From Microbacterium sp. AG1240 (GTDB lineage Bacteria > Actinomycetota > Actinomycetes > Actinomycetales > Microbacteriaceae), in NCBI RefSeq assembly GCF_003635115.1, contig NZ_RBXJ01000004.1, positions 124,001 through 188,000 of the forward strand: DNA of 64,000 nucleotides. The letters are read 5' to 3'. Under the pieces are notes generated by a model. It was given only the letters and a program-made list of their open reading frames with translations, was not told the DNA's origin and did not search any database. Made by a program: the position numbers and the translations under genes. Position 1 is the stretch's first letter. Each line of letters opens with the position of its first letter. Positions 1 through 64,000 of this stretch are shown here, piece by piece.

Positions 1-1488
1 CTCGTCGACCGGCTGGTGCACCTCGATGTACTCGCCACCGGGGAGGCGCACGATGCGGCCCGACTCGTAGCCGTGGAGAACGATCTCGCGGTCCTTCTTC
101 TGCAGCGCGATGCAGATGCGCTTGGTGACGAAGTAGGCGATGATCGGCCCGAGGATCAGCAGGGCCTGCAGGGTGTGGATGACGCCCTCCATCGTGACCC
201 AGAAGTGCGTCGCGATGATGTCGGACGATGCCGCCGCCCACAGCACGGCGTAGAAGGTGACGCCGGCGGCACCGATGGCGGTGCGGGTCGCGGCGTTGCG
301 CGGACGCTGAGCGATGTGGTGCTCGCGCTTGTCGCCCGTGACCCACGCCTCGATGAAGGGGTAGATCATGACGAGCACGATGAACAGACCCAGGATGGCG
401 AGCGGCAGGATGATGTTCCACGAGAAGGTGTGGTCGAACAGCACCGTCTCGAGGTGCGGCGGCACCAGACGCAGCGCGCCGTCGGCGAAACCGATGTACC
501 AGTCGGGCTGCGTACCCGCCGACACCGGCGACGGGTCGTAGGGGCCGTAGTTCCAGATCGGGTTGATCGTGAACATCGCGGCGATCGTGACGATCACACC
601 GAAGACGATGAAGAAGAATCCGCCCATCTTCGACGCGTACACCGGGAGGATCGGGTAGCCCACGACATTGCTGTTCGTGCGGGCGGGGCCGGCGAACTGC
701 GTGTGCTTGTTGACGATCATCAGCATGAGGTGCACCGCGAGCAGCGCCACGAGGATCGCGGGGAGCAGCAGGATGTGCAGCGTGTAGAGGCGACCGACGA
801 TCGCCGTTCCCGGGAACTCGCCACCGAACAGGAGGAACGAGATCCAGGTGCCGATGAGCGGGATGCCCTTGACCATGCCGTCGATGATGCGCAGACCGTT
901 GCCGGAGAGCAGGTCGTCGGGGAGCGAGTAGCCTGTGAAGCCCTCGGCCATGGCCAGGATGAAGAGGATGAAGCCGATGACCCAGTTGAGCTCGCGGGGC
1001 TTGCGGAACGCGCCCGTGAAGAACACGCGGAGCATGTGCACGCCGATGCCGGCGATGAACGTGAGGGCCGCCCAGTGGTGGATCTGCCGGACGAGCAGAC
1101 CACCGCGCATGTCGAACGAGATGCGCAGGGTCGAATCCATCGCGGCCGACATGGCGATTCCGCGCATCGGCTCGTACGCGCCGTCGTAGTGCGTCTCGAC
1201 CATCGAGGCCTGGAAGAAGAACGTCAGGAACGTTCCCGACAGCAGCACGACGACGAAGCTCCACAGAGCGACCTCACCGAGCATGAACGACCAGTGGTCG
1301 GGGAAGATCTTGCGTCCGAGCTCCTTGACGAGGCCCGAGATGCTCGTGCGCTCGTCGAGATAGTTGGCTGCGGCGCCGACGAAGCGGCCGCCCAGCGGCT
1401 TGCCGTCGCGCCCGGCCTCGGGCTTCGGCGTTTCGGTCACCGCCGGCTCGAGGGTGACGTTATCGGTGGGGTGAGATCCGGTACTCAA
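1..1488 (-). CDS. qcrB: Cytochrome bc1 complex cytochrome b subunit, C-terminus cut by window edge
   Basis: Membrane cytochrome b of the actinobacterial menaquinol:cytochrome c reductase, which passes electrons from menaquinol toward the aa3 oxidase. The minus-strand frame is open from 1488 to position 1 (496 codons), so only the last few dozen residues are missing. The start is TTG and overlaps the qcrA stop (ATTGA), implying coupled translation. Visible features are the first membrane segment (WSFMLGEVALWSF), the quinol-site region GFTGYSLPDDLLSGNG, and the following IGTWISFLLFGGEFPG stretch. It is the last gene of the order ctaE-qcrC-qcrA-qcrB, which is conserved in actinobacteria. Confidence 0.95.
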   Translation of the reverse strand, partial: MSTGSHPTDNVTLEPAVTETPKPEAGRDGKPLGGRFVGAAANYLDERTSISGLVKELGRKIFPDHWSFMLGEVALWSFVVVLLSGTFLTFFFQASMVETHYDGAYEPMRGIAMSAAMDSTLRISFDMRGGLLVRQIHHWAALTFIAGIGVHMLRVFFTGAFRKPRELNWVIGFILFILAMAEGFTGYSLPDDLLSGNGLRIIDGMVKGIPLIGTWISFLLFGGEFPGTAIVGRLYTLHILLLPAILVALLAVHLMLMIVNKHTQFAGPARTNSNVVGYPILPVYASKMGGFFFIVFGVIVTIAAMFTINPIWNYGPYDPSPVSAGTQPDWYIGFADGALRLVPPHLETVLFDHTFSWNIILPLAILGLFIVLVMIYPFIEAWVTGDKREHHIAQRPRNAATRTAIGAAGVTFYAVLWAAASSDIIATHFWVTMEGVIHTLQALLILGPIIAYFVTKRICIALQKKDREIVLHGYESGRIVRLPGGEYIEVHQPVDE

Positions 1489-2564
1489 TGACGCTCCCAG
1501 AAGCTCGGTCCGACGGGTTCGGTGAAGTCGCTACGAGCGACGAGGTAGCCCTCGTCGTCGACGGTGATGGGCAGCTGCGGCAGCGGACGCGCGGCGGGCC
1601 CGAAGATGACCTTCGCGCCGTCGGCCACGTCGAACTGCGACTGGTGGCAGGGGCACAGCAGGTGGTGGGTCTGCTGCTCGTAGAGGGCGACGGGGCAGCC
1701 GACGTGCGTGCAGACCTTGGAGTACGCGACGATGCCGTCGTACGACCAGTCCTTCTTGTCATCGGCCTCGGTGAGCTGCTCGGGGAGCATGCGCATGAGC
1801 AGCACGATCGCCTTGGCCTTCTCCTCGAGGTACCCCTCGTCGTGGCCGAGGTCGGCGAGCTCTTCGGGGATGACGTGGAACGCGGAACCGAGGGTGACGT
1901 CCGCAGCGCGGATGCGACGACCCGACGGGTCGTGGGCGAGGTGCGAGCCCTCCTTCCACATGGTGTGGCTGAGGAGCGCCACCGGGTTTCCGGCGATGGG
2001 GTTCTCGGGGGAGTTCTCCGGTGCGAGGCCGCGGAAGAGCGTGATGCCGGGGATGACCGAGGCGACCAGTGCGGCGAAGAGGGAGTTGCGGATGACCTCG
2101 CGGCGTCCGAAGCCCGACTCCTCGTTCGCGTCGACGAAGACGTTGATGGCGCCTTCACGCGTCGCGTCGCGACCGCGCGTCGCGTGACGCGGCTCGATGT
2201 ACTCCTTGTCGGACATGACGGCCTTCGACCAGTGGATCGCGCCGATGCCGATGGCCAGCAGGGCGAAGCCGATGCCGAGTCCGATGAAGAGGTTGTTGTT
2301 GCGGATGTCGATCATCTCGCCCGACTCGATCGGGAAGATCATGTAGGCGATGCTGGCCCAGAGGCTGGCGGCGACCGACAGGTAGAACAGCGTGTAGACC
2401 GTGCGGACCGCGCGGCGCATGGCCTTGGGGTCCTGGTCGGTGACGCGGTGACGGTGGGGAGGCAGTTCCGTCCCCTGCACGGGGTCGGGCACCACGACAG
2501 CGAGCCCGGAGGCGGGCTTCCATGAAGCCCTCTCGTGCTCGAGCGCGTCTTCCTCGTGTGCCAT
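1485..2564 (-). CDS. qcrA: Cytochrome bc1 complex Rieske iron-sulfur subunit
   Basis: Rieske [2Fe-2S] protein of the bc1 complex, 359 aa. The cluster ligands are seen as C285-T-H287 with C290 (CTHVGC) and C304-P-C306-H307 (CPCH). As is typical of actinobacterial QcrA, the N-terminal part holds three hydrophobic segments (about residues 55-78, 92-110 and 160-178) instead of a single anchor, with the Rieske domain at the C-terminus. It lies 45 bp after qcrC and its stop overlaps the qcrB start. The ATG at 2564 has a GAGGAGC-type ribosome binding site. Confidence 0.96.
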   Translation of the reverse strand: MAHEEDALEHERASWKPASGLAVVVPDPVQGTELPPHRHRVTDQDPKAMRRAVRTVYTLFYLSVAASLWASIAYMIFPIESGEMIDIRNNNLFIGLGIGFALLAIGIGAIHWSKAVMSDKEYIEPRHATRGRDATREGAINVFVDANEESGFGRREVIRNSLFAALVASVIPGITLFRGLAPENSPENPIAGNPVALLSHTMWKEGSHLAHDPSGRRIRAADVTLGSAFHVIPEELADLGHDEGYLEEKAKAIVLLMRMLPEQLTEADDKKDWSYDGIVAYSKVCTHVGCPVALYEQQTHHLLCPCHQSQFDVADGAKVIFGPAARPLPQLPITVDDEGYLVARSDFTEPVGPSFWERH

Positions 2565-2609
2565 GTTGCTCCTCGTGCGTGTGATGTGTCGTGCGGGCGT
2601 CGGTCGAAG

Positions 2610-3413
2610 CTAGTTCGACTTCGCCGTGATCCAGACGGTGAGGGCGATCAGCGAACCGATGCCGAACACCCAGATGAACAGGCCCTCGGAGACGGGGCCG
2701 AGCGAACCCAGCGTGAAGCCGCCGACCGACGGGCTCTCCTGGTTGTAGAGCAGGTAGGAGATGATGTCGCGCTTGTCTTCGACGGTCAGGTTCAGGTTGT
2801 TGAAGACGGGCATGTTCTGCGGGCCCGTGACCATGGCGGCGTACATGTTGACCGGGGTCGTGGTGTGCAGGTTGGGGGCGTACTTGCCCTCGGTCAGCGC
2901 ACCGCCGGCGCCGGCGACGTTGTGGCACATCGCGCAGTTGATGCGGAACAGCTCGGCGCCGTTGGCCAGGTCGCCTCCACCGTCGAGGGTCTCCTCGTCG
3001 GGGAATGTGGGGCCGGGGGACGTCGACTGGACGTACTTGCCGATCGCGTCGATCTGCTCCTCGGTGAACTGGACGGGCTTCTGCGGCGCCTGCGGAGCCT
3101 GCGCCTGCAGGGGCATGCGCCCGGTGGAGACCTGGAAGTGCACCGACAGCTCACCGGCGCCGTAGAGCGACGGCCCGGCTTCGGACCCCTGCAGGTCCAT
3201 GCCGTGGCAGGTCGCGCAGTTCGCCTGGAACAGCTTCTGTCCGTCTTCGACCGTCAGCGTGGACGTCGTCGCGGAGGTGTCGTCGGTCGCGGCCATCGCG
3301 GCGGACGCACCGGCGTAGATGCCGCCGGTGAGGAGCAGGCCGATGCCGATGAGTGCGGCCGCTGCCAGGGGGCTTCGGCGGCCGTTGGAGCGGCGCTTCT
3401 TCTCTCGTGCCAT
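2610..3413 (-). CDS. qcrC: Cytochrome bc1 complex diheme cytochrome c subunit
   Basis: Membrane-anchored cytochrome cc of 267 aa. Two heme c motifs are visible: CATCH at residues 66-70 and CAMCH at 160-164. A basic N-terminus is followed by a signal-anchor helix (about 15-40), and a second helix (FIWVFGIGSLIALTVWI) sits at the C-terminus. In actinobacteria this diheme subunit replaces a soluble cytochrome c and wires bc1 directly to the aa3 oxidase in a supercomplex, which fits its place between ctaE and qcrA. The start at 3413 gives a complete Lys/Arg-rich n-region. Confidence 0.96.
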   Translation of the reverse strand: MAREKKRRSNGRRSPLAAAALIGIGLLLTGGIYAGASAAMAATDDTSATTSTLTVEDGQKLFQANCATCHGMDLQGSEAGPSLYGAGELSVHFQVSTGRMPLQAQAPQAPQKPVQFTEEQIDAIGKYVQSTSPGPTFPDEETLDGGGDLANGAELFRINCAMCHNVAGAGGALTEGKYAPNLHTTTPVNMYAAMVTGPQNMPVFNNLNLTVEDKRDIISYLLYNQESPSVGGFTLGSLGPVSEGLFIWVFGIGSLIALTVWITAKSN

Positions 3414-3432
3414 GTCGGGGTGCAGCTCCGCT

Positions 3433-4062
3433 CTATTTCAGGAAGTAGATGACAGCGAACAGGGCGATCCAGACCACGTCGACGAAGTGCCAGTAGTACG
3501 ACACGACGATGGCGGTGGTCATCTCTTTGCGCCCGAAGTTCTTCACGGCGTACGCGCGTCCGATGACGAGGAGGAAGGCGATGAGGCCGCCCGTCACGTG
3601 CAGGGCGTGGAAGCCGGTGGTCAGGTAGAAGGCCGACGCATATGCGTTGGCGGTGATGGGCATGCCCTCGGCGACGAGCTGGGCGTACTCCCACACCTGT
3701 CCGGAGACGAAGATCGCGCCGAGCGCGAAGGTGAGGAAGAACCACTCGACCATGCCCCAGCCGAGCATGCCGCGCTTCTTCGTCGAGTAGGGCTGGTACC
3801 GCTCGGCGGCGAACACGCCCATCTGGCAGGTCACCGATGACAGCACGAGGATGATCGTGTTGCCCAGCGCGTACGGAACGTTCAGTAGCGCGCTCTCCTG
3901 CTCCCACAGACCGGAGGAGGTGCTGCGCAGCGTGAAGTAGATGGCGAACAGGCCGGCGAAGAACATGACCTCGCTGCCGAGCCAGACGATGGTGCCCACG
4001 GCAACCGGGTCCGGCCGCTTCACGGAGCGCAGAGCCTGGGAGTATGTCGCTGGGGTCGTCAC
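3433..4062 (-). CDS. ctaE: Cytochrome c oxidase subunit III
   Basis: Subunit III of the aa3-type terminal oxidase, 209 aa with five or more hydrophobic helices (for example [16 protein letters not shown] and [19 protein letters not shown]). I chose the GTG at 4062 rather than the ATG at 4101. The protein then begins [13 protein letters not shown] as in close homologs, and a CATAAT hexamer lies exactly 6 nt upstream, consistent with a leaderless message. It is the first gene of the bc1-aa3 cluster; qcrC follows after 19 bp. The divergent neighbour is trpD. Confidence 0.93.
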
Positions 4063-4068
4063 CTGACC

Positions 4069-4074
4069 ATTATG
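4069..4074 (-). promoter_or_regulatory. Candidate -10 for leaderless ctaE transcript
   Basis: CATAAT, then GGTCAG, then GTG (4062). The 6-nt gap places the transcription start on the start codon. No convincing -35 is seen. Confidence 0.45.
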
Positions 4075-4220
4075 GACGATTTCGGCGTCGTAGTTTCGCA
4101 CCGCCGACCCAACAAACTGCTTCGTCTAACTAAGCAATGCCTAAGAATCGTCCGCGAGTTCACTGGATGCCGGGTGGGATGCGGGCGCCAGAACCGCACG
4201 GTCATGCGGGCGGCCCTCAC

Positions 4221-4226
4221 TAGGAT
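4221..4226 (+). promoter_or_regulatory. Candidate -10 for leaderless trpD transcript
   Basis: TAGGAT-CGAATC-ATG. This is a TANNNT hexamer 6 nt before the trpD start, with no Shine-Dalgarno sequence between. Confidence 0.55.
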
Positions 4227-4232
4227 CGAATC

Positions 4233-5300
4233 ATGGCGGAGCGGTATTCCTGGCCCGAAATTCTCACGATGCTCCTCGACGGGCGCGACCTCAGCGTGTC
4301 GGAGTCGACCTGGGCGATGCAGCAGGTGATGGCGGGCGACGCCACGCCGTCGCAGTTGGCGGCCTTCCTCGTGGCGCTGCGGGCGAAGGGCGAGACGGTC
4401 GACGAGATCGTCGGCTTCCGCGACGCGATCCTCGAGGCCGCCGTCGGGTTGCCGGTCAAGGCCGACGTGCTCGACATCGTGGGTACCGGTGGCGATCGTC
4501 ACCGCACGGTCAACGTCTCGACGATGTCGGCGATCGTCGCGGCCGCGGCGGGCATCCCCGTCGTCAAGCACGGCAACCGTGCGGCCAGTTCGGCCTCCGG
4601 GTCGTCCGATGTGCTGCGCGAGCTCGGCATCGACCTGACGCTCTCGCCCGAGGCGGTCGCCGAGACGCTCGAGCGCACCGGCCTCACCTTCGCTTTCGCG
4701 ACGGCGTTCCATCCCGGATTCCGCCACGCCGGTCCGACGCGTGCCGAACTCGGCATACCGACGGTGTTCAACTTCCTCGGCCCCCTCTGCAACCCGGCGC
4801 GCGCCGAAGCGAACGCGGTGGGTGTGGCCCACCTCGACCGCGTCCCGTTGATCACGGGGGTCTTCCGCACCCGCGGCGCGACCGCGCTCGTCTTCCGCGG
4901 CGACGACGGTCTCGACGAGCTGACGACGACGGGCCACAGCCGCCTGTGGGAGGTCAGCCGCGGCGACGTGCACGAGCACGACCTCGATCCTCGAGACCTG
5001 GGTATCCGCTTCGCCGACCTCGACGACCTCCGCGGCGGGTCGCCCGCCGACAATGCCGAGGTCGTCCGTCGCGTGCTCGCCGGCGACACCGGTCCGGTGC
5101 GCGACATCGTGCTCCTCAACACGGCGGCCGGCATCGTCGCGTTCCGGCTCTTCCAAGACCCGACGCAGGTGCAGCGCCCGATCGTCGAGCGTCTCGCGGA
5201 GGGAATGGCTGCCGCTGCCCAGGCCATCGACGACGGCCGCGCGGCGGCGAAGCTCGACGACTGGGTCGAGACGAGCCGGTCGCTCGCGACGCCGTCGTAG
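4233..5300 (+). CDS. trpD: Anthranilate phosphoribosyltransferase
   Basis: Transfers phosphoribose from PRPP to anthranilate in tryptophan synthesis. The 355-aa protein has the normal length and the expected motifs: the PRPP-binding loop GTGGD at 84-88 followed by TVNVST, the anthranilate-site segment KHGNRAASSASGSSDVL, and FNFLGPLCNPA. The start is supported by the leaderless-type TAGGAT 6 nt upstream. It is not in a trp operon here; it sits divergently beside ctaE and 27 bp before a PHP-domain gene. Confidence 0.96.
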   Translation: MAERYSWPEILTMLLDGRDLSVSESTWAMQQVMAGDATPSQLAAFLVALRAKGETVDEIVGFRDAILEAAVGLPVKADVLDIVGTGGDRHRTVNVSTMSAIVAAAAGIPVVKHGNRAASSASGSSDVLRELGIDLTLSPEAVAETLERTGLTFAFATAFHPGFRHAGPTRAELGIPTVFNFLGPLCNPARAEANAVGVAHLDRVPLITGVFRTRGATALVFRGDDGLDELTTTGHSRLWEVSRGDVHEHDLDPRDLGIRFADLDDLRGGSPADNAEVVRRVLAGDTGPVRDIVLLNTAAGIVAFRLFQDPTQVQRPIVERLAEGMAAAAQAIDDGRAAAKLDDWVETSRSLATPS

Positions 5301-5327
5301 GGCCTGAACCGAGGAGGGGAGATCGAC

Positions 5328-6320
5328 GTGGATCCGCTCGACGCGCTGAACGAGATCGCCTACCTGCTCGAGCGGGAGCGCTCCTCTCGCTACAAATCGA
5401 AGGCGTTTCGCACGGCAGCGGAGGTCATCGCCGACCTCGATGACGCCGCCCGGCGCGACCCGGCGCTCCGCCGTCGCAAGGGCATCGGCGACTCCACCTT
5501 CGCCGTGATCACCCAGGCGCTCGACGGGCACGTGCCCGACTACCTCGTCGATCTGAGGGAGAAGACGGGTGTCGCGGCCGGCTCCGAGCTGCGGGGGCTC
5601 ATTCGGGGAGACCTGCACAGCCATAGCGAGTGGTCGGACGGTCTGACCCCCATCGAGCTCATGGTCGATGCGGGGCGCCGGCTCGGGCACGAGTATCTGG
5701 CCCTGACCGACCATTCCCCGCGCCTGCGCGTCGCGAACGGTCTGTCGCCCGAGCGGCTCCGTGAACAGATGGGCATCGTCGCGTCGTTCCGCGGGGGCGG
5801 CTTCACCCTCCTCACCGGTATCGAGGTCGACATCCTCGACGACGGTGCGCTCGACCAGGAGGACGACCTGCTCGCTGAACTGGACGTGGTCGTCGCATCC
5901 GCCCATTCCCAGCTCCGCATGGAGAGCGGTCCGATGACGCGTCGGCTGGTCGGCGCGGTCTCCCACCCGAGGGTCGACGTGCTCGGTCACGTCACCGGGC
6001 GCCTCGTCGAGGGGGCGCGGGGAACGCGGCCCCCCTCGACGTTCGACCCGCACGCCGTGTTCGAAGCGGCCGCGGCGCACGGGGTGGCGGTCGAGATCAA
6101 CTCGCGGCCCGAGCGCCAGGATCCTCCCGACGAACTGATCGCGATCGCGCTCGAGGCGGGGTGCCTGTTCTCGATCGACTCCGACGCGCACGCGCCGGGC
6201 CAGCTCTCCCTCATCGACTACGGCGCCGCCCGGGCGGAGCGGGCGGGTGTGCCCGCCGATCGTGTCGTCACCACCTGGTCGCTCGACCGCCTGCGGGACT
6301 GGCTCGACCGCCCGCGGTGA
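5328..6320 (+). CDS. PHP-domain phosphoesterase with PolX-like helical N-terminus
   Basis: 330-aa protein. The first ~95 residues (YLLERERSSRYKSKAFRTAA) resemble the helix-hairpin-helix/8-kDa region of PolX polymerases. From about residue 100 a PHP metallo-phosphoesterase domain follows, with GDLHSHSEWSDG, ALTDHSPR, GIEVDI and the late SDAHAPGQ metal-ligand motifs. There is no polymerase palm, so this is the PolX-like PHP architecture without polymerase. The GTG start at 5328 has a strong GAGGAGGGGA ribosome site. The substrate is unknown; a DNA-end or nucleotide phosphoesterase is plausible. Confidence 0.85.
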   Translation: MDPLDALNEIAYLLERERSSRYKSKAFRTAAEVIADLDDAARRDPALRRRKGIGDSTFAVITQALDGHVPDYLVDLREKTGVAAGSELRGLIRGDLHSHSEWSDGLTPIELMVDAGRRLGHEYLALTDHSPRLRVANGLSPERLREQMGIVASFRGGGFTLLTGIEVDILDDGALDQEDDLLAELDVVVASAHSQLRMESGPMTRRLVGAVSHPRVDVLGHVTGRLVEGARGTRPPSTFDPHAVFEAAAAHGVAVEINSRPERQDPPDELIAIALEAGCLFSIDSDAHAPGQLSLIDYGAARAERAGVPADRVVTTWSLDRLRDWLDRPR

Positions 6321-6331
6321 CCGCCCGCGGG

Positions 6332-6649
6332 TCAGCCGGGCTGCGCGTTGGCGCGCAGCACCTCGAGCCGCGCGCGGTACTCGGTCTCATCGATGTCACC
6401 CTTGGCGAACCGCTCGGCAAGCGTGGCCTCGGCCTGGTGCGCCGGATTGCGCCGGCCGCCGGGCCCGAAGCCGCCGGCTGCGGCGGCGCGGCGCCACCGA
6501 CGGCCGAACACGGCGAAGAACACGCCGATCAACATGATCCAGAACAGGGGGATCAGCAGGAACCACCAGCCGAAGCCGGGGCCGCCCCACCCTCCGGGGT
6601 GATGGGCGGACAGATGAGCGGCCGCCGCGGCGACCAGGGGTGCGGACAT
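6332..6649 (-). CDS. Small SHOCT-domain membrane protein
   Basis: 105-aa protein with one strong transmembrane helix (WWFLLIPLFWIMLIGVFFAVF, about 25-45), a basic Gly-rich linker, and a C-terminal SHOCT motif (LAERFAKGDIDETEYRARLEVL). SHOCT segments are short oligomerisation tails common in actinobacterial membrane proteins. The ATG at 6649 is preferred over upstream starts because GGAGAGGA lies directly before it. It lies downstream of a two-component system on the same strand. The role is unknown. Confidence 0.8.
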   Translation of the reverse strand: MSAPLVAAAAAHLSAHHPGGWGGPGFGWWFLLIPLFWIMLIGVFFAVFGRRWRRAAAAGGFGPGGRRNPAHQAEATLAERFAKGDIDETEYRARLEVLRANAQPG

Positions 6650-6778
6650 GGGGTTCCTCTCCGTCGGGTCGCGGAAGATCGCGACCGGATGCGTCGAGTC
6701 CACTCCCATCGCGGTCGCCGCGAATCCTCCCGGGGGAGGCACTTCGCGTGCATCCGGCGCAGTAGCTTCGGCCGGCGT

Positions 6779-7441
6779 CTACTGCCACCCGGGCGCGACA
6801 AGACCGGACTCGTACGCCAGCACGACCAGCTGGGCACGATCGCGCGAGTGCGATTTCTGCAGGATGCGCGAGACGTGCGTCTTCGCCGTCAGGGGAGACA
6901 GCACGAGCCGCTCGGCGATCTCGTCGTTCGTCAGACCCTGCGCGACCAGGCGCAGCACCTCGCGCTCGCGGTCGGTCAACGCGGCCAGCAGCACAGGATC
7001 CGGACTCGCGCGCAGCCCGTCAGCGGCGCGCTCGAGCAGCCGCCGCGTCACGCCGGGTGAGAGCAGCGCGTCTCCGGCGACGGCCACCCGCACGGCGCGG
7101 ATCAGGTCGGCGGGTTCGGTGTCCTTGACGAGGAAGCCGCTCGCCCCTGCCCGGATCGCCCGGCCGACGTACTCGTCGAGCTCGAAGGTCGTCACGATCA
7201 CGACGCGCACGTGCTCCAGCGCGGTGTCGACCGCGATCTGCTCGGTCGTCCACAGTCCGTCTCCGTCGGGCATGCGGATGTCCATCAGCACGACGTCGAT
7301 CGGTGTGGCGCGCAGCATCCGGAGCAGTTCCTCGCCCCCCGATGCTTCGGCGACGACGACGATGTCGGGCTCGGAGTCGAGCAGCGCCCGGAACCCGGCG
7401 CGCACGAGCTGGTGGTCGTCGGCGAGGGCGACGCGGATCAC
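6779..7441 (-). CDS. NarL/LuxR-family response regulator
   Basis: 220 aa. The receiver domain has acidic pair D8/D9, phosphoacceptor D54 (LMDIRMPDG) and the conserved K in FLVKD. A LuxR-type helix-turn-helix fills the C-terminus (LTDREREVLRLVAQGLTNDEIAE, about 150-210). It overlaps the upstream kinase gene by 4 bp (ATGA), so the two are translated together and form a cognate pair. The signal and targets cannot be read from the sequence. The adjacent SHOCT membrane protein is a possible target or accessory. Confidence 0.93.
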   Translation of the reverse strand: MIRVALADDHQLVRAGFRALLDSEPDIVVVAEASGGEELLRMLRATPIDVVLMDIRMPDGDGLWTTEQIAVDTALEHVRVVIVTTFELDEYVGRAIRAGASGFLVKDTEPADLIRAVRVAVAGDALLSPGVTRRLLERAADGLRASPDPVLLAALTDREREVLRLVAQGLTNDEIAERLVLSPLTAKTHVSRILQKSHSRDRAQLVVLAYESGLVAPGWQ

Positions 7442-8607
7442 GGGGCGCCGCGCCAGGGGAGCCGGGCGGCGATGACGGTGCCGTGACGCGAGTCGGACGA
7501 GATCACGAGCGTGCCGCCGGCGAGCTCGGCTCGTTCGCGCATGCCGCGGATGCCGCCGCCGGCGACGTGGTCGGGAACCATCCCGGTGCCGTCGTCGCCG
7601 ACCGTGGCGACGAGGTCGTCGGCGTCGCGTGCGAGCGTCACGGTGGCGGTGGTCGCTCCCGAGTGCCGCACGACGTTCGTGAGCGCCTCCTGCACGATGC
7701 GGTAGGCCGTCGTCTGCACGACGCTCGGCGGGGTCTGTCCGCGCAGTTCGTCGTCGAGCCTGACGTCGAGTCCGAGTCCCGACCGGTCGCGCGCGAGCAG
7801 CGACAGGTCGGCGAGCTGGGGTTGAGGAGTCAGCGGCGCGCTGGTCGCGTTCCGTTCGTCACCGCGGAGGAACGACAGGACGCCGCGCACTTCGTCGAGC
7901 CCCGTGGCGCTGAGGGCACGGATGCTTCTGAGCGCCTCGCGGGCGCGCTCCGGGTCGCGGTCGAACAGATGCAGCCCCACGCCGGACTGCACCGAGATCT
8001 GGCTCAGCGAGTGGGCGAGAACGTCGTGGAGCTCGCGGGCGATGCGCGCTCGTTCGTCCTGTTCCGCGGTGCGGCGTCGTTCGTTCAGCTGCGCCCGGCG
8101 CTCGTCGACGGCCGCGCGGCGGGCGCGGATCCCCTCGCCGATGGCGAAGCAGACGCCGAGCCCGACCGTCACGACCGCGACACGCAACGGGTGCCACGAC
8201 GTGTCGGCGAGCACGCCCGCGATCGCGATCGCGACCACCCAGCCCACGCCGACGGCGCCGAGGGCCCAGAAGCGGGCGCCGCGCACGACGGCGCCGATGA
8301 TCGCGAAGGCGAGGGCGAACATCGGCGGCCCCGCATCGGGGCGGACGAGCAGACCGGCCACGGTGAGGGCGGTGACGGCGACCACCGTCGGCCCGGGGAA
8401 GCGGCGGGCTCCGAGCAGGGCGAGTGCGGATGCGGCCGCAAGAGCGATCGCCAGCGCTGCGTTCGGTCCCCACGAGCGCCCGGCGGCGGTGATCGCGATC
8501 GTTGCGGGCACCTGGAGCACGAAGGCGACGATGACGGGCACGAACAGGGTGACCCCGGGCGGCGGGCGGAAGCGGGGCGCGCCGTCGTCCCAGGTGGTGC
8601 TCGGCAT
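7438..8607 (-). CDS. Sensor histidine kinase, HisKA_3 type
   Basis: 389-aa membrane kinase. Several hydrophobic helices fill about residues 15-165. The dimerisation/phosphorylation helix follows with the motif ARELHDVLAHSLS (phosphoacceptor His), and an HATPase domain ends it (VGDDGTGM, GIRGMRERAE). No extracellular sensory domain is visible, so sensing is probably within the membrane, as in DesK/LiaS-type kinases. The start at 8607 is favoured by TAGCAT 7 nt upstream. It is coupled to the response regulator by an ATGA overlap. Confidence 0.92.
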   Translation of the reverse strand: MPSTTWDDGAPRFRPPPGVTLFVPVIVAFVLQVPATIAITAAGRSWGPNAALAIALAAASALALLGARRFPGPTVVAVTALTVAGLLVRPDAGPPMFALAFAIIGAVVRGARFWALGAVGVGWVVAIAIAGVLADTSWHPLRVAVVTVGLGVCFAIGEGIRARRAAVDERRAQLNERRRTAEQDERARIARELHDVLAHSLSQISVQSGVGLHLFDRDPERAREALRSIRALSATGLDEVRGVLSFLRGDERNATSAPLTPQPQLADLSLLARDRSGLGLDVRLDDELRGQTPPSVVQTTAYRIVQEALTNVVRHSGATTATVTLARDADDLVATVGDDGTGMVPDHVAGGGIRGMRERAELAGGTLVISSDSRHGTVIAARLPWRGAP

Positions 8608-8614
8608 GCGCTCG

Positions 8615-8620
8615 ATGCTA
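8615..8620 (-). promoter_or_regulatory. Candidate -10, leaderless kinase transcript
   Basis: TAGCAT, 7 nt, ATG (8607). Same geometry as other starts in this window. Confidence 0.5.
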
Positions 8621-8704
8621 CGCCGCGCCGGTGGGCCCGGCGTCGGCCGCACGGACCGCTGCGGTGTACTCCCGGGGGAGTACACGGATGCTGCGCGCGG
8701 CTCG

Positions 8705-9634
8705 TCAGCGCGCGAGCGCGGCGATCGCGCGGCCCATCGGGCCGGTGAGGTTCCATCGCTCGGCGAGCGCCTCCGCCGCATCCGTCTTCTCGGCGTCGAG
8801 CGGCACGATGGCGGTCGGAACCTCGGCGAGCGGCAGGTCGCGAACGACCTCGACCACCGTCGGAGCGACGGCGATGTAGTCGAGCGCGGCCAGGATCTTC
8901 GCCTGCTGACCGGCGGGCATGCCTCCGCCGGCACGTGCTGCCGCGACGATGCCGTCGAGGTCGCCGTGCGCGGCCAGGAGCGACGCGGCCGACTTGTCGC
9001 CGATGCCCTTCACACCGGGCAGGCCATCGGAGGAGTCGCCCCTCATCGACGCGAAGTCGGCGTACTGGCGGGCGTGCACCCCGTACTTGGCGAACACGAC
9101 GTCGTCGGTGATGATCTCGAGGTTGCTCATGCCGCGTGCGGTGTAGACGATGCGCACGGCCCGGTCGTCGTCGACCAGCTGGAACAGGTCGCGGTCGCCG
9201 GTGACGATGTCGACGGGCATGTCGGCCGTCGTCGCGAGCGTGCCGATGACGTCGTCGGCTTCGTGCTCGGCCGCGCCCACGATCGCGATGCCGAGAGCGT
9301 CGAGCGTCTCGCGGATGACCGGCACCTGCAGCTCGAGCGGATCGGGCACGACCTCGACGTCGGGTGCGTTCTCGACCGGCTCGGCGACACGGTGGGTCTT
9401 GTAGCTCGGGATCAGGTCGACGCGCCACTGCGGGCGCCAGTCGTCGTCCCAGCAGGCGACGATGTGAGTGGGCTCGTAGGTCGTGACGAGCTTCGCGATG
9501 ATGTCGAGGAAGCCGCGCACCGCATTGACCGAGGTGCCGTCGGGCGCCTTGACGGTGTCGGGCACGCCGTAGAACGCACGGAAGTACAGCGACGCGGAAT
9601 CGAGCAGAAGCAACTTCTCGGGGCGTGGTGCCAT
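8705..9634 (-). CDS. 5'-3' exonuclease (FEN-like, stand-alone PolI N-domain)
   Basis: 309-aa protein matching the flap/5'-exonuclease domain of DNA polymerase I without polymerase. The metal-binding acidic residues are visible: LLLDSASLYFRA near the N-terminus, AEHEADDVIGTLA, VTGDRDLFQLV, and the H3TH region SDGLPGVKGIGDKSA. It probably removes RNA primers or flaps during replication and repair, alongside full-length PolI elsewhere. The start at 9634 is supported by TACGCT 6 nt upstream. Confidence 0.92.
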   Translation of the reverse strand: MAPRPEKLLLLDSASLYFRAFYGVPDTVKAPDGTSVNAVRGFLDIIAKLVTTYEPTHIVACWDDDWRPQWRVDLIPSYKTHRVAEPVENAPDVEVVPDPLELQVPVIRETLDALGIAIVGAAEHEADDVIGTLATTADMPVDIVTGDRDLFQLVDDDRAVRIVYTARGMSNLEIITDDVVFAKYGVHARQYADFASMRGDSSDGLPGVKGIGDKSAASLLAAHGDLDGIVAAARAGGGMPAGQQAKILAALDYIAVAPTVVEVVRDLPLAEVPTAIVPLDAEKTDAAEALAERWNLTGPMGRAIAALAR

Positions 9635-9640
9635 GTGCTC

Positions 9641-9646
9641 AGCGTA
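9641..9646 (-). promoter_or_regulatory. Candidate -10, leaderless exonuclease transcript
   Basis: TACGCT-GAGCAC-ATG on the minus strand. Confidence 0.5.
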
Positions 9647-9664
9647 GTGACGCGGGGTGGCGCG

Positions 9665-9680
9665 CGAGCGGCGCCGCTCG
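9665..9680. repeat. 16-bp perfect palindrome
   Basis: CGAGCGGCGCCGCTCG reads the same on both strands. It lies about 20 bp upstream of the exonuclease -10, so an operator is possible; no family assigned. Confidence 0.4.
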
Positions 9681-9722
9681 GCGTCGTCGGGGGCAGGTTG
9701 TGAGCATAGGAGACGGCTCCGG

Positions 9723-9753
9723 CGTAGGACGATTCGCGCCGGTACGTCCTACG
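9723..9753 (-). terminator. Hairpin after PKD-protein gene
   Basis: Arms CGTAGGACG and CGTCCTACG (perfect 9 bp) flank a 13-nt loop, 38 bp beyond the stop of the minus-strand gene ending at 9792. A degenerate third copy, CGTCTTACG, lies at 9763-9771. There is no clear U-tract. Confidence 0.4.
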
Positions 9754-9791
9754 ACGGCGCCACGTCTTACGCCCGACACGGATGATGCGGA

Positions 9792-10568
9792 TCAGCAGCC
9801 GGGGCCGGAGGGGTTCTCGGCGCAGGTCTTGTCGACGAGCGCCGTGCGCGCTTCGAAGATCTCGACGCGCTGACCGGCGCCGGCCGCGGTGACGACCCCG
9901 ATCACCGGGCGCCAACCGGTGCCGAAATCGACGGCGGCTACATACTCGACCGACACGACGGCGACGTAGACGCCTCGGGAGCCGTAGGCGTGGCTCGTCG
10001 GGGTGGCGGTGAACTGCGGTTGACCCAGCGCGGTCCATGCCGCGCCGCCGGACGCAGACCGCGCGGACGAGCCGTCGCCGTAGGAGAAGACGTAGGCCGA
10101 CGGGGTGAAGCGCACGGTCACCGGCCTGTCGAAGAGCGTGCCGGTGAGGGTCTGCGTCGACGCGGAGGCGACGAAGTTGGTCGGCATGCCGACGATGCCG
10201 GCACCGCCCGGTTCGGCGTCGAACGACGGCTTCGCGGGTGCGAACGACGCGAGATCGGATGCTGTCACATCGGGCAGCGACACCACCCCGAAGCCGCCGC
10301 CCCGGCACAAGACGTCGGCCGGCCCGCAGTCCCGCGGCGCGGACGCCTCCGAACCGGTGTCGGGGGAGGAACCGGTGCTCGGAGGCGCACTACCACCGGC
10401 GGAGGCGTTCGAGCCGCCGGAACCGACCGTGCCGCCGACGGTGACCTGCGAGCCGTCTGTCTCCGAACATGCAGAAACGAAGACGCTGGAGGACGTGCAG
10501 TGGGGAGACGAGTGCAACGTAGCGGCGCCGCTCAATGCGACCGCTATGAGTAGGGTGGCGGCTAACAT
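9792..10568 (-). CDS. Secreted protein with PKD-like fold
   Basis: 258 aa. The N-terminus (MLAATLLIAVALSGAATL) is a signal peptide. A Ser/Gly/Pro-rich low-complexity linker follows (about 40-75), then a domain with YVFSYGDGSS...HAYGSRGVYVA, the pattern of PKD-type beta-sandwich repeats. Two cysteines at the very C-terminus (AENPSGPGC) and several in the N-terminal half may pair. The start at 10568 overlaps the upstream lipoprotein gene by 7 bp, so they are co-translated. It is probably cell-surface; function unknown. Confidence 0.72.
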   Translation of the reverse strand: MLAATLLIAVALSGAATLHSSPHCTSSSVFVSACSETDGSQVTVGGTVGSGGSNASAGGSAPPSTGSSPDTGSEASAPRDCGPADVLCRGGGFGVVSLPDVTASDLASFAPAKPSFDAEPGGAGIVGMPTNFVASASTQTLTGTLFDRPVTVRFTPSAYVFSYGDGSSARSASGGAAWTALGQPQFTATPTSHAYGSRGVYVAVVSVEYVAAVDFGTGWRPVIGVVTAAGAGQRVEIFEARTALVDKTCAENPSGPGC

Positions 10569-11092
10569 ACGAGCTCTACACGTGGGTGGATACTCGAAAT
10601 CTGGAGTCCCTGGGCTGCGGGGCCACGGACTAGGGTCACTTCCAGTCTCTGCATCGCAGGACGGCTTGCCTCCACCACGGATCGCCCAGCGTCGTCCAGG
10701 ACGTTGACGTCCTCGACGTTGTAGCATGCGCCGATTTTTGCTTCTCGACCACCCTCAGGTAGGTCGGTCGAGATGGTTTCGATCAGCTCGACGAATGACT
10801 GACCGCTGAGCGAGTACCCGTCCGCGTGCCATGCAGAGAAGTTTGTGCGGTCGGATTCGTTGAGCTCGCCGGTGGTGAGGGCGAAGACGGGCTCGAAGGT
10901 CTCGGGGTCGCTCAGATCCACCTGGTTGAGCGCGTCGACGTAGGCGCGGTAGGTCTCCTCCGCTGCGGCGAACGCTTCTTCTTCGGTGGTGAACGCGGGG
11001 GTGGGCTCGTTCGGTTCGGGGGTGACGGAGCATCCGCCCATCAGAAGGACCATCGTGGCAAGTGCGGCGGAGGCGACGTGGCGAGCGTTCAC
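10562..11092 (-). CDS. Lipoprotein with NTF2-like body
   Basis: 176-aa lipoprotein with signal peptide and lipobox LMGGC (Cys21). The mature part starts with a Pro/Thr-rich stretch and contains EETYRAYVDALNQVDLSDP, a pattern seen in small actinobacterial lipoproteins that may belong to DUF6318; that assignment is from memory and unverified. GTG start at 11092 with TACCCT 6 nt upstream. It is first gene of a two-gene unit with the PKD-like secreted protein, suggesting they act together at the envelope. Confidence 0.75.
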   Translation of the reverse strand: MNARHVASAALATMVLLMGGCSVTPEPNEPTPAFTTEEEAFAAAEETYRAYVDALNQVDLSDPETFEPVFALTTGELNESDRTNFSAWHADGYSLSGQSFVELIETISTDLPEGGREAKIGACYNVEDVNVLDDAGRSVVEASRPAMQRLEVTLVRGPAAQGLQISSIHPRVELVC

Positions 11093-11098
11093 CCGATC

Positions 11099-11104
11099 AG
11101 GGTA
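11099..11104 (-). promoter_or_regulatory. Candidate -10, leaderless lipoprotein transcript
   Basis: TACCCT-GATCGG-GTG on the minus strand. Confidence 0.5.
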
Positions 11105-11185
11105 CGAGGCGGGCGCCTACCCCGCCGGGGTTGTCCACAACGCCGCTGTAACAAGCGGTTCACACGGATGGGCGAGGATGTCGGC

Positions 11186-11776
11186 ATGACACTTGCGACC
11201 GGCTTCTCCGTCTCCCTTCCCGAATGGCTGCGGGGCGAACTCGACCAGCTGCCCGACGCGCTCGAAACGGCGGAGGAGCGCATGGACCTCGTCAACGCGC
11301 TCGCCGACCGCAACTGGCGCGAGGGCAACGGCGGACCATTCGCGGCGATCGTCGTGGAAGCCGCCACCGGTCGCCTCGTCTCGGCCGGCGTCAACGTGGT
11401 GCTGAGCTCGGGTCTGAGCTCGCAGCATGCGGAAGTCACCGCCCTCGGGCTCGCGCAGACCGCCCTTGGCCGGTGGGATCTGGGTGCCGACGGCGCCGAC
11501 CTCGAGCTCGTCGTCAACTGGCGTCCGTGCGTCATGTGCTACGGCTCGACCATGTGGAGCGGTGTGCGCTCGCTCGTGATCGCCGGCGATGGTCCGGAGC
11601 TCGAGGAGCTCAGCGGCTTCGACGAGGGGCCGATGGTCTCCGACTGGGCGGAGCAGTTCGAGGCACGAGGGATCCGGGTGCGCATCGGGGTTCGCAACGC
11701 CGAGGCGGTCGAGGTATTCCGGGCCTACGGCGCGTCGGACGCCACGGTCTACAACGCGCGCGGCGCCGTCGACTGA
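11186..11776 (+). CDS. Nucleoside/nucleobase deaminase (CDA fold)
   Basis: 196-aa zinc-dependent deaminase. The catalytic signatures are HAEVTA (His ligand and proton-shuttling Glu, about residue 75) and PCVMC (two Cys ligands, about 113-117). GPFAAIVVE before them is the usual beta-strand. The overall pattern is close to guanine/cytosine deaminase-type proteins, though substrate cannot be fixed. Start chosen at 11186; GAGGAT 6 nt before the ATG could be a ribosome site or a weak -10. Confidence 0.88.
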   Translation: MTLATGFSVSLPEWLRGELDQLPDALETAEERMDLVNALADRNWREGNGGPFAAIVVEAATGRLVSAGVNVVLSSGLSSQHAEVTALGLAQTALGRWDLGADGADLELVVNWRPCVMCYGSTMWSGVRSLVIAGDGPELEELSGFDEGPMVSDWAEQFEARGIRVRIGVRNAEAVEVFRAYGASDATVYNARGAVD

Positions 11777-11807
11777 CGGGCGTCGCCGACGGGTCGTGCG
11801 CCGCGCG

Positions 11808-12908
11808 TCAGAGCGTGGCCGCGCCCCAGAACACGGTCTGACCCGAGTCGAGGTCGAGCACGAAGGAGCCCGAGCCGACGGCATCGGGCGCGAGGTCGTA
11901 CACCTCGTAGAACGTGACCGTCTCGCCCGGCTCGACCACTTCGACGTCCCACGCGCTGGGATAGGTCTCGATGTCGGAGAGGAAGCTCAGCTGCGCCTCG
12001 CCACCGTCGGCCGTGAGGAAGCGGGTGTACGGCAGGTAGGCGTAGTCGACCGCCAGATCGATGGTGTCGTCGGTGACGTTCGTCAACTGCACGGGAACGC
12101 CGACGTAGGCGCCGAATGCGGGCGCGGCGTCGCCGGTGGCCGCGGCGGCGGCCGTCAGATCCTCGAAGGGGAGGACGGTCAGTTCCCACACGTCCTGCGA
12201 GACGTTGTCATCGGTGATCGTGATGGTGGAGCCCGGCACGAGCGGGGCGGAGAGCGTGTTCCCGTCAGCGCCGACGTCGGGGGTGCCGAGCATCGGATAG
12301 GAGTAGTACTCGTCGTCGGGCGCGGGGGAGTATTCCGACCCCGAGCTCGACCCCGACGAGAGGGCCGAACCGAACGCGCCGATGGCGAACAGGACCACGG
12401 CCCAGACGATCGACAGGAGGAATCCCGCACCGGTGATGATGAGTGCGGCGATCGACATCCCCTTGCCGGGGGTCTTCTTCACCAGGGCGATGATGGCGAG
12501 CACGACCGCGGTCGCGAAGAGCGCCCAGGCGAGTATTGACCCGATGAAGGGGACGAAGGAGATCAGCACCCCGAGGATCGACGCGACCAGGGCGAGCACG
12601 GCGAGCACCGACGAGCCGCCCCGCGGCGGACCGGGATTCCACGGTGCGCCGGGCGCGGAGCTGCCCGCCGGCGGGCCCCACGTGGGCGGGGCGCCCGGGT
12701 AGTCCTGCCGCGGTGCGCCGTATCCCGCGGGGGCACCGGGCGCGGCCTGCGCGGCATAGGGCGGCAGGGGAGCGGGGTAGGTCGGCAGCGTCGGAGCACC
12801 CTGGGGCTGCGGGGGCGGTGACGCGGGCGACGGACCGGCGGCATGGGGCGGCGCGGGAGGCGATGCAGCGGCTCGCTCGTTGTCGTTCGGGCGGGTGCCG
12901 TCGGTCAT
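11808..12908 (-). CDS. Pro-rich membrane protein with extracellular C-terminal domain
   Basis: 366 aa in three parts: a Pro/Ala/Gly-rich cytoplasmic tail (1-~100), two or three tightly spaced helices (SVLAVLALVASILGVLISFV through SIVWAVVLFAIGAFG) in a DUF4190-like arrangement, and an acidic extracellular domain with the pattern of DUF4352-type sandwich folds (VPVQLTNVTDDTIDL, VEPGETVTFYEVYDL). The frame remains open far upstream, but the ATG at 12908 has an AGGAG site and starts the real protein. Function unknown; this architecture is common in Microbacteriaceae. Confidence 0.8.
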   Translation of the reverse strand: MTDGTRPNDNERAAASPPAPPHAAGPSPASPPPQPQGAPTLPTYPAPLPPYAAQAAPGAPAGYGAPRQDYPGAPPTWGPPAGSSAPGAPWNPGPPRGGSSVLAVLALVASILGVLISFVPFIGSILAWALFATAVVLAIIALVKKTPGKGMSIAALIITGAGFLLSIVWAVVLFAIGAFGSALSSGSSSGSEYSPAPDDEYYSYPMLGTPDVGADGNTLSAPLVPGSTITITDDNVSQDVWELTVLPFEDLTAAAAATGDAAPAFGAYVGVPVQLTNVTDDTIDLAVDYAYLPYTRFLTADGGEAQLSFLSDIETYPSAWDVEVVEPGETVTFYEVYDLAPDAVGSGSFVLDLDSGQTVFWGAATL

Positions 12909-12983
12909 GGCTGCTCCTGTTCGGTGATCCGCCCATGCTACGGAACATGGCCGACACGTCGGAGGCCCTTGCGGGCGCGGCGG

Positions 12984-12989
12984 TACAGT
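12984..12989 (+). promoter_or_regulatory. Candidate -10, leaderless YchJ-type transcript
   Basis: TACAGT, 7 nt, GTG (12997). This decides between the GTG codons at 12988 and 12997. Confidence 0.45.
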
Positions 12990-12996
12990 GACGAGC

Positions 12997-13419
12997 GTGT
13001 CGTTCGGAGCCGCGTCTTCGCGAAGGGGGTTCCCCCGGTTCGCGGCGGGCGACCCGTGCCCGTGCGGAGCCGGGCAGTACGGCGGATGCTGCGGTCCGAT
13101 CCTCGGCGGTGAACCCGCGCCCACCGCGGAGAAGCTGATGCGCTCGCGGTACACGGCGTTCGTCGTCGGTGACGCGGAGCACCTGCGGCGCACCTGGCAT
13201 CCGCGCACTCGTCCCGCCGATGTCGGGCCGGACTCCTCCACGGCATGGACCGGCCTCGAGGTGCTCGCCACCGACGCCGGTGCACCGGCGGACCTCGAGG
13301 GCACGGTGGAGTTCCGCGCCCACTGGAGCGAGGGGGCAGCGCGCGGCGGTCTGCACGAACGCAGCCGCTTCGCGCGCCGAGGCGGTCGATGGGTGTACGT
13401 CGACGGCGAGATCCTCTGA
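12997..13419 (+). CDS. YchJ-family protein with SEC-C zinc motif
   Basis: 140 aa. The N-terminal SEC-C-like zinc motif is seen as CPCGAGQYGGCC, followed by the YchJ body (TAEKLMRSRYTAFVVGDAEHLRRTWHP and EFRAHW, an NTF2-like fold). Homologs are conserved but have no firmly known function. The GTG at 12997 is preferred because of the TACAGT hexamer; a start at 12988 would add three residues. Divergent from the Pro-rich membrane protein gene. Confidence 0.87.
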   Translation: MSFGAASSRRGFPRFAAGDPCPCGAGQYGGCCGPILGGEPAPTAEKLMRSRYTAFVVGDAEHLRRTWHPRTRPADVGPDSSTAWTGLEVLATDAGAPADLEGTVEFRAHWSEGAARGGLHERSRFARRGGRWVYVDGEIL

Positions 13420-13469
13420 CTCGACCCGTCGCGCGGAATACCGCCGCGCCATCGGTGGTTCTGGAGGCC

Positions 13470-14594
13470 GTGAGCATCACCGCGCGCACGGTCGACGTCG
13501 TCGTCATCGGCGCGGGCCAGGCGGGGCTGTCGACGGCCTATCATCTCCGTCGCCGCGGCTTCGTCCCCGACGGCGCGGCGCACGCATCCGCCAGATCGTT
13601 CGTCGTGCTCGATGCGAACTCCGCGCCCGGTGGAGCGTGGCAGCATCGATGGGCCTCGTTGCGCATGGCGACGGTGAACGGCATCCACGAGCTGCCGGGG
13701 TTCGATGTGCCGGCGGCCGACCCGACGGCGCGGGCGCGTGATGTGCTGCCCGCGTACTTCGCGGACTACGAACGCGAATTCGACCTGCGGGTACGTCGGC
13801 CGGTCACCGTGAAGGCCGTCCGTCGCGAGGGCGCCGGGCTGCGCGTCGAGACCGACGCGGGCGACTGGCACGCAAGGTTCGTCGTGTCGGCGACCGGAAC
13901 CTGGACGCGCCCGTTCTGGCCCCGCTACCCGGGCCAGGAACGTTTCCGCGGGCGCCAGCTGCACACGGCCGACTACGTCTCGGCCGAGGAGTTCGCGGGT
14001 CGCCGGGTGCTGGTGGTCGGTGCGGGGGTGTCGGGCGTACAGCTTCTGGACGAGATCTCGCACGTCGCTACGGTGTTCTGGATGACGCGCCGCGAGCCCG
14101 TCTGGATCGAGTCCGACTTCGACGTGCCCGCCCGGGTCGCCGCCATCGCCGGCGTCGAAGACCGCGTGCGTCGCGGTCTACCGCCGGGCAGCGTCATCTC
14201 GGTGACCGGTATGCACTGGACGCCGTGGGCACGCGCGGCGCGCGAACGGGGCGTGCTGGAGCGGCTGCCGATGATGGCCGGCATCGAGGAGGACGGGGTA
14301 CGCATGCCCGACGGGTCGTTCCTCGCGGTCGATGTGATCCTGTGGGCGACGGGGTTCCGTCCCGCCCTCGAGCACCTGACGCCCCTGCGCCTGCGCACCG
14401 CGGACGGCGGGTTCCGCGTGGACGACTCGCGGTCGCTCGACGAGCCGCGTCTGTTCTTCGTCGGATACGGTCCGTCGGCATCGACGGTCGGGGCCAATCG
14501 GGCCGGGCGCTCGGTCGCAGCCCGCATCGTGAAGGAGCTCGCCCCCGACGCTTCGGCGTCAAGCCCCGCCGATCGGGTCGGGGCCGGTGCGTAA
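13470..14594 (+). CDS. Flavin-dependent monooxygenase-like oxidoreductase (CzcO type)
   Basis: 374 aa with two Rossmann dinucleotide sites: FAD-binding GAGQAGLSTAYHL at the N-terminus and NADP-binding VVGAGVSGVQLL in the middle. GGAWQHRW is the FAD-contact motif of flavin monooxygenases and CzcO-like proteins, and ILWATGFRP is the usual C-terminal ATG motif. GTG start at 13470 with a CTGGAGG site. It lies before a PPOX-type gene and an atypical SDR on the same strand, perhaps a redox/detoxification group. Substrate unknown. Confidence 0.87.
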   Translation: MSITARTVDVVVIGAGQAGLSTAYHLRRRGFVPDGAAHASARSFVVLDANSAPGGAWQHRWASLRMATVNGIHELPGFDVPAADPTARARDVLPAYFADYEREFDLRVRRPVTVKAVRREGAGLRVETDAGDWHARFVVSATGTWTRPFWPRYPGQERFRGRQLHTADYVSAEEFAGRRVLVVGAGVSGVQLLDEISHVATVFWMTRREPVWIESDFDVPARVAAIAGVEDRVRRGLPPGSVISVTGMHWTPWARAARERGVLERLPMMAGIEEDGVRMPDGSFLAVDVILWATGFRPALEHLTPLRLRTADGGFRVDDSRSLDEPRLFFVGYGPSASTVGANRAGRSVAARIVKELAPDASASSPADRVGAGA

Positions 14595-14621
14595 CGTGGA
14601 GACCCCACGGAAGGAGTGCGC

Positions 14622-15005
14622 GTGATTCCCGACGACCTGCGCGATCTGCTCGACGAACCGAACTACGGCGCCCTGGGCACGGTGAGACCCGACGGCTCGG
14701 TACAGGTGAACCCGATGTGGTTCGAGTACGACGGCGAGCGCCTCCTCTTCACCCACACGACCACGCGGCAGAAGTTCCGCAATCTCGAGGCGAACCCGTC
14801 GATGAGCCTGATGGTCTTCGACCCCGACAACCCCTATCGCTACATCGAGGTGCGCGGGCGCCTCGTCGAGGCGACCCCCGACCCCGAGGGCGCCTTCTAC
14901 GTGCGGCTCGGCCAGCGCTACGGCAACGCCGATCAGCAGCCGCCGCCCGACAGCGCCGACCGGGTCGTCCTCAGCATGTCCATCGAACACATCGGAAGGC
15001 ACTGA
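14622..15005 (+). CDS. PPOX-class F420-dependent oxidoreductase-like protein
   Basis: 127-aa single-domain split beta-barrel of the PNPOx/FDOR superfamily. It begins with the typical DEPNYGALGTVRPDGSVQVNPMWFEYDG, and KFRNLEANPSMSLMVFDP continues the cofactor-binding surface. Actinobacterial relatives bind F420 or FMN; which one cannot be told here. The GTG at 14622 is placed 5 nt after AAGGAG, so I prefer it to the GTG at 14616 inside that site. The SDR gene starts 3 bp after it. Confidence 0.88.
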   Translation: MIPDDLRDLLDEPNYGALGTVRPDGSVQVNPMWFEYDGERLLFTHTTTRQKFRNLEANPSMSLMVFDPDNPYRYIEVRGRLVEATPDPEGAFYVRLGQRYGNADQQPPPDSADRVVLSMSIEHIGRH

Positions 15006-15008
15006 TTC

Positions 15009-15650
15009 ATGAAGGTTCTCGTTCTCGGCGGTCACGGCAAGGTCGCCCTCCTGCTCGCTCCGCTCCTCGCCGCACGCGGCGATGACGTCACATCGGTCAT
15101 CCGCAACCCCGATCACGCGGGCGACGTGACCGCCGCCGGTGCCGCGCCGCTCGTTCTCGACGTCGAATCGGCCGACGAGGCCGCGCTGCGAGACGCCGTC
15201 GCCGGGTACGACGCCGTGGTCTGGTCGGCGGGTGCGGGAGGCGGCAGCGCCGAGCGCACCTACGCGGTCGACCGCGACGCCGCGATCCGCACGATGGATG
15301 CTGCTGCCGCAGCCGGCGTGCGCCGGTTCGTGATGGTGTCGTGGATCGGCTCGACCCACGACCACGGCATCTCGCCCGACGACGCGTTCTTCGCCTACGC
15401 CGACGCCAAGCTCGCCGCTGACGACCACCTGCGCGCCACGGCTCTGGACTGGACGATCCTCGGCCCGGGCACGCTGACGCTGGGCGAACCGACCGGCAAG
15501 ATCACGCTCGACCCCGAGGGCAAGGGCGAGGTATCTCGTGCCGACGTCGCAGCCGTCATCGCGGCGACGCTCGAGGACGACCGCACCGTGGGCCGTTTCA
15601 TCCGCTTCGGAGGCGGGGATACGCCGATCGCGGAAGCGCTCGCCGCCTGA
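15009..15650 (+). CDS. Atypical SDR / NAD(P)H-binding protein
   Basis: 213 aa, Rossmann fold of the extended/atypical SDR group. The glycine-rich site is LVLGGHGKVALLL (GxxGxxA form), with WSAGAGGGS and FVMVSWIGST along the fold. Members of this group bind NAD(P) and act as reductases or sensors. It has no clear catalytic YxxxK, though FAYADAKLAADDHL could supply it. ATG at 15009, 3 bp after the PPOX-type gene, so probably one transcript. Confidence 0.85.
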   Translation: MKVLVLGGHGKVALLLAPLLAARGDDVTSVIRNPDHAGDVTAAGAAPLVLDVESADEAALRDAVAGYDAVVWSAGAGGGSAERTYAVDRDAAIRTMDAAAAAGVRRFVMVSWIGSTHDHGISPDDAFFAYADAKLAADDHLRATALDWTILGPGTLTLGEPTGKITLDPEGKGEVSRADVAAVIAATLEDDRTVGRFIRFGGGDTPIAEALAA

Positions 15651-15658
15651 GGTCCTGC

Positions 15659-15740
15659 CGCGAGCGCACGGGTTGCAACCCCGCGCACGGCCTGTGCCCG
15701 CGCCCTGGTCGTGCGCTCGGAGCAAACCCGTGCGCTCGCG
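15659..15740. repeat. Long imperfect GC-rich inverted repeat
   Basis: Left arm CGCGAGCGCACGGGTTGC (15659-15676) matches the reverse complement of GCAAACCCGTGCGCTCGCG (15722-15740) with one inserted base. A further GTGCGCTCG copy lies at 15711-15719. It fills the gap between the SDR and the PEP mutase-like gene. It may act as a terminator, but size and inner copies suggest a repetitive palindromic element. Confidence 0.6.
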
Positions 15741-15804
15741 AGGTAAGCGGCTAGTGCAGACACGGACCGGTCGCAAGGCCGGGACCGCGTACCTTGTCGG
15801 CCCG

Positions 15805-15810
15805 TAACGT
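15805..15810 (+). promoter_or_regulatory. Candidate -10, leaderless PEPM-like transcript
   Basis: TAACGT, 7 nt, ATG (15818). Confidence 0.5.
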
Positions 15811-15817
15811 GTGGAGC

Positions 15818-16594
15818 ATGAGCACCCAGATCGAGAAAGCCCAGAGCTTCGCGCAGCTGCACACCGCCCCCGAGATCCTCCGCGTCGTGAACGTGTGGGA
15901 CGTCGTCTCGACGAAGGCCATCGCCGCCCTCCCCGAGACGAAGGCCATCGCTACGGCAGGACACTCCATCGCCGCCACGTTCGGCTACGAGGACGGCGAG
16001 AACATCCCTCTCGACGTGATGCTCGACATGGTGCGCCGCATCGCCGAGGCCGTCGATCTGCCCGTCACCGCCGACCTCGACGCGGGGTACGGCAACGCGG
16101 GCGAGACCGTGCGCAAGGCGATCGGCGCCGGCGCGGTCGGCGCGAACATCGAAGACCGCCTCAAGCCGCTCGCCGAGTCGGTGGCCGTCGTCGAGGCCGC
16201 CATCGCCGCCGGTGAGGCGGAGGGCGTGCCGTTCGTGCTCAACGCTCGTACCGACGCGTTCATGCGCGGCGGCGACCGCCCCGCCTCCGAGTCGATCGCC
16301 GACGCGATCGAGCGCGGGCGGGCCTTCCTCGACGCCGGGGCGACCTCGGTCTTCGTGCCCGGACTCCTCGACGCCGACACCACCCGCCAGCTGGTCGAGG
16401 GCATCGGCGACCGCCGCGTGAGCGTCATCGGTATTCCGGGAGCCCTCACCGCGGCGGAGTACGAAGCGCTCGGCGTGGCGCGCATCTCGTACGGACCCAC
16501 GACGCAGCGGGTCGCACTCACCGCCCTGCAGGACGTCGCGAAAGACCTCTACGCGAACGGCGTCATCCCGTCCAGCATCCGCGCCCTGAACTGA
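15818..16594 (+). CDS. Isocitrate lyase/phosphoenolpyruvate mutase family protein
   Basis: 258-aa TIM-barrel. The fold's signatures are visible: NVWDVVSTKAI at the start, TADLDAGYGN (metal-binding Asp of the DxDxG type), GANIEDR, and LNARTDAFMRG. The isocitrate-lyase KKCGH loop is missing, so it is not a canonical isocitrate or methylisocitrate lyase. Members cleave or rearrange C-C or C-P bonds in oxaloacetate- or phosphonate-like acids, and no phosphonate genes are near. The ATG at 15818 is supported by TAACGT 7 nt upstream. Confidence 0.88.
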   Translation: MSTQIEKAQSFAQLHTAPEILRVVNVWDVVSTKAIAALPETKAIATAGHSIAATFGYEDGENIPLDVMLDMVRRIAEAVDLPVTADLDAGYGNAGETVRKAIGAGAVGANIEDRLKPLAESVAVVEAAIAAGEAEGVPFVLNARTDAFMRGGDRPASESIADAIERGRAFLDAGATSVFVPGLLDADTTRQLVEGIGDRRVSVIGIPGALTAAEYEALGVARISYGPTTQRVALTALQDVAKDLYANGVIPSSIRALN

Positions 16595-16600
16595 GCGCGT

Positions 16601-17236
16601 CTACTCGAAGGGCTCCTCGTCGACACCCCGCACGGCGAGGAGCTCTTCGGCCGCGAGCGTCAGGTCGATGACCTCGCGAAGGAGCCCGCCCACGCTCGTC
16701 GCGCCGAGAAGCGCGAGCTGATCGATCGGCCCGAGCGGCGCTATCGCGGCGATCTGCCATGCCCGCGCGAGCGGTTCCTCGGCGAGCTCGATGTCGGGTT
16801 CCCATCGGGTGTCGCCGTACTCGCCGGCGCGAGCGAGCACGCGCCGCACGATCTTCTCCGCTTCCGAAGAGAGGGGAGTGAGAGCGTCGTTCCAGTCCAG
16901 GTCGGGCAGCATGCGCACGCGGGCGCGCGGGTAGGGCGCGTCGTCGAGCCACTCCTCCACCTCGAAGCGGCTTCCTCCGCGCGCGAGCACCGAGATGACA
17001 CCCTGTTGCGGCAGCACCCGTTCGAGTCGCGCGACCGCGCCCCGGGCGAACCGCTTCTCTCCGCCGCCGACCTCGTGACCTCGTTCGATCAGCACGACAC
17101 CGAACTCGGCGGGTTGTTCGTCGAGGAGCGTTCCAAGCATCTTCAGGTAGCGCTCCTCGAAGATGCGTGCCGCGAGCGGCGTGTGGGGGAACAGCACCAT
17201 GCCCAGCGGGAACATCGCGATCGTGCGGTCGGTCAT
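16601..17236 (-). CDS. LON N-terminal (substrate-binding) domain protein
   Basis: 211-aa stand-alone LON substrate-binding domain, without ATPase or protease parts. It begins MFPLGMVLFPHTPLAARIFEERY, the hallmark of this domain, and the helical tail ends with EEPFE. Its role is unknown in bacteria; it may bind unfolded protein or act as an adaptor. It overlaps the upstream FUSC-type gene by 4 bp (ATGA) and ends 7 bp from the converging PEPM-like gene. Confidence 0.88.
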   Translation of the reverse strand: MTDRTIAMFPLGMVLFPHTPLAARIFEERYLKMLGTLLDEQPAEFGVVLIERGHEVGGGEKRFARGAVARLERVLPQQGVISVLARGGSRFEVEEWLDDAPYPRARVRMLPDLDWNDALTPLSSEAEKIVRRVLARAGEYGDTRWEPDIELAEEPLARAWQIAAIAPLGPIDQLALLGATSVGGLLREVIDLTLAAEELLAVRGVDEEPFE

Positions 17237-18303
17237 GGGTTCGCCGTCTCTCCGAGAGCTTCGTGGATGCGGTGCAGGTCGACCAGCAGTGAGCCGACGA
17301 GAACCCAGTGGCCCTCCGACGGTGCGCCGATGTCGAGCGGTCGCGTGAGGGCCGGGGGTTCGAGGGGCGAGGATGCGGCGTCGCCGGTGGCGCGCGACGC
17401 CGGGGTCGCATCGGGGGCCCGGTGCCGCAGAACCGCGAGATGCACGTCGTGCGACGCGCGACGCAGCTGCTCGGCGATCGCACGCACCGACGGTTCATCC
17501 ACGATCGACGGGTCGTATCTGTCATATGCCGCCCGGGTCATGCCGATCACCTGCGTGAGGATCGGGGTGAAGACGTCGAGCAGCCGCTCGAGCCGGGCGA
17601 GGTCGTCGCGGTGGCGGCGGCCCCGCGGGTTGAGGGCGAGCGAGTCGCGAGCGTCCGAGACGGCTTCGTCGGCCGCGTCGCGCATCGGCCGCATGAGGCG
17701 TGCCTCGAGCAGGAGTTCTTCGAGAGACGCGGGTGTCTGGGGCGTCGCGAGCGCGTCGGCGAGGCGATCGAGCGCGGCGGACAGCTCGTCGCCGAGCGCC
17801 TCGATGCGCTGCCGGGCCGGGGCGACGGCCACCGGGGGCACGAGCGCCACGTTCACGATGAGACCGACGAGCGCGCCGATGAGCGTCTCGATCACGCGAT
17901 CGACGGCGTAGAGCGGCGTGGCGGTGCCGAGCGCGAGCACCAGGATCGCGCTGATAGCGACCTGGTTGGCAGCCCCCGGGGTCAGCTTCAGCGCCCAGGC
18001 GGCGAGAAGAGCCACGGCGGCCGCGATGAGGATCACCCAGGTCGACGAACCGAGCGCGATCCCGAGCGCGGAGGCGACGATAACCCCGGCGATGACCCCC
18101 ACGCTGCGTTCGACCGCCCGCGTCAGCGACTGATTCAGACTGGGCTGCACCACGAGCAGCGCGGCGATCGCCGCGAAGACGGGCAACGGACCGGGCACGA
18201 GCCACCCGGCGAGCAGCCACGCGGCGATCGTCGCGATCGCCGACTTCGAGACCTGGAGGAACGGGGTTCGGCGCGCGGAGCGGAAGGAGGCGGTCACACG
18301 CAT
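17233..18303 (-). CDS. FUSC/aromatic-acid-exporter-type membrane protein
   Basis: 356 aa. Six hydrophobic helices in the first half (SAIATIAAWLLAGWLVPGPLPVFAAIAALLVV, RSVGVIAGVIVASALGIALG, ILVLALGTATPLYAVDRV, GALVGLIVNVALVPP) match one FUSC module; a long soluble helical tail follows. FUSC proteins are linked to efflux of aromatic carboxylic acids, mainly from homology. The gene is translationally coupled to the LON-domain gene. Confidence 0.85.
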   Translation of the reverse strand: MRVTASFRSARRTPFLQVSKSAIATIAAWLLAGWLVPGPLPVFAAIAALLVVQPSLNQSLTRAVERSVGVIAGVIVASALGIALGSSTWVILIAAAVALLAAWALKLTPGAANQVAISAILVLALGTATPLYAVDRVIETLIGALVGLIVNVALVPPVAVAPARQRIEALGDELSAALDRLADALATPQTPASLEELLLEARLMRPMRDAADEAVSDARDSLALNPRGRRHRDDLARLERLLDVFTPILTQVIGMTRAAYDRYDPSIVDEPSVRAIAEQLRRASHDVHLAVLRHRAPDATPASRATGDAASSPLEPPALTRPLDIGAPSEGHWVLVGSLLVDLHRIHEALGETANP

Positions 18304-18353
18304 GCTTCGAGAGTAGGCCCGCAGCGTCCGCCCGCGGCTGTCAGGCGCCGCGC

Positions 18354-18572
18354 TCAGGCGTCTTTGAGTCTGCGCAGAGCAGATCCCTTGTGCGCCGCCC
18401 GGTTGCCGCTCTTCTCCGACTCGACGACGAAGGCGGGTTCGTCCGACGACGCCGTGAAGTGCTGCCCGTCGAGGGTGAAGTCACTCGTCTTCTTCTCCAC
18501 GATGCTGCCCTGCGTGCGACCCTGCGGGGTGTTCCAACTGACCCGGTCACCGGTCGATAAGTCCTTCGCCAT
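18354..18572 (-). CDS. Small TUDOR-like (DUF2945) protein
   Basis: 72 aa. The pattern LSTGDRVSWNTPQGRTQGSIVEKK is the short beta-barrel of DUF2945/hypervirulence-associated TUDOR proteins, often beside stress genes. Lys/Arg-rich C-terminus. The ATG at 18572 is preceded by AGGGAGG, which rules out the longer frame that starts at 18818. Function unknown; perhaps nucleic-acid binding. Confidence 0.82.
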   Translation of the reverse strand: MAKDLSTGDRVSWNTPQGRTQGSIVEKKTSDFTLDGQHFTASSDEPAFVVESEKSGNRAAHKGSALRRLKDA

Positions 18573-18597
18573 GAGAGCCTCCCTGATTCGTATGACC

Positions 18598-18632
18598 CGA
18601 TCGTGCCCGCACGGCGTACACGATCGTGCGGG
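18598..18632. repeat. Direct and inverted repeats between divergent genes
   Basis: CGATCGTGC occurs at 18598-18606 and 18621-18629, and CCCGCACG (18606-18613) is inverted as CGTGCGGG (18625-18632). The cluster sits in the 117-bp gap between the DUF2945 and DksA-like genes, so it may bind a regulator. Confidence 0.35.
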
Positions 18633-18689
18633 ATTGACAGCCGCCCGACGGCCCTTCCCACGTCCGCGCGGGCGTAGCCTGGAGCGCCC

Positions 18690-19028
18690 ATGAGCACCGA
18701 CCACGCCGCTGTCCTGCGCACACTGCTGCGCGAGGCCGAACTGCGTCTCGCCCATCTCGACGACGACGAGCGCAGTCTTCTTCGCGACCGCGCCGACGCG
18801 ACGGCCGACGACGAGCACGATCCCGAGGGGTCGACGCTGTCGGGGGAGTGGAGCCGCGTCGACGCGCTGCGGCGCGGCGCCGAGCAGGACCGCGCGGATG
18901 CTGCGGCAGCGCTCGACCGCGTCGCCGGTGGCACGTACGGTGCCTGCGTCGTCTGCGGCGGCCCGATTGCGCCGGGGCGGCTGGAGGCGCGTCCGACGGC
19001 AGCCACCTGCATCGGATGTGCGCGCTGA
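18690..19028 (+). CDS. TraR/DksA-type zinc finger protein
   Basis: 112 aa. An N-terminal coiled-coil-like helical half (LLREAELRLAHLDDDERSLL) is followed by a C4 zinc finger (CVVCGG ... CIGC) at about 90-111. DksA/TraR proteins enter the RNA polymerase secondary channel; actinobacterial short forms are poorly studied. The usual DksA tip acids are not obvious. The start ATG at 18690 follows TAGCCTGGAGCGCCC. Confidence 0.88.
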   Translation: MSTDHAAVLRTLLREAELRLAHLDDDERSLLRDRADATADDEHDPEGSTLSGEWSRVDALRRGAEQDRADAAAALDRVAGGTYGACVVCGGPIAPGRLEARPTAATCIGCAR

Positions 19029-19035
19029 GTCCGCT

Positions 19036-19041
19036 TAGGCT
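19036..19041 (+). promoter_or_regulatory. Candidate -10, leaderless SCO4848-type transcript
   Basis: TAGGCT-CGGGGT-GTG. Confidence 0.55.
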
Positions 19042-19047
19042 CGGGGT

Positions 19048-19263
19048 GTGGAGACTCTGCTCGTCGTGCTTCTGTTCGTCAACGCCGCCTTCAACGTGAT
19101 CGTCTGGCCGCGGTTCTACACGCGCGTCGCGAAGGACGCCCGCGCGCGTGATGCTGCCGGGAAGCCGACGACTTTCCTCATCGTGCACGCGGTTCTCATC
19201 GCGCTGGCCCTCGTCATCGCGCTCGCGTCGATGATCGCCGGCGTCGCCGCACTCACTGTCTGA
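19048..19263 (+). CDS. SCO4848-family small membrane protein
   Basis: 71 aa with two helices (TLLVVLLFVNAAFNVIV and IVHAVLIALALVIALASMIAGVAAL) joined by a basic loop (WPRFYTRVAKDARARD). This matches the small actinobacterial family named after Streptomyces SCO4848, whose function is unknown. GTG start supported by the upstream TAGGCT. Confidence 0.85.
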   Translation: METLLVVLLFVNAAFNVIVWPRFYTRVAKDARARDAAGKPTTFLIVHAVLIALALVIALASMIAGVAALTV

Positions 19264-19269
19264 GCCTCC

Positions 19270-20109
19270 TCAGACCGTCATTCGCTGCGTGCCCAGCACG
19301 CACAGGAGGGCGAGCTTGTCGGCATCCTCGGTACCCGGCCGGGCGGTGAAGACCAGCAGGCGCTGGTTCGTTTCGGTGTCGAGCAGCGTCTGGCACTCGA
19401 GCGTGAGTTCGCCGACGCCGTCATAGGCGAACCGCTTCGACCGAGAGTGCTTGTCCGCGACGTCGTGCGCGGCCCACACCTCCGCGAACTCCGGGCTGAC
19501 GCGCAGCAGATCTGCGACGATGGCGCCGGCCGGGGAGTCGCGCCCGAGGCGGGCGTAGGCCGTGCGCAGTTCGGCGGTGAAGATGCGGCCCCGCATCTCG
19601 TGGTCGTCGGCGGGGTAGATGCGACGCGACTCCGGTTCGGTGAACCAGCGGTGCACGGTGGTGCGTGACATCCCTTCTCGGCCGGTCAATTCTCCGAGGA
19701 GGGCTCTGGCCGGTTCTGTCTGCAGCAGCACCTCGCCGAGCTCGGTGACCACCTGCGCCGGGGTATCGTGCAGTCGGTCGACGATGCGAAGAAGACCGGG
19801 GGAGATGTGGTCGCTGGCACCGACCCTGTCGGGTGCGGGGTGTCCGGCGAGCCGGAAGAGGTGATCGCGCTCATCGAGGTCGAGATGCAGGGCGCGGGCG
19901 ATGGCGGCCAGCATCTGCACGGACGGTTGGGGGCCTCGCTGCTGCTCGAGGCGGTTCAGATAGTCCGTCGACATGCCCGCGAGCTGCGCCACCTCCTCGC
20001 GTCGCAGGCCCGGCGTGCGTCGCCGGGATCCTCGCGAGAGGCCGACGTCCTCGGGTTGCAACGCCGCACGCCGGGTGCGGAGGAACTCGGCGAGCTGAGC
20101 ACGGTCCAT
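19270..20109 (-). CDS. XRE-type regulator with MmyB-like ligand-binding domain
   Basis: 279 aa. Helix-turn-helix at about 10-75 (LRREEVAQLAGMSTDYLNRLEQQRGPQPS), then a PAS-like MmyB ligand domain (PARALLGELTG, FTAELRTAYARLGRDS, LLVFTARPGTEDADKLALL). Such regulators typically repress an adjacent oxidoreductase. That fits the divergent SDR gene starting 101 bp away and the inverted repeat between them. ATG at 20109; the longer open frame to 20223 would run across the promoter region and is rejected. Confidence 0.9.
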   Translation of the reverse strand: MDRAQLAEFLRTRRAALQPEDVGLSRGSRRRTPGLRREEVAQLAGMSTDYLNRLEQQRGPQPSVQMLAAIARALHLDLDERDHLFRLAGHPAPDRVGASDHISPGLLRIVDRLHDTPAQVVTELGEVLLQTEPARALLGELTGREGMSRTTVHRWFTEPESRRIYPADDHEMRGRIFTAELRTAYARLGRDSPAGAIVADLLRVSPEFAEVWAAHDVADKHSRSKRFAYDGVGELTLECQTLLDTETNQRLLVFTARPGTEDADKLALLCVLGTQRMTV

Positions 20110-20137
20110 GGATTCATTCTGCGCGAGCGCGGCGGTC

Positions 20138-20181
20138 GCAGCCAGGGAGTGCGGATCCTCCGATGAGTGCGCCCTGGCTGC
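20138..20181. promoter_or_regulatory. Candidate operator of the XRE regulator
   Basis: GCAGCCAGGG (20138-20147) and its exact reverse complement CCCTGGCTGC (20172-20181) lie between the divergent regulator and SDR genes. Inner copies of GAGTGCG are direct repeats. Confidence 0.5.
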
Positions 20182-20210
20182 CGCGAGCGGGGCCGCCGAC
20201 AGTAGATCCC

Positions 20211-20975
20211 ATGACGAATTCACGCATCATCCTCATCACAGGCGGCTCTCGCGGTCTCGGCCGCGCCGCCGCCCTGGCGCTCGCCGACGGCGGCGACGAT
20301 CTCGTCGTCACCTATCGGAGCGAGCCCGCCGCCGCCGCATCCGTCGTCTCGGAGATCGAGGCTCGCGGACGACGGGCGGTGTCGATGCGGCTGGACACGA
20401 CCGCACCGGAGACCTTCCCCGCCTTCGCGCGCGACCTGGCCGAGACCCTGCGAGCGACGTGGGGTCGCGGCGACCTCGACGGGCTGGTCAACAACGCGGG
20501 TTACGCCGGGGACACGCCCTTCGGTGCGATCGAGAGGGCCGAGATCGACGCGCTCGTCGCCGTGCACTTCACAGGTGTGGTGCTCCTCACGCAGGAACTC
20601 GCCCCGATGATCGCGGACGGCGGGCGCATCCTGAACGTCTCGACGGGGCTCACCCGGTTCGCCGTCGCCTCCGGCCAATCGGTCTACGCCTCGATGAAGG
20701 CCGCGATCGAGACGTGGACGGTGTATCTGGCGAAGGACCTGGGTGCTCGCCGGATCGCTGTGAACGTCCTCGCTCCCGGAGCGACGGCGACGGACTTCGC
20801 CGGCGGCGCCATCCGCGACAGCGAGGACTACCGCGCGATGATCCTCCCTGCCGTCGCGATGGGACGCATCGGCGAACCCGACGACATCGGGATCGCGGTG
20901 GCCGCCATCATGGATCCGCGCCTGGGGTGGGTCACCGCCCAGAGGATCGAGGCCTCCGGGGGGCAGCAGCTCTGA
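20211..20975 (+). CDS. Short-chain dehydrogenase/reductase (regulator-linked)
   Basis: 254-aa classical SDR. TGGSRGLGRA is the NADP-binding glycine motif, NNAG and the catalytic YASMK (YxxxK) follow, with a preceding Ser in LNVSTG. Acidic or ketone substrates cannot be deduced. Control by the neighbouring XRE/MmyB regulator is likely because the two are divergent around an inverted repeat. Ends with a strong hairpin at 20984. Confidence 0.92.
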   Translation: MTNSRIILITGGSRGLGRAAALALADGGDDLVVTYRSEPAAAASVVSEIEARGRRAVSMRLDTTAPETFPAFARDLAETLRATWGRGDLDGLVNNAGYAGDTPFGAIERAEIDALVAVHFTGVVLLTQELAPMIADGGRILNVSTGLTRFAVASGQSVYASMKAAIETWTVYLAKDLGARRIAVNVLAPGATATDFAGGAIRDSEDYRAMILPAVAMGRIGEPDDIGIAVAAIMDPRLGWVTAQRIEASGGQQL

Positions 20976-20983
20976 CCGCGCGC

Positions 20984-21019
20984 GAAAGGACCGCCGTCCC
21001 GTGGGGCGGCGGTCCTTTC
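20984..21019. terminator. Bidirectional hairpin terminator
   Basis: Arms GAAAGGACCGCCGTCCC and GGGGCGGCGGTCCTTTC pair over 17 bp with one mismatch and a 2-nt spacer. It lies between the converging SDR and ohr genes, with A- and T-runs at the base. Confidence 0.8.
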
Positions 21020-21033
21020 ACGGAAGTGGGGGA

Positions 21034-21456
21034 TCAGTCGTCGGAGACGGTGACCGTGACGTCGATGTTGCCGCGGGTCGCGTTCGAGTAGGGGCAGACC
21101 TGGTGGGCGGCGTCGGCGAGAGCCTGCGCCTCGTCGTGCGGGAGGTTCGGGATGACGACCTCGAGCTCGACCGAGAGCTGGAAGCCGCCCTCGCCGTTCG
21201 GTCCGATGTGCACGCGCGAACCGACGCTCGTGTCTTCGAGCTTGACCTTCTGGCCCCGCGCGACGGCCTGGAGCGCGCCGTGGAAGCAGGCCGCGTATCC
21301 GGCGGCGAACAGGGCCTCGGGGTTCAGGCCGCCACCGGGGCCGCCCATCTCCTTCGGGATGCGCAGGTCGGTGTCGAGCAGTCCGTCCTTCGTGGCGACG
21401 TGGCCGCCGCGCCCTTCGCCGGTTGCGAGTGCTTCTGCGGTGTAGATGACGTCCAT
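21034..21456 (-). CDS. ohr: Organic hydroperoxide resistance protein
   Basis: 140-aa Ohr peroxidase. The two reactive cysteines are visible in AGYAACFHGALQ (peroxidatic) and VCPYSNATRGN (resolving), with the arginine-bearing loop around residue 20. It reduces organic and fatty-acid hydroperoxides using lipoyl-dithiol reductants. ATG at 21456 with AAAGGA before it. It follows ohrR by 17 bp on the same strand, so both are co-expressed and induced when OhrR is oxidised. Confidence 0.96.
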   Translation of the reverse strand: MDVIYTAEALATGEGRGGHVATKDGLLDTDLRIPKEMGGPGGGLNPEALFAAGYAACFHGALQAVARGQKVKLEDTSVGSRVHIGPNGEGGFQLSVELEVVIPNLPHDEAQALADAAHQVCPYSNATRGNIDVTVTVSDD

Positions 21457-21473
21457 GGGGATGTCCTTTCGGT

Positions 21474-21914
21474 TCAGGAGGCGGATGCCTCGGAGGAGGC
21501 CTGCACGCTGCGGGTGAGGCTGTGCAGGGAGTCGAGGAGCCGGCGTGCGGCGTCGATGTCTATGCCCATGCAGGTGGCGATCTGGGCGGAGACCCCGCTC
21601 ATACGTCCACGGAGATCGAGCCCGAGCGTGGTGAGGGAGACCTCGACGACGCGTTCGTCGTCGGAACGGCGCGTGCGGGTCACGGTGCCCGCGCGCTCGA
21701 GCCGCCGCAGCAGGGGTGACAGCGTACCGGAGTCGAGGTCGAGCGTCTGGCCGAGCTCGCTCACGGTGCGTGGGCCGTCGGTCCAGAGGGTCACGAGCAC
21801 GAGGTACTGCGGGTAGGTCAGGCCCCAGGGCTCGAGCACGCGCCGGTAGGCCTGCGTGGTCGCGCGGCTCGCCGAGTACAGGGCGAAGCACACCATGTCG
21901 TCGACTGCGGGCAT
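21474..21914 (-). CDS. ohrR: MarR-family peroxide sensor, OhrR type
   Basis: 146-aa winged-helix repressor. The redox-sensing cysteine is Cys9 in MVCFALYSASRATTQAYR, the position equivalent to the reactive Cys of Bacillus OhrR. YPQYLVLVTLW and LDSGTLSPLLRRLERAG form the DNA-reading helices, and SDDERVVEVSLT is the wing. Oxidation of Cys9 should release DNA and turn on ohrR-ohr. The ATG at 21914 lies 10 bp after a good dyad operator. Confidence 0.94.
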   Translation of the reverse strand: MPAVDDMVCFALYSASRATTQAYRRVLEPWGLTYPQYLVLVTLWTDGPRTVSELGQTLDLDSGTLSPLLRRLERAGTVTRTRRSDDERVVEVSLTTLGLDLRGRMSGVSAQIATCMGIDIDAARRLLDSLHSLTRSVQASSEASAS

Positions 21915-21924
21915 GCAAGAAGCA

Positions 21925-21949
21925 TTGCACGCAATCGAATTGTGCGCAA
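21925..21949. promoter_or_regulatory. OhrR operator candidate
   Basis: TTGCACGCAAT and ATTGTGCGCAA flank a 3-bp centre; 9 of 11 arm positions are symmetric. This AT-rich dyad is 10 bp upstream of ohrR, where an autorepressor would bind. Confidence 0.7.
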
Positions 21950-22119
21950 CGTAACCCTCTCCGCCACCGCCGCCGCCGGGGTCTGATGTGCCGCGTTCTG
22001 GGCTGTCAGACGGTGCAGAGAGCCCTAATCGCGGCACCTCACCGACGGGTGTCGCTCAGGAGGACGACGCCCGAGCGCGCATCACGAGACCGGCGCTGAC
22101 GAGGAAGAACAGTGCAAAC

Positions 22120-22139
22120 CGGAGCCGGGTGCGGCTCCG
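22120..22139 (+). other. Small hairpin in leader of SGNH gene
   Basis: CGGAGCCG-GGTG-CGGCTCCG, 30 bp before the SGNH lipoprotein start. It may be an attenuator or mRNA stabiliser. Confidence 0.35.
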
Positions 22140-22168
22140 AAGAGGACGAGACAGAGGAGGATGGTCGG

Positions 22169-22819
22169 ATGCGTCGAATACTCGCCGCCACACTGGCGGC
22201 CGTGGGTCTCACCCTCGCGGGCTGCGCCCCGCAGCAGGCAGCACCGCCGGATGACGACGGTCGTCCGCTCGTCGCCTTCTACGGCGACTCGTACACGCTC
22301 GGTACGGGCGCCAGCTCTCCGGACGTGCGGTGGTCGACCCGTCTCGCCGACGACCGCGGCTGGCGGGAGTACAACCCGAGCGTGAACGGGCTCGGGTTCG
22401 TGAACAACCGCGACGCGCGCGGCGCCGACCTGCCCGGCGACATCATCGACGCCCGGCCCGACATCGTCGTCATCACCATGGGGCTCAACGACGCCTTCAG
22501 CTTCGACGCGCGGGGCACCGAGATCCGCGACCGCATCGACGAAGACGTCGACCGCCTGACCGGCGCCCTCCCCGATGCCCGCTTCGTGGTCGTCGAACCG
22601 TTCTGGTACACCGCCGAGCGCACCGACGGCCTCGAGACCATCATCGGCTGGGTGAAGGACGCCGCGGAGCGCATCGATGCCGACTACATCCCCGGGGCTT
22701 CGTCGTGGATCCAGGGTCGCGACGGCGAGATGGCGAAAGACGGACTGCATCCGAACGACGCGGGTTACGACGAGATCTACCGGCACATGGATGCGGCGTT
22801 CGCCGAGATCGGCCTCTAG
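22169..22819 (+). CDS. SGNH/GDSL-family secreted lipoprotein hydrolase
   Basis: 216 aa. Signal peptide and lipobox (LTLAGC) anchor it to the outer face of the membrane. The four SGNH blocks are seen as FYGDSYTLG (nucleophile Ser), NGLGFVN, MGLNDAF and DGLHPNDAGY (catalytic Asp/His). It is likely an esterase acting on cell-wall, glycan or lipid esters. I chose ATG 22169 because it gives a clean signal peptide and follows GAGGAGG; an upstream in-frame start at 22112 adds an acidic non-signal tail. Confidence 0.85.
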   Translation: MRRILAATLAAVGLTLAGCAPQQAAPPDDDGRPLVAFYGDSYTLGTGASSPDVRWSTRLADDRGWREYNPSVNGLGFVNNRDARGADLPGDIIDARPDIVVITMGLNDAFSFDARGTEIRDRIDEDVDRLTGALPDARFVVVEPFWYTAERTDGLETIIGWVKDAAERIDADYIPGASSWIQGRDGEMAKDGLHPNDAGYDEIYRHMDAAFAEIGL

Positions 22820-22987
22820 GAGTGCTCGGAAGTCTGTGCGGCGGGGCCTGACCCGGTCGCACAGGCGATAGGCCGTCTCGGCACTCGGCAACGACCGGCC
22901 GGGGATCGTCCGCGAGGTGGCGACGACGCTGACCCGACGCGGATTCGGCACCGAGCGGATGACGACCAGGTGCGTGGCGTGCCGGGG

Positions 22988-23113
22988 TCAGCCCGAGGGG
23001 TTCTCGACCGGGGTGCCGTCCTGTTCGGTGGTCTCGACGTCGTCGACGTCGCCGCCCGTCGCCGTCGCGTCGTCGATGTCGGTGCCGTCGTCGTGCGGGT
23101 TCTTCTCGCTCAT
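22988..23113 (-). CDS. Small acidic hypothetical protein
   Basis: 41 aa, strongly acidic and without hydrophobic segments (begins SEKNPHDDGTDIDDATATGG). A GAGAGGG ribosome site precedes the ATG, and it follows a small Lys-rich membrane protein gene by 14 bp, so the two may be one unit. No family recognised. Its low complexity leaves some doubt that it is translated. Confidence 0.5.
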   Translation of the reverse strand: MSEKNPHDDGTDIDDATATGGDVDDVETTEQDGTPVENPSG

Positions 23114-23127
23114 GGTGATGTTCCCTC

Positions 23128-23367
23128 TCAGCTCTTCACGGCTTTGCGTGCGGCCTTCTCGGTCTTGCGGGCGGTCTTCTCGGCCGACTTCCGCGCCTTC
23201 TTGAGCTGTTTCGCGGCACGGCGGCGGATCTTCTTGACGTCGGGGTCGTTCCACAGCGCGACGACAGCGGCGGCCAGCGCCCCGTACTTCGCGACGACGA
23301 GGCGGACGCCGACGAAGACACCGGCGGCGGCGCCGAGGACGAGGAGAAGTTTGGCGAATCGGTTCAT
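23128..23367 (-). CDS. Small membrane protein with Lys/Arg-rich tail
   Basis: 79 aa. One N-terminal helix (FAKLLLVLGAAAGVFVGVRLVV) and a highly basic, alanine-rich amphipathic tail with repeated KKARKSAEKTARKTEKAARK. The tail could lie on the membrane or bind nucleic acid. Start supported by GGAGGAC before the ATG. No known function. Confidence 0.65.
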   Translation of the reverse strand: MNRFAKLLLVLGAAAGVFVGVRLVVAKYGALAAAVVALWNDPDVKKIRRRAAKQLKKARKSAEKTARKTEKAARKAVKS

Positions 23368-23461
23368 GACGGGTCCTCCGGGTGTTCGGCTTCGGGTGCT
23401 GTCCCATCACACCCCGCATCGGTCGCGACGCGCCCTCCCTTGCGCACGGGCGCGGGGTGTG

Positions 23462-24034
23462 TCACGAGCGGGTGGGTCGCGTGCGCGCGAGCAGGCACCC
23501 CGCCAGGAGGGCTCCGAGGCCTCCGACGGCCATATCGCCAATGGTGTCGTCGTAGGTGACGAAGATCTCCGCGGTGACGAAGGTCTTCCCGAGCCACTCG
23601 ATCATCTCCCACACTGCGCTGAGGGCGAGGCCGAACGCGGTGACGAGCACGATCGCCGCGGGGCCGGTGAAGTGCTCCGTGCGCGGGGCGGCGACGATAC
23701 CGGCGTAGCCGCAGAGCACGTACAGGAGCACCGCGAGCACGCCCGTGCAGACGAGGTGGATGACGATGTCCCACCAGGCGACACGTGTGTAGAGGTCGAA
23801 GACGTTGCTCCACGCCGCGATGAGCACTGTCAGGGACGTCAGGATGTCGAAGGTCGGGCGCAGGCCCAGGAACCGGGGCGCCACCAGCGCCGGGAGGGTC
23901 AGCGCGACGATGCCGGCGTCGGTGGCCGAGAACCAGAGGGCGGCCGCGACGACACTCAGGGCGCCGATCAGTCGTACGGCATCGGCGGCGTAGTCGCCGA
24001 TCGAGCGAGGCGGCCGGAGGAAGTTCTCGATCAT
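23462..24034 (-). CDS. YjdF/DUF2238-like polytopic membrane protein
   Basis: 190 aa with five or six helices (LIGALSVVAAALWFSATDAG, LTVLIAAWSNVFDLY, GVLAVLLYVLCGYAGIVAA). AVWEMIEWLGKTFV and YDDTIGDMAVGGLGALL match the DUF2238 (YjdF) signature. The start overlaps the upstream endonuclease-like stop (ATGA). Third gene of a coupled glycosyltransferase-EEP-YjdF operon; function unknown. Confidence 0.82.
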   Translation of the reverse strand: MIENFLRPPRSIGDYAADAVRLIGALSVVAAALWFSATDAGIVALTLPALVAPRFLGLRPTFDILTSLTVLIAAWSNVFDLYTRVAWWDIVIHLVCTGVLAVLLYVLCGYAGIVAAPRTEHFTGPAAIVLVTAFGLALSAVWEMIEWLGKTFVTAEIFVTYDDTIGDMAVGGLGALLAGCLLARTRPTRS

Positions 24035-24861
24035 CGGATCGTGGCGTCGAGGTCGACACGGACGACGGCGTGCACGGGGAGGTGGTCGGAGGGCCATCGG
24101 CCGTCGACGGGCTCGCCGTCGATGGCGGCGCGAAGCACCCGCACGTCTTCGGTTACGACGATCCAGTCGATGCGGGGAGCGTCGGCCCGAGGCCGGCCGT
24201 AGTTCACGAAGGTGCCCCACCTCGGGGTGAGGTGCATCCCGGCGCTCGCCCACGCGTCACGCAGGATGCCGCCCGACAGCAGCACGCGCAGCGCCGGCGA
24301 GGACGCCGCGGCGTTCAGGTCGCCCATGACGAGCACGGGTTCCTCCGCCTCCTCTGCTGCGCGCCGCACGATCTCGCTCGAGCGAACCCGCGCGGCCGCG
24401 GAGAAGGGGTCGAAGTGCGTGTTCATGACCCGGAAGCGCGCGTAGGTCGCACGGTCGCGGAAGAGGGCCGACACGACGATCCGCGGGACGACGGACCCCC
24501 ACGAGCGCGACCCGGGCTCGTGGGGCTGCGACGACAGGGCGGTTTGCTCGGCGTCGATCAGCTCGAGCCGTTTCGCGTCGTAGAACAGCGGGCAGGCCTC
24601 ACCGCGTCCATCGCGGTTGCGGCCGCGACCGATCGAGCGATAGCGCGATCCGAGTGCGGCCGCCACGAACGCCGCCTGATCGGGCATCGCCTCCTGCACG
24701 CCGAGAACCGTGGGCAGTTCCGCGGCGAGCAGGGCACGCAGGGGTTCCCGCCGCCGTGACCACCGGTCGGCCGGACGAGGATCGATGCCGAGGCGTCGGC
24801 GGATGTTGTAGGTCATGACGTGCAGCTCGGGTGCGTCGACCCGTCCGACCACGCCCGTCAT
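24031..24861 (-). CDS. Endonuclease/exonuclease/phosphatase-family protein
   Basis: 276 aa of the EEP (DNase I-like) fold. Seen are MTYNIRRRL, LGVQEAMPDQ (metal-binding Glu), NTHFDPFS, LVMGDLNAAA (GDxN) and WPSDHLPVHA (SDH, catalytic His). These can be nucleases, sphingomyelinase-like or inositol phosphatases; substrate unknown. It overlaps the genes before and after by 4 bp, so it is coupled to a glycosyltransferase and a YjdF-like membrane protein. Confidence 0.88.
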   Translation of the reverse strand: MTGVVGRVDAPELHVMTYNIRRRLGIDPRPADRWSRRREPLRALLAAELPTVLGVQEAMPDQAAFVAAALGSRYRSIGRGRNRDGRGEACPLFYDAKRLELIDAEQTALSSQPHEPGSRSWGSVVPRIVVSALFRDRATYARFRVMNTHFDPFSAAARVRSSEIVRRAAEEAEEPVLVMGDLNAAASSPALRVLLSGGILRDAWASAGMHLTPRWGTFVNYGRPRADAPRIDWIVVTEDVRVLRAAIDGEPVDGRWPSDHLPVHAVVRVDLDATIR

Positions 24862-25673
24862 CGGGCTCTCACCGGCACGGCCCGGCCGCGACGTGCCGTT
24901 GCCCGGTTCAGCGCGACGCGAACCCAGCGGTGAGGAGGGAAATCGTGGGGCCAGTGCACGGTCACCGTGCGGAACCCCCGGTCGATCCGCCGCCGGAACC
25001 CCGAGAGACTCGAGAAGGGACGCATCGACATGCCCATGGCCGCGGTCGGGAGCCGCCCGATGCGGTGGCGCTCGCCGAGGTGGAACGCGAGGTCGACGTC
25101 GTCGTGCAGCATCGCGTCGTGCCGGTGCACCGCAGAGCGAACGTCGATCCACGCTTCCCGCCGCAGCGCCACGTTCGAGCCGAAGAGCGGAAGGTGCCCG
25201 AGAGCCGGAGCGGTGACGAGGATGTAGGCGAGGAGGTAGGCGAAGGCGAGCGGACGGCGCAGCATCCGTGGTCCGTCGATGAAGCGTGCGCCACCGGTGA
25301 ACGCCGCAACGTGCGGCTGACGGGAGAACGCGGACAGGACCATCTCGATCCACGTCGCGTCGGGGACGCAGTCGGCGTCGAGACGGAGGATGATCTCGCC
25401 GGTGGCGGCGTCGTAGCCGAGAGCGCTGGCCGCGGGTATGCCCGGACGCACGCACGGCACGACGCGCGCACCGGCACGGCGTGCGACCTCTGCCGATGCG
25501 TCGACCGAGCCGTTGTCGACGACGATCGTCTCGTCGGCGAGGCGCGTCTGGCCGGCTAGGGCGGTGAGGCACCGTGCGAGCGCAACGGCGTCGTCTTTCA
25601 CGGGGATCACCACCGATACGGTCACGTAGACGGACGACGCCCGGGGGCTGCGTCGTTCGGGGATGGTCGTCAC
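24858..25673 (-). CDS. Family 2 glycosyltransferase
   Basis: 271 aa, GT-A fold. VSVVIPVKDDAVALARCL, ETIVVDNGSVD and the nucleotide-sugar/metal motif RLDADCVP are visible, plus a helix near the middle (LAFAYLLAYILVTAPAL) that may touch the membrane. GTG at 25673 with CGAGGAGA before it; earlier in-frame starts have no such site. First gene of the GT2-EEP-YjdF operon, perhaps making an envelope glycolipid. Confidence 0.87.
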   Translation of the reverse strand: MTTIPERRSPRASSVYVTVSVVIPVKDDAVALARCLTALAGQTRLADETIVVDNGSVDASAEVARRAGARVVPCVRPGIPAASALGYDAATGEIILRLDADCVPDATWIEMVLSAFSRQPHVAAFTGGARFIDGPRMLRRPLAFAYLLAYILVTAPALGHLPLFGSNVALRREAWIDVRSAVHRHDAMLHDDVDLAFHLGERHRIGRLPTAAMGMSMRPFSSLSGFRRRIDRGFRTVTVHWPHDFPPHRWVRVALNRATARRGRAVPVRAR

Positions 25674-25732
25674 GGCGTCTCCTCGGCGGCTGACCAGCCA
25701 CGCTACCGCCGTCCCGCTGCGGCCTCGGGCCG

Positions 25733-25761
25733 TTGACACGCTGCACGTCGCGGCATAGCTC
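25733..25761 (+). promoter_or_regulatory. Sigma70-type promoter
   Basis: TTGACA (25733-25738), 17 bp, TAGCTC (25756-25761). It lies 23 bp before the gene at 25785. Confidence 0.55.
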
Positions 25762-25784
25762 TCCGATGCGATGATGGGCCGACC

Positions 25785-26093
25785 ATGACCGACGACGAAC
25801 GCTGGCTGGTCATCGACGGACGTCGGTGGCGCCGCACCGACCCCTGCCTGCCCGACGACCTCGCCGCGGCCCTGCGCTCCCACCTCGGGAAGGGGCGCTC
25901 GGGCGTGGGAGTGGCCAAACGCGCCGGCGATGATGCTGCTGTCGCCGCGGCCCGGCATCGCGTCGGACTCGCGAAGCACGGACTCGGAGAACGCGGTCCG
26001 TACTGGTGGGACGAACCCGAGCACGACCGCGTCGCACGCGCTCGCGCGGCCCTCGCCGAACTGGACGGCCTCGAATCCGCGGCGGGACGGTGA
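25785..26093 (+). CDS. Conserved actinobacterial hypothetical protein
   Basis: 102 aa. The pattern DERWLVIDGRRWRRTDPCLPDDLAAALRSHLG then RVGLAKHGLGERG recurs in actinobacteria; relatives carry names such as biopolymer transporter, which the sequence does not support because there is no membrane helix or other transport feature. Soluble, mixed charge, probably helical. It sits downstream of a clear TTGACA promoter, divergent from the GT2 operon. Confidence 0.75.
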   Translation: MTDDERWLVIDGRRWRRTDPCLPDDLAAALRSHLGKGRSGVGVAKRAGDDAAVAAARHRVGLAKHGLGERGPYWWDEPEHDRVARARAALAELDGLESAAGR

Positions 26094-26194
26094 GCCTGTC
26101 GCACCGTTCACGCCCGGTGTCAACGGCGTGCGTCGGCGCGTGCGGGGGCGTTGCATAGGGGCATACCTCGACCCACCCCTGGAAAGGCCGCGTC

Positions 26195-26677
26195 ATGATC
26201 GCAACCCCCTCCGAACTCGAGAAGCTCAACAGCCTCCTCAAGGACTTCCGCTTCGCGATGCTCACCAGCCGTGATGAGGACGGCAAGCTGACCGCGCACC
26301 CGCTCACCGTGCAGGAGAGCGAGTTCGACGGCGACCTGTGGTTCATCATCGGCCGTCACGCGTCAGCGGTGGAGCACGTCTCCCGTGACGCGAACGTCGG
26401 CGTCTCCTTCAGCTCGAACGACTCGTGGCTGTCCCTGGCGGGCACGGCCAGTATCGTCGACGACGGTGCGAAGCTGCGCGAGCTGTGGAACCCGGCCGTG
26501 GAAGCCTGGTTCCCCGAGGGGCCCGAAGACCCCGATGTCACCCTCCTCAAGGTGGACACCGTCAGCGGCGAGTACTGGGACAGCCCCGGCGGCAAGGTCG
26601 CCACGATCGTCGCTCTGGTGAAGCACAAGGTCACGGGTGAGAAGTACGAGGGCGACAACGAGAAGTTCGATCTCTGA
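26195..26677 (+). CDS. Pyridoxamine 5'-phosphate oxidase-like general stress protein
   Basis: 160-aa split beta-barrel of the general stress protein 26 group. LKDFRFAMLTSRDEDGKLTAHPLTV at the N-terminus and VSFSSNDSWLSLAGTA are the flavin-binding strands; KVDTVSGEYWDSPGGKVATIVALVK is the typical C-terminal block. These bind FMN or FAD, with function in stress unclear. ATG at 26195 preceded by GGAAAGG. Confidence 0.9.
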   Translation: MIATPSELEKLNSLLKDFRFAMLTSRDEDGKLTAHPLTVQESEFDGDLWFIIGRHASAVEHVSRDANVGVSFSSNDSWLSLAGTASIVDDGAKLRELWNPAVEAWFPEGPEDPDVTLLKVDTVSGEYWDSPGGKVATIVALVKHKVTGEKYEGDNEKFDL

Positions 26678-26719
26678 CGCGACCACACGCGCGGATTGGA
26701 GGGGGGCGCCGAGCTTGCG

Positions 26720-26725
26720 TACGCT
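26720..26725 (+). promoter_or_regulatory. Candidate -10, leaderless trhO transcript
   Basis: TACGCT-GAGCCG-GTG. Confidence 0.5.
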
Positions 26726-26731
26726 GAGCCG

Positions 26732-27472
26732 GTGCCCTCCGTCCTGAACGTCTCGGCGTACCTGTTCACGCCCATCGACGATGCGGGCGCTCTGCGCCCG
26801 GTGCTGCGAACGCGTGCCGTCGATGCGGGGCTGAAGGGCACGATCCTCCTCGCCGAGGAAGGTATCAACCTGTTCCTCGCCGGCGAAGAGAGGCACCTGC
26901 GCGCATTCCTCGCGCAACTGACCGCCGACGAGCGATTCGCCGCGCTCGCGCCGAAGGAGAGCTGGTCGAGCGCGCAGCCGTTCCGCAAGATGCTCGTCAA
27001 GGTCAAGCGCGAGATCATCCGCATGGACCGCCCCGCAGTCCGCCCTGTCGCCGGCCGCGCCCCGGCCGTCGATGCCGAGACGCTTCGTCGTTGGCTCGAT
27101 CGCGGTCACGACGATCGCGGGCGCGAGGTGGTGCTGCTCGACACGCGCAATGCGTTCGAGGTCGACTACGGCACCTTCGACGGCGCGCTGAGCTGGGGTA
27201 TCGAACGCTTCACGCAGTTCCCGGATGCTGCGGTCTCCCACCGCGACGACCTGACCGGCAAGACGGTCGTGAGTTTCTGCACCGGTGGCATCCGCTGCGA
27301 GAAGGCCGCCATCCATCTCCGGGAGGAGGGGGTGGACGCCTACCAGCTCGACGGGGGCATCCTCGGCTATTTCGAGCGGGTCGGACGCGCCCACTGGAGC
27401 GGCGACTGCTTCGTCTTCGACGAGCGCGAGGCATTGACGCCCGGGCTCGCGCCGCGCGAGGTCGACGCGTGA
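26732..27472 (+). CDS. trhO: tRNA uridine-34 hydroxylase, TrhO/YceA type
   Basis: 246 aa. An N-terminal ferredoxin-like part (GTILLAEEGINLFLAG) is followed by a rhodanese domain (VVLLDTRNAFEVDYGTFDGAL) with the reactive Cys in SFCTGGIRCEKA. This order and length match TrhO, which makes 5-hydroxyuridine at the tRNA wobble position using O2. GTG start at 26732 with TACGCT 6 nt upstream. It overlaps a DUF3054 gene by 4 bp (GTGA). Confidence 0.92.
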   Translation: MPSVLNVSAYLFTPIDDAGALRPVLRTRAVDAGLKGTILLAEEGINLFLAGEERHLRAFLAQLTADERFAALAPKESWSSAQPFRKMLVKVKREIIRMDRPAVRPVAGRAPAVDAETLRRWLDRGHDDRGREVVLLDTRNAFEVDYGTFDGALSWGIERFTQFPDAAVSHRDDLTGKTVVSFCTGGIRCEKAAIHLREEGVDAYQLDGGILGYFERVGRAHWSGDCFVFDEREALTPGLAPREVDA

Positions 27473-27861
27473 CGGACCGCGCGACCTCGGGCCGGCCGAC
27501 GGGTCTGAGGGTGGCGGCGGCGTTCGCTCTCGACGCCGCGCTGGTGGTCGCCTTCGCCGCGACCGGGCGTGCGACGCACGACGGCGACGTGTGGAGCGGG
27601 CTCGCGGCGACGGCGTGGCCGTTCCTCGCCGCTCTCGCCCTGGGGTGGCTCGTCACTCGCGCGTGGCGGGGGCCGGCCGCGCCCGTCCGGGTCGGAATCG
27701 GCGTCTGGGTGACGACGGTCGTGGGAGGGATGCTGCTGCGGGCGCTGTCAGGACAGGGGACCGCGGTCGCCTTCGTGGTCGTAGCGACGCTGACCCTGTT
27801 CGCAGCTCTCGTGGGCTGGCGGTTCATCGCGGCGCTCGTTCGGCGTTCGCGGTCGCGTTGA
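27469..27861 (+). CDS. DUF3054-family membrane protein
   Basis: 130 aa with four helices (VAAAFALDAALVVAFAATG, AATAWPFLAALALGWLV, VGIGVWVTTVVGGMLLRA, FVVVATLTLFAALVGWRFI). Conserved actinobacterial family without known role. The GTG start overlaps the trhO stop, so the two are coupled. Confidence 0.87.
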   Translation: MTDRATSGRPTGLRVAAAFALDAALVVAFAATGRATHDGDVWSGLAATAWPFLAALALGWLVTRAWRGPAAPVRVGIGVWVTTVVGGMLLRALSGQGTAVAFVVVATLTLFAALVGWRFIAALVRRSRSR

Positions 27862-28016
27862 CGGGCCGCACTCTCCGAGTGTTCGCGCCTGCGGAGTGGT
27901 CACCGAGAGGGCGGCGATGAGCTCGGCCGGGTTCTCGATCCAACTGACCCACGGGGTCGTACTGCCGGCCCTCGGAGTCTCCGCAACGACGGAGGAGGCG
28001 CGAGGGCCAAGACCGA

Positions 28017-28046
28017 CCGGCCGGACAGCTCGCGCTGCCCGGCCGG
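28017..28046 (-). terminator. Hairpin terminator of cspA
   Basis: CCGGCCGG arms (28017-28024 and 28039-28046) with an inner CAGC/GCTG pair form a stem just past the cspA stop. Confidence 0.7.
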
Positions 28047-28053
28047 AGAAGTC

Positions 28054-28257
28054 TCAGAGGGGGCGAATGTTCGCAGCCTGCATACCCTTGGGTCCGCGCT
28101 CAGCGTCGAACTCCACCTTCTGGTTCTCCTGGAGCTCCTTGAAGCCGCTGCCGGCGATCGCGCTGAAGTGCGCGAACAGGTCGGCGGAGCCGTCATCGGG
28201 AGCGATGAAGCCGAAGCCCTTTTCGGAGTTGAACCATTTCACGGTGCCAGTGGCCAT
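28054..28257 (-). CDS. cspA: Cold shock protein, CspA family
   Basis: 67-aa single cold-shock domain. RNP1 (KGFGFIA) and RNP2 (LFAHFSAI) RNA-binding motifs are intact, with TGTVKWFN at the start. It binds single-stranded RNA/DNA and melts mRNA structure. The ribosome site AAGGAAG lies before the ATG. A long upstream stretch that may include a small gene precedes it. Confidence 0.96.
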
Positions 28258-28288
28258 CGTGTTCTTCCTTTTTCTTTTCGGGCCGCAT

Positions 28289-28609
28289 TCAGCGACCGTG
28301 TGTGCCGCTCCGACGTGTGCGGAGCGGACGGATGAGGCTCAACGAACGCGACCGGCGCGGGGTGACCCGGCGCGTGGCGATCGTTGCGCGAGCTTCTTCT
28401 ACCGTGGTCTGCGCGAGTGCGGCAGACGCGTGGCGACCGAGGTCTTCTCCGACGGGGCCGTGCGCGTCGTAGCCGTCGGCTGCGGTGGCGACGAACCCGG
28501 CGTACTCACCGGCATCGGTGGCGACGAGGATGTCGGCATCGGCCTGGCGCCAGTGAACGGATGAAGAGGAGGAGCGGGGTGTGAAGGGAGGTACGGTGAC
28601 GAGCGTCAA
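28289..28609 (-). CDS. Small conserved-looking protein upstream of cspA
   Basis: 106 aa from a TTG start. The core [44 protein letters not shown] resembles short actinobacterial proteins of the type 'W-x-x-A-D-x-x-V-A-T-x-x-G-E-Y-A-G-F', which is my recollection, not a search. The last ~25 residues are Arg/Ser-rich. It ends 31 bp before cspA on the same strand, so it could share the transcript. The weak start and lack of a ribosome site leave the exact start open; the upstream region of cspA alone is an alternative. Confidence 0.5.
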
Positions 28610-28799
28610 AACAAGCTTTCAGCAGGGCGGAGGAGGCGACACGATGGTGCTCTCACTACGCAAAATCTAGGGGTTATATGAGCCGTCTCAGACGGGGAAG
28701 AACGTCGGGGTTGCTGTTCTCTACATTGAGGCAGAGGGTTTCGACGCGGGGCCCCGGATCGGGACATGGCCAACGCTACCACGCCCCTCGACCGCTCGG
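28610..28799. other. Gap with promoter-like and dyad sequence
   Basis: No gene recognised. On the minus strand TATAAC (28673-28678) could be a -10, and the 13-bp dyad CCGTCTCAGACGG (28683-28695) lies just upstream where a -35/-10 spacer would be. It may drive the small gene and cspA. The rest shows nothing. Confidence 0.3.
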
Positions 28800-30077
28800 C
28801 TAGGGGCGATCGTCGATCGCTCTCTCGCGGCCGGCGGCCAGGATCGCGCGCGCGGCCCGCTCTCCGGAGGCGAGGGCGCCCTGGATCGACGCGGTGGCGC
28901 GGTGGTCGCCCGCCACGAAGACCGCGTCGGCGATCCTCGCGCGCGTCGTCGCGCGCAAGGGAGCCGCTTGCGCGGGGAGGGCGAAGGGGATGTCGTCGCG
29001 ACGTAGCAGGGTCCACGACGCCGCACCCGTCTGCCAGATCTCGCCGAGCTGACGGCGCACATCGGTTTCCGTCGCCTGTTCGACGCCGTCGGCGCGCAGC
29101 AGACAGGTCGCCTGCACGAGGTGGCGTCCGCGCGGTGCGTACGACGCGATGGAGTTCGACATCACCGCCGTGTTCACGATCGGACCGCGCCTGCGGGCGT
29201 CGACACTGATCATCGCGGACGCTGCGGGAGCGGTGTCGGTCGCGAACCACCACGTCTGCAGTCCGCGCATCGGCGGGCGAGGCAGATCGATGAGGTCGGA
29301 GACCGCGTCGGGTCCGACCGCGACGACGACGAGAGCGGCGGAGATCGCGTCACCGCCGTCGACGTCGACCTGCACCCCGCCCGAGTCGGGCCGCAGGCGC
29401 GATACCCGCTGGCCGAGTCTGATGCCGACCCCCTCGGCGGTCGCGGTGAGTGCGAGCTGCGCGGGAAGCGCGCCGATTCCGCGCTCGGGGAGCCCCGGGC
29501 GTCCGAGGACGAACATGCGCATCAGCAGACGGACGAAGGCGTCGGATGTGGTCTGCGAATCGTCGGCGAGCACCCCGGTGAGAAACGGCGCGAGCACCTC
29601 GGTGCGAAGCGTGCCGAACAGTCGTGCTCGATCCCACCCCTCCCGCAGCGTTCGGTCGGGCGCAGCCATCATGGTGCGCGGGCCCAGCAGTGCCGGTGCC
29701 AACCAGCGGGCGAGGGCAACAGCATCCGCCCCGCCGATCAGGCCGCTTCGGAGGGTCTCGAGGATGCTCGCGGGGTGCCGCAGCGGGTGGGCGATCTCTG
29801 CGACGGTGCGCTCCCGGCGCACGCGCACGCCGACCGGGAAGCGCTGCAGGCGGAGGGCCGCGATGTCGACCCCGCGCTGCATCGCCGGGTAGGCGGGGTT
29901 GAGCACGTGGAACCCGCGGTCGAGAAGGAAGCCGTCGACCTCGTCGGTGCGCTGGCGCCCGCCCACGGCGTCGCCCGCCTCGAGCACGACCACGTCGCGA
30001 CCGGCTCGAGCGAGGTCTGTCGCGCAGCGCAGACCCGCAAGGCCCGCGCCGATCACGATCACGTCGTGCGTGTGCAT
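28800..30077 (-). CDS. NAD(P)/FAD-dependent oxidoreductase, phytoene desaturase-like
   Basis: 425 aa. The N-terminal FAD site DVIVIGAGLAGLRCATDLARAG and the second motif VLEAGDAVGGRQRT (GG-doublet) place it with amine oxidase/phytoene desaturase-type flavoproteins; the C-terminal VFVAGDHRATASIQGALASGERAA is the closing FAD-contact motif. No carotenoid genes are near, so substrate is open. The ATG at 30077 has TAGGCT 6 nt upstream. Confidence 0.88.
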   Translation of the reverse strand: MHTHDVIVIGAGLAGLRCATDLARAGRDVVVLEAGDAVGGRQRTDEVDGFLLDRGFHVLNPAYPAMQRGVDIAALRLQRFPVGVRVRRERTVAEIAHPLRHPASILETLRSGLIGGADAVALARWLAPALLGPRTMMAAPDRTLREGWDRARLFGTLRTEVLAPFLTGVLADDSQTTSDAFVRLLMRMFVLGRPGLPERGIGALPAQLALTATAEGVGIRLGQRVSRLRPDSGGVQVDVDGGDAISAALVVVAVGPDAVSDLIDLPRPPMRGLQTWWFATDTAPAASAMISVDARRRGPIVNTAVMSNSIASYAPRGRHLVQATCLLRADGVEQATETDVRRQLGEIWQTGAASWTLLRRDDIPFALPAQAAPLRATTRARIADAVFVAGDHRATASIQGALASGERAARAILAAGRERAIDDRP

Positions 30078-30083
30078 GCCGCG

Positions 30084-30089
30084 AGCCTA
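30084..30089 (-). promoter_or_regulatory. Candidate -10, leaderless flavoprotein transcript
   Basis: TAGGCT-CGCGGC-ATG on the minus strand. Confidence 0.55.
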
Positions 30090-30139
30090 GGCGCGCCGCT
30101 CGGATCGCGACGAGGGCTTGCCGGTCGGCGCGCGAGGAC

Positions 30140-31219
30140 TCACCAGCCGCCGCGTGTCGGCGTGTGGCCCTCTCTCGCGTCGTCGGGCATGGCCATCTCG
30201 GCGCGCACACCGAGCAGACGCACCGCACGATCCGGGTCGATCTTCGCCACGAGCGCCATCGCCTCCGCGATCACGGCCGCGCGGTCGTCCGTCGTCGCCA
30301 CGCGGCGCGTGAACGTCTTCGTGGCGAAGGGGGCGTATCGCACCTTCAGGCCGAGGCCCACGACGGGGCGCTGCTCGGCGGCGACGTCATCCAGCACCTG
30401 GTCGAGCATCGAGCTCACCGCGCGCTCGATGTCGGCCCGGTCGACGAGGTCGATCTGGAACGTCGTCTCACGGCTGTGACCGCGCGCCACCCACGGAGTG
30501 TCGTCGACCTCGGTTGAGCCCTCGCCGCGACCGAGCTGCCGGTACCAGAGCCCCATCTTCGGCCCGAATTCGGCGGTGAGAAGGTCTGTCTCGGCGTCGG
30601 CGAGCTGCGAGACGGTGAGGATGCCGTGGGCGGCGAGTCGGCGCGAGACCTTCGAGCCCACACCCCAGAGCTCCCGGGTCGGAAGGTCGCCCATCACCGA
30701 CGACCAGTTCTCGGCCGTCAGGCGGAAGACACCGCGGGGTTTTCCGAAGTCGGTCGCGATCTTCGCTCTGACGAGGGTGTCGCCGATCCCCACGCTGCAG
30801 TGCAACAGGGTGCGTTCGAGCACGGCGGCCTGGATCGCGCGCGCGTAGGCCTCCGGTTCGGCGGTGTGGATCCCGACGAACGCTTCGTCCCACCCCAGCA
30901 CCTGCACGGTGGCACCCGGTTGCGCGCGCAGCGTCGCCATGACCTGCTCGGACGCCGCGGTGTAAGCCGGAGCGTCGACCGGGAGCAGGACGGCGTCGGG
31001 CGCCTTCCGCGCGGCGATCCGCAGCGGCATCCCCGAACCGACGCCGAACGCGCGCGCCTCGTACGACGCCGTCGACACGACGGCGCGCTCCGTGGGGTCG
31101 CCTCGCCCGCCCACGATGACGGGCTTTCCGGCGAGCTCGGGTCGCCGCAGCACCTCGACGGCGGCGATGAACTGGTCGAGGTCGACGTGCAGCACCCAGG
31201 ATGCGGCGTCACCACTCAT
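30140..31219 (-). CDS. dinB: DNA polymerase IV (Y family)
   Basis: 359-aa translesion polymerase. The catalytic acids are in HVDLDQFIAAVE and LGWDEAFV; CSVGIGDTLVRAKIATDFGKP and the HhH region LPTRELWGVGSKVSRRLAAHGI follow, then the little-finger domain. The usual YLD after the DEA is VGI here. There is no beta-clamp motif I can confirm at the C-terminus (ends GHTPTRGGW). ATG at 31219; CACACT 6 nt upstream may be the -10. Confidence 0.93.
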   Translation of the reverse strand: MSGDAASWVLHVDLDQFIAAVEVLRRPELAGKPVIVGGRGDPTERAVVSTASYEARAFGVGSGMPLRIAARKAPDAVLLPVDAPAYTAASEQVMATLRAQPGATVQVLGWDEAFVGIHTAEPEAYARAIQAAVLERTLLHCSVGIGDTLVRAKIATDFGKPRGVFRLTAENWSSVMGDLPTRELWGVGSKVSRRLAAHGILTVSQLADAETDLLTAEFGPKMGLWYRQLGRGEGSTEVDDTPWVARGHSRETTFQIDLVDRADIERAVSSMLDQVLDDVAAEQRPVVGLGLKVRYAPFATKTFTRRVATTDDRAAVIAEAMALVAKIDPDRAVRLLGVRAEMAMPDDAREGHTPTRGGW

Positions 31220-31225
31220 GAGGCC

Positions 31226-31231
31226 AGTGTG
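31226..31231 (-). promoter_or_regulatory. Candidate -10, leaderless dinB transcript
   Basis: CACACT-GGCCTC-ATG; a weaker match to TANNNT. Confidence 0.35.
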
Positions 31232-31265
31232 CTCCGCACCGACGACATCCGCACGCCGCATACGA

Positions 31266-31300
31266 CGAGAGCCGCGACCCCTGCGGGATCGCGGCTCTCG
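31266..31300 (-). terminator. Hairpin terminator of msrB-msrA
   Basis: About 15 bp of pairing with one bulge and a CTGC loop, 13 bp after the msrA stop. The arms are CGAGAGCCGCGACCC and its near-complement. Confidence 0.75.
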
Positions 31301-31312
31301 TTCGCGCTCGGG

Positions 31313-31867
31313 TCAGGCTGACGCCTCGGCGCGCTTCGGCAGCACCCAGCCGGGGCGCACGAAGTGGCACGTGTAGCCGTGCGGGATGCGGATGAGGTAG
31401 TCCTGGTGCTCCGGCTCGGCCTCCCAGAACGGACCCTCGGGCTCGATCGTGGTGACGGTCCTGTTCGGCCAGAGCCCGGATGCGTCGACGTCGGCGATGG
31501 TGTCGCGGGCGACCTGCTCCTGCTCGGGGGAGAGCGGGAAGATCGCCGAGCGGTAACTCGTGCCGACGTCGTTGCCCTGACGGTTCAGGGTCGACGGGTC
31601 GTGGATCTGGAAGAAGAACGCCAGGATGTCGCGGTACGTGGTCTTCGTGGGGTCGAAGACGATCTCCACCGCCTCGGCATGGCCGTCGTGGTTGCGGTAG
31701 GTGGCGTGGTCGTTCGTGCCGCCGGTGTAGCCGACGCGCGTGTCGAGCACGCCCGGCTGGCGGCGGATGAGGTCCTCGACGCCCCAGAAGCACCCGCCGG
31801 CGAGAACCGCCGTTTCGGTGCCCGGGGTGCGGGTGATGGCTCCGGTGTCGCTGGGTCCGCTGGTCAT
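31313..31867 (-). CDS. msrA: Peptide methionine (S)-S-oxide reductase
   Basis: 184 aa. The active-site motif GGCFWG is at about residues 24-29 (catalytic Cys), and VGYTGG and [11 protein letters not shown] follow. It repairs the S-epimer of methionine sulfoxide. The gene overlaps msrB by 4 bp (ATGA), so the pair is made together for both epimers. A hairpin ends the unit. Confidence 0.96.
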
Positions 31868-32340
31868 GATGCGATCTCTCCTTCATTGTCACTGAGCGTG
31901 TCGAAGTGTGTCAGGTAGGCGCCGTAGCCCTGCGCCTCGAGCTCGGCGACGGGCACGAACCGCAGTGCGGCCGAGTTCATGCAGTAGCGCAATCCTCCCG
32001 CATCACGGGGGCCGTCGTCGAAAAGGTGCCCCAGGTGGCTGTCGGCGCCGGCCGATCTCACCTCGGTGCGCTTCATCCAGAGCGAGCGGTCGGTCTTCTC
32101 GGTCACGACGGACGGGGCGATGGGCTTGGTGAAGCTCGGCCATCCCGATCCGCTCTCGAACTTGTCGGATGACGAGAAGAGCGGCTGGCCGGAGACCACA
32201 TCGACGTAGATGCCGGCTTCGTGGTTGTCCCAGTACCGGTTGCGGAACGCGGGCTCCGTGGCGTCCTCCTGCGTGACGCGGTATTCGTTCGGGGTGAGGC
32301 GGCTCAGCGCCTCGGGAGTCTTTCGGTAGTCGGTGCTCAC
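31864..32340 (-). CDS. msrB: Peptide methionine (R)-S-oxide reductase
   Basis: 158 aa. The catalytic Cys is in [11 protein letters not shown] and the substrate region [12 protein letters not shown] and [10 protein letters not shown] are intact. The four zinc cysteines of E. coli-type MsrB are absent (VVSG and RSAGAD where CxxC pairs would be), so this is the zinc-free form, and the SGCG resolving Cys is Ser. GTG start at 32340; overlaps msrA. Confidence 0.95.
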
Positions 32341-32471
32341 GGTGTCCTCCTCGGATCGCGCCCGCTGGCTGCGGCGTCACTGGAGAGAACGGACGCGGCC
32401 CCGGTTTTGGTCCCTCGAACCTGGGAGCGAGGTGTGAGTTCGCCAGGCCCGCGACGAAGGAGGATGGTCGC

Positions 32472-33215
32472 ATGGGCGACTCCGGCACGCGGCGAACGGG
32501 CAGCATCCATCTGATCGGCGGCGGACGCGACGCGGGGCGCCTGGCACCTTTGTTCGCCGCATTCGTCGAAGACGCCGCGCAGCGGAGGGCGGATGCCGCG
32601 GCGCGGCCGCGCATCCATCTGCTGATCGTGCGCGAGCCCGGCGACGAGGAGACCGCCGAACGGTTCGCGGCGCCGCTGCGATCCGCCGGGGCCGACGTCG
32701 TCATACGTGCGGTGGACGAGGGGGAGGCCTTCGCCGCCGACGCCCTCAACGGTGCGGACGGGATCGCCGTCGGCGGCGGACTCACCCCGGCCTACCGCGA
32801 CGCGTGCGGGGCGCTCGCCGCATCCATCCGCTCCCTCGTCGCGCGTGGCGCACCGTATCTCGGGTTCTCGGCGGGCTCGGCGATCGCCGCCGGCCGCGCA
32901 CTGCTCGGCGGCTACCGACTCGACGGCGTCGAGGTCGGCGACGAGGGTGCGTCGGAGGAGCTCGACGAGCTCGAGGTCGCCGACGGTCTCGGCCTCGTGC
33001 CGTTCGCGATCGACGTGCACGCCGCGCAGTGGGGCACGCTGTCGCGGCTCGTGGCAGCGGTTGACGCCGGTCTCGTGCCGGAGGGCTACGCGATCGACGA
33101 GCACACCGTCGTCGTCGTCCGCGACGGGGTGATCGATGTCGTGGGCGCGGGCGCCGCCTGGCATGTGTCGCCGGGCGTCACCGTTCGGCGGGTGCGTCCT
33201 CGCTCAGCGCGATGA
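32472..33215 (+). CDS. Peptidase S51/cyanophycinase-like class I amidotransferase fold
   Basis: 247 aa. The nucleophile elbow GFSAGSA (Ser, about 135) and AVGGGLTPAYRD identify the S51 family. Members cleave after acidic residues (dipeptidase E) or hydrolyse cyanophycin; which applies is unclear. The late H in IDVHAAQW may be the catalytic His. AAGGAGG lies before the ATG. Its 3' end overlaps the converging quinone-oxidoreductase-type gene by 38 bp. Confidence 0.83.
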   Translation: MGDSGTRRTGSIHLIGGGRDAGRLAPLFAAFVEDAAQRRADAAARPRIHLLIVREPGDEETAERFAAPLRSAGADVVIRAVDEGEAFAADALNGADGIAVGGGLTPAYRDACGALAASIRSLVARGAPYLGFSAGSAIAAGRALLGGYRLDGVEVGDEGASEELDELEVADGLGLVPFAIDVHAAQWGTLSRLVAAVDAGLVPEGYAIDEHTVVVVRDGVIDVVGAGAAWHVSPGVTVRRVRPRSAR

Positions 33216-34317
33216 CGAGTTTCTCCGCCGAGGTGCCTGCACGCAGTCGGTCGACAGCGGCCTGCACGTCGTCGAGGCGGTGGCCGACGATCCGTGCCGG
33301 GGGGAAGGCGACGTGGCGTCCATCGGCGAGCGCCGAGGGCAGGTAGTCGGTCCACAGCATCCGGCCCACCTCGTTGTCCATGAGCGAGCTGCCCCACACG
33401 AACCGGGCGCGCACACCCCTCAGCGCGCATCGCACCTGAAGAACGGCGTTACCGGTGACGAGGCGGCCGATGATGCGCGCTCGAGCGGCGGAGAGTCCGC
33501 CGCGGCGGGGCTGGTCGTAGAACGAGACGGAAGGGCTCGCCAGAGCCACCCTCTTCGCGCCGGTCGCGATGGCGATCGCGACGCACGGCTCGGCCGACCC
33601 CGTCGCGACCGCCAGCACGCCGACGGTCGAGGTTCCCCGAGTTGCCGCCACCACCTTCTCGACCACGTCGGGGTCGCGATAGTCGACGACGTGTGCCGCG
33701 CCCAGTTCGCGCAGCCGCGCATGGTTGCGGGGTGACGCCGTCGCGATGACGCAGTAGCCGGCGGCGCGGGCGAGCTGAATCGCGTTCGCCCCGACGCTGG
33801 TGGCCCCGCCCCAGATCACGACCGTCTCGTCGCGGCTCGGAGCGTTGCGCGAAGGGTGTGCGAGCGAGAGGTTGTCGGCCTGGAACAGGGCGGATGCTGC
33901 CGTTGACACCGCGAGGGGGAGTGCGACCGCATCGGCGTACGCCATGCGCTCGGGGAGCGGTGCCGCCAGGCGTTCCTCGACGGCGACGAATTCCTGGAAC
34001 CCCCCTTCGGCGATGTGATCGCGCCCTTTCTCCATCCCGACGGCGTAGGCGGTGATCCGATCGCCCGGCCGGAACCGGGTGACCTGGCCCCCGACCGATA
34101 CGACGACGCCGGCGACGTCTTCGCCGAGGACGACGGGATAGGTCAGCCAGCGATACATCAGTCGTCCGTTCGACTGCGTGATCGCGTCGAGCGGATTCAC
34201 CGCGACGGCTCGCACGTGCACGATGATCTGCGTCGGGGATGCGGCGGGGTAGGGGGAGTCTCGAACGGTGAGATCGGCGTAGGGCTCGTCGATCCACGCG
34301 GCGGTGTTGGTCGGCAT
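33178..34317 (-). CDS. Zinc-less medium-chain dehydrogenase, quinone oxidoreductase-like
   Basis: 379 aa. GroES-like N-half (VVLGEDVAGVVVSVGGQVTRFRPGD) and Rossmann half with WGGATSVGANAIQLARAAG (GxxSVG, NADPH). No catalytic-zinc cysteines in the usual places, so it belongs with enoyl/quinone reductases. ATG at 34317; the frame stays open to 34392, but that region holds the operator. The divergent TetR gene probably represses it. Confidence 0.9.
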   Translation of the reverse strand: MPTNTAAWIDEPYADLTVRDSPYPAASPTQIIVHVRAVAVNPLDAITQSNGRLMYRWLTYPVVLGEDVAGVVVSVGGQVTRFRPGDRITAYAVGMEKGRDHIAEGGFQEFVAVEERLAAPLPERMAYADAVALPLAVSTAASALFQADNLSLAHPSRNAPSRDETVVIWGGATSVGANAIQLARAAGYCVIATASPRNHARLRELGAAHVVDYRDPDVVEKVVAATRGTSTVGVLAVATGSAEPCVAIAIATGAKRVALASPSVSFYDQPRRGGLSAARARIIGRLVTGNAVLQVRCALRGVRARFVWGSSLMDNEVGRMLWTDYLPSALADGRHVAFPPARIVGHRLDDVQAAVDRLRAGTSAEKLVIALSEDAPAER

Positions 34318-34347
34318 CTGTGGTCCTCTGATCGCGTGATGGCACGT

Positions 34348-34370
34348 CGTGTCATGACCATGATGACACG
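34348..34370. promoter_or_regulatory. TetR-type operator
   Basis: Perfect 8-bp arms CGTGTCAT and ATGACACG separated by 7 bp, between the divergent oxidoreductase and tetR genes. Confidence 0.7.
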
Positions 34371-34378
34371 AAGTGTCG

Positions 34379-34384
34379 TAAGGT
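34379..34384 (+). promoter_or_regulatory. Candidate -10, leaderless tetR transcript
   Basis: TAAGGT-GGCTGC-ATG, 9 bp after the operator. Confidence 0.55.
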
Positions 34385-34390
34385 GGCTGC

Positions 34391-34954
34391 ATGAGTCGAT
34401 GGGCGCCCGACGCGGCACTGCGTCTGGAGAACGCCGCGGTCGATCTCTTCGAGAAGCAGGGCTACGGGCCGACGACGGTTCCGCAGATCGCGGCTCGTGC
34501 GGGCCTCACGACCCGCACGTTCTTCCGGCACTTCGCCGACAAGCGCGAGGTGCTCTTCCTCCGCGACCGGGAGTTCCCCGACGTCGTCGGCGCCGCGCTC
34601 ACCGGCCTGCCGGGTGACCTGGGCCCGTCGGAACTCGTCGAGCGAGCACTCGCCTCCGCGGTCGAACCTCTCGAGCGGTGGCGCGAGGCCATCGGACGCC
34701 GCAGAACGCTCATCCAGACCGACGACCGTCTGAAGGAACGGGAGCTGCTCAAGTCGGCGCGTCTCTCCGAGGCCGTGGCGAGTGCGCTGAGTACGCGCGG
34801 GCTCGCCCCTCTCGACGCGCGACTGCTCGCGGCGATGGCGGTCTCCGTCTTCGACGTCGCCCTCGATGGGTGGCTCGACTCCGCCGACGGCACGACTCTC
34901 GCCGACCACCTGGCGGTCGTGTGGGATCGGATGCGCGCCGTCCACAGCGCGTGA
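34391..34954 (+). CDS. TetR/AcrR-family repressor
   Basis: 187 aa. N-terminal helix-turn-helix (AVDLFEKQGYGPTTVPQIAARAGLTTRTFFRHFADKREVL, about 12-55) with the typical TFFRHF signature; the rest is a ligand-binding helical domain. It should repress the divergent quinone-oxidoreductase-type gene, and itself, through the dyad at 34348-34370. Confidence 0.94.
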   Translation: MSRWAPDAALRLENAAVDLFEKQGYGPTTVPQIAARAGLTTRTFFRHFADKREVLFLRDREFPDVVGAALTGLPGDLGPSELVERALASAVEPLERWREAIGRRRTLIQTDDRLKERELLKSARLSEAVASALSTRGLAPLDARLLAAMAVSVFDVALDGWLDSADGTTLADHLAVVWDRMRAVHSA

Positions 34955-34962
34955 CGGTGCGG

Positions 34963-35028
34963 TTCGGGGCGCGTTTCTCGCCGCGGGGCGCGACATTTCG
35001 CGCCCCGAGCGGAGAAACCCGCCCCGAA
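34963..35028. repeat. 66-bp nested hairpin between converging genes
   Basis: Outer arms TTCGGGGCGCGTTTCTC and GAGAAACCCGCCCCGAA (17 bp, one mismatch) enclose inner arms CGGGGCGCG and CGCGCCCCG (perfect 9 bp) around ACATTT. It lies between tetR and efeB and may terminate both. Its design and AAACCCG arm recall the repeat at 15659, suggesting a repetitive element. Confidence 0.7.
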
Positions 35029-35038
35029 ACGGCGCAGG

Positions 35039-36343
35039 TCAGGCGAACAGCCCCGCGCCGACGTACGAACCCGGCGCGGCCCCCGGGGGCACGGCCCACA
35101 ACCCCGAACCCACGTGACGGATGTACTCGCGCATCGCGTCGGTCGACAACGCCCTCTGCAGGCTGATGAACTGCTCGGGACTGCGCTGGAACGACAGGAA
35201 GAACAACCCCGCGTCGAGCCTGCCGAGGTCGGTGTTGCCGTCGACAAAGTTGTACCCGCGGCGAAGGATGCGGATGCCGCCGTTGTTGTCGGGGTGGGCC
35301 AGATGCACGTGGCTGGTGCGGTCGATGCGAGGCGCGCCCGCCGCATCCGTCGCCGAGAAATCGGGCTCGGTGAACTCGTCGCCGCCCGACAGGGGTGCTC
35401 CCCGTCCCTTGTCGCGGCCGACGATGCGGTCCTGCTCGCTGAGGCGCACGCGGTCCCACGTCTCGATGATCATCGCGATCTTGCGTGCGACGAGGTACGA
35501 GCCGCCCGCCATCCACGCCGGTTCGTCGCCCGCACCGACCCACACGTTCTCGTCGAGGGCGGCCGTGTCGTCGGCGAGGATGTTCGCCGTGCCGTCCTTG
35601 TATCCGAAGAGGTTGCGCGGGGTCGCGGCCCCCGTGGTCGTGCGCGAGGTGCGGCCGTAGCCGAGCTGCGACCAGCGGATCCGCGCGCGTCCGAACGCGA
35701 TGCGGCTCAGGTTGCGGATCGCGTGGACGGCCACCTGGGGGTCGTCGGCGCAGACCTGGATGCAGAGGTCGCCGTCGGATGCTGCGGGGTCGAGATCGTC
35801 GCCGAGGAACGCGGGCAGGCGCTCGAGCGCCGTGGGGCGCGCACCGGCGAGTCCGTAGCGGTCGTCGAACAGCGACGGACCGAAGCCGAACGTGATCGTC
35901 AGACCGTTCGCGGCGAGTCCCTGCGCTTCTCCGGTGTCGTCCGGCGGGGCCTCGGGGGAGCCCCCGACCGCTCCGGTCGCACTGACTTCGAGCCCTCGCG
36001 ACATCCGCGCCGAGGCGTAGGTCCAGTCCTGCAGCAACGAGATGAGGTCATCGCGGTCGGTGCGCGCCATCATGTCGAACGCGGCGAAGTGCAGGTGCTC
36101 CTGCACGGGGGTCGTGATCCCCGCCTGGTGCGTGCCGTAGAACTCGTACGCCGCCGTCGCCGGGTCGACCGTGGTCGCCGCGGCGGCGGTGCGCTGGGCC
36201 ACGACGCCGCCGCCGGCTCCCATCACGAGGCCCGCGGCGCCCGCCCCGAACGCCCAGCCGAACAGCCCGCGGCGCGAGACGCCGGTTGCGGGGTCAGCCG
36301 GCGGGGCGTCGGCGCGCGGCGTCTCGTCGAATTCGGTGGTCAC
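35039..36343 (-). CDS. efeB: Deferrochelatase/Dyp-type peroxidase
   Basis: 434 aa. Twin-arginine signal (SRRGLFGWAFGAGAAG) sends the folded heme protein across the membrane. GYKDGTANI is the Dyp-peroxidase GxxDG distal motif, and HVHLAHPDNN lies in the heme region. EfeB oxidises Fe(II) or extracts heme iron for EfeU. GTG start at 36343, 1 bp after efeO stops. Third gene of efeUOB. Confidence 0.95.
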   Translation of the reverse strand: MTTEFDETPRADAPPADPATGVSRRGLFGWAFGAGAAGLVMGAGGGVVAQRTAAAATTVDPATAAYEFYGTHQAGITTPVQEHLHFAAFDMMARTDRDDLISLLQDWTYASARMSRGLEVSATGAVGGSPEAPPDDTGEAQGLAANGLTITFGFGPSLFDDRYGLAGARPTALERLPAFLGDDLDPAASDGDLCIQVCADDPQVAVHAIRNLSRIAFGRARIRWSQLGYGRTSRTTTGAATPRNLFGYKDGTANILADDTAALDENVWVGAGDEPAWMAGGSYLVARKIAMIIETWDRVRLSEQDRIVGRDKGRGAPLSGGDEFTEPDFSATDAAGAPRIDRTSHVHLAHPDNNGGIRILRRGYNFVDGNTDLGRLDAGLFFLSFQRSPEQFISLQRALSTDAMREYIRHVGSGLWAVPPGAAPGSYVGAGLFA

Positions 36344-36344
36344 A

Positions 36345-37574
36345 TCACTCCAGGACGGTCACGGTGAGCTGAGAGAGCGGCTCGGCCAGTGCGTTGATGA
36401 GGTCGGTGAACTCGCGCTTGTCGGCCTCGGTGAGCTGGCTGTAGCCGACGAAACCGTCGGTGAGCGAACCGTGCGCGGCCAGAGAGGCCTCGAGGTCGGC
36501 ATAGCCGGCGTCGATCTCGTCGACGAGGGTGGCACCCTCGTCGCCCTTCGAGGCGGCGAAGTCGGACACGAGCGAGAACGCCATCTTCGACCCCTCCACG
36601 TTCGCGGCGAAGTCGGAGAGGTCGGTCCCCGACCACCAGTCCTCCTCGCCGCTGATCTTTCCCGTCGCGACCTCGTCGAGGAGCGCGATCGCGCCGTTCG
36701 AGATGCCCGCGACGCCCTGTGCGTCGAGTGCCGTCTGGAACTCGGCCGAGTGCACGTAGTCGTACAGCTCCTGCACATCGGTGATCAGCTGGTCGCCGTA
36801 GGAGGCGCGTTCCTCGGCCGTCGACGGCGCCCAGTCCTGCCAGGCGGGCGTCTCGCCGTCGGCGTTCAGGGCATCCTGAGCCGGAACCCAGAGATCCTTC
36901 TCGATGCGGTGGAACCCGGTCCAGTCGAGCCCCTCGGCGACAGCGTCGACCTCGCGGTAGTCGATGCGGGGATCGAGGTCGCCCAGCGCTTCGGCGACGG
37001 GCTCGATGCGCTCGTAGAACGCGCGCACCTGCGGGAACTGCGCCTGCGCCGCCGCATCGTCGCCCGATTCGTAGGCGGCGACGAACGCGTCGACGGCGGG
37101 CACGAGCTGGCCGACCTGATCTTTGACGAACGCGGCGTAGAGGTCGACGGCCTGCTGCTTCTGCTCGGCGTCGGGTCCGTCGATCGCGACCGTGTCGCCG
37201 CTGACGGAGAAGCCGGCCCGGCCGACGCCGTCGCCGATCATGCCGGGCTTGCAGAGCGTGAAGTAGTCGCCGGGCTGCGCGACGACGGTGAGGGTGCGCG
37301 ACGCGCCCGGGGCGATGTTCTCGACCTCGCCCACGATGCGCAGGCCGTCGTCGGCGAGCAGGTAGAACTCCGTCACCTCGTCACCGCTGTTCGTGACGTC
37401 GAACGCGAGGGTGCCGCTCGTCGCGCTCGACCCCGACACCGCGCACCCGTCGGCGGTCGACGTCACGGTGAGGGCATCGGATGCGGCGACGTCGGCCTTC
37501 GCGACGCAACCTGCCAGGACGACGGTCACGACCCCGAGGGCTGCTGCCGCCCCGACGAGACGAGAGGTGTTCAT
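36345..37574 (-). CDS. efeO: EfeO iron-uptake lipoprotein
   Basis: 409 aa. Signal peptide with lipobox VLAGC. A cupredoxin-like N-domain (LTVTSTADGCAVSGSS to FTLCKPGM) precedes the M75 helical domain with its HxxE site in FHRIEKDLW. EfeO binds Fe and hands it to EfeU. ATG at 37574 overlaps the efeU stop (ATGA); efeB follows. Confidence 0.95.
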   Translation of the reverse strand: MNTSRLVGAAAALGVVTVVLAGCVAKADVAASDALTVTSTADGCAVSGSSATSGTLAFDVTNSGDEVTEFYLLADDGLRIVGEVENIAPGASRTLTVVAQPGDYFTLCKPGMIGDGVGRAGFSVSGDTVAIDGPDAEQKQQAVDLYAAFVKDQVGQLVPAVDAFVAAYESGDDAAAQAQFPQVRAFYERIEPVAEALGDLDPRIDYREVDAVAEGLDWTGFHRIEKDLWVPAQDALNADGETPAWQDWAPSTAEERASYGDQLITDVQELYDYVHSAEFQTALDAQGVAGISNGAIALLDEVATGKISGEEDWWSGTDLSDFAANVEGSKMAFSLVSDFAASKGDEGATLVDEIDAGYADLEASLAAHGSLTDGFVGYSQLTEADKREFTDLINALAEPLSQLTVTVLE

Positions 37575-38581
37575 ACTGCTCCTTGCTGTGTGGTGGGCGC
37601 GCCGGCGGCGGGAACGCCGGCGCCGTTCGAGGGGATCCCGGTGCCGCGGGCGGAGTTCGTCGGCGCTGCGGGGGCGGATGTCGCTCGAGCGGTGCGCCCC
37701 GATGCGCCGCGGACGAAGAAGAAACCGACGACGGCGATGTACAGGCACCACGCGATGACCTGCAGCCACGTCATCCGCGGCATGAAGCCGATCGTGGCCT
37801 GGAGGATGGCGGCGAGCGGTCCGCCCGGAGGCACGGCCACGGAGAGGTCGAAGGCCCACCCGAGGGGGAGGGCCGCCCACCCGGTCGCGACGGCGCCGTT
37901 CGCGGTGTCCAGCGGGGCGCCGGCGGTGAAGGGGCCGGGAAGGGCGCCGGCCTCCTGCAGGTCGTGGATCGCGTAGGCCAGCACGCCGGCGGCGACGATG
38001 ACGAGGAACGCGCCCGTCCAGGTGAAGAAGACCCGCAGGTTCAGGCGCAGCATCCCCCTGGCCACCGCCCACCCGAGCACGACCGCGCACGCGAGACCGA
38101 GGAGTGCGCCCAGGAGCGCATCGGGCGCGTTGCCGAACGACTGCACCATCGACCACAGCAGCAGGGTCGTCTCGATCCCCTCGCGGGCGACCGAGACGAA
38201 ACCGATCGCGATGAGAGCCCAGACGCTGCCGGCGACCAGCGCGCGCTGCACCCCGCTCTCGAGATCGTTCTTCAGCGTGCGGGCCGTGCGCTGCATCCAG
38301 AAGATCATCCAGGTCACCATCGCGACCGCGACGAGCGAGAGGAGTCCGCCGATGAGCTCCTGCGCCTCGAACGTCAGGGAGTACGCGCCGAAGGTGAGGA
38401 TCGCCCCGATGCCGAGTGAGAGGGCCACGGCGAGCGCGACCCCGGCCCAGAGTCGGGGAAGCGCGTCGCGATGGCCGGATCTCGACAGGTAGGCGACGAG
38501 GATGCCGACGACGAGGGCAGCCTCCAGGCCTTCGCGCAGGCCGATGAGGAAGGTCGCGAACACGGGCGGACGTCCTTGCAT
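37571..38581 (-). CDS. efeU: Ferrous iron permease, FTR1 type
   Basis: 336 aa with seven helices. The two iron-binding REXXE motifs are seen: LREGLEA in helix 1 and AREGIET in helix 4. The C-terminal ~35 residues are a Gly/Ala/Pro tail after the last helix. The first gene of efeUOB; an iron box 42 bp upstream should shut the operon under iron-replete conditions. Confidence 0.95.
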   Translation of the reverse strand: MQGRPPVFATFLIGLREGLEAALVVGILVAYLSRSGHRDALPRLWAGVALAVALSLGIGAILTFGAYSLTFEAQELIGGLLSLVAVAMVTWMIFWMQRTARTLKNDLESGVQRALVAGSVWALIAIGFVSVAREGIETTLLLWSMVQSFGNAPDALLGALLGLACAVVLGWAVARGMLRLNLRVFFTWTGAFLVIVAAGVLAYAIHDLQEAGALPGPFTAGAPLDTANGAVATGWAALPLGWAFDLSVAVPPGGPLAAILQATIGFMPRMTWLQVIAWCLYIAVVGFFFVRGASGRTARATSAPAAPTNSARGTGIPSNGAGVPAAGAPTTQQGAV

Positions 38582-38622
38582 GGGGAAACGGGAACGAGGG
38601 GCGCCCCATCAGGTCGGCCTCG

Positions 38623-38641
38623 TGAGGTAAGGCTTGCCTCA
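38623..38641. promoter_or_regulatory. IdeR/DtxR iron box before efeU
   Basis: TGAGGTAAGGCTTGCCTCA. It matches the 19-bp DtxR consensus (TTAGGTTAGGCTAACCTAA) at 14 positions by my alignment and is a near-perfect dyad. Confidence 0.75.
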
Positions 38642-38748
38642 CCGATCCGAAACAGTACGCCCATCGAGGCCATCCCGTCCACACGACGCATCGACATCGA
38701 GTGACATCGCCCGATGACACCACGTCGTTCCGCGGAGACCGCCTCCGC

Positions 38749-39846
38749 TCAGGGGATCAGGCGCTCCGCCCGGTAGCGGTCGAACAGTGCGGTGAACGAG
38801 TCGACGGTGCGGTGGTGGAGGGTGAACCCCGCGAGGCGCGATTTGCTCATGTCGGTGACGACCTCGATCTCGCGGCCGAGGTCGGCGTCGGTGTGCCACC
38901 ACGACGCGATGCGGGTGACGTCGGGCTCGACGAGTCCGTTTGCCGCGACCACACGGTCCCAGACCTGCTGCGCGTCGACCATCCGCTCCGCCAGAGGCTG
39001 GGGGTTCTCGCCGGGGCCGACGGGTGTGACACCGAAGTACGCGGCCAGCCGCGGCCACATCCAGCGCCACCGGAAGACGTCGCCGTTCACGACGTTGAAG
39101 GCCTCGTCGCGACCCGCCTCGGATGTGGCCGCCCACACCATCTGCTCGGCCAGCACGGTCGCGTCGGTCATGTCGGTCAGCCCGTTCCACTGCGAGAGCG
39201 ACCCCGGGAAGACGAATGGCGCGTCGAGCTCGCGGCAGATCGATGCGTAGACGGCGAGGGTCAGGCCCATGTTCATCGCGTTGCCGACCGCGTGGCCGAT
39301 CACCGTGTGCGAGCGGTGCACCGACCAGGTGAACCCGTCGCGCGCGGCGGCGGCGAACAGCTCGTCCTCCTGGGTGTAGTAGAAGTTCGGGGCGTCCAGT
39401 CGCGGTTCGTCCTCGTGGAACGGCGTATCGGGCATCGCTCCCTGCCCGTACGCCTCGAACGGTCCGAGGTAGTGCTTCAGCCCCGTCACGAGCGCGACGT
39501 GGGCGACCGGTGCGGCGGAGAGGGCGAAGAGGAGGTCGCGGACCATACCGCCGTTGACGGCGATGTTCTCCTCCTCGGTGGACTGACGCGACCATGCCGT
39601 GAAGAACACGTGCGTGGGGCGTTCATCCGCGAGCACCCGGGCGAGGTCGTCCGCCGATCGCAGATCCGCAGACAGCGCTCGCACGCCGGCGCGCGGTGCA
39701 CCGGGGCGTCGGGAGAGCGCGGTCACCTGCCATCCGCTCTCGGCGAGCAGATCGACCAGGGCCGAACCACCGATCCCGGTCGCGCCCACGACGAGCGCGC
39801 GGCGATTCGGAGCGGACGGGGAGGAGGTGTTCGTGGAGGAAGTCAT
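38749..39846 (-). CDS. PRISE-like SDR (progesterone 5-beta-reductase/iridoid synthase type)
   Basis: 365 aa. VVGATGIGGSALVDLL binds NADPH, FFTAWSRQ and the catalytic NFYYTQED with a Tyr in a YxxxD context, and RSHTVIG match the PRISE group of SDRs, which reduce activated C=C bonds (enones, iridoid precursors). Such proteins are known mostly from plants but occur in bacteria. ATG at 39846. Divergent from a classical SDR. Confidence 0.8.
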   Translation of the reverse strand: MTSSTNTSSPSAPNRRALVVGATGIGGSALVDLLAESGWQVTALSRRPGAPRAGVRALSADLRSADDLARVLADERPTHVFFTAWSRQSTEEENIAVNGGMVRDLLFALSAAPVAHVALVTGLKHYLGPFEAYGQGAMPDTPFHEDEPRLDAPNFYYTQEDELFAAAARDGFTWSVHRSHTVIGHAVGNAMNMGLTLAVYASICRELDAPFVFPGSLSQWNGLTDMTDATVLAEQMVWAATSEAGRDEAFNVVNGDVFRWRWMWPRLAAYFGVTPVGPGENPQPLAERMVDAQQVWDRVVAANGLVEPDVTRIASWWHTDADLGREIEVVTDMSKSRLAGFTLHHRTVDSFTALFDRYRAERLIP

Positions 39847-39970
39847 CCCCCGGCCCAACGCGGACGGGCGGGAGGCATTCCCCCTGCGGAGTGCGCGTTC
39901 GCCGCGCAACCCCCGGTGAACGCGAAGCATCCGCGTTTACGCTGACCCCACCCGCAATCGAGGAGGACCC

Positions 39971-40792
39971 GTGCCGCGCACCATCGTCATCACCGGAGCA
40001 AGCGACGGCATCGGCGCCGCATCCGCCCGTCAGCTCACCGACGCCGGCGAACAGGTCGTCGTCGTCGGCCGCAACCCCGAGAAGACGGCCAAGGTCGCCC
40101 GGCAGCTGGGGGCTCCCTCGCACGTGGCCGACTACAGCGACCTCTCTCAGGTGCGCGACCTGGCCGCCGAGCTCCTGGAGACCTACCCCCGGATCGACGT
40201 GCTCGCCAACAACGCGGGGGGAGTGTTCGGCGAGCGCACCGTGACGAAGGACGGGTACGAGCTGACGTTCCAGGTCAACCACCTCGGCGGCTTCCTGCTC
40301 ACCACCCTGCTGCTCGACCGGCTCATCGAGAGCCGGGCGTCGATCGTACAGACCTCGAGCTTCGCCGCGCGGGGATTCTCCCGCTTCGACATCGACGACC
40401 TCCAGGGCGAGAACCGCTTCTCGGCCACCACCGCGTACGGCAACGGCAAGCTCGCGAACGTGCTGTTCACGAAGGAGATCAACCGCCGCTACGGCGATGC
40501 CGGTCTCAGCGCCGTCGCGTTCCACCCCGGGGCCATCGCGAGCGGGTTCGCGGCGGCGTCGACGGGTCCGTGGCGGTTCATGTACACCAACCCGCTCGCG
40601 GCGCGCCTGCTCACCTCCACCGAGGTCGGCGGAGCCCGTCTGACGTGGCTGGCGCTCGGCAAACCCGGCGTCGACTGGCAGCCGGGGGAGTTCTACTCGA
40701 ACAACCGTCCGTCGAAGACGAGCCGCATCGCCGACGACCCGCTCATCGCCAAACGCCTCTGGGACGAGAGCGCCGAGATGGTCGGGCTGTAA
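39971..40792 (+). CDS. Classical SDR, retinol dehydrogenase-like
   Basis: 273 aa. TGASDGIGAASARQL (cofactor), NNAGGVFGE and catalytic YGNGK (YxxxK). The RNPEK after beta-2 suggests NADP preference. GTG start with GAGGAGG. Divergent from the PRISE-like gene. Confidence 0.9.
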   Translation: MPRTIVITGASDGIGAASARQLTDAGEQVVVVGRNPEKTAKVARQLGAPSHVADYSDLSQVRDLAAELLETYPRIDVLANNAGGVFGERTVTKDGYELTFQVNHLGGFLLTTLLLDRLIESRASIVQTSSFAARGFSRFDIDDLQGENRFSATTAYGNGKLANVLFTKEINRRYGDAGLSAVAFHPGAIASGFAAASTGPWRFMYTNPLAARLLTSTEVGGARLTWLALGKPGVDWQPGEFYSNNRPSKTSRIADDPLIAKRLWDESAEMVGL

Positions 40793-40797
40793 CCCCG

Positions 40798-40953
40798 ATG
40801 GCCGCGACCCCGCGGCAGACGAAGCCGTGCGCGCACTGCGGGCGCCCGTTCGCCGACCGTAAGCGGTGGGCCGGGCGCGAGCAGTGGGACGAGGTGAAGT
40901 ACTGCTCACGTGGATGCCGCGCTGCAGCCGCCCGCGAGAGGCGCCGGGCATGA
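40798..40953 (+). CDS. DUF2256 small zinc-ribbon protein
   Basis: 51 aa. Cysteines C11, C14, C36 and C40 (KPCAHCGRPF ... EVKYCSRGCR) form a zinc-ribbon-like site, the DUF2256 signature. The stop overlaps the photolyase-type gene start (ATGA). DUF2256 is often found next to this photolyase family, so they may work together. Confidence 0.85.
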   Translation: MAATPRQTKPCAHCGRPFADRKRWAGREQWDEVKYCSRGCRAAAARERRRA

Positions 40954-42395
40954 AGGCGGCGCTCATCCTCGGCACGCAGCTGTTCGCGCAGCATCCGGCC
41001 TTCGACGATCCCGACATCGATGCGTTCTTCTTCGTGGAGTCGGCGCCGCGGTTCGAGAAGATGCCGTACCACCAGCACAAGATCGTGCTGGTGCTCGCGG
41101 CGATGCGACACGCCGCAGCGCGACTCGAGGCCGACGGCCGGGCGGTGCACCGCGTCGAGCTCTCCGACGGGCTGTCGTTCGCGAAGGGCGTCGAGCGGCT
41201 CGTGGGCGAGACCGGTGCCGACGGGCTCGCCTGGATGAGTGCGACCGATCGCGGCGTCGACGAGCGCCTCGACCGGTTGTGCGCCCGACTCGGGCTGCGC
41301 ACCCGCGTGTACCCCGATGACCTGTTCCTCACGCCCGCGGATCTCGTCGATGAATGGTTCGCCGAGCATCCCACGCCCGTCATGGAGGACTTCTACCGGT
41401 GGCAGCGCCGCCGCACGGGCGTGCTCATGGATGGAGACAAGCCCGTCGGGCGTCGCTGGAACTTCGATGCCGACAACCGCGAACCCCTCCCCAAGGGCGG
41501 CCTGCCGATTCCCGCGCTCCCGACCGTCGAGCGCGACCCGATCCTCGAGCGCACCATCGCCGAGGTCGCCGACCGGTTCGCCGGGCATCCGGGCGACGCG
41601 ACGCAGTTCTGGCTGCCCGTCACGCCCGAGGCGGCGCGCGGCTGGCTCGACACGTTCGTCGCCGAGCGACTGCAGGACTTCGGCCGGTACGAAGACGCGA
41701 TGGCGCACGACGAGGCGTTCCTGTTCCATTCCGTGGTCTCGCCGATGCTCAACATCGGGCTCGTGACGGTGCAGGACGTGGCGGATGCGGCGCTCGCCGC
41801 CGTCGACGACGTGCCTCTCGCCTCGATCGAGGGGTTCTTGCGGCAGGTGGTCGGGTGGCGGGAGTACATGCGCGGGATGTATCGGGCTCACCCGGTGCTG
41901 GAGCGGACGAACTTCCTCGGCCAGGAGCGCCGACTCGAGGGCTGGTGGTACACGAACGAGGACGTCCCCGACGACCTGCCCGAACCCGTCCGCACGGTGC
42001 TGGCTCGGGTTCACCGGTGGGGATACGCCCACCACATCGAACGGCTCATGGTGCTCGGTAACTGGTTCCTGCTCGAGGGGTACGAGCCGCGCGAGGTCAC
42101 GCGCTGGTTCTCGGCCCTCTTCGTCGACGCGTACGAGTGGGTCATGGTGCCCAACGTGATGGGCATGAGCCAGTACGCCGACGGAGGGCTCGTCGCGACC
42201 AAGCCCTACATCTCGGGCGGTGCCTACCTGCAGCGCATGGGGTCGTGGTGGTCGTCGGGCCGAGAGGCAAAGGAATCGGCCTTCACCGACGCGTACTGGC
42301 GCTTCCTCGACGAGCACGAAGACCAGCTGACCGGGAACCACCGTCTCGCCCGGCCGCTCGCCCAGATGCGTTCGCGCCGCGAGGCCGCCGAGTAG
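40950..42395 (+). CDS. Cryptochrome/photolyase-family protein (FeS-BCP type) lacking the FeS cysteines
   Basis: 481 aa. ALILGTQLFAQHPAF at the N-terminus, WREYMRGMYRAHPVLERTNFLG, HRWGYAHHIERLMVLGNWFLL and WVMVPNVMGMSQYADGGLVATKPYISGG are the hallmark blocks of bacterial (6-4)/FeS-BCP photolyases. In relatives four Cys hold a [4Fe-4S] cluster; here only Cys111 exists, and the cluster loop reads GSWWSSGREAKESAF. FAD binding residues appear kept. It could still repair DNA or sense light. Confidence 0.88.
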   Translation: MKAALILGTQLFAQHPAFDDPDIDAFFFVESAPRFEKMPYHQHKIVLVLAAMRHAAARLEADGRAVHRVELSDGLSFAKGVERLVGETGADGLAWMSATDRGVDERLDRLCARLGLRTRVYPDDLFLTPADLVDEWFAEHPTPVMEDFYRWQRRRTGVLMDGDKPVGRRWNFDADNREPLPKGGLPIPALPTVERDPILERTIAEVADRFAGHPGDATQFWLPVTPEAARGWLDTFVAERLQDFGRYEDAMAHDEAFLFHSVVSPMLNIGLVTVQDVADAALAAVDDVPLASIEGFLRQVVGWREYMRGMYRAHPVLERTNFLGQERRLEGWWYTNEDVPDDLPEPVRTVLARVHRWGYAHHIERLMVLGNWFLLEGYEPREVTRWFSALFVDAYEWVMVPNVMGMSQYADGGLVATKPYISGGAYLQRMGSWWSSGREAKESAFTDAYWRFLDEHEDQLTGNHRLARPLAQMRSRREAAE

Positions 42396-42436
42396 ATCGG
42401 GCTCCGAGAGCCCGTGCGGCATCCGTTCTCCGGGGG

Positions 42437-43135
42437 TTACGCCACCCGGCGGTACAGCACCTCGGGGCGGCCGCGTGCGCCGAAGCGGTGCGAGACGGCG
42501 GCCCGCCCGGTGTCCGTGAGGTAGGCGAGGTAGCGGCGCACCGTGGCGCGCGAGGCGCCCGAGGCGTCGGCGATCGCCTGCACGGTGGCGGGTGTCGTCG
42601 GGTGCAGCGCCGCGAGGATCGTCTGCAGCGTGGAGTCGGCGAGGCCCTTCGGCAGGGCGGTCGGGACCGACGGGGCGGCGGCGGCGCGCGGTTCGACGAG
42701 CCGGTCGATCTCGCCCTGGGCGAGCCCGATCGGCGTCTCGGCCGGGCGCGCACCGCGCTCGTCGCGGTACTCGGTGAGCCGGGCGACGAACGCCTCCTTC
42801 GTGAACGGCTTGACCAGGTATCCCACGACGTGGGCCGCCAGGGCCTGGCGCACGGTGAACCCGTCACGCGCCGAGCTGATCACCATGACGTCCACACCCC
42901 ACTCGCGCACCAGCCGCAGCCGGTGCAGCACCTCGATGCCGCTGAAGTCGGGCAGGTTCATGTCGAGCAGCACGAGATCGATGCTCGTGTCGGCGGCCAT
43001 CCGCGCCCCCTCCGTGCCGGTGCGGACGGCCGCGACGAGCTCGAACCCCTCGACGTCGCGCAGATACGCCGAGTGCAGGCGCAGTACGGCCGGGTCGTCG
43101 TCGACGAGCAGCGTGCGGATGCGGGGGCCGCTCAC
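42437..43135 (-). CDS. CitB/DcuR-type response regulator
   Basis: 232 aa. Receiver with LVDDDPAVLR, phosphoacceptor D58 (LLLDMNLPD) and K in YLVKPFTKEAF, then a C-terminal HTH of the CitB type (TVQAIADASGASRATVRRYL). GTG start 43135 overlaps the kinase stop (GTGA). Divergent from tctCBA, which it probably controls in response to a carboxylate. Confidence 0.92.
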   Translation of the reverse strand: MSGPRIRTLLVDDDPAVLRLHSAYLRDVEGFELVAAVRTGTEGARMAADTSIDLVLLDMNLPDFSGIEVLHRLRLVREWGVDVMVISSARDGFTVRQALAAHVVGYLVKPFTKEAFVARLTEYRDERGARPAETPIGLAQGEIDRLVEPRAAAAPSVPTALPKGLADSTLQTILAALHPTTPATVQAIADASGASRATVRRYLAYLTDTGRAAVSHRFGARGRPEVLYRRVA

Positions 43136-44385
43136 CGGACGAGCCCCCGGGCCGGGATGGGCATCTCGACCGTGAAGCGCGCTCCGCCCCACGTGGAGCG
43201 TCCGACCGTGATGGTGCCCCCGCGCCCCGCGACCGCGCGACGCACGAGGTCGAGCCCGACCCCGCGCTCGTCGGGTCCGCCCTTCGACGAGACGCCGCGC
43301 TCGAAGACGCGGTCGACCAGGTCGGCCGCGATGCCCGGGCCGTCGTCGCCGACGTCGATGTGCACCCCGGTCGGGTCGGCGGCGACGAGTACGCGAACGT
43401 ACTGCCCGCCCGCCTCGATGGCGTTGCGACAGAGGTTGCCGATCACGAGCAGGTCGGCGTCATCGAGCAGCCCCGGCTCGACGGTCGTCAGCGGATCGAG
43501 CTCGAGGCGCCCGCCGCGTTCGTGGAACTCGGCGGCGAGGGCATCCAGCAGGGTGCGCAGGGCGGGGTCGCCGACCGCCGCGGCCGCCGCGGTGCCGGTC
43601 GTCAGCGGCACCAGTCGATCGACGTAGTCGAGGGCGGCCTCCGACTCGCCCTCGGCGACGAGGCCGCGGATCACGTGCAGTCGGGTGCGGAACTCGTGCG
43701 TCTGGTCGCGCAGCGCCGCGGCGATCCGCCGCTGCGTCTCGGCGTCGCGGGCGCGGTCTTCGAGACGGCGGATGCTGCGGCGCAGGACTCCGGTCAGCAG
43801 CGCGCTGACGAAGCATCCGATCACCACCGATCCGAGCACCCAGGGGAGGAGCCCTCCGACCGCGGCGTTCAGGTCGCTCGCGATACGGCTCTCGAGGATG
43901 CCGACCGACGCCGCGCCCACGATCTCTTCGCCGTCGTAGACCGGCACCTTCGCGCGCAGCGTCGACCCGATCGTGCCCGTCTCGGTGCCCACGAAGGTCT
44001 CGCCGTCGAGCACGGCCGACGGGTCGGTCGAGACCGGCAGGCCGCGCTGATCGGGCGTCGGGTGGGTGAGACGCAGGCCCGCCGCGTCGGTGATGACCAC
44101 GTAGTCGACGCCGGAGGACTCCTGCAGGATGTCGGCGAGCGGCTGCAGCTCCGCCATGGCCGAGGCGGTGTCGTCCTGCACGGCGGTACGCACCTGGTCG
44201 AGCTCGGCGAGGCTCCGCGAGACGTCGAGCACGCGCTCGGTCGTGGCGACACGGATGCTGCGGTCCTGCACCGCGAGGGCGACCAGGGTGGTGACGGCCA
44301 CACAGGCCAGCACGACGACGCACTGCATCACGAGGATCGCCAGCGTGCGGGTCTTCGTGCTCGTGCCCTGCGTGTTCGAGGTCAT
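43132..44385 (-). CDS. CitA/DcuS-type sensor histidine kinase
   Basis: 417 aa. Two membrane helices (TLAILVMQCVVVLACVAVTTLVAL and WVLGSVVIGCFVSALLTGVL) flank a periplasmic Cache/PAS-type sensor (about 45-170). The H-box QTHEFRTRLHVIRG and the HATPase (NAIEAGG, VGDDGPGI, GVGLDLVRR) place it with citrate/C4-dicarboxylate kinases. ATG at 44385. It pairs with the downstream regulator and lies divergent from a tricarboxylate transporter. Confidence 0.93.
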   Translation of the reverse strand: MTSNTQGTSTKTRTLAILVMQCVVVLACVAVTTLVALAVQDRSIRVATTERVLDVSRSLAELDQVRTAVQDDTASAMAELQPLADILQESSGVDYVVITDAAGLRLTHPTPDQRGLPVSTDPSAVLDGETFVGTETGTIGSTLRAKVPVYDGEEIVGAASVGILESRIASDLNAAVGGLLPWVLGSVVIGCFVSALLTGVLRRSIRRLEDRARDAETQRRIAAALRDQTHEFRTRLHVIRGLVAEGESEAALDYVDRLVPLTTGTAAAAAVGDPALRTLLDALAAEFHERGGRLELDPLTTVEPGLLDDADLLVIGNLCRNAIEAGGQYVRVLVAADPTGVHIDVGDDGPGIAADLVDRVFERGVSSKGGPDERGVGLDLVRRAVAGRGGTITVGRSTWGGARFTVEMPIPARGLVR

Positions 44386-44510
44386 CGTCGACTCCTCCGC
44401 GGCGTGAGCATCAATGAGCGCAAATCCAGCCGAACGCGACGCGACACCCACGCGATGCCAGTCTACTCGGGCGGTCTGCAGCAACGACGACGCAGACCCG
44501 GGAGGTGGAT

Positions 44511-45494
44511 ATGCGTCGACGCATCATCGGAACGATCGTGGGTGTGCTCGCCGGGGCGCTCTTCCTCGGCGCCGCCGTGCACGCGAGCGTCACCGGAGGG
44601 GGCTCCGCCAGCCCGCGCACGAAGATCACCCTCGTCGCGCCCGCCGCACCCGGCGGCGGATGGGACGCCTTCGCACGCGAGGGGCAGCAGGTCATGCGCA
44701 CCGAAGGCATCGCCGGGGGAGTGCAGGTCGTGAACATCCCCGGCGCGTCGGGCACGATCGGCCTCGGACAGGTCGCCGAGATGGGCGACCGGCACGACAT
44801 CATGCTCGTCACCGGCGGAGTCATGGTCGGCGGAACGATCATCAACAACTCCCAGGTCACCCTCGAAGACGTCACCCCGATCGCCCGGCTCGCCGACGAT
44901 TTCAACGTGCTCGTGGTGCCGGCCGACTCGCCGTTCCAGACCCTCGACGACTTCGCCGCGGCGCTCGCCGCCGACCCGGGCGGCACGGCCATCGCCGGCG
45001 GTTCACTCGGCGGCATCGACCACCTCCTCGCCGGGCTTCTCGCTCAGGCCGTCGGAGCGGATCCGGCCTCCGTGAACTACCTCGCCTACCCCGGCGGCGG
45101 CGAGGTCGTGACCTCGGTGCTCTCGCACACGGCCGCGGCCGGCCTGTCGGGGTACAACGAGTTCCGCGACCAGATCGAATCGGGCAGCATGCGGGCCCTC
45201 GGCACCTCCGCCCCCGAGCCCGTCGAGGGCATCGACCTGCCGACCTTCCGCGAGGGCGGGCTCGACGTGTCGATGTCGAACTGGCGCGGGTACATCGCCC
45301 CGCCCGGCATCGACGACGAGACCCGTGAGGAGCTGATCGCCATGGTCACCGAACTGCGCGATACGGAGGCGTGGGCCGAGGTGCTCGACCGCAACGGCTG
45401 GGTCGACAGCTTCATGACCGGAGATGACTTCGGCGCATTCATCGCCGATGAGACGCGCCGCACCGAGCAGATCGTCGAGGAGCTGGGACTATGA
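44511..45494 (+). CDS. tctC: Tripartite tricarboxylate transporter substrate-binding protein
   Basis: 327 aa. N-terminal signal (RRRIIGTIVGVLAGALFLGAAVHA), then the Bug/TctC fold (ITLVAPAAPGGGWDAFAREG, INNSQVTLEDVTPIARL, YNEFRDQIESGSMRALG). The ATG at 44511 stands 5 nt after GGAGG and is preferred to the GTG at 44505. The binding protein captures a carboxylate for TctAB; the gene overlaps tctB by 4 bp. Confidence 0.93.
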   Translation: MRRRIIGTIVGVLAGALFLGAAVHASVTGGGSASPRTKITLVAPAAPGGGWDAFAREGQQVMRTEGIAGGVQVVNIPGASGTIGLGQVAEMGDRHDIMLVTGGVMVGGTIINNSQVTLEDVTPIARLADDFNVLVVPADSPFQTLDDFAAALAADPGGTAIAGGSLGGIDHLLAGLLAQAVGADPASVNYLAYPGGGEVVTSVLSHTAAAGLSGYNEFRDQIESGSMRALGTSAPEPVEGIDLPTFREGGLDVSMSNWRGYIAPPGIDDETREELIAMVTELRDTEAWAEVLDRNGWVDSFMTGDDFGAFIADETRRTEQIVEELGL

Positions 45495-46144
45495 CGACCA
45501 ACGATTCACATCCGATGACCACGGGGACCATCCGCGTCCAGCGCATGCCTCGCTGGTTCACCGGCCGCAGCGAGCTGTTCGTCGTCGCCGGCGTGCTCGT
45601 GCTTGCGACGTGGATGCTCATCGGCACCGTCACGATGCAGGTGCCCGACGGCGCCGCCTTCCCCGGGCCACAGTTCTTCCCGACCCTCGTCTGCGTCTTC
45701 CTCTACGCGGTGGGCATCGCCTTGGCGATCGAGGTGCTCCGCACCCCGCAGCGCCAGCACGTGGGGGATGACCCGGTCGAGATCTCCGACGAGATGCTCC
45801 GCGACCTCGGCGCGATCGACGCGACCAGCGAGATCCGCGTCGTCTCGCCCGAGGACTACGCCGCGAAGCCGACGGATGCTGCGGGGAGCGCAGCATCCGG
45901 ATCCGACCACAAGACGGTGCTCATCACGATCGCCGGCTTCGCGGGCTTCATCGTGATCCTGCCGTTCGTCGGCTGGCTCATCTCGGCCGCGGCGCTCTTC
46001 TGGGTCATCGCCTGGGCGTTCGGCAGCAAGCGACCGCTGATGGACATCGCGATCGCCGTCATCGTCTCGTCGGTCGTGCAACTCGCGTTCGGGGCGGGCC
46101 TGGGCCTGTCGCTCCCCGCCGGCTTCCTGGGAGGGATTCTCTGA
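45491..46144 (+). CDS. tctB: Tripartite tricarboxylate transporter small membrane subunit
   Basis: 217 aa with four helices (ELFVVAGVLVLATWMLIG, FFPTLVCVFLYAVGIALAIEVL, TIAGFAGFIVILPFVGWLI, and a C-terminal pair). The hydrophilic middle loop (about 80-135) is longer than usual in TctB. The start overlaps tctC and the stop overlaps tctA (TGATG). Confidence 0.92.
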   Translation: MTTNDSHPMTTGTIRVQRMPRWFTGRSELFVVAGVLVLATWMLIGTVTMQVPDGAAFPGPQFFPTLVCVFLYAVGIALAIEVLRTPQRQHVGDDPVEISDEMLRDLGAIDATSEIRVVSPEDYAAKPTDAAGSAASGSDHKTVLITIAGFAGFIVILPFVGWLISAAALFWVIAWAFGSKRPLMDIAIAVIVSSVVQLAFGAGLGLSLPAGFLGGIL

Positions 46145-47682
46145 TGGATCAGCTCGGACACCTCATGGAGGGGTTCGCGGTCGCCTTCACGCCGCAGAAC
46201 CTGCTCTTCCTCGTCATCGGTGCCGTGCTCGGCACCGCCGTGGGCGTGCTCCCGGGCCTCGGCTCGGCCATGGCCGTCGCCCTGCTGCTGCCGGTCACGT
46301 TCAGCCTCGACCCGACCGGCGCGTTCATCATGTTCGCGAGCATCTATTTCGGGGGGCTGTTCGGCGACTCGACCTCGGGCATCCTGCTGAACACGCCCGG
46401 GAACTCCTCGGCGATAGCCACGACCTTCGAAGGCCATCGGATGGCGAAAGACGGTCGAGCGGCCAAGGCCCTCGGAACGTCGGCGATCGGCGCCTTCATC
46501 GGCGGCACCATCGCCTGCATCCTCGTGGTCTTCTTCGCCCCCGCGATCGTGCAGCTCGCGACGATCTTCGGTCCGGCCGAGTACTTCGCGCTCGCCGTGT
46601 TCGCGTTCGTCGCCATCTCGGCCGTCGTCGCCGACTCGATCGTGCGCGGCCTCGTCTCGCTCGGACTCGGCTTCGCGCTCGCCCTCGTCGGGATCGACGG
46701 CATGACCGGCACCGAGCGGTTCACCGCCGGCAGCCCGGTGCTCTTCGACGGCATCTCGATCATCGTCATCACGGTGGGCCTGCTCGCTCTCGGCGAGGTG
46801 CTGCACGTCGGCTCGTACATCCGTCGATCAGGCGGCCCCGGCGCGGTCGTCGCGCCGAAGGGCTCGCCGATGCTGAACGCCCGCGAGTGGCGTCAGGCGC
46901 TGCCGGCCTTCCTCCGCGGCACCGCGTTCGGCGTGCCGTTCGGTGCGATCCCGGTGGGCGGCTCCGAGGTTCCCACGTTCCTGGCGTACGGCACCGAGAA
47001 ACGACTCGCCAAGCGTCGCAACGACCCCGACTTCGGCACGCGCGGTGCGATCCAGGGCGTGGCCGGTCCTGAGGCCGCGGGCAACGCGACCGCCGGCTCC
47101 GCGATGGGTGCGTTGCTCGGCCTCGGCATCCCCACGTCTGCGACGGCGGCGATGATGATCGCCGCGTTCCAGCAGTACGGGATGCAGCCCGGCCCGCTCC
47201 TGTTCGAGCGCAGCGGCGACCTGGTCTGGCCGTTGCTGGCGAGCCTCTTCCTCGGTCTCATCATCCTGCTGATCATCAACCTGCCGTTCGCCGCGGTGTG
47301 GGCGAAGCTGCTGCTGATCCCGCGTCACTACCTCTACGCGGGCATCTCGGTCGTCGCGATGCTCGGCATCTACGCCATCGCGTCGCGCACCGTCGATCTC
47401 TGGATGGCACTGGGCATCGGCGTCGTCGGGTTGATCATGCGACGCTTCGCGCTTCCGCTGGCACCGGTGCTGATCGCCGCGATCCTCGGCCCGCTGGCCG
47501 AGACGCAGCTGCGCCGTGCGCTGGCGGTGTCGGAGGGCGACCCCACGATCCTCGTCTCCTCGCCCATCACGGTGGTGCTGTATCTGCTCCTCGCGGTAGT
47601 CGTCGGGGTGAGCGTGCTGCAGCACACCCGCCACACCGTCAAGCGCCGCAAGACCGACAAGGCCGACGCGCTCGTTCCGTGA
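46144..47682 (+). CDS. tctA: Tripartite tricarboxylate transporter large membrane subunit
   Basis: 512 aa, about 12 helices. The TctA signature GAVLGTAVGVLPGLGSAMAVALLLPVTF and IYFGGLFGDSTSGILLNTPGNSS are intact, as is GIPTSATAAMMIAAF. It is the channel subunit that uses the proton or sodium gradient. The last gene of tctCBA; a 20-bp perfect hairpin follows. Confidence 0.96.
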   Translation: MDQLGHLMEGFAVAFTPQNLLFLVIGAVLGTAVGVLPGLGSAMAVALLLPVTFSLDPTGAFIMFASIYFGGLFGDSTSGILLNTPGNSSAIATTFEGHRMAKDGRAAKALGTSAIGAFIGGTIACILVVFFAPAIVQLATIFGPAEYFALAVFAFVAISAVVADSIVRGLVSLGLGFALALVGIDGMTGTERFTAGSPVLFDGISIIVITVGLLALGEVLHVGSYIRRSGGPGAVVAPKGSPMLNAREWRQALPAFLRGTAFGVPFGAIPVGGSEVPTFLAYGTEKRLAKRRNDPDFGTRGAIQGVAGPEAAGNATAGSAMGALLGLGIPTSATAAMMIAAFQQYGMQPGPLLFERSGDLVWPLLASLFLGLIILLIINLPFAAVWAKLLLIPRHYLYAGISVVAMLGIYAIASRTVDLWMALGIGVVGLIMRRFALPLAPVLIAAILGPLAETQLRRALAVSEGDPTILVSSPITVVLYLLLAVVVGVSVLQHTRHTVKRRKTDKADALVP

Positions 47683-47693
47683 CCCACGCGAAA

Positions 47694-47742
47694 ACGGCGG
47701 TTCGTGCCGCATCCGGATGGATGATGCGGCACGAACCGCCGT
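47694..47742. terminator. Perfect 20-bp hairpin between tctA and a converging gene
   Basis: Arms 47694-47713 and 47723-47742 are exact complements (start ACGGCGGTTCGTG), loop 9 nt. It can end transcription in both directions. Confidence 0.8.
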
Positions 47743-47757
47743 CTGGACGTCGACGTG

Positions 47758-48345
47758 TCAGGCGGTCCACTCCCAGGTGGCGAAGACCGACTGCGCGAGG
47801 GCGGTGCGGTCGGCCTCGGCGACGTCGTCGTTGAACGTGAACGTCACGACGTAGGTCTGGCCGGCGTTGCTGGGGTAGTACTGGTCGATGCGGAACTCGC
47901 TGCCGCTCGAGGCGAGGAGAGCGGTCAGGTGCGACGACTCGACGCCCGCGACGGTCGATCGGTCGAGCACCTGAACGTCGGTGGCTCCGCCGGTCTCCAG
48001 CTCCTGCACGCCGATGGTCTCGACCTGCTCGTTCGTGACCTCGCCGGCGGGGCTGAGGACGACGTTGATGTTGTCGGCGAAGCCGTCGGTGTCGGTCACA
48101 TCGGCCACGGCCGTGTCGACGCCGTCGGGCACGGCCTGGCCTTCGGGGATGCCCCAGCCCTCGGGAGCGATGAAGCTGTAGCCGTCACCGGTGATGCGGT
48201 CGCCGGTGGTGGCTTCGGCCGACTCCGACGGTGCGGTCGTGCTCGAGGCGGCGGGGGTGTCGGTGTCGATCGTCGCGGGCGCGCACCCGGCGAGGGCGAG
48301 GGCGATCACGACGGAGGCGGTGGCGAGTGCAGGAATTCGGCGCAT
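47758..48345 (-). CDS. Secreted lipoprotein of unknown function
   Basis: 195 aa. Lipobox LALAGC after the signal peptide, a Ser/Thr-rich linker, then one domain (DGYSFIAPEGWGIPEGQAVPDGVDTAVAD to FATWEW) with the pattern of PsbP/LpqN-like folds in actinobacterial lipoproteins. TACGGT 7 nt before the ATG supports the start. Confidence 0.82.
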   Translation of the reverse strand: MRRIPALATASVVIALALAGCAPATIDTDTPAASSTTAPSESAEATTGDRITGDGYSFIAPEGWGIPEGQAVPDGVDTAVADVTDTDGFADNINVVLSPAGEVTNEQVETIGVQELETGGATDVQVLDRSTVAGVESSHLTALLASSGSEFRIDQYYPSNAGQTYVVTFTFNDDVAEADRTALAQSVFATWEWTA

Positions 48346-48352
48346 GCCTTTC

Positions 48353-48358
48353 ACCGTA
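48353..48358 (-). promoter_or_regulatory. Candidate -10, lipoprotein gene
   Basis: TACGGT, 7 nt, ATG (48345); GAAAGG in between could instead be a ribosome site. Confidence 0.4.
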
Positions 48359-48406
48359 CGCGGGGCGCGGGGCGAGATCGACCGCCGGTACACTCCGCCC
48401 ACGGCG

Positions 48407-49450
48407 TCACGCCGACGCGATGGCCCCGCGGTCGGGAAGGGCGGACGCGAGCTGCGACCGCCACCACGGCGTCTCGATGAACCCGCGCTTGAGGAAGACG
48501 AGCTCCATGCTGGAGGTCCACCCCTGCACGCCGTCCAGGTGGGCGAGGGAGTCGGTGATGAAGGCGTAGAGCTCGGCGGTCGACGGCGAGATGACCTCGC
48601 ACACGAGGGCGTTCTGGTCCAGGAGCACGGCCAGATAGCGCACGAAGGGGTAGGCGCTCAGTTCACGGGCGACGTCGTCGAGGCGGTCGGGGCGCACCGT
48701 GACCGTCATGAAGGTCTCCGCCGCCATCCCGAGGGCCGCCGAGGGAACGAGGGCGAGCATGTCGACGCAGTGCGTCGTGCGCATCCGCTCGAAACGTCGT
48801 CGCACGCTCGACTCGTTCATGCCGAGTCGTTCGGCGATGCTCTGGAACGTCTCGCGTCCGTCGGCGCGCAGTGCCGAGAGGATGGCGCGATCGGCGCTGT
48901 CGAAATGCTCGGGCGCGCACGCCGCGTGCGTCGGGGGCGCTTCGTCCTCGACGGTGTCGGGCGGGCCGAGCAGCTCCCCGTACAGCTGACGGCCCCAGTC
49001 GAAGCTCACCTTGTACACGTGCAGGATGAGGTCGCTGCGCCAGCGCTCGACACCCTCGATCAGTTGGAGTTCCGCGACGTGCTGCGGGTACCGGGTCGCG
49101 CCACCACGAACGATGACCTCGGCGATGATGTCGTAGCTCCCCGTCACGACGGTGCAGAACCTGACCTCCCTGCTCTGGGCGAGAGTCTCGGCGACACGCA
49201 TCTGCATCCCCGGCGCGGTGTTGATGCGCACGAAGAACGAATCGAACGGTCCGTCGGCTCCGAGGGCGGGAACGGCCGCGACGCGCACGACCCCGTCGGC
49301 GATCAGCTGCTGTCCCCGTCGGGAGACCGTCGTCACCGGGCCGCCGACCGCTTCGGCGATGGCACGCCAGCTGGCGCGCCCGTCGCGTTGCAGCGCGACG
49401 ATGATGCGCTTGTCGAGATCGGTCAATCGGTCCAGGGCGCCCGAGATCAC
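48407..49450 (-). CDS. Tandem Lrp/AsnC-family regulator
   Basis: 347 aa, twice the usual size, with the order HTH-RAM-HTH-RAM. First HTH at about 10-55 (LDKRIIVALQRDGRASWRAIAEAV), first ligand domain to ~160, second HTH near 185-230 (ADRAILSALRADGRETFQSIAERLGMNESSVRRRFERM), second RAM domain after it. Lrp/AsnC proteins sense amino acids and form octamers. GTG at 49450 overlaps the alpha/beta hydrolase stop (GTGA), so it is the last gene of the peptide-type operon and its likely regulator. Confidence 0.88.
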   Translation of the reverse strand: MISGALDRLTDLDKRIIVALQRDGRASWRAIAEAVGGPVTTVSRRGQQLIADGVVRVAAVPALGADGPFDSFFVRINTAPGMQMRVAETLAQSREVRFCTVVTGSYDIIAEVIVRGGATRYPQHVAELQLIEGVERWRSDLILHVYKVSFDWGRQLYGELLGPPDTVEDEAPPTHAACAPEHFDSADRAILSALRADGRETFQSIAERLGMNESSVRRRFERMRTTHCVDMLALVPSAALGMAAETFMTVTVRPDRLDDVARELSAYPFVRYLAVLLDQNALVCEVISPSTAELYAFITDSLAHLDGVQGWTSSMELVFLKRGFIETPWWRSQLASALPDRGAIASA

Positions 49451-50355
49451 GGGTTCGCTGCCGCCTTCGGCGGGACGACCCGATGCAGGAACGAGCGGAC
49501 GGTCCGGGTCCATTCCTCTGCCTCCTCGATCTGGGGCGAGTGGCCCGACTTCTCGAAGACGACGAGATGCGAGTCGGGGATGAGCTCTGCGATGGTCTCA
49601 CTGCACGATACCGGCGTGATCCAATCGGTGCGTCCGACAGTGATGAGCGTCGGCGCCGTCACCCCGGGCAGCCGCGGCTTGAGGTCGTAGTTCTTGAGAT
49701 TGACAGAGAAGGCGTAGTTGTGCGCCTCGAAGCGGTAGGGCGTGGCCTGCACCTTCCTCTCGGTGGCCTCGGGGTCGTAGACGAAGTCGTAGAGGGGCAG
49801 GATCTCCCGCCAGCAGTCCTTGAGGTCGTCGTTGTCGCGGACACGACCTTCGTCGATGCGGTCGAACTTCTCCATGTCGATGTCGACGCGGTCGCTGGCG
49901 ATCGCGTTCTCGCGAGCGAGGTGGGCGTTTCCGTTGTCTGCCGAGGTGTCGCGCAGCACGACCGCGCTCACACGGTCGGGGTAGCGGATGGCGTATTCCA
50001 TCGCGATGAAGCCGCCGTACGAGCCACCCGCCATGATGACCGTCTCGGCGCCCGCCCACTCGCGCAGTCCATCGAGGTCGGCGGCCCACTGCTCGTGGCT
50101 GAAGACGCCCGCCCCCTCGCTCTCACCGCTGCCGCGTGCATCGAAGACCACGACGCGATACTCGTCGGCGAGTCGGCCGAAGCTGGCGCGGGGCTCGGCA
50201 CGCGAGCCGAGCCCGGGCGCACCGTGGTGGGTCAGGATGACGGGAGCGCCCTCTGGGCCGAGCACTTCGACGGCGAGCTCGTTGCCGTTGATCACCACGC
50301 GTTGTGCACGCGTCGTGGCTGCGGCGAACTCGGGGGAGACGGCGTTCTCGGTCAT
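49447..50355 (-). CDS. Alpha/beta hydrolase, proline iminopeptidase-like
   Basis: 302 aa. Oxyanion HHGAPGLGS, nucleophile elbow GGSYGG (Ser), Asp in GRTDWITP and His in SGHSPQ complete the triad. VVFDARGSGESE is typical of proline iminopeptidases. It probably releases an N-terminal residue or hydrolyses an amide/ester made by the same operon. ATG at 50355; overlaps the regulator gene. Confidence 0.88.
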   Translation of the reverse strand: MTENAVSPEFAAATTRAQRVVINGNELAVEVLGPEGAPVILTHHGAPGLGSRAEPRASFGRLADEYRVVVFDARGSGESEGAGVFSHEQWAADLDGLREWAGAETVIMAGGSYGGFIAMEYAIRYPDRVSAVVLRDTSADNGNAHLARENAIASDRVDIDMEKFDRIDEGRVRDNDDLKDCWREILPLYDFVYDPEATERKVQATPYRFEAHNYAFSVNLKNYDLKPRLPGVTAPTLITVGRTDWITPVSCSETIAELIPDSHLVVFEKSGHSPQIEEAEEWTRTVRSFLHRVVPPKAAANP

Positions 50356-50401
50356 GGGGGTCCTTTCGACGGGTGGATGCTGCGCGGTGAGCCGGCGAGG
50401 A

Positions 50402-51595
50402 TCAGAGGGGGATGACGCAGTCCGCGAGCGAGCGCGGGAACGACGTGAGGGGTTCGGAACCGGTCTCGGTGACGAGCATGCTGTCGCTGATCCGGTAGCC
50501 CGCGTGCCCGGGGATGTAGATGCCCGGTTCGTTGGAGACGATCATGCCGGGTCGCAGGACGGTGGGATCGCCGTCCTCGAGCCACGGCGGCTCGTGCATG
50601 CCGAGTCCGATGCCGTGGCCCTGGCGGTGCCGGAGGTACGACCCGAGTCCGGCGTCGCGGATCACATCGAGGCAGCGCGCGTTGCTGTCGCAGCAGCGCG
50701 TGCCCGGGGCGATCGCCCGGCCTCCCTCGGCCTGCGCGTCGCGGATCGTGTCGTGGTAGCGCCGCTGGTCGGACGTCGGCTCGCCCAGCACGAACGTGCG
50801 TTCGCCCTCGACGAAGCGTCCGCCGACGGCGGCTCCCAGGGACAGCATGAAGGTGTCCCCGTCGCGGAGTCGGTACGAGGAGGGCAGGCCGTGCGGGATG
50901 GCCGAGTTCGCTCCGGCGTAGACCAGTCCGCCCGCGAGGAAGGAGATCACGACGACGTCGGCGTGCTCCCGATACATCTTGCCCACGCCCACGCGTCCGA
51001 CGTGGGCTGCGAGGTCGGCTTCGGAGGGGAACGGTGCGCCCGACACGATCGCATCGCGCACGAGGCCGACTCCCTCGTGGAGCATGAGATCCGTGATCCG
51101 AGCCGCCTCGCGGTGGAGTGCGATCTCCTCGGGCAGCTTGATGAAGCGGGCCGTTGTCACCATCTCGCTCGGCACCCACTCGACGTCGTCGAAGGCGGAG
51201 CGCAGGAGCGCAAGGCGATGATGGGTGATCTGCGTGGTGACTGCGATCCTGCGCGCCGGCTTCGCCGCCCGGCAGAGCGGTGCGAAGGGGTTCTCCAGGC
51301 CGGGATACTCCGCGAACGTGACGATCTCGGAGCGCGCACGCTGCTCCTCGGCGTGCTGGCGTTCGAGCTCGGGCACCAGCAGCACGATACGGCCGCTCGC
51401 CTCGAGCAGAGCGGCCACCGGCCGCTCGCCCGGGTGGTGGAAGAACCCCGTCAGGTAGGAGACGTCCTCCGGGTGGTCGGTGATGAGCGCGTCGACCTTC
51501 GCTGCGGCGAGCATGGGCAGCATCCGCTCCTGGATGCGGTCGTAGACCTCCGGATCCAGGCGCTGCGAGAAACGGGTGGACGGATCAGCGCTCAT
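50402..51595 (-). CDS. M24-fold (pita-bread) hydrolase, creatinase-like active site
   Basis: 397 aa with the creatinase N-domain (LDPEVYDRIQERMLPMLAAAK) and the pita-bread catalytic domain. Of the five metal ligands of M24 aminopeptidases, the first Asp is Ser252, the second Glu263 and the last Glu is Ser370; His327 and Glu356 remain. The creatinase pair is kept: His235 lies 11 residues before the GD (246-247) as in creatinase, and Glu265 precedes RTF. So a metal-free amide hydrolase (creatinase or ectoine hydrolase-like) is more likely than Xaa-Pro aminopeptidase. Overlaps the permease gene by 11 bp. Confidence 0.83.
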   Translation of the reverse strand: MSADPSTRFSQRLDPEVYDRIQERMLPMLAAAKVDALITDHPEDVSYLTGFFHHPGERPVAALLEASGRIVLLVPELERQHAEEQRARSEIVTFAEYPGLENPFAPLCRAAKPARRIAVTTQITHHRLALLRSAFDDVEWVPSEMVTTARFIKLPEEIALHREAARITDLMLHEGVGLVRDAIVSGAPFPSEADLAAHVGRVGVGKMYREHADVVVISFLAGGLVYAGANSAIPHGLPSSYRLRDGDTFMLSLGAAVGGRFVEGERTFVLGEPTSDQRRYHDTIRDAQAEGGRAIAPGTRCCDSNARCLDVIRDAGLGSYLRHRQGHGIGLGMHEPPWLEDGDPTVLRPGMIVSNEPGIYIPGHAGYRISDSMLVTETGSEPLTSFPRSLADCVIPL

Positions 51596-52487
51596 GGTTG
51601 CGGGGGTTCCTCGCGTCGTTGTAGCCGATCGAGAGCAGCGTCGCCGACAGCACCAGGGCGAGGATCGCCAGCGAGGGGAACAGTGTCAACCACCACGCGC
51701 TCACCATCGCGCCCGACTGCTGCGCCTCGAACAGGATGCGTCCCCACGACCAGGTCGTGGGGTCTCCGAGTCCGAGGAACGCCAGCCCCGCGGCGGAGAG
51801 CACCGCCCGCGACGCCGTGACGACGACCGACACCACGATGACCGGTGTGACGGCGGGGATGATGTGACGCCCGACGATCCAGATGTGGTTGCGCGTCATC
51901 AGGCGAGCGGCGTCGATATAGGGGAGTTTGACGACGGCGAGAGCCTGCGAGCGGACGAGGCGCGTCACCTCGGGCCACGAGAAGGCCGCCACGACGAGGA
52001 TGATCGTCCATGTGCTGGGCCCCGCGAGCGCGGCCACGAGGATCATCAGCGGCAGAACAGGCAGCGACAGGGTGAGATCGACGACGACGCTGACGACGGT
52101 GTCGAGACGGGGCACGTAGGCGCCGGCGACGGCCACCAGCGTGCCGATCATGATCGCGATCGCCGACGCCGCCACGGCCACGAGAACCGACTGCTGGGTG
52201 CCCCAGATCACCTCGGCGAACACGTCGCGGCCCAGCGCGTCGGTGCCGAACCAGTGGGCCGCGCTGGGCGGACTCAGCACATCGGTGCCGTAGCTGGCGG
52301 GGTAGGGGGAGAGGAGAGGCGCCAGGACGCTGACGAGCACGAGGATCGTCAGGATCACGAGCGAGACGATGCCGAGGGGCTGTCGCCGGAACGCGCGCCA
52401 CGTGGCCCGGCTCGCGCGGTCGCCGCGTTCTCCGGCCGGCTCGACGAGCGGGGTGGTGAGCTCTGTGGTGGTGAGCGGAGCGGTCAT
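51585..52487 (-). CDS. ABC transporter permease, DppC/OppC type
   Basis: 300 aa, six helices, with the peptide-transport permease loop GRDVFAEVIWGTQQS before helix 2 and the EAA-like block ARLMTRNHIWIVGRHIIPAV. N-terminal extension before the first helix. The start overlaps the DppB-type gene stop (ATGA). With its partner it forms the membrane pore for the solute bound by the lipoprotein at 53468. Confidence 0.92.
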   Translation of the reverse strand: MTAPLTTTELTTPLVEPAGERGDRASRATWRAFRRQPLGIVSLVILTILVLVSVLAPLLSPYPASYGTDVLSPPSAAHWFGTDALGRDVFAEVIWGTQQSVLVAVAASAIAIMIGTLVAVAGAYVPRLDTVVSVVVDLTLSLPVLPLMILVAALAGPSTWTIILVVAAFSWPEVTRLVRSQALAVVKLPYIDAARLMTRNHIWIVGRHIIPAVTPVIVVSVVVTASRAVLSAAGLAFLGLGDPTTWSWGRILFEAQQSGAMVSAWWLTLFPSLAILALVLSATLLSIGYNDARNPRNHER

Positions 52488-53449
52488 GAGGCGGTCTTCA
52501 CTCTCGGGTCGAGGAATCCGTAGGCGATGTCGGTGAGCATGTTGGCGATGACGACGGTGAGCGCCAGGAGGAGGAACGCTCCCTGGAGAACGGGGAAGTC
52601 GAGCTGGGTGACGGCCTCGTAGATCCCCCGGCCGATGCCGGGGTAGGCGAAGACCGTCTCGGTGAGCACGGCACCGCCGACGACGAAACCGAGCTGCAGG
52701 CCGATCAAGGTGATGGCGGGGAGCATGGCGTTGCGCAACGCGTGTTTCCAGAGGATGCGGCGCGGGGGGATGCCGTTCGCCTTGGCGAGGGTGACGTAGT
52801 CATCGCCGAGCGCATCGATGAGCGTGGCCCGCATCGTCAGCGCGAACGAGCCGAGTTGGATGAGCGCGAGCGACACGGTGGGCAGCACGAGGTGCTGCAG
52901 CACCGACCCGTACCACTCCATCCCGTAGACCCCCTCGCTGTAGGCGCCGCCGATGGGGAACCAGCGGAACGTCAGCCCGAAGACCAGAAGGAGCAGGATT
53001 CCGACGCTCGGGACGAAGAGCGACTGACCCGTCACACCGAGCACCTGTACGAGCCGGTCGAGAAACCGGTTCTTGTGGGACGCCGCGAGCACGCCGAGCG
53101 GGATGCCGATCACGATCGTGAGCACGAGTGCCGAGATCGTCAGCAGCAGCGTCCACGGCAGTCGCTGCAGGAGGACGTCGACGACGGGCACCGACTGGGT
53201 GAACGACGTGCCGAGGTTGCCCTGCAGCAGCTGCCCCAGGTAGAGGACGTACTGGACGGGGAGGGGCTGATCCAGCCCGTACTGCGTAAGCAGGGCCGCC
53301 CGCGCCTGCTCGGTCATGTTCGTGCTCGCCACTGCCAGCGCGGGGTCACCGGGCAGCAGTCGCAGGAGCAGGAAGGTCACGGTCACGGCGAACAGGATCG
53401 TGACGGCTCCCCGCCCGAGGCGGCGGAGGACGAACAGAGCGATGGACAC
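52484..53449 (-). CDS. ABC transporter permease, DppB/OppB type
   Basis: 321 aa. LRLLPGDPALAVASTNMTEQA is the conserved N-terminal periplasmic loop of OppB-type permeases, and DDYVTLAKANGIPPRRILWKHALRNAMLP is the EAA loop that contacts the ATPase. Overlaps the DppC-type gene by 4 bp and follows the binding protein by 18 bp. Confidence 0.93.
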   Translation of the reverse strand: MSIALFVLRRLGRGAVTILFAVTVTFLLLRLLPGDPALAVASTNMTEQARAALLTQYGLDQPLPVQYVLYLGQLLQGNLGTSFTQSVPVVDVLLQRLPWTLLLTISALVLTIVIGIPLGVLAASHKNRFLDRLVQVLGVTGQSLFVPSVGILLLLVFGLTFRWFPIGGAYSEGVYGMEWYGSVLQHLVLPTVSLALIQLGSFALTMRATLIDALGDDYVTLAKANGIPPRRILWKHALRNAMLPAITLIGLQLGFVVGGAVLTETVFAYPGIGRGIYEAVTQLDFPVLQGAFLLLALTVVIANMLTDIAYGFLDPRVKTAS

Positions 53450-53467
53450 GCGGGCGGCCCTTTCGGA

Positions 53468-55084
53468 TTACTCGGCGACCCGGAAGGCGCTGGCCACCGA
53501 GACGGGGTTGACGATCGACAGCAGCTCGCTGGGCTTGGACATGAAGCCGTCCCACTCGGAGCTGTACGCCACGTAGAGGTTCTGCGTGTACATGACGTTG
53601 TCGTAGACCTGCTCGTGGACGATCTTCGCGGCCTCCTGCATGAGCGAGATCTTCTCGGCTTCGTCGAAGGTCTGGGAGGCCTCGGCGATCAGCGCGTTCA
53701 GTTCGGCGTCATCGTTGTAGGTGTAGTTGATGGCACCGCCGGGCAAGTACGACAGGCTGAAGTTCGTCACCGGGTCGTCCATGATCGCGAAGTTGCCGGC
53801 GTAGATGTCGTAGTCGCCGTCGTTCGTCTGCGACAGGTAGGTGTTGCGCTCCGAGCCCTGCAGCTCGATGCGGATGCCGGCCTGTGCCGCGCCGTCCTTC
53901 ACCAACTGGGCCCACTGGCTCGTCACCGGGTCCTGCAGCGAATAGATGAGGCGGAACGAGACGGGGAACATGCCGTCGCCGTCGGCCGTGTAGCCGGCGT
54001 CCTCCATCAGCTGCCGCGACTGGTCGGGGTCGAAGGCGTACTCGGTGATCGAATCGTCGTAGTACTTCGACAGCACGGGCATCAACGGGCTCGACCCGGT
54101 CGATACGGCCTGTCCCTGCAGCACCACGTTGCGGATCGCCTCGTAGTCGGCGGCGTGTGCGAGCGCCTGGCGCACCTCGACCTTGGCGAGGTCGGGGTTC
54201 TGCATGTTGTAGGTCATGTGGGCATAGCCCAGACCGGTGACTTCGGCGACCTCGATGCCGTCGGTGTTCTGCAGCTGCTGCACCTGCGCGGGCGGCAGCG
54301 AATTGGCGATCACGTCGACTTCGCCGCTCTGCAGCGCGAGGATCTCGGTGTTGACGTCGGGGTAGACCCGGTAGACGACCTTCGCGGCGATCGGCGTGCC
54401 GCCGTCGACGAGCGGGTAGTTCTCGACCCGCTCCATCGTGTAGCTCTGACCTGCCTGCACGGTGGTCAGGAGGTACGGGCCGGCGCTGACCCAGCCGCCG
54501 TCACCATCGTTCGCGAACTCGGCGACCGAGCCCGCGGGTTCGAAGACGTGCTGCGGCACCACGTTCCCCCAGAAGCCGATCTCCTCGACGATCGACGAGT
54601 CGGGCTGGGTCAGCTGGATCTCGACACGCGTGTCGGAGACCGCGGTGGCCGAGGCGAAGTTGGTCATCTGCCCGTAGAAGGTGCCGGAGGGCTGATCCTG
54701 TTTCACCGCGTTCATCGTGTAGGCGACGTCCTCCGCCGTCAGCGGCTCGCCGTCGCTCCACGTCATGTCATCGCGGATCTCGTAGTAGCCGGTGGTGTCG
54801 TCGACGTAGCCCCACTCGGTGGCGAGCTGCGCCTCTTTGGCGCCGTCGTCCCCGATGGACAGCAGGTGCGGGTACATGAGATTCGTGACCCAGTAGTCGC
54901 TGCGGCTGTTGCCGATCAGCGGGTTGTAGTTCACGACGTCGGTGGTGGTGGCGATGGTGAGGGTGTCGTTCCCCGCCTCGCTCGCCCCTCCCGACGGTGC
55001 CTCCGGCGCCTGCGGCGCGCAGGCGCTCAGAGCGAGTGCGGCGACGGCGAGCAGGCCCGCCCCCGCCAGTGTTTTGTGTCGCAT
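53468..55084 (-). CDS. ABC transporter solute-binding lipoprotein, family 5
   Basis: 538 aa. Lipobox LSAC anchors it outside. SBP family 5 features: RDDMTWSDGEPLTAEDVAYTMNAV (the signature WSDGxPxTAxDV), GPYLLTT, and ALAHAADYEAIRNVVLQG. These bind peptides, nickel chelates or sugars; nothing here fixes the ligand. ATG at 55084 overlaps the dipeptidase stop. Confidence 0.93.
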   Translation of the reverse strand: MRHKTLAGAGLLAVAALALSACAPQAPEAPSGGASEAGNDTLTIATTTDVVNYNPLIGNSRSDYWVTNLMYPHLLSIGDDGAKEAQLATEWGYVDDTTGYYEIRDDMTWSDGEPLTAEDVAYTMNAVKQDQPSGTFYGQMTNFASATAVSDTRVEIQLTQPDSSIVEEIGFWGNVVPQHVFEPAGSVAEFANDGDGGWVSAGPYLLTTVQAGQSYTMERVENYPLVDGGTPIAAKVVYRVYPDVNTEILALQSGEVDVIANSLPPAQVQQLQNTDGIEVAEVTGLGYAHMTYNMQNPDLAKVEVRQALAHAADYEAIRNVVLQGQAVSTGSSPLMPVLSKYYDDSITEYAFDPDQSRQLMEDAGYTADGDGMFPVSFRLIYSLQDPVTSQWAQLVKDGAAQAGIRIELQGSERNTYLSQTNDGDYDIYAGNFAIMDDPVTNFSLSYLPGGAINYTYNDDAELNALIAEASQTFDEAEKISLMQEAAKIVHEQVYDNVMYTQNLYVAYSSEWDGFMSKPSELLSIVNPVSVASAFRVAE

Positions 55085-56304
55085 CAGAACCAGACCTCCT
55101 CGAGTACGCGCATCGTGTTGCCACCGACGACGGCGCGGATTTCGTCGTCGGAGTATCCGTTCTTGACCAGCCAGCCGATGATGTTGCCCATCGCTTCGGC
55201 GGGGTTCTCGACGCCGTCGACGTAGGGCACCTCTTCGAAATCGACCTGGCCGTGGGCCTGGCCGAGGGAGAGCTGCGCCGCGAAGGCGTGGTGGAGTCCG
55301 ACGTGGTCGCCGAAAAGGGTGTCGGGTCCGAAGCTCACGTGCTCGATCCCGACGAGGTCGACGCAGTACTGGAAGTGGTCCATCACCGACTCCAGCGAGT
55401 GGTGGGGATGCGCCGGCGACAGGGTCGTGTGGGGAGCCGCCTCGATGCCGATCACCCCGCCGCGCTTGGCGCACTCGATGATCGTCTCGTCGGTCTTCAT
55501 GCGGTTGGTGGGCCAGAGGCCGCGCGCACCGGCGTGGGTGATGAAGACCGGCTTGGTGGAGGCCTTGATGACGTCGACGCAGGTGCGATCGCCCGAGTGC
55601 GAGATATCGATCGCGATGCCCAGCTTGTTCATGCGGGCCACGGCCTTCTCGCCGAAGTAGGTCAGACCGCCGTCGCCGCGTTCCTTCAGCCCGCCGCCGA
55701 GGTAGTTCGCCTCGGAATAGGCGATCCCCATCTGCCGCACGCCGAAGCCGTACAGGACGTCGAGACGGTCGACCTCGTTCTCGATCGGCGTGGCCGCCTC
55801 GAGCGCGAAGATGTGGGCGATCCGGCCCGTGTCCTTCGCCAACTGGATGTCTTTCAGCGACTCGCCCTTGATGACGTAGTCCTGGTGGGCGAGATCGGCC
55901 ATGCGCACGCCGAGGTCGAAGAGGACGTCCTGGTACTTCCAGCCGGCGTCGCTGGAGATGCAGCACGTGCCGTCCATTCCGTTGTCGAACACCGCCGTCA
56001 GTCCGGAGCGCGCGAGACCTTCGTAACCCGTGGGTTCCCTTCCCGCCCGGATGTGGTCGCGCAGGTCTTCCATGTTCTCGGGGAACACCTGCACGTGCTC
56101 GTGCAGGGAGATGACCGTCTCCTCGGCGAGGAGCTTCTTGGCGCGGGTCGACTGCTCATCGGTGAGCTGCAGGCCGGCGTACTCGGGCACGCGGCCGATC
56201 TGGGCGGCGTAGGTGAATTCGCGATAGTCCACCCCTGCTTCGAGATAGTCGTAGGCCCGGTATCCCGTGTACCGCTCAGCTGGTTCGAGCACGTGTGTCT
56301 CCAT
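55084..56304 (-). CDS. Peptidase M19 (membrane dipeptidase)-family protein with variant ligands
   Basis: 406 aa. The M19 blocks are seen, but the first metal motif HxD is SLHEH (H-E-H). Glu in FALEAATPIENE, His in IDISHSG and ITHAGARG, and VSFGPDTLFGDH fill the other sites. An N-terminal extension (about 60 residues) precedes the barrel. M19 proteins cleave dipeptides (also D-forms) or open cyclic amides. First gene of the minus operon, with a clear TTGACA promoter. Confidence 0.86.
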   Translation of the reverse strand: METHVLEPAERYTGYRAYDYLEAGVDYREFTYAAQIGRVPEYAGLQLTDEQSTRAKKLLAEETVISLHEHVQVFPENMEDLRDHIRAGREPTGYEGLARSGLTAVFDNGMDGTCCISSDAGWKYQDVLFDLGVRMADLAHQDYVIKGESLKDIQLAKDTGRIAHIFALEAATPIENEVDRLDVLYGFGVRQMGIAYSEANYLGGGLKERGDGGLTYFGEKAVARMNKLGIAIDISHSGDRTCVDVIKASTKPVFITHAGARGLWPTNRMKTDETIIECAKRGGVIGIEAAPHTTLSPAHPHHSLESVMDHFQYCVDLVGIEHVSFGPDTLFGDHVGLHHAFAAQLSLGQAHGQVDFEEVPYVDGVENPAEAMGNIIGWLVKNGYSDDEIRAVVGGNTMRVLEEVWF

Positions 56305-56356
56305 TCACTCGGCAGGTCAGGGCGCTTCGGTCCGGAGGATCGGCGCCATCGGCATG

Positions 56357-56386
56357 ACTTTGCCGCGCATCCGGCGCATCTGTCAA
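56357..56386 (-). promoter_or_regulatory. Promoter of the peptide-type operon
   Basis: On the minus strand TTGACA (56386-56381), 18 bp, CAAAGT (56362-56357). It lies 52 bp before the dipeptidase start, and the first ATCCGGC repeat lies inside its spacer. Confidence 0.65.
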
Positions 56387-56436
56387 CCAAAGTGAGAAAA
56401 TCCGGCACAGAGTTTTCATGTTTGAAACAATCCGGC
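56369..56436. promoter_or_regulatory. Three ATCCGGC direct repeats, 31 and 30 bp apart
   Basis: ATCCGGC starts at 56369, 56400 and 56430, followed each time by GC or AC. The spacing is about three helical turns, so all three face one side of DNA. An AT-rich stretch with TTTCA-TGTT-TGAAA (56414-56427) lies between. A fitting target for the Lrp/AsnC regulator of the operon. Confidence 0.5.
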
Positions 56437-56449
56437 GCCCCGCGGGGTG

Positions 56450-56455
56450 CATGAT
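56450..56455 (+). promoter_or_regulatory. Candidate -10, leaderless ATPase transcript
   Basis: CATGAT-GGTGCG-ATG (56462). Confidence 0.4.
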
Positions 56456-56461
56456 GGTGCG

Positions 56462-58138
56462 ATGACGAACGAGACGATCACGGGCCGAACGGTTCTGTCG
56501 GTGCGAGGACTCGACATCGGCTTCCGCAGCGCCGGTGACTACGTGCCCGCCGTATCCGGACTCGATCTCGACGTGCGCGGGGGCGAACTCGTCGCCCTTC
56601 TGGGCGAGTCGGGTTCGGGCAAGACGGTCACCGCGCGCGCCATCATGGGTATCCAGGACGAAGCGGCCGTCGTGCGCGCCGACGAGCTGCGTCTCGGCGA
56701 CACCGATCTGCTCGCCCTCGATGAAGAGCGCCGCCGCCGGCTGCGTGGCGACGCGATGAGCATGGTGCTGCAGGACGCACTGTCATCGCTGAACCCCGTG
56801 CTGTCGATCGGAGACCAGATCGGCGAGATCTTCCGCGTGCACCGGGGGATGCGGCGTTCCGCGGCCAAAGCGCGCGCCGTGGAGCTCCTCGACCTCGTCG
56901 GCATTCCGTCGCCGAAGACCCGCGTCGACGACTACCCCCACCAGTTCTCGGGCGGCATGCGCCAGCGCATCCTGATCGCGATGGCCATCGCCCTCGAACC
57001 CGCTCTGCTGATCGCCGACGAGCCGACGACGGCTCTCGACGTCACGGTGCAGGCGCAGATCCTTCGCCTGCTGCACGATCTGCGCGGGCGTCTCGACATG
57101 GGCGTGCTCCTCATCACCCACGACATCGGCGTCGTCACCGAAGTCGCCGACCGCCTTGTCGTGATGCACCAGGGCAAGGTCGTGGAGTCCGGGGATGCCG
57201 ACAAGATCTTCGAGGCGCCGCGGGACGCCTACACCCGCACCCTGCTCGGGTCGGCGCCGCGCCCCGAACCGGCGCGCGTGCTCCTGTCCACGACCGGGGC
57301 CGAACGCTCCGACCCCCCGCTCGCTCTCGAGGTGACCGGTCTCACCCGCACGTTCTCATCCGGCTCGGCGCTCTCCCGCCACCACGTCCGAGCGGTGGAC
57401 GGGGTCGACCTCGTGCTGCGCCGCGGAGAGACACTTGGCATCGTCGGAGAATCCGGATCGGGCAAGTCGACGTTGGCTCGCATGATCGTCGGCCTCGAGA
57501 GCGCCGACGCCGGCACCGTGCTCTACCAGGGGCGCGATGTGACCCGCCGCACCCGAGGGCGCCGCCCGGGGGCGCAGGCCGGTGTGCAGATGGTCTTCCA
57601 GGATCCGTACACCTCGCTCGATCCGCGCATGCGTGTGCGCGACGTGATCGCCGAGCCGCACACCGTGGCCGGAGTGGGCACCGCGAGCTCGCGACGAGCC
57701 CGCGTCGCCGAGCTGCTCGACCTCGTCGGCCTCTCGCCCGAGATGATGAACAGGTTCCCCCATCAGTTCTCCGGCGGTCAGCGACAGCGGATCGGCATCG
57801 CACGGTCGCTCATGCGCGACCCCGACGTGCTCGTGTGCGACGAACCGGTCTCCGCGCTCGACGTGACCATCCAGGCCCAGGTCGTCGACCTCCTCGTCGA
57901 CCTGCAGGATCGATTGGGGCTCAGCATCCTGTTCATCTCGCACGACCTGTCGGTCGTGCGGAACCTGGCCCACCGCGTGCTGGTGATGTACCGGGGTGAG
58001 GCCGTGGAGACCGGGGACGTGGAGCAGATCTTCGAGCGGCCCGCTCATGCCTACACGCGTGAGCTTCTCAGCTCGATCCCGCCTCTCACGAGGGCCGAGC
58101 GAGGACGACTCACCAGCGCCGCCCCCGCGGGACGCTGA
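56462..58138 (+). CDS. Two-domain ABC ATPase (DppD-DppF fusion)
   Basis: 558 aa. Two full nucleotide-binding domains: Walker A GESGSGKT and GESGSGKS, signatures FSGGMRQR and FSGGQRQR, Walker [14 protein letters not shown] and [13 protein letters not shown]. Each domain ends with the oligopeptide-transporter block ([27 protein letters not shown]). This powers the divergent permease pair. Divergent arrangement around the shared repeats implies co-regulation. Confidence 0.95.
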
Positions 58139-58146
58139 ATCGTCGC

Positions 58147-58152
58147 TAGCGT
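58147..58152 (+). promoter_or_regulatory. Candidate -10, leaderless pgi transcript
   Basis: TAGCGT-AGGGGT-GTG. Confidence 0.55.
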
Positions 58153-58158
58153 AGGGGT

Positions 58159-59838
58159 GTGAGCGCACCTGTCGACCCCACGTCCACGTCTGCCTGGAGC
58201 CAGCTGACCGCGGCCCGCGACACCTTCGAGCCCGATCTCCGCGGGTGGTTCGCGAACGACCCGGGTCGGGTGGAGCGCCTGACCCACACGGTCGGCGACC
58301 TCCACGTCGACCTCTCGAAGAACCTGGTGACCGACGAGATCCTCGCGGCGCTCGTGCAGCTCGCCGAGGAGACCGGCGTGGCGGAGCGCTACGCGTCGAT
58401 GCTCGCCGGCGACCACCTCAACACCAGCGAAGACCGCGCGGTGCTGCACACCGCTCTCCGCCGGCCGGGCGGGGCGAGCCCCGAGCTCGTCGTCGACGGA
58501 CAGCACGTCGACACCGACGTGCACGAGGTGCTCGACAACCTGTCGGCCTTCGCCGAGCGCGTGCGGTCGGGAGAGTGGCGCGGGGTCACCGGCAAGAAGG
58601 TCACCCACGTCGTCAACATCGGCATCGGTGGATCCGACCTCGGCCCGGTCATGGTCTCTGAAGCGCTGAAGCCCTATGCCGATGCCGGTATCGAGGCGCT
58701 GTTCGTGTCGAACATCGACCCGACCGACGTCGCGCAGAAGACGGCCGGTCTCGACCCCGAGACGACGCTGTTCATCGTCGCGTCGAAGACCTTCACGACC
58801 CTGGAGACCCTCACCAACGCGCGCCTGGGCCGCGAATGGCTCTGGTCGGGACTGACGGAGTCCGGTGCGATCGACGGCTCCGAAGCATCCCGGACGGATG
58901 CTGTCGCCCACCACTTCGTCGCCGTCTCGACCGCGCTCGACAAGGTCGCCGCCTTCGGCATCGATACGGCCAACGCGTTCGGGTTCTGGGACTGGGTGGG
59001 CGGTCGCTACTCCGTCGACTCGGCGATCGGCCTGTCGTTGGCGATCACCCTCGGTCCCGACCGCTTCCGCGAGCTGCTCGCCGGGTTCCACGCGGTCGAC
59101 GAGCACGTCGCGCACACGCCGCTGGCGCAGAACGTGCCGGTGCTCCTGGGCCTGCTCAACGTCTGGTACAACAACTTCCTCGGGGCGCAGTCGCACGCGG
59201 TCTTGCCCTACGCGCAGCAGCTGCATCGCTTCCCGGCCTACCTGCAGCAGCTCACGATGGAGTCCAACGGCAAGTCGGTGCGCTGGGACGGCACGCCCGT
59301 CGTCACCGACACCGGTGAGATCTTCTGGGGAGAGCCCGGTACGAACGGACAGCACGCGTTCTACCAGCTGATCCACCAGGGCACCCGCCTCATCCCGGCC
59401 GACTTCATCGCCTTCGCGAACCCGGCGTACCCGCTCGAGGACGGCGGCCGCGACGTGCACGGCCTGTTCCTGGCGAACTTCCTCGCGCAGACGAAGGCCC
59501 TCGCCTTCGGCAAGACGGCCGAGGAGGTCGAGGCCGAGGGCACCACCGGAGCCCTCGTCGCCGCCCGCACGTTCCCGGGCAACCGTCCGACGACGTCGAT
59601 CTTCGCGCCGTCGCTGACCCCGTCGGTTCTCGGGCAGCTCATCGCGCTCTACGAGCACATCACTTTCACCCAGGGCACCATCTGGGGCATCAACTCGTTC
59701 GACCAGTGGGGGGTCGAGCTCGGCAAGCAGCTCGCCCTGCAGATCGCACCGGCCATCGAGGGAGACGAAGACGCGCTCGAGGCGCAGGATGCCTCGACGA
59801 AGGCGCTCCTGGCGTACTACCGGGCCCAGCGCCCCTGA
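58159..59838 (+). CDS. pgi: Glucose-6-phosphate isomerase
   Basis: 559-aa glycolytic isomerase interconverting glucose 6-phosphate and fructose 6-phosphate. [22 protein letters not shown]-type loop ([12 protein letters not shown]), [13 protein letters not shown], and the C-terminal [11 protein letters not shown] (catalytic Lys region) are intact. Normal length. GTG start at 58159 with TAGCGT 6 nt upstream. Confidence 0.97.
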
Positions 59839-59846
59839 CGAGCCGG

Positions 59847-60851
59847 ATGAACGACTCCGCCGAGCATCCGCAGATCGGGCTCCTCGACGTTCCGCAAACC
59901 GTGATCGACGAAGCCGGCATTCCGCTGGGCCGCTTGGCGGCGGAGTTCGGGGCGACGGTAGACGAGCGGGGGATCGAGGGCATCCCCGCCGACGGCTGGC
60001 GGGTGCTCCAGCGCTGGGAGACCGGGGCCGCAGTGATCGGTGCTCCCGTCGATGCTGCGGGTCGGTCGTGGCGGATTGCGCAGCTGGGAGATGGGCGCCC
60101 TGGGGCGCCGAGCCGATCGGCGCGGGTGCAGTCAGAGACGATGCCGTTGCGCCCCAGTCGCGCGGAACGGTCGCGCGGTCTCGAGATGCGGTGGCCGGAG
60201 GCGACCGGCACGTCGATCGACGAAGCCCTCGACGGTGTCGGGTTCTCGGTCGACATCGTCAACACCGGTGAGAGCATGTGGCGCCCCGACGGTGATCCGT
60301 TCCACGTCGTCGGTGTCATCGTCCCGGCGGAGCAGAAGGACGTGGGCTTCGGCTGGATGAGCGGAGGAGGGAACAACCGCGCCGTGCCGCTGGCTCCGGG
60401 GGAGTACGCGCGCCTTCCGGTCAACGTCGGGGACGGACAGTGGCGCGATCTGGAACCCGGCAGCTATGGACTGCGCGCATTCTTGCCGGGTCTGGCCGTT
60501 CCTTCGCCTCCGCCCCTGCCGCTGGAACTGACGGCCGAGGCGATCGAACGCCATCGTCCCATCGCCAGGGGCAGGTCGACTCCCGCCGAGGAGAAGGAAC
60601 AGATCGAGGCGCAGATCGTGCAGAGTCGCGCTCTCGTGGCGGCGCGTCACCGGTTCTCCGAGGTGGCGGATGCTGTCATGTCGGCTGCTACGCGCGAGGC
60701 CGCGCGCGACGAGGTGCAGCGCATCCTGGGTTGCGACCCTATGGCGGCGAACACGGTCGTGCACACTCGCCTCGTCGATGTCACCGACGAGGCCATCGCG
60801 CAGACCCACGGTCTGATCACATATCTCGAGGGGCGGCTCGCGGACCTCTGA
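59847..60851 (+). CDS. Hypothetical soluble protein
   Basis: 334 aa, unrecognised. An N-terminal segment with a possible MerR/xenogeneic-type small helix (PQTVIDEAGIPLGRLAAEFG), a beta-rich middle (GFSVDIVNTGESMW ... LPVNVGDGQWRDLEPGSYGLRAFLPG), a Pro-rich stretch, then a charged helical C-terminus. Its end (TREAARDEVQRILGCDPMAANTVVHTRLVDVTDEA) faintly recalls the helical segment of DNA gyrase A-like proteins; weak. The ATG at 59847 follows pgi by 8 bp, so it is likely co-transcribed. Confidence 0.65.
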   Translation: MNDSAEHPQIGLLDVPQTVIDEAGIPLGRLAAEFGATVDERGIEGIPADGWRVLQRWETGAAVIGAPVDAAGRSWRIAQLGDGRPGAPSRSARVQSETMPLRPSRAERSRGLEMRWPEATGTSIDEALDGVGFSVDIVNTGESMWRPDGDPFHVVGVIVPAEQKDVGFGWMSGGGNNRAVPLAPGEYARLPVNVGDGQWRDLEPGSYGLRAFLPGLAVPSPPPLPLELTAEAIERHRPIARGRSTPAEEKEQIEAQIVQSRALVAARHRFSEVADAVMSAATREAARDEVQRILGCDPMAANTVVHTRLVDVTDEAIAQTHGLITYLEGRLADL

Positions 60852-60925
60852 TGTGCGCGCGCCGACCGGCTAAAAGCTCCTGATCCGGTCTTTCCGATAA
60901 GGGCTCCTCTCACGTTCCGTCCAGG

Positions 60926-60972
60926 AAGTGCCGAGGATTCGTCCAGACGCGGTGGTGCAGACTCGGGCACTT
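60926..60972 (+). other. Possible structured 5' leader
   Basis: AAGTGCCGAG (60926-60935) can pair with CTCGGGCACTT (60962-60972) with one bulge, enclosing a 26-nt loop in the leader of the transglycosylase gene. I could not fit a known riboswitch to it. Confidence 0.35.
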
Positions 60973-61032
60973 GTGTCTCACCCGAGGACGCGAAGCGCTG
61001 TTCTGGCGCCCACCAACCGAAGGACCCGGTTC

Positions 61033-61944
61033 ATGCTCCACACCCAGAAATCGGCGCGCCCGCGCCGCCGTCTCCTCATCGCCGGCGCGTGCGCCGGTGT
61101 CGCCGCCAGCGTTCTGGCCTCCGCCGCCGCGGCGACGGCGAGTCCGATCGCGACTCCGGCCGCAGCATCCGCCACCCTCGCCCTGCAGATCACCGAGGCG
61201 GCGCCCTTCCTCGTCGATTCCCCCGTCGTCGACGCGTTCACCACCAGCACGAGCGATGCCCAGGCTGCACTCGACGGCGCGCGATCAGCCCAGACCGAGG
61301 CCGCGACCGTCATGGCGTCGGTCGCCGAGTCGGGCCTGTCATCGCGGATCGCCGAGCCCACGATCGACACGACCGACCTGCGCGCGTCGATCTCGAATCT
61401 CGCGAAGGCGAGCTTCGTGCCGGTGCTGCTCTACCCCGAACTGGCCGACGACGCCGAGACGCAGGCCGCGTCGGTGAGCGGCGAGGTCGCGACCCTTCGC
61501 ACCGAGCTCGACGCCGCGCGCGAGCAGAAGGCGGCGGAAGACGCAGCCCAGGCCCAGCGTGAGGCGGAGGAAGCCGCGCAGGCCGCCGCAGCCGCCGCCG
61601 CGCAGGCCGCCGCCGACGCTCTCGCGGCGGCGAACACGCCCAGTGGCGCGAAGGCCGTCGCGAGCTCGATGGCGGCCGAGCGGTATGGCTGGGGGAGCGA
61701 TCAGTTCTCGTGCCTGTCGTCGCTCTGGCAGAAGGAGTCGAGCTGGAACTACCAGGCCTACAACGCCTCGAGCGGTGCCACCGGCATCCCGCAGGCTCTG
61801 CCCGGTAGCAAGATGGCCAGCGCCGGCTCCGACTGGCAGACCAACGCCGCCACGCAGATCGCGTGGGGCCTGCAGTACATCTCCGCGGCCTACGGGACCC
61901 CGTGCAGCGCATGGGGCCATTCGCAGGCCACGAACTGGTACTGA
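61033..61944 (+). CDS. Secreted lytic transglycosylase-like protein
   Basis: 303 aa. Signal peptide (RRRLLIAGACAGVAASVLASAAAATA), a mid-section predicted as an Ala/Glu-rich coiled coil (about 155-215), and a C-terminal catalytic domain with the Glu in SLWQKESSWNYQAYN and TGIPQALPGSKMASAG. Cleaves peptidoglycan glycan strands. The coiled coil may span or sense the wall. ATG at 61033. Confidence 0.9.
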   Translation: MLHTQKSARPRRRLLIAGACAGVAASVLASAAAATASPIATPAAASATLALQITEAAPFLVDSPVVDAFTTSTSDAQAALDGARSAQTEAATVMASVAESGLSSRIAEPTIDTTDLRASISNLAKASFVPVLLYPELADDAETQAASVSGEVATLRTELDAAREQKAAEDAAQAQREAEEAAQAAAAAAAQAAADALAAANTPSGAKAVASSMAAERYGWGSDQFSCLSSLWQKESSWNYQAYNASSGATGIPQALPGSKMASAGSDWQTNAATQIAWGLQYISAAYGTPCSAWGHSQATNWY

Positions 61945-61968
61945 GCCCCACCGCCGCGCCCGATGGAG

Positions 61969-62295
61969 TCAGCCGGCCTCATCGGGCCGCGGCGCACGGA
62001 CGACCCAGCCGTAGCGGGTGAGGGCAGCGTCGAGCCGCTGGGCCTCGACGGCGGCCGCCTCCAGCGATGCGTCGGAGCACACGTCGATCGCGAGCGGGGG
62101 CGGGTCGGCGAACCGGGGGATCTGCACCTCGGCCCACACGTTCGGTGCCAGGCCCACGCGTGGCCATGCGGTGCCCGCGTGCTCGATGACCGAGTCGGCG
62201 GCGAAGGCGATCACGTCGAGGGCGTCGAGTTTCGTGATCGGCACGTCGACGACCAGCGTCACGACGAACGGACCGCTCGCGGTGTCTCGCATCAT
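61969..62295 (-). CDS. Small hypothetical protein
   Basis: 108 aa. Mixed alpha/beta pattern (GPFVVTLVVDVPITKLDALDVIAF, PPPLAIDVCSDASLEAAAVEAQRLDAALTRYGW) without membrane segments or known motifs. Two adjacent start codons (62295, 62292); TAACGT 7 nt upstream favours 62295. Confidence 0.6.
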   Translation of the reverse strand: MMRDTASGPFVVTLVVDVPITKLDALDVIAFAADSVIEHAGTAWPRVGLAPNVWAEVQIPRFADPPPLAIDVCSDASLEAAAVEAQRLDAALTRYGWVVRAPRPDEAG

Positions 62296-62302
62296 GGCGT
62301 CG

Positions 62303-62308
62303 ACGTTA
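62303..62308 (-). promoter_or_regulatory. Candidate -10, leaderless small-protein transcript
   Basis: TAACGT, 7 nt, ATG (62295). Confidence 0.45.
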
Positions 62309-62447
62309 CGGATGCGGCCGCCCGAACGCCAGGTCGGGACGCGGGCTATCTCTCGACGGGCGGGCTTTCTGCGCCGCCATGCCCGTGCGCCGACCGATCG
62401 CCCGCGCGTCGGCGCCGCGGTGGGCCGGGGGACCGCCGCCCGTGCGC

Positions 62448-62453
62448 GACAAT
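62448..62453 (+). promoter_or_regulatory. Candidate -10, hydrolase gene
   Basis: GACAAT-CGGTGG-ATG (62460); first base differs from TANNNT. Confidence 0.35.
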
Positions 62454-62459
62454 CGGTGG

Positions 62460-63266
62460 ATGCCTTCCGCCCCCCGCGCGCTGACCGAGATGCCCGACCC
62501 GCAGTTCGTGATGACCGGTGACGGGTTGCGCCTCGCGACCTACCTCTGGGGAGGGGTCGACGCCGACGAGCCGACGGTGCTCGCCGTGCACGGCTTCGGT
62601 TCGAGCGCGCGCGACAACTGGGTGAACACCGGCTGGGTGCGCGACCTGCAGGCCGCGGGGTTCCGCGTGCTCGCCGTCGACCAGCGCGGGCACGGGGCGA
62701 GCGAGAAGCCGCACGACGCCGCCGGCTACCTCATGACGACCCTGGTGGGCGACCTGCTCACCGTGCTCGACACCTACCTGCTCGACACCGTGCGCTACCT
62801 CGGATACTCGCTCGGCGCCCGCGTCGGGTGGGAGCTCGCCGTCACCTACCCCCATCACGTCGACCGTGCCGTGCTGGGCGGGATCCCCGACGGGCGCCCC
62901 CTGCGCCGCCTCGACGTTGCCCAGGCGCGCGCGTTCATCGAGAACGGTACCCCTGTCGAAGACGCGACGACGCAGCGGTACGTCGGACTCGCACAGCGTG
63001 TTCCCGGCAATGATCTGCGCGCCCTCGTGTCGATTGCCGAAGGCATGACGGTCGACGGCGGGGATCCGGATCCCGCCACGCCGCCGCTTCAGCCCGTGCT
63101 GTTCGCCACCGGCAGCGACGACCCGATCCTGCAGCAGTCGCGACAGCTCGCCGGATATGCGCCGCGTGGGGAGTTCTTCGAGATCGAAGGCCGCAACCAC
63201 GTGAACGGCCCGGGGGCCCGCGCGTTCCGCGAGGCCGGGGTGGGGTTCCTCCAGCGCGAGGACTGA
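62460..63266 (+). CDS. Alpha/beta-fold hydrolase
   Basis: 268 aa. Oxyanion HGFGSSARDNW, VDQRGHGASEKP, nucleophile elbow GYSLGA (Ser), Asp in FATGSDDPI and His in EGRNHVNGPGAR. Small esterase/lactonase-type protein; substrate unknown. The ATG at 62460 gives the full fold; the longer frame from 62379 adds a basic unlikely tail. Confidence 0.88.
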   Translation: MPSAPRALTEMPDPQFVMTGDGLRLATYLWGGVDADEPTVLAVHGFGSSARDNWVNTGWVRDLQAAGFRVLAVDQRGHGASEKPHDAAGYLMTTLVGDLLTVLDTYLLDTVRYLGYSLGARVGWELAVTYPHHVDRAVLGGIPDGRPLRRLDVAQARAFIENGTPVEDATTQRYVGLAQRVPGNDLRALVSIAEGMTVDGGDPDPATPPLQPVLFATGSDDPILQQSRQLAGYAPRGEFFEIEGRNHVNGPGARAFREAGVGFLQRED

Positions 63267-63282
63267 CCCGGCCATGCGGCGA

Positions 63283-63327
63283 GATCGGATGCTGCGCCGC
63301 CGCGAGGATCCGGCGCAGCATCCGATC
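63283..63327. terminator. Hairpin between converging genes
   Basis: GATCGGATGCTGCGCC (63283-63298) and its exact complement (63312-63327), loop 13 nt. Terminates the hydrolase and the minus-strand binding-protein gene. Confidence 0.8.
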
Positions 63328-63338
63328 CCGTGCTCCGA

Positions 63339-64000
63339 TCAGCTCGCGGCGTAGTCGATCAGTTCGGGGTGTTCGGCGTACACGGCTTCGAGCAGGCTCA
63401 TGTCGAACAGCTGGTCAGCGCTGACGGTGATGCCCGCGGTCGCCAGGGTCTCGACGGTCTCGGCCTGGAGGGTCTCGGAGGTGGTGAAGAGCCCGTTCTC
63501 GGCCGTCTCGTCGGTGACGACGAGCTGCGTGTTAGCCGCCTCGGCGCACAGCAGCTCGTTGGCGGGGTCGAGCCCGAGGTCGGTTCCGCTCTGCGACATC
63601 ATGAGGTCGATGCCTTTCTGCGGATTGCGCAGCGCCTCGGCGTATCCGCGGATCTCGCCCTCGAGGAAGGCCTTCAGCTTCTCGGGTTCGTTCGCGATCA
63701 TCTCCTCGGTCGCGATGATCGCGTCCGCGACGAAGGGGAGCCCGTTGTCGGCGAAGGGCATGTCGACGGCGTCGTGACCCTCGGCGCGCACGAGGATCGA
63801 CTCGTTCGTGAGGAACGACATGTACCCGTCGATCTCTCCGAAGATGAGCGGGGAGGGGTCGTAGCTGACGGGGACGATCTCGACCTGTGTCTTGTCGATG
63901 CCGTTGGCCGCGAGGAGCGCGTCGAAGAGGATGACGTTGACGTCCTGCACGCCGATCTTCTTGCCGATCAGGTCTTGCGGTTCCTCGATCGGGTCGCCGT
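63339..64000 (-). CDS. NMT1/SsuA-type ABC substrate-binding protein, N-terminus outside window
   Basis: 220 codons to the window edge with no stop. DLIGKKIGVQDVN is the classic NMT1/THI5-like motif, and VEIVPVSYDPSPLIFGEIDGYMSFLTNE lines the ligand cleft. Members bind thiamine precursors, sulfonates, taurine or nitrate; the ligand cannot be told without the N-terminal part and the neighbouring transporter genes. Starts beyond 64000. Confidence 0.85.
   Translation of the reverse strand, partial: GDPIEEPQDLIGKKIGVQDVNVILFDALLAANGIDKTQVEIVPVSYDPSPLIFGEIDGYMSFLTNESILVRAEGHDAVDMPFADNGLPFVADAIIATEEMIANEPEKLKAFLEGEIRGYAEALRNPQKGIDLMMSQSGTDLGLDPANELLCAEAANTQLVVTDETAENGLFTTSETLQAETVETLATAGITVSADQLFDMSLLEAVYAEHPELIDYAAS

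Follow-up and report, generated by a model that had tools for sequence, protein, structure and literature searches.

Introduction

Creatinase is an M24-fold enzyme that is not known to use a metal; its Glu262 and Glu358 hold creatine, and its Arg335 has a role in binding it. With one creatinase, more than 80% of the activity was kept with EDTA, and both Mn and Mg raised the activity, as given in the accessible part of PMC7568399. In the prolidase of P. horikoshii, the Zn2 site consists of Asp226, His290, Glu319 and Glu333 (PMC2814137, Table 5) and the other zinc site of Asp215, Asp226 and Glu333, with Thr228 OG1 (or its equivalent) lying 3.0-3.5 Å away (accessible part of PMC2814137). According to reports cited in the accessible part of PMC10377022, E. 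coli aminopeptidase P becomes inactive when Asp260 or Asp271 is lost.

The gene described here lies in the window, a 64,000-nucleotide stretch of Microbacterium sp. AG1240 DNA. Judged from its sequence, the product is a prolidase-shaped protein whose two-metal centre has been dismantled and partly rebuilt in a creatinase-like manner, and it is probably a working enzyme, as predicted, for a small peptide-like nutrient. A further finding is a discrete class of such proteins, here called xEEHES, together with its conserved operon.

Gene, domains and predicted fold

50402..51595, minus strand: M24-fold protein of 397 amino acids, ATG start, non-canonical active site (xEEHES class); open reading frame, profiles and model

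The M24 fold proposed in the initial annotation was confirmed on two levels. Both Pfam domains, Peptidase_M24 (PF00557, 148.4 bits) and Creatinase_N (PF01321, 54.5 bits), were above their curated cut-offs, and all structures listed for the predicted model were M24-fold (pita-bread) proteins, with prolidases and creatinases highest. None of the NCBIfam models, those for Xaa-Pro peptidases included, reached its cut-off for this protein, the best being archaeal PepQ with 135.8 of the 630 bits. The closest solved sequences were ordinary prolidases (E 1e-42), with creatinase at E 9e-23.

The AlphaFold2 model, whose input alignment had 49 rows (the window protein plus sequences from 48 loci among the 80 described below), had a pLDDT of 91.7 and a pTM of 0.91. 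In VIA-align, the creatinases 1chm (Z 39.5; 2.4 Å over 369 residues, 25% identity), 7yto (39.1) and 1kp0 (39.0) came first, followed by the X. campestris prolidase 4r60 (Z 38.1) and EutD (6yo9, Z 36.5). In Foldseek, the prolidases were at the top, and the first creatinases appeared at rank 15 (1kp0) and rank 23 (1chm). The overlay that had been suggested as a check therefore favoured creatinase in VIA-align, albeit with 4r60 close behind, but not in Foldseek. Since the two programs rank opposite groups first, the fold is near creatinase and prolidase alike.

Active-site residues and metal sites

Residues were mapped by alignment with the Lactococcus lactis prolidase (4zng, 6xmr) and with 3q6d. 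The canonical series Asp-Asp-Thr-His-Glu-Glu of the solved prolidases reads Ser252-Glu263-Glu265-His327-Glu356-Ser370 in the window protein, and the following residues are kept in 81/81 rows of the alignment of relatives described below:

50891..50893, minus strand: His235, equivalent to creatinase His232 and to E. coli aminopeptidase P His243 (alignments; role of His243 from the accessible part of PMC4404410)
50840..50842, minus strand: Ser252, replaces the first metal Asp (prolidase alignment)
50807..50809, minus strand: Glu263, replaces the second (bridging) metal Asp (prolidase alignment)
50801..50803, minus strand: Glu265, replaces Thr and is equivalent to creatinase Glu262 (prolidase and creatinase alignments)
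50615..50617, minus strand: His327, a kept metal-ligand position (prolidase alignment)
50528..50530, minus strand: Glu356, a kept metal-ligand position, equivalent to creatinase Glu358 (alignments)
50486..50488, minus strand: Ser370, replaces the last bridging Glu (prolidase alignment)

Ser252, Glu263 and Ser370, which had been called as substituted ligands from the letters of the gene, each fall on a canonical ligand in the alignment with 4zng, 6xmr and 3q6d. Instead of the five metal ligands Asp, Asp, His, Glu and Glu, the window has Ser252, Glu263, His327, Glu356 and Ser370. Overall, four of the six diagnostic positions are changed, whereas all eight canonical rows of the side-by-side table read DDTHEE. 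As read from the alignment, the dinuclear metal set of the window protein is broken.

The relatives are publicly annotated as 'Xaa-Pro peptidase family protein', and a plain Xaa-Pro dipeptidase or aminopeptidase would agree with the prolidases being the closest solved sequences, which also makes some residual peptidase activity possible. With four of the six positions changed from the DDTHEE of the eight canonical rows, and no NCBIfam model at cut-off, such an identity is very improbable. The warning that an Xaa-Pro aminopeptidase label is likely wrong is thus well supported, both by the broken metal set and by the lack of any NCBIfam Xaa-Pro model at cut-off. Moreover, ordinary Xaa-Pro activity is unlikely in the window protein because E. 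coli aminopeptidase P is inactivated by the loss of Asp260 or Asp271 (cited in the accessible part of PMC10377022).

When the zinc sites of the P. horikoshii prolidase (accessible part of PMC2814137) are mapped onto the window protein, the Zn2 site is kept as Glu263, His327 and Glu356, with Glu333 replaced by Ser370; at the other site, Asp215 has become Ser252, Glu333 is lost (Ser370) and the adjoining Thr has become Glu265. This mapping makes a two-metal centre unlikely and one metal possible, given that three of the four Zn2-site positions are Glu, His and Glu, with Glu265 in addition. As far as the residues can tell, no metal and one metal are about equally likely, and two metals are unlikely.

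A possible, although rather unlikely, alternative is therefore a mononuclear metallohydrolase, in which Glu263, His327 and Glu356 (perhaps with Glu265) would bind one divalent metal, and the protein would be a genuine metallopeptidase, though an altered one, whose substrate is some unusual di- or tripeptide. Creatinase retains the His and Glu358 positions, yet is presumably metal-free; in addition, the ligand is displaced by the change from Asp to Glu, and Ser370 stands where the bridging Glu would be. The mononuclear alternative would agree with the carboxylate or His still present at three of the four Zn2-site positions (PMC2814137, Table 5), the invariance of Glu263 and Glu265 in 81/81 rows, and the peptide-type importer and the operon partners from peptidase-related families (see below). 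The accessible part of PMC10377022 both argues, on the basis of a predicted structure, that a domain resembling aminopeptidase P may retain a single metal at its tighter site, and cites the inactivating mutations of Asp260 or Asp271 in E. coli aminopeptidase P, which speak against such an arrangement.

The creatinase reference gene was located by a creatinase motif and aligned with residues 8-400 of the 401-residue 1chm chain. Counting along this alignment with a one-residue offset (chain_range 16..402) gave His232, Glu262, Glu358, Arg64 and Arg335, and the creatinase numbers His232, Glu262 and Glu358 given in the initial annotation hold. The three creatinase rows read N-A-E-H-E-H at the six positions, compared with S-E-E-H-E-S in the window. 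Glu265 does match creatinase Glu262, in the creatinase alignment and in the residue table, as had been claimed, and it is the sole tabulated position common to the window and creatinase but not to the canonical rows. Since His235, His327 and Glu356 are identical in 8/8 canonical rows (as is His334) and Arg58 in 7/8, most of the creatinase match is common to prolidases. The placement of His235 11 residues before GD was right in its spacing, but it is no creatinase mark because the prolidase 3q6d is spaced alike; similarly, Glu356 matches creatinase Glu358 without being creatinase-specific, as all eight canonical rows have it too. When positions are simply counted from the His that both proteins have, Trp338 of the window protein stands at creatinase Arg335, and neither this Arg nor the surrounding stretch GYGHSFGxLSHYYGREAG is found in that protein, which has HRQGHGIGLGMHEPPWLEDGD. 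The creatinase-type site proposed in the initial annotation is thus half supported: Glu265 speaks for it, whereas His235 and Glu356 are common to prolidases and Arg335 is without a counterpart.

At the six positions, the series of two DoeA relatives is E-P-A-Y-I-S. The window protein scored 47.7 of the 613 bits with the DoeA model TIGR02993, below its curated cut-off; the two DoeA rows (L097 and L098) are themselves under this cut-off with 416 and 404 of the 613 bits. Strict creatinase identity was rejected by residues (N-A-E-H-E-H against S-E-E-H-E-S, Arg335 missing), and ectoine hydrolase identity by score and residues, the latter enzyme being a poor comparison. A strict creatinase or ectoine hydrolase acting on creatine or ectoine is extremely unlikely: the match of Glu265 to creatinase Glu262 and the Z of 39.5 to 1chm would favour it, but Arg335 falls on Trp338 with its motif absent, both residue series differ from that of the window, the DoeA score is low, and no ectoine or sarcosine enzyme was present among the eight window genes that were profile-searched.

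Conservation and extent of the class

A family scan of the genome collection, based on a four-member alignment, confirmed 155 relatives, the best 80 of which were kept. All 15 examined active-site and N-domain positions were invariant in 81/81 rows (tblastn matches at the best 80 of 155 loci, plus the window), among them 235, 252, 263, 265, 327, 356 and 370 as well as His334, Glu335 and Arg368; the scan patterns [YH]LTGFFHH and HRQGHGIG include His53 and His327, whereas positions 235, 252, 263, 265, 356 and 370 lie outside them, and in one metagenome-assembled genome (L052) codon 338 of the match is a stop, with residues 356 and 370 counted beyond it. Overall, 85 of the 397 columns were invariant in the 80 loci and the window. 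The retention of Ser252, Glu263, Glu265, His235, His327, Glu356 and Ser370 in all 81 rows argues that the altered residue set is not due to chance. Moreover, dN/dS was 0.13-0.24 in five pairs of the window M24 gene with its relatives, which indicates purifying selection.

The xEEHES class has lost Asp1, has Glu at the Asp2 and Thr positions, keeps the His and the Glu, and has Ser or Ala at the last Glu; its 22 rows in the residue table were assigned by this signature itself. Among the best 30 matches of a class profile in 296 Actinomycetota genomes, four were xEEHES (window included) and 26 read DD(T/S)HEE. The former scored at least 412.9 bits and the latter at most 252.6, leaving a gap of 160 bits with no match inside it, so that xEEHES is a discrete state in that sample. 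Within the genus its occurrence is patchy: besides the window's own genome, one of the 34 same-genus genomes carries the M24 gene, and it was present in 4/58 genomes searched, its own included (E <= 1e-60 in both cases). No fitting description of the class or its operon was found in the open-licence PMC literature, which is weak evidence of absence.

The signature was also found in plasmid-borne relatives from Terrarubrum, Neorhizobium, Deinococcus (two settings), Leisingera, Cytobacillus and the haloarchaeon Halostagnicola. Among these relatives the first position varies between Ser, Gly and Ile, and the last between Ser and Ala. This sample consisted of 21 records fetched by hand among 60 listed of 417; 20 of them entered the residue table, which omits Neorhizobium L092 on account of its split M24 genes. 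Canonical residues were read in eight fetched records, and one, from Roseovarius, was odd in another manner. On that Roseovarius plasmid (L123, 2504-3646), the M24 protein reads C-G-D-R-D-G at the six positions and adjoins genes for an arylmalonate decarboxylase and for subunits of sarcosine oxidase; ectoine transporter genes lie close by. Another contig of the window's own genome has a second non-canonical M24 (L006, 937-2181), which reads D-N-S-Y-E-A and scored 99 bits with the DoeA_2 model against a cut-off of 575.

A repeated other setting was seen on Deinococcus plasmids (L093, L094, L095, L122), where a class member is accompanied by an IclR regulator, an ABC importer of the peptide type and a hypothetical protein. 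The hypothetical protein of L093 bears a weak resemblance to DUF885 (24.2 bits, the cut-off being 32.4), and L093-L095 add a 2-dehydropantoate 2-reductase and a Gfo/Idh/MocA oxidoreductase. On Neorhizobium plasmids (L092, L096, L109), two class members adjoin each other, accompanied by an ABC importer; near those of L092 lie a deacylase with 74 of the 402.7 bits of the DoeB model and an amidohydrolase with 216.7 of the 500 bits of an Xaa-Pro dipeptidase model. The host plant contains the guanidine galegine, whose degradation was considered as the Neorhizobium pathway, and nothing else supporting it was found.

Phylogenetic analysis

With all columns, the canonical rows stood on one side of a branch with a support of 98/92, which dropped to 90/90 when the eight active-site columns were removed (L006 and L123 being excluded from this second tree). 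The xEEHES rows without creatinase stood on one side of a branch in 2% (all columns) and 0% (columns removed) of 200 bootstrap trees. Constraining them together alone was not rejected (p-AU 0.276), nor was one origin of xEEHES together with creatinase (p-AU 0.586). Because creatinase, DoeA, L113 and L116 have long branches, the trees fit one or several origins of the xEEHES/creatinase state.

Operon and gene neighbourhood

The neighbours of the M24 gene are given below with the number of loci having a tblastn match (80 loci, the best 80 of 155); a transporter match may be a paralogue.

48407..49513, minus strand: two-domain Lrp/AsnC-type regulator, start uncertain (profile; 73/80 loci)
49447..50355, minus strand: alpha/beta hydrolase, proline-iminopeptidase-like, with near-invariant Ser112, Asp244 and His272 (profiles; 79/80 loci)
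51585..52487, minus strand: OppC-type ABC permease, its end overlapping the M24 start (profiles; 79/80 loci)
52484..53449, minus strand: OppB-type ABC permease (profiles; 79/80 loci)
53468..55084, minus strand: substrate-binding protein SBP_bac_5, lipoprotein-like N-terminus (profiles; 79/80 loci); the listed 832-residue reading frame begins too far upstream, and these coordinates were used
55084..56304, minus strand: M19 hydrolase (membrane-dipeptidase family) with an H-E-H motif, His68 and His70 (profile; 73/80 loci)
56447..58138, plus strand: fused DppD/DppF-type ABC ATPase, divergent from the other genes (profiles; 78/80 loci)

The order on the minus strand is M19, substrate-binding protein, OppB, OppC, M24, alpha/beta hydrolase and Lrp/AsnC-type regulator. 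Since the ATG of M24 overlaps the end of oppC, M24 is probably translated within the operon. At lower coordinates, in 43132-47682, tripartite tricarboxylate transporter-like genes (binding protein, small and large membrane subunits; 44505-47682) and a sensor kinase-like reading frame (43132-44484) were seen by eye.

Neither an M19 nor a regulator match was present in seven of the 80 loci (Devosia L074, L077, L078, L080 and L081, the alphaproteobacterial L070 and the short contig L019), so the M19 enzyme is not obligatory. Beyond the divergent ATPase genes, the Devosia loci have a hydantoinase/oxoprolinase-like reading frame and an M20-type peptidase, both recognised by eye. In 297 genomes of the window's order (its own included), M19 was present in 10 (E <= 1e-80) and M24 in 9 (E <= 1e-60); both occurred together in nine genomes against 0.3 expected if independent, the genomes being related to each other. 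In one genome (G528), the M19 match is partial and lies on a different contig from M24. A plasmid of Deinococcus sp. QL22 carries permeases, a BPL_N protein, M19, alpha/beta hydrolase and M24 in a row, with 58% (M19), 48% (alpha/beta hydrolase) and 30% (M24) identity to the window proteins. In two genomes (L124 and L125), a nine-gene operon runs in one direction as M19, substrate-binding protein, OppB, OppC, M24, alpha/beta hydrolase, DppD, DppF and M19, with gaps of at most about 270 bases between the tblastn matches; the M19 at each end has about 61-64% identity to the window M19. The recurring importer and three hydrolases suggest that a small peptide-like compound is taken up and completely hydrolysed.

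The M19 residues His68, His70, Glu169, His236, His257 and Asp328 are near-invariant (at least 97%) in 74 rows. Where the window M19 has H-E-H, renal dipeptidase presumably has H-x-D, and the Deinococcus relative has H-D-H. The window M19 may itself be an altered member of its enzyme family.

According to the accessible part of PMC13188858, EutD homologues in Archaea cluster with aminopeptidase genes and a BCCT transporter. The Cytobacillus xEEHES member also lies near a BCCT transporter, which suggests that some class members may already appear in print as neighbours.

Median identity across the loci was 62.9% for M24, compared with 84.1% for M19 and 80.5% for the alpha/beta hydrolase. The faster divergence of M24 than of its operon partners would also fit a relaxed, non-catalytic role, as in a pseudoenzyme that only binds a ligand or partner (for example, by dimerising with an active paralogue); Ebp1/PA2G4 and PID-5 are M24 pseudoenzymes of this kind. 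The lost canonical metal set and the two adjoining M24 copies in Neorhizobium point the same way. Nevertheless, such a role is improbable: His235, Glu263, Glu265, His327, His334, Glu335, Glu356 and Arg368 are invariant in 81/81 rows, and PID-5 is reported to have lost the His equivalent to His243 (accessible part of PMC10377022), whereas the window protein keeps His235.

Proposed function

On balance, the prediction of an active non-canonical M24-fold hydrolase, not a two-metal Xaa-Pro peptidase, is slightly favoured for the window protein. In the best reading, it would hydrolyse an amide or amidine without the help of a two-metal centre, as part of a pathway by which an imported peptide-like compound is degraded. 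Somewhat more tentatively, and with less than even confidence, the proteins might form an unnamed prolidase-fold enzyme class with an E-x-E-R-T motif and no or one metal, acting as the central hydrolase of a self-contained import-and-hydrolysis system for a peptide-like nutrient. This system would comprise the ABC importer, the alpha/beta hydrolase and M24, joined by M19 in Actinomycetota and Deinococcus but not in the Devosia loci seen.

In such a pathway, the importer would take up a small peptide-like compound, such as a modified or cyclic dipeptide or an amidino or ureido compound, and M19, the alpha/beta hydrolase and M24 would break it into ordinary metabolites. Either His235 would serve as the acid/base on water while Glu265, Glu356 and Glu263 bind the substrate by its cationic or amide nitrogen, like Glu262 and Glu358 of creatinase, or Glu263, His327 and Glu356 would hold one metal ion that activates the water. 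If this is true, public annotation mislabels a clearly separable class as Xaa-Pro peptidases. The recurrent operon with M19, alpha/beta hydrolase and M24 narrows the search for the substrate to a few proteins.

Comparison with known systems

Creatinase (1chm) resembles the window protein in its whole fold and in the equivalents of His232, Glu262, Glu358 and Arg64, and the first metal Asp, the second Asp and the last Glu are gone in both; however, creatinase has Asn, Ala and His where the window protein has Ser252, Glu263 and Ser370. The prolidases (4zng, 6xmr, 3q6d and 1pv9) are the best sequence matches and share the fold, His235, His327, His334 and Glu356, but they have Asp1, Asp2, Thr and the last Glu in place of Ser, Glu, Glu and Ser. 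DoeA/EutD (6twk, 6yo9) likewise have an M24 fold without the canonical metal set (EutD 6yo9: 21% identity, Z 36.5 in VIA-align), whereas the DoeA relatives are without the His and the Glu that the window protein keeps. For the APP-related domain of PID-5 from C. elegans, the loss of one of the two metal sites on an aminopeptidase-P fold is proposed in the accessible part of PMC10377022; this protein is proposed to be inactive and is without the His equivalent to His235. If the proposed reading is true, the xEEHES class would represent an in-between state from the two-metal prolidase to creatinase, in which the catalytic Glu has been gained and one metal site has largely been kept.
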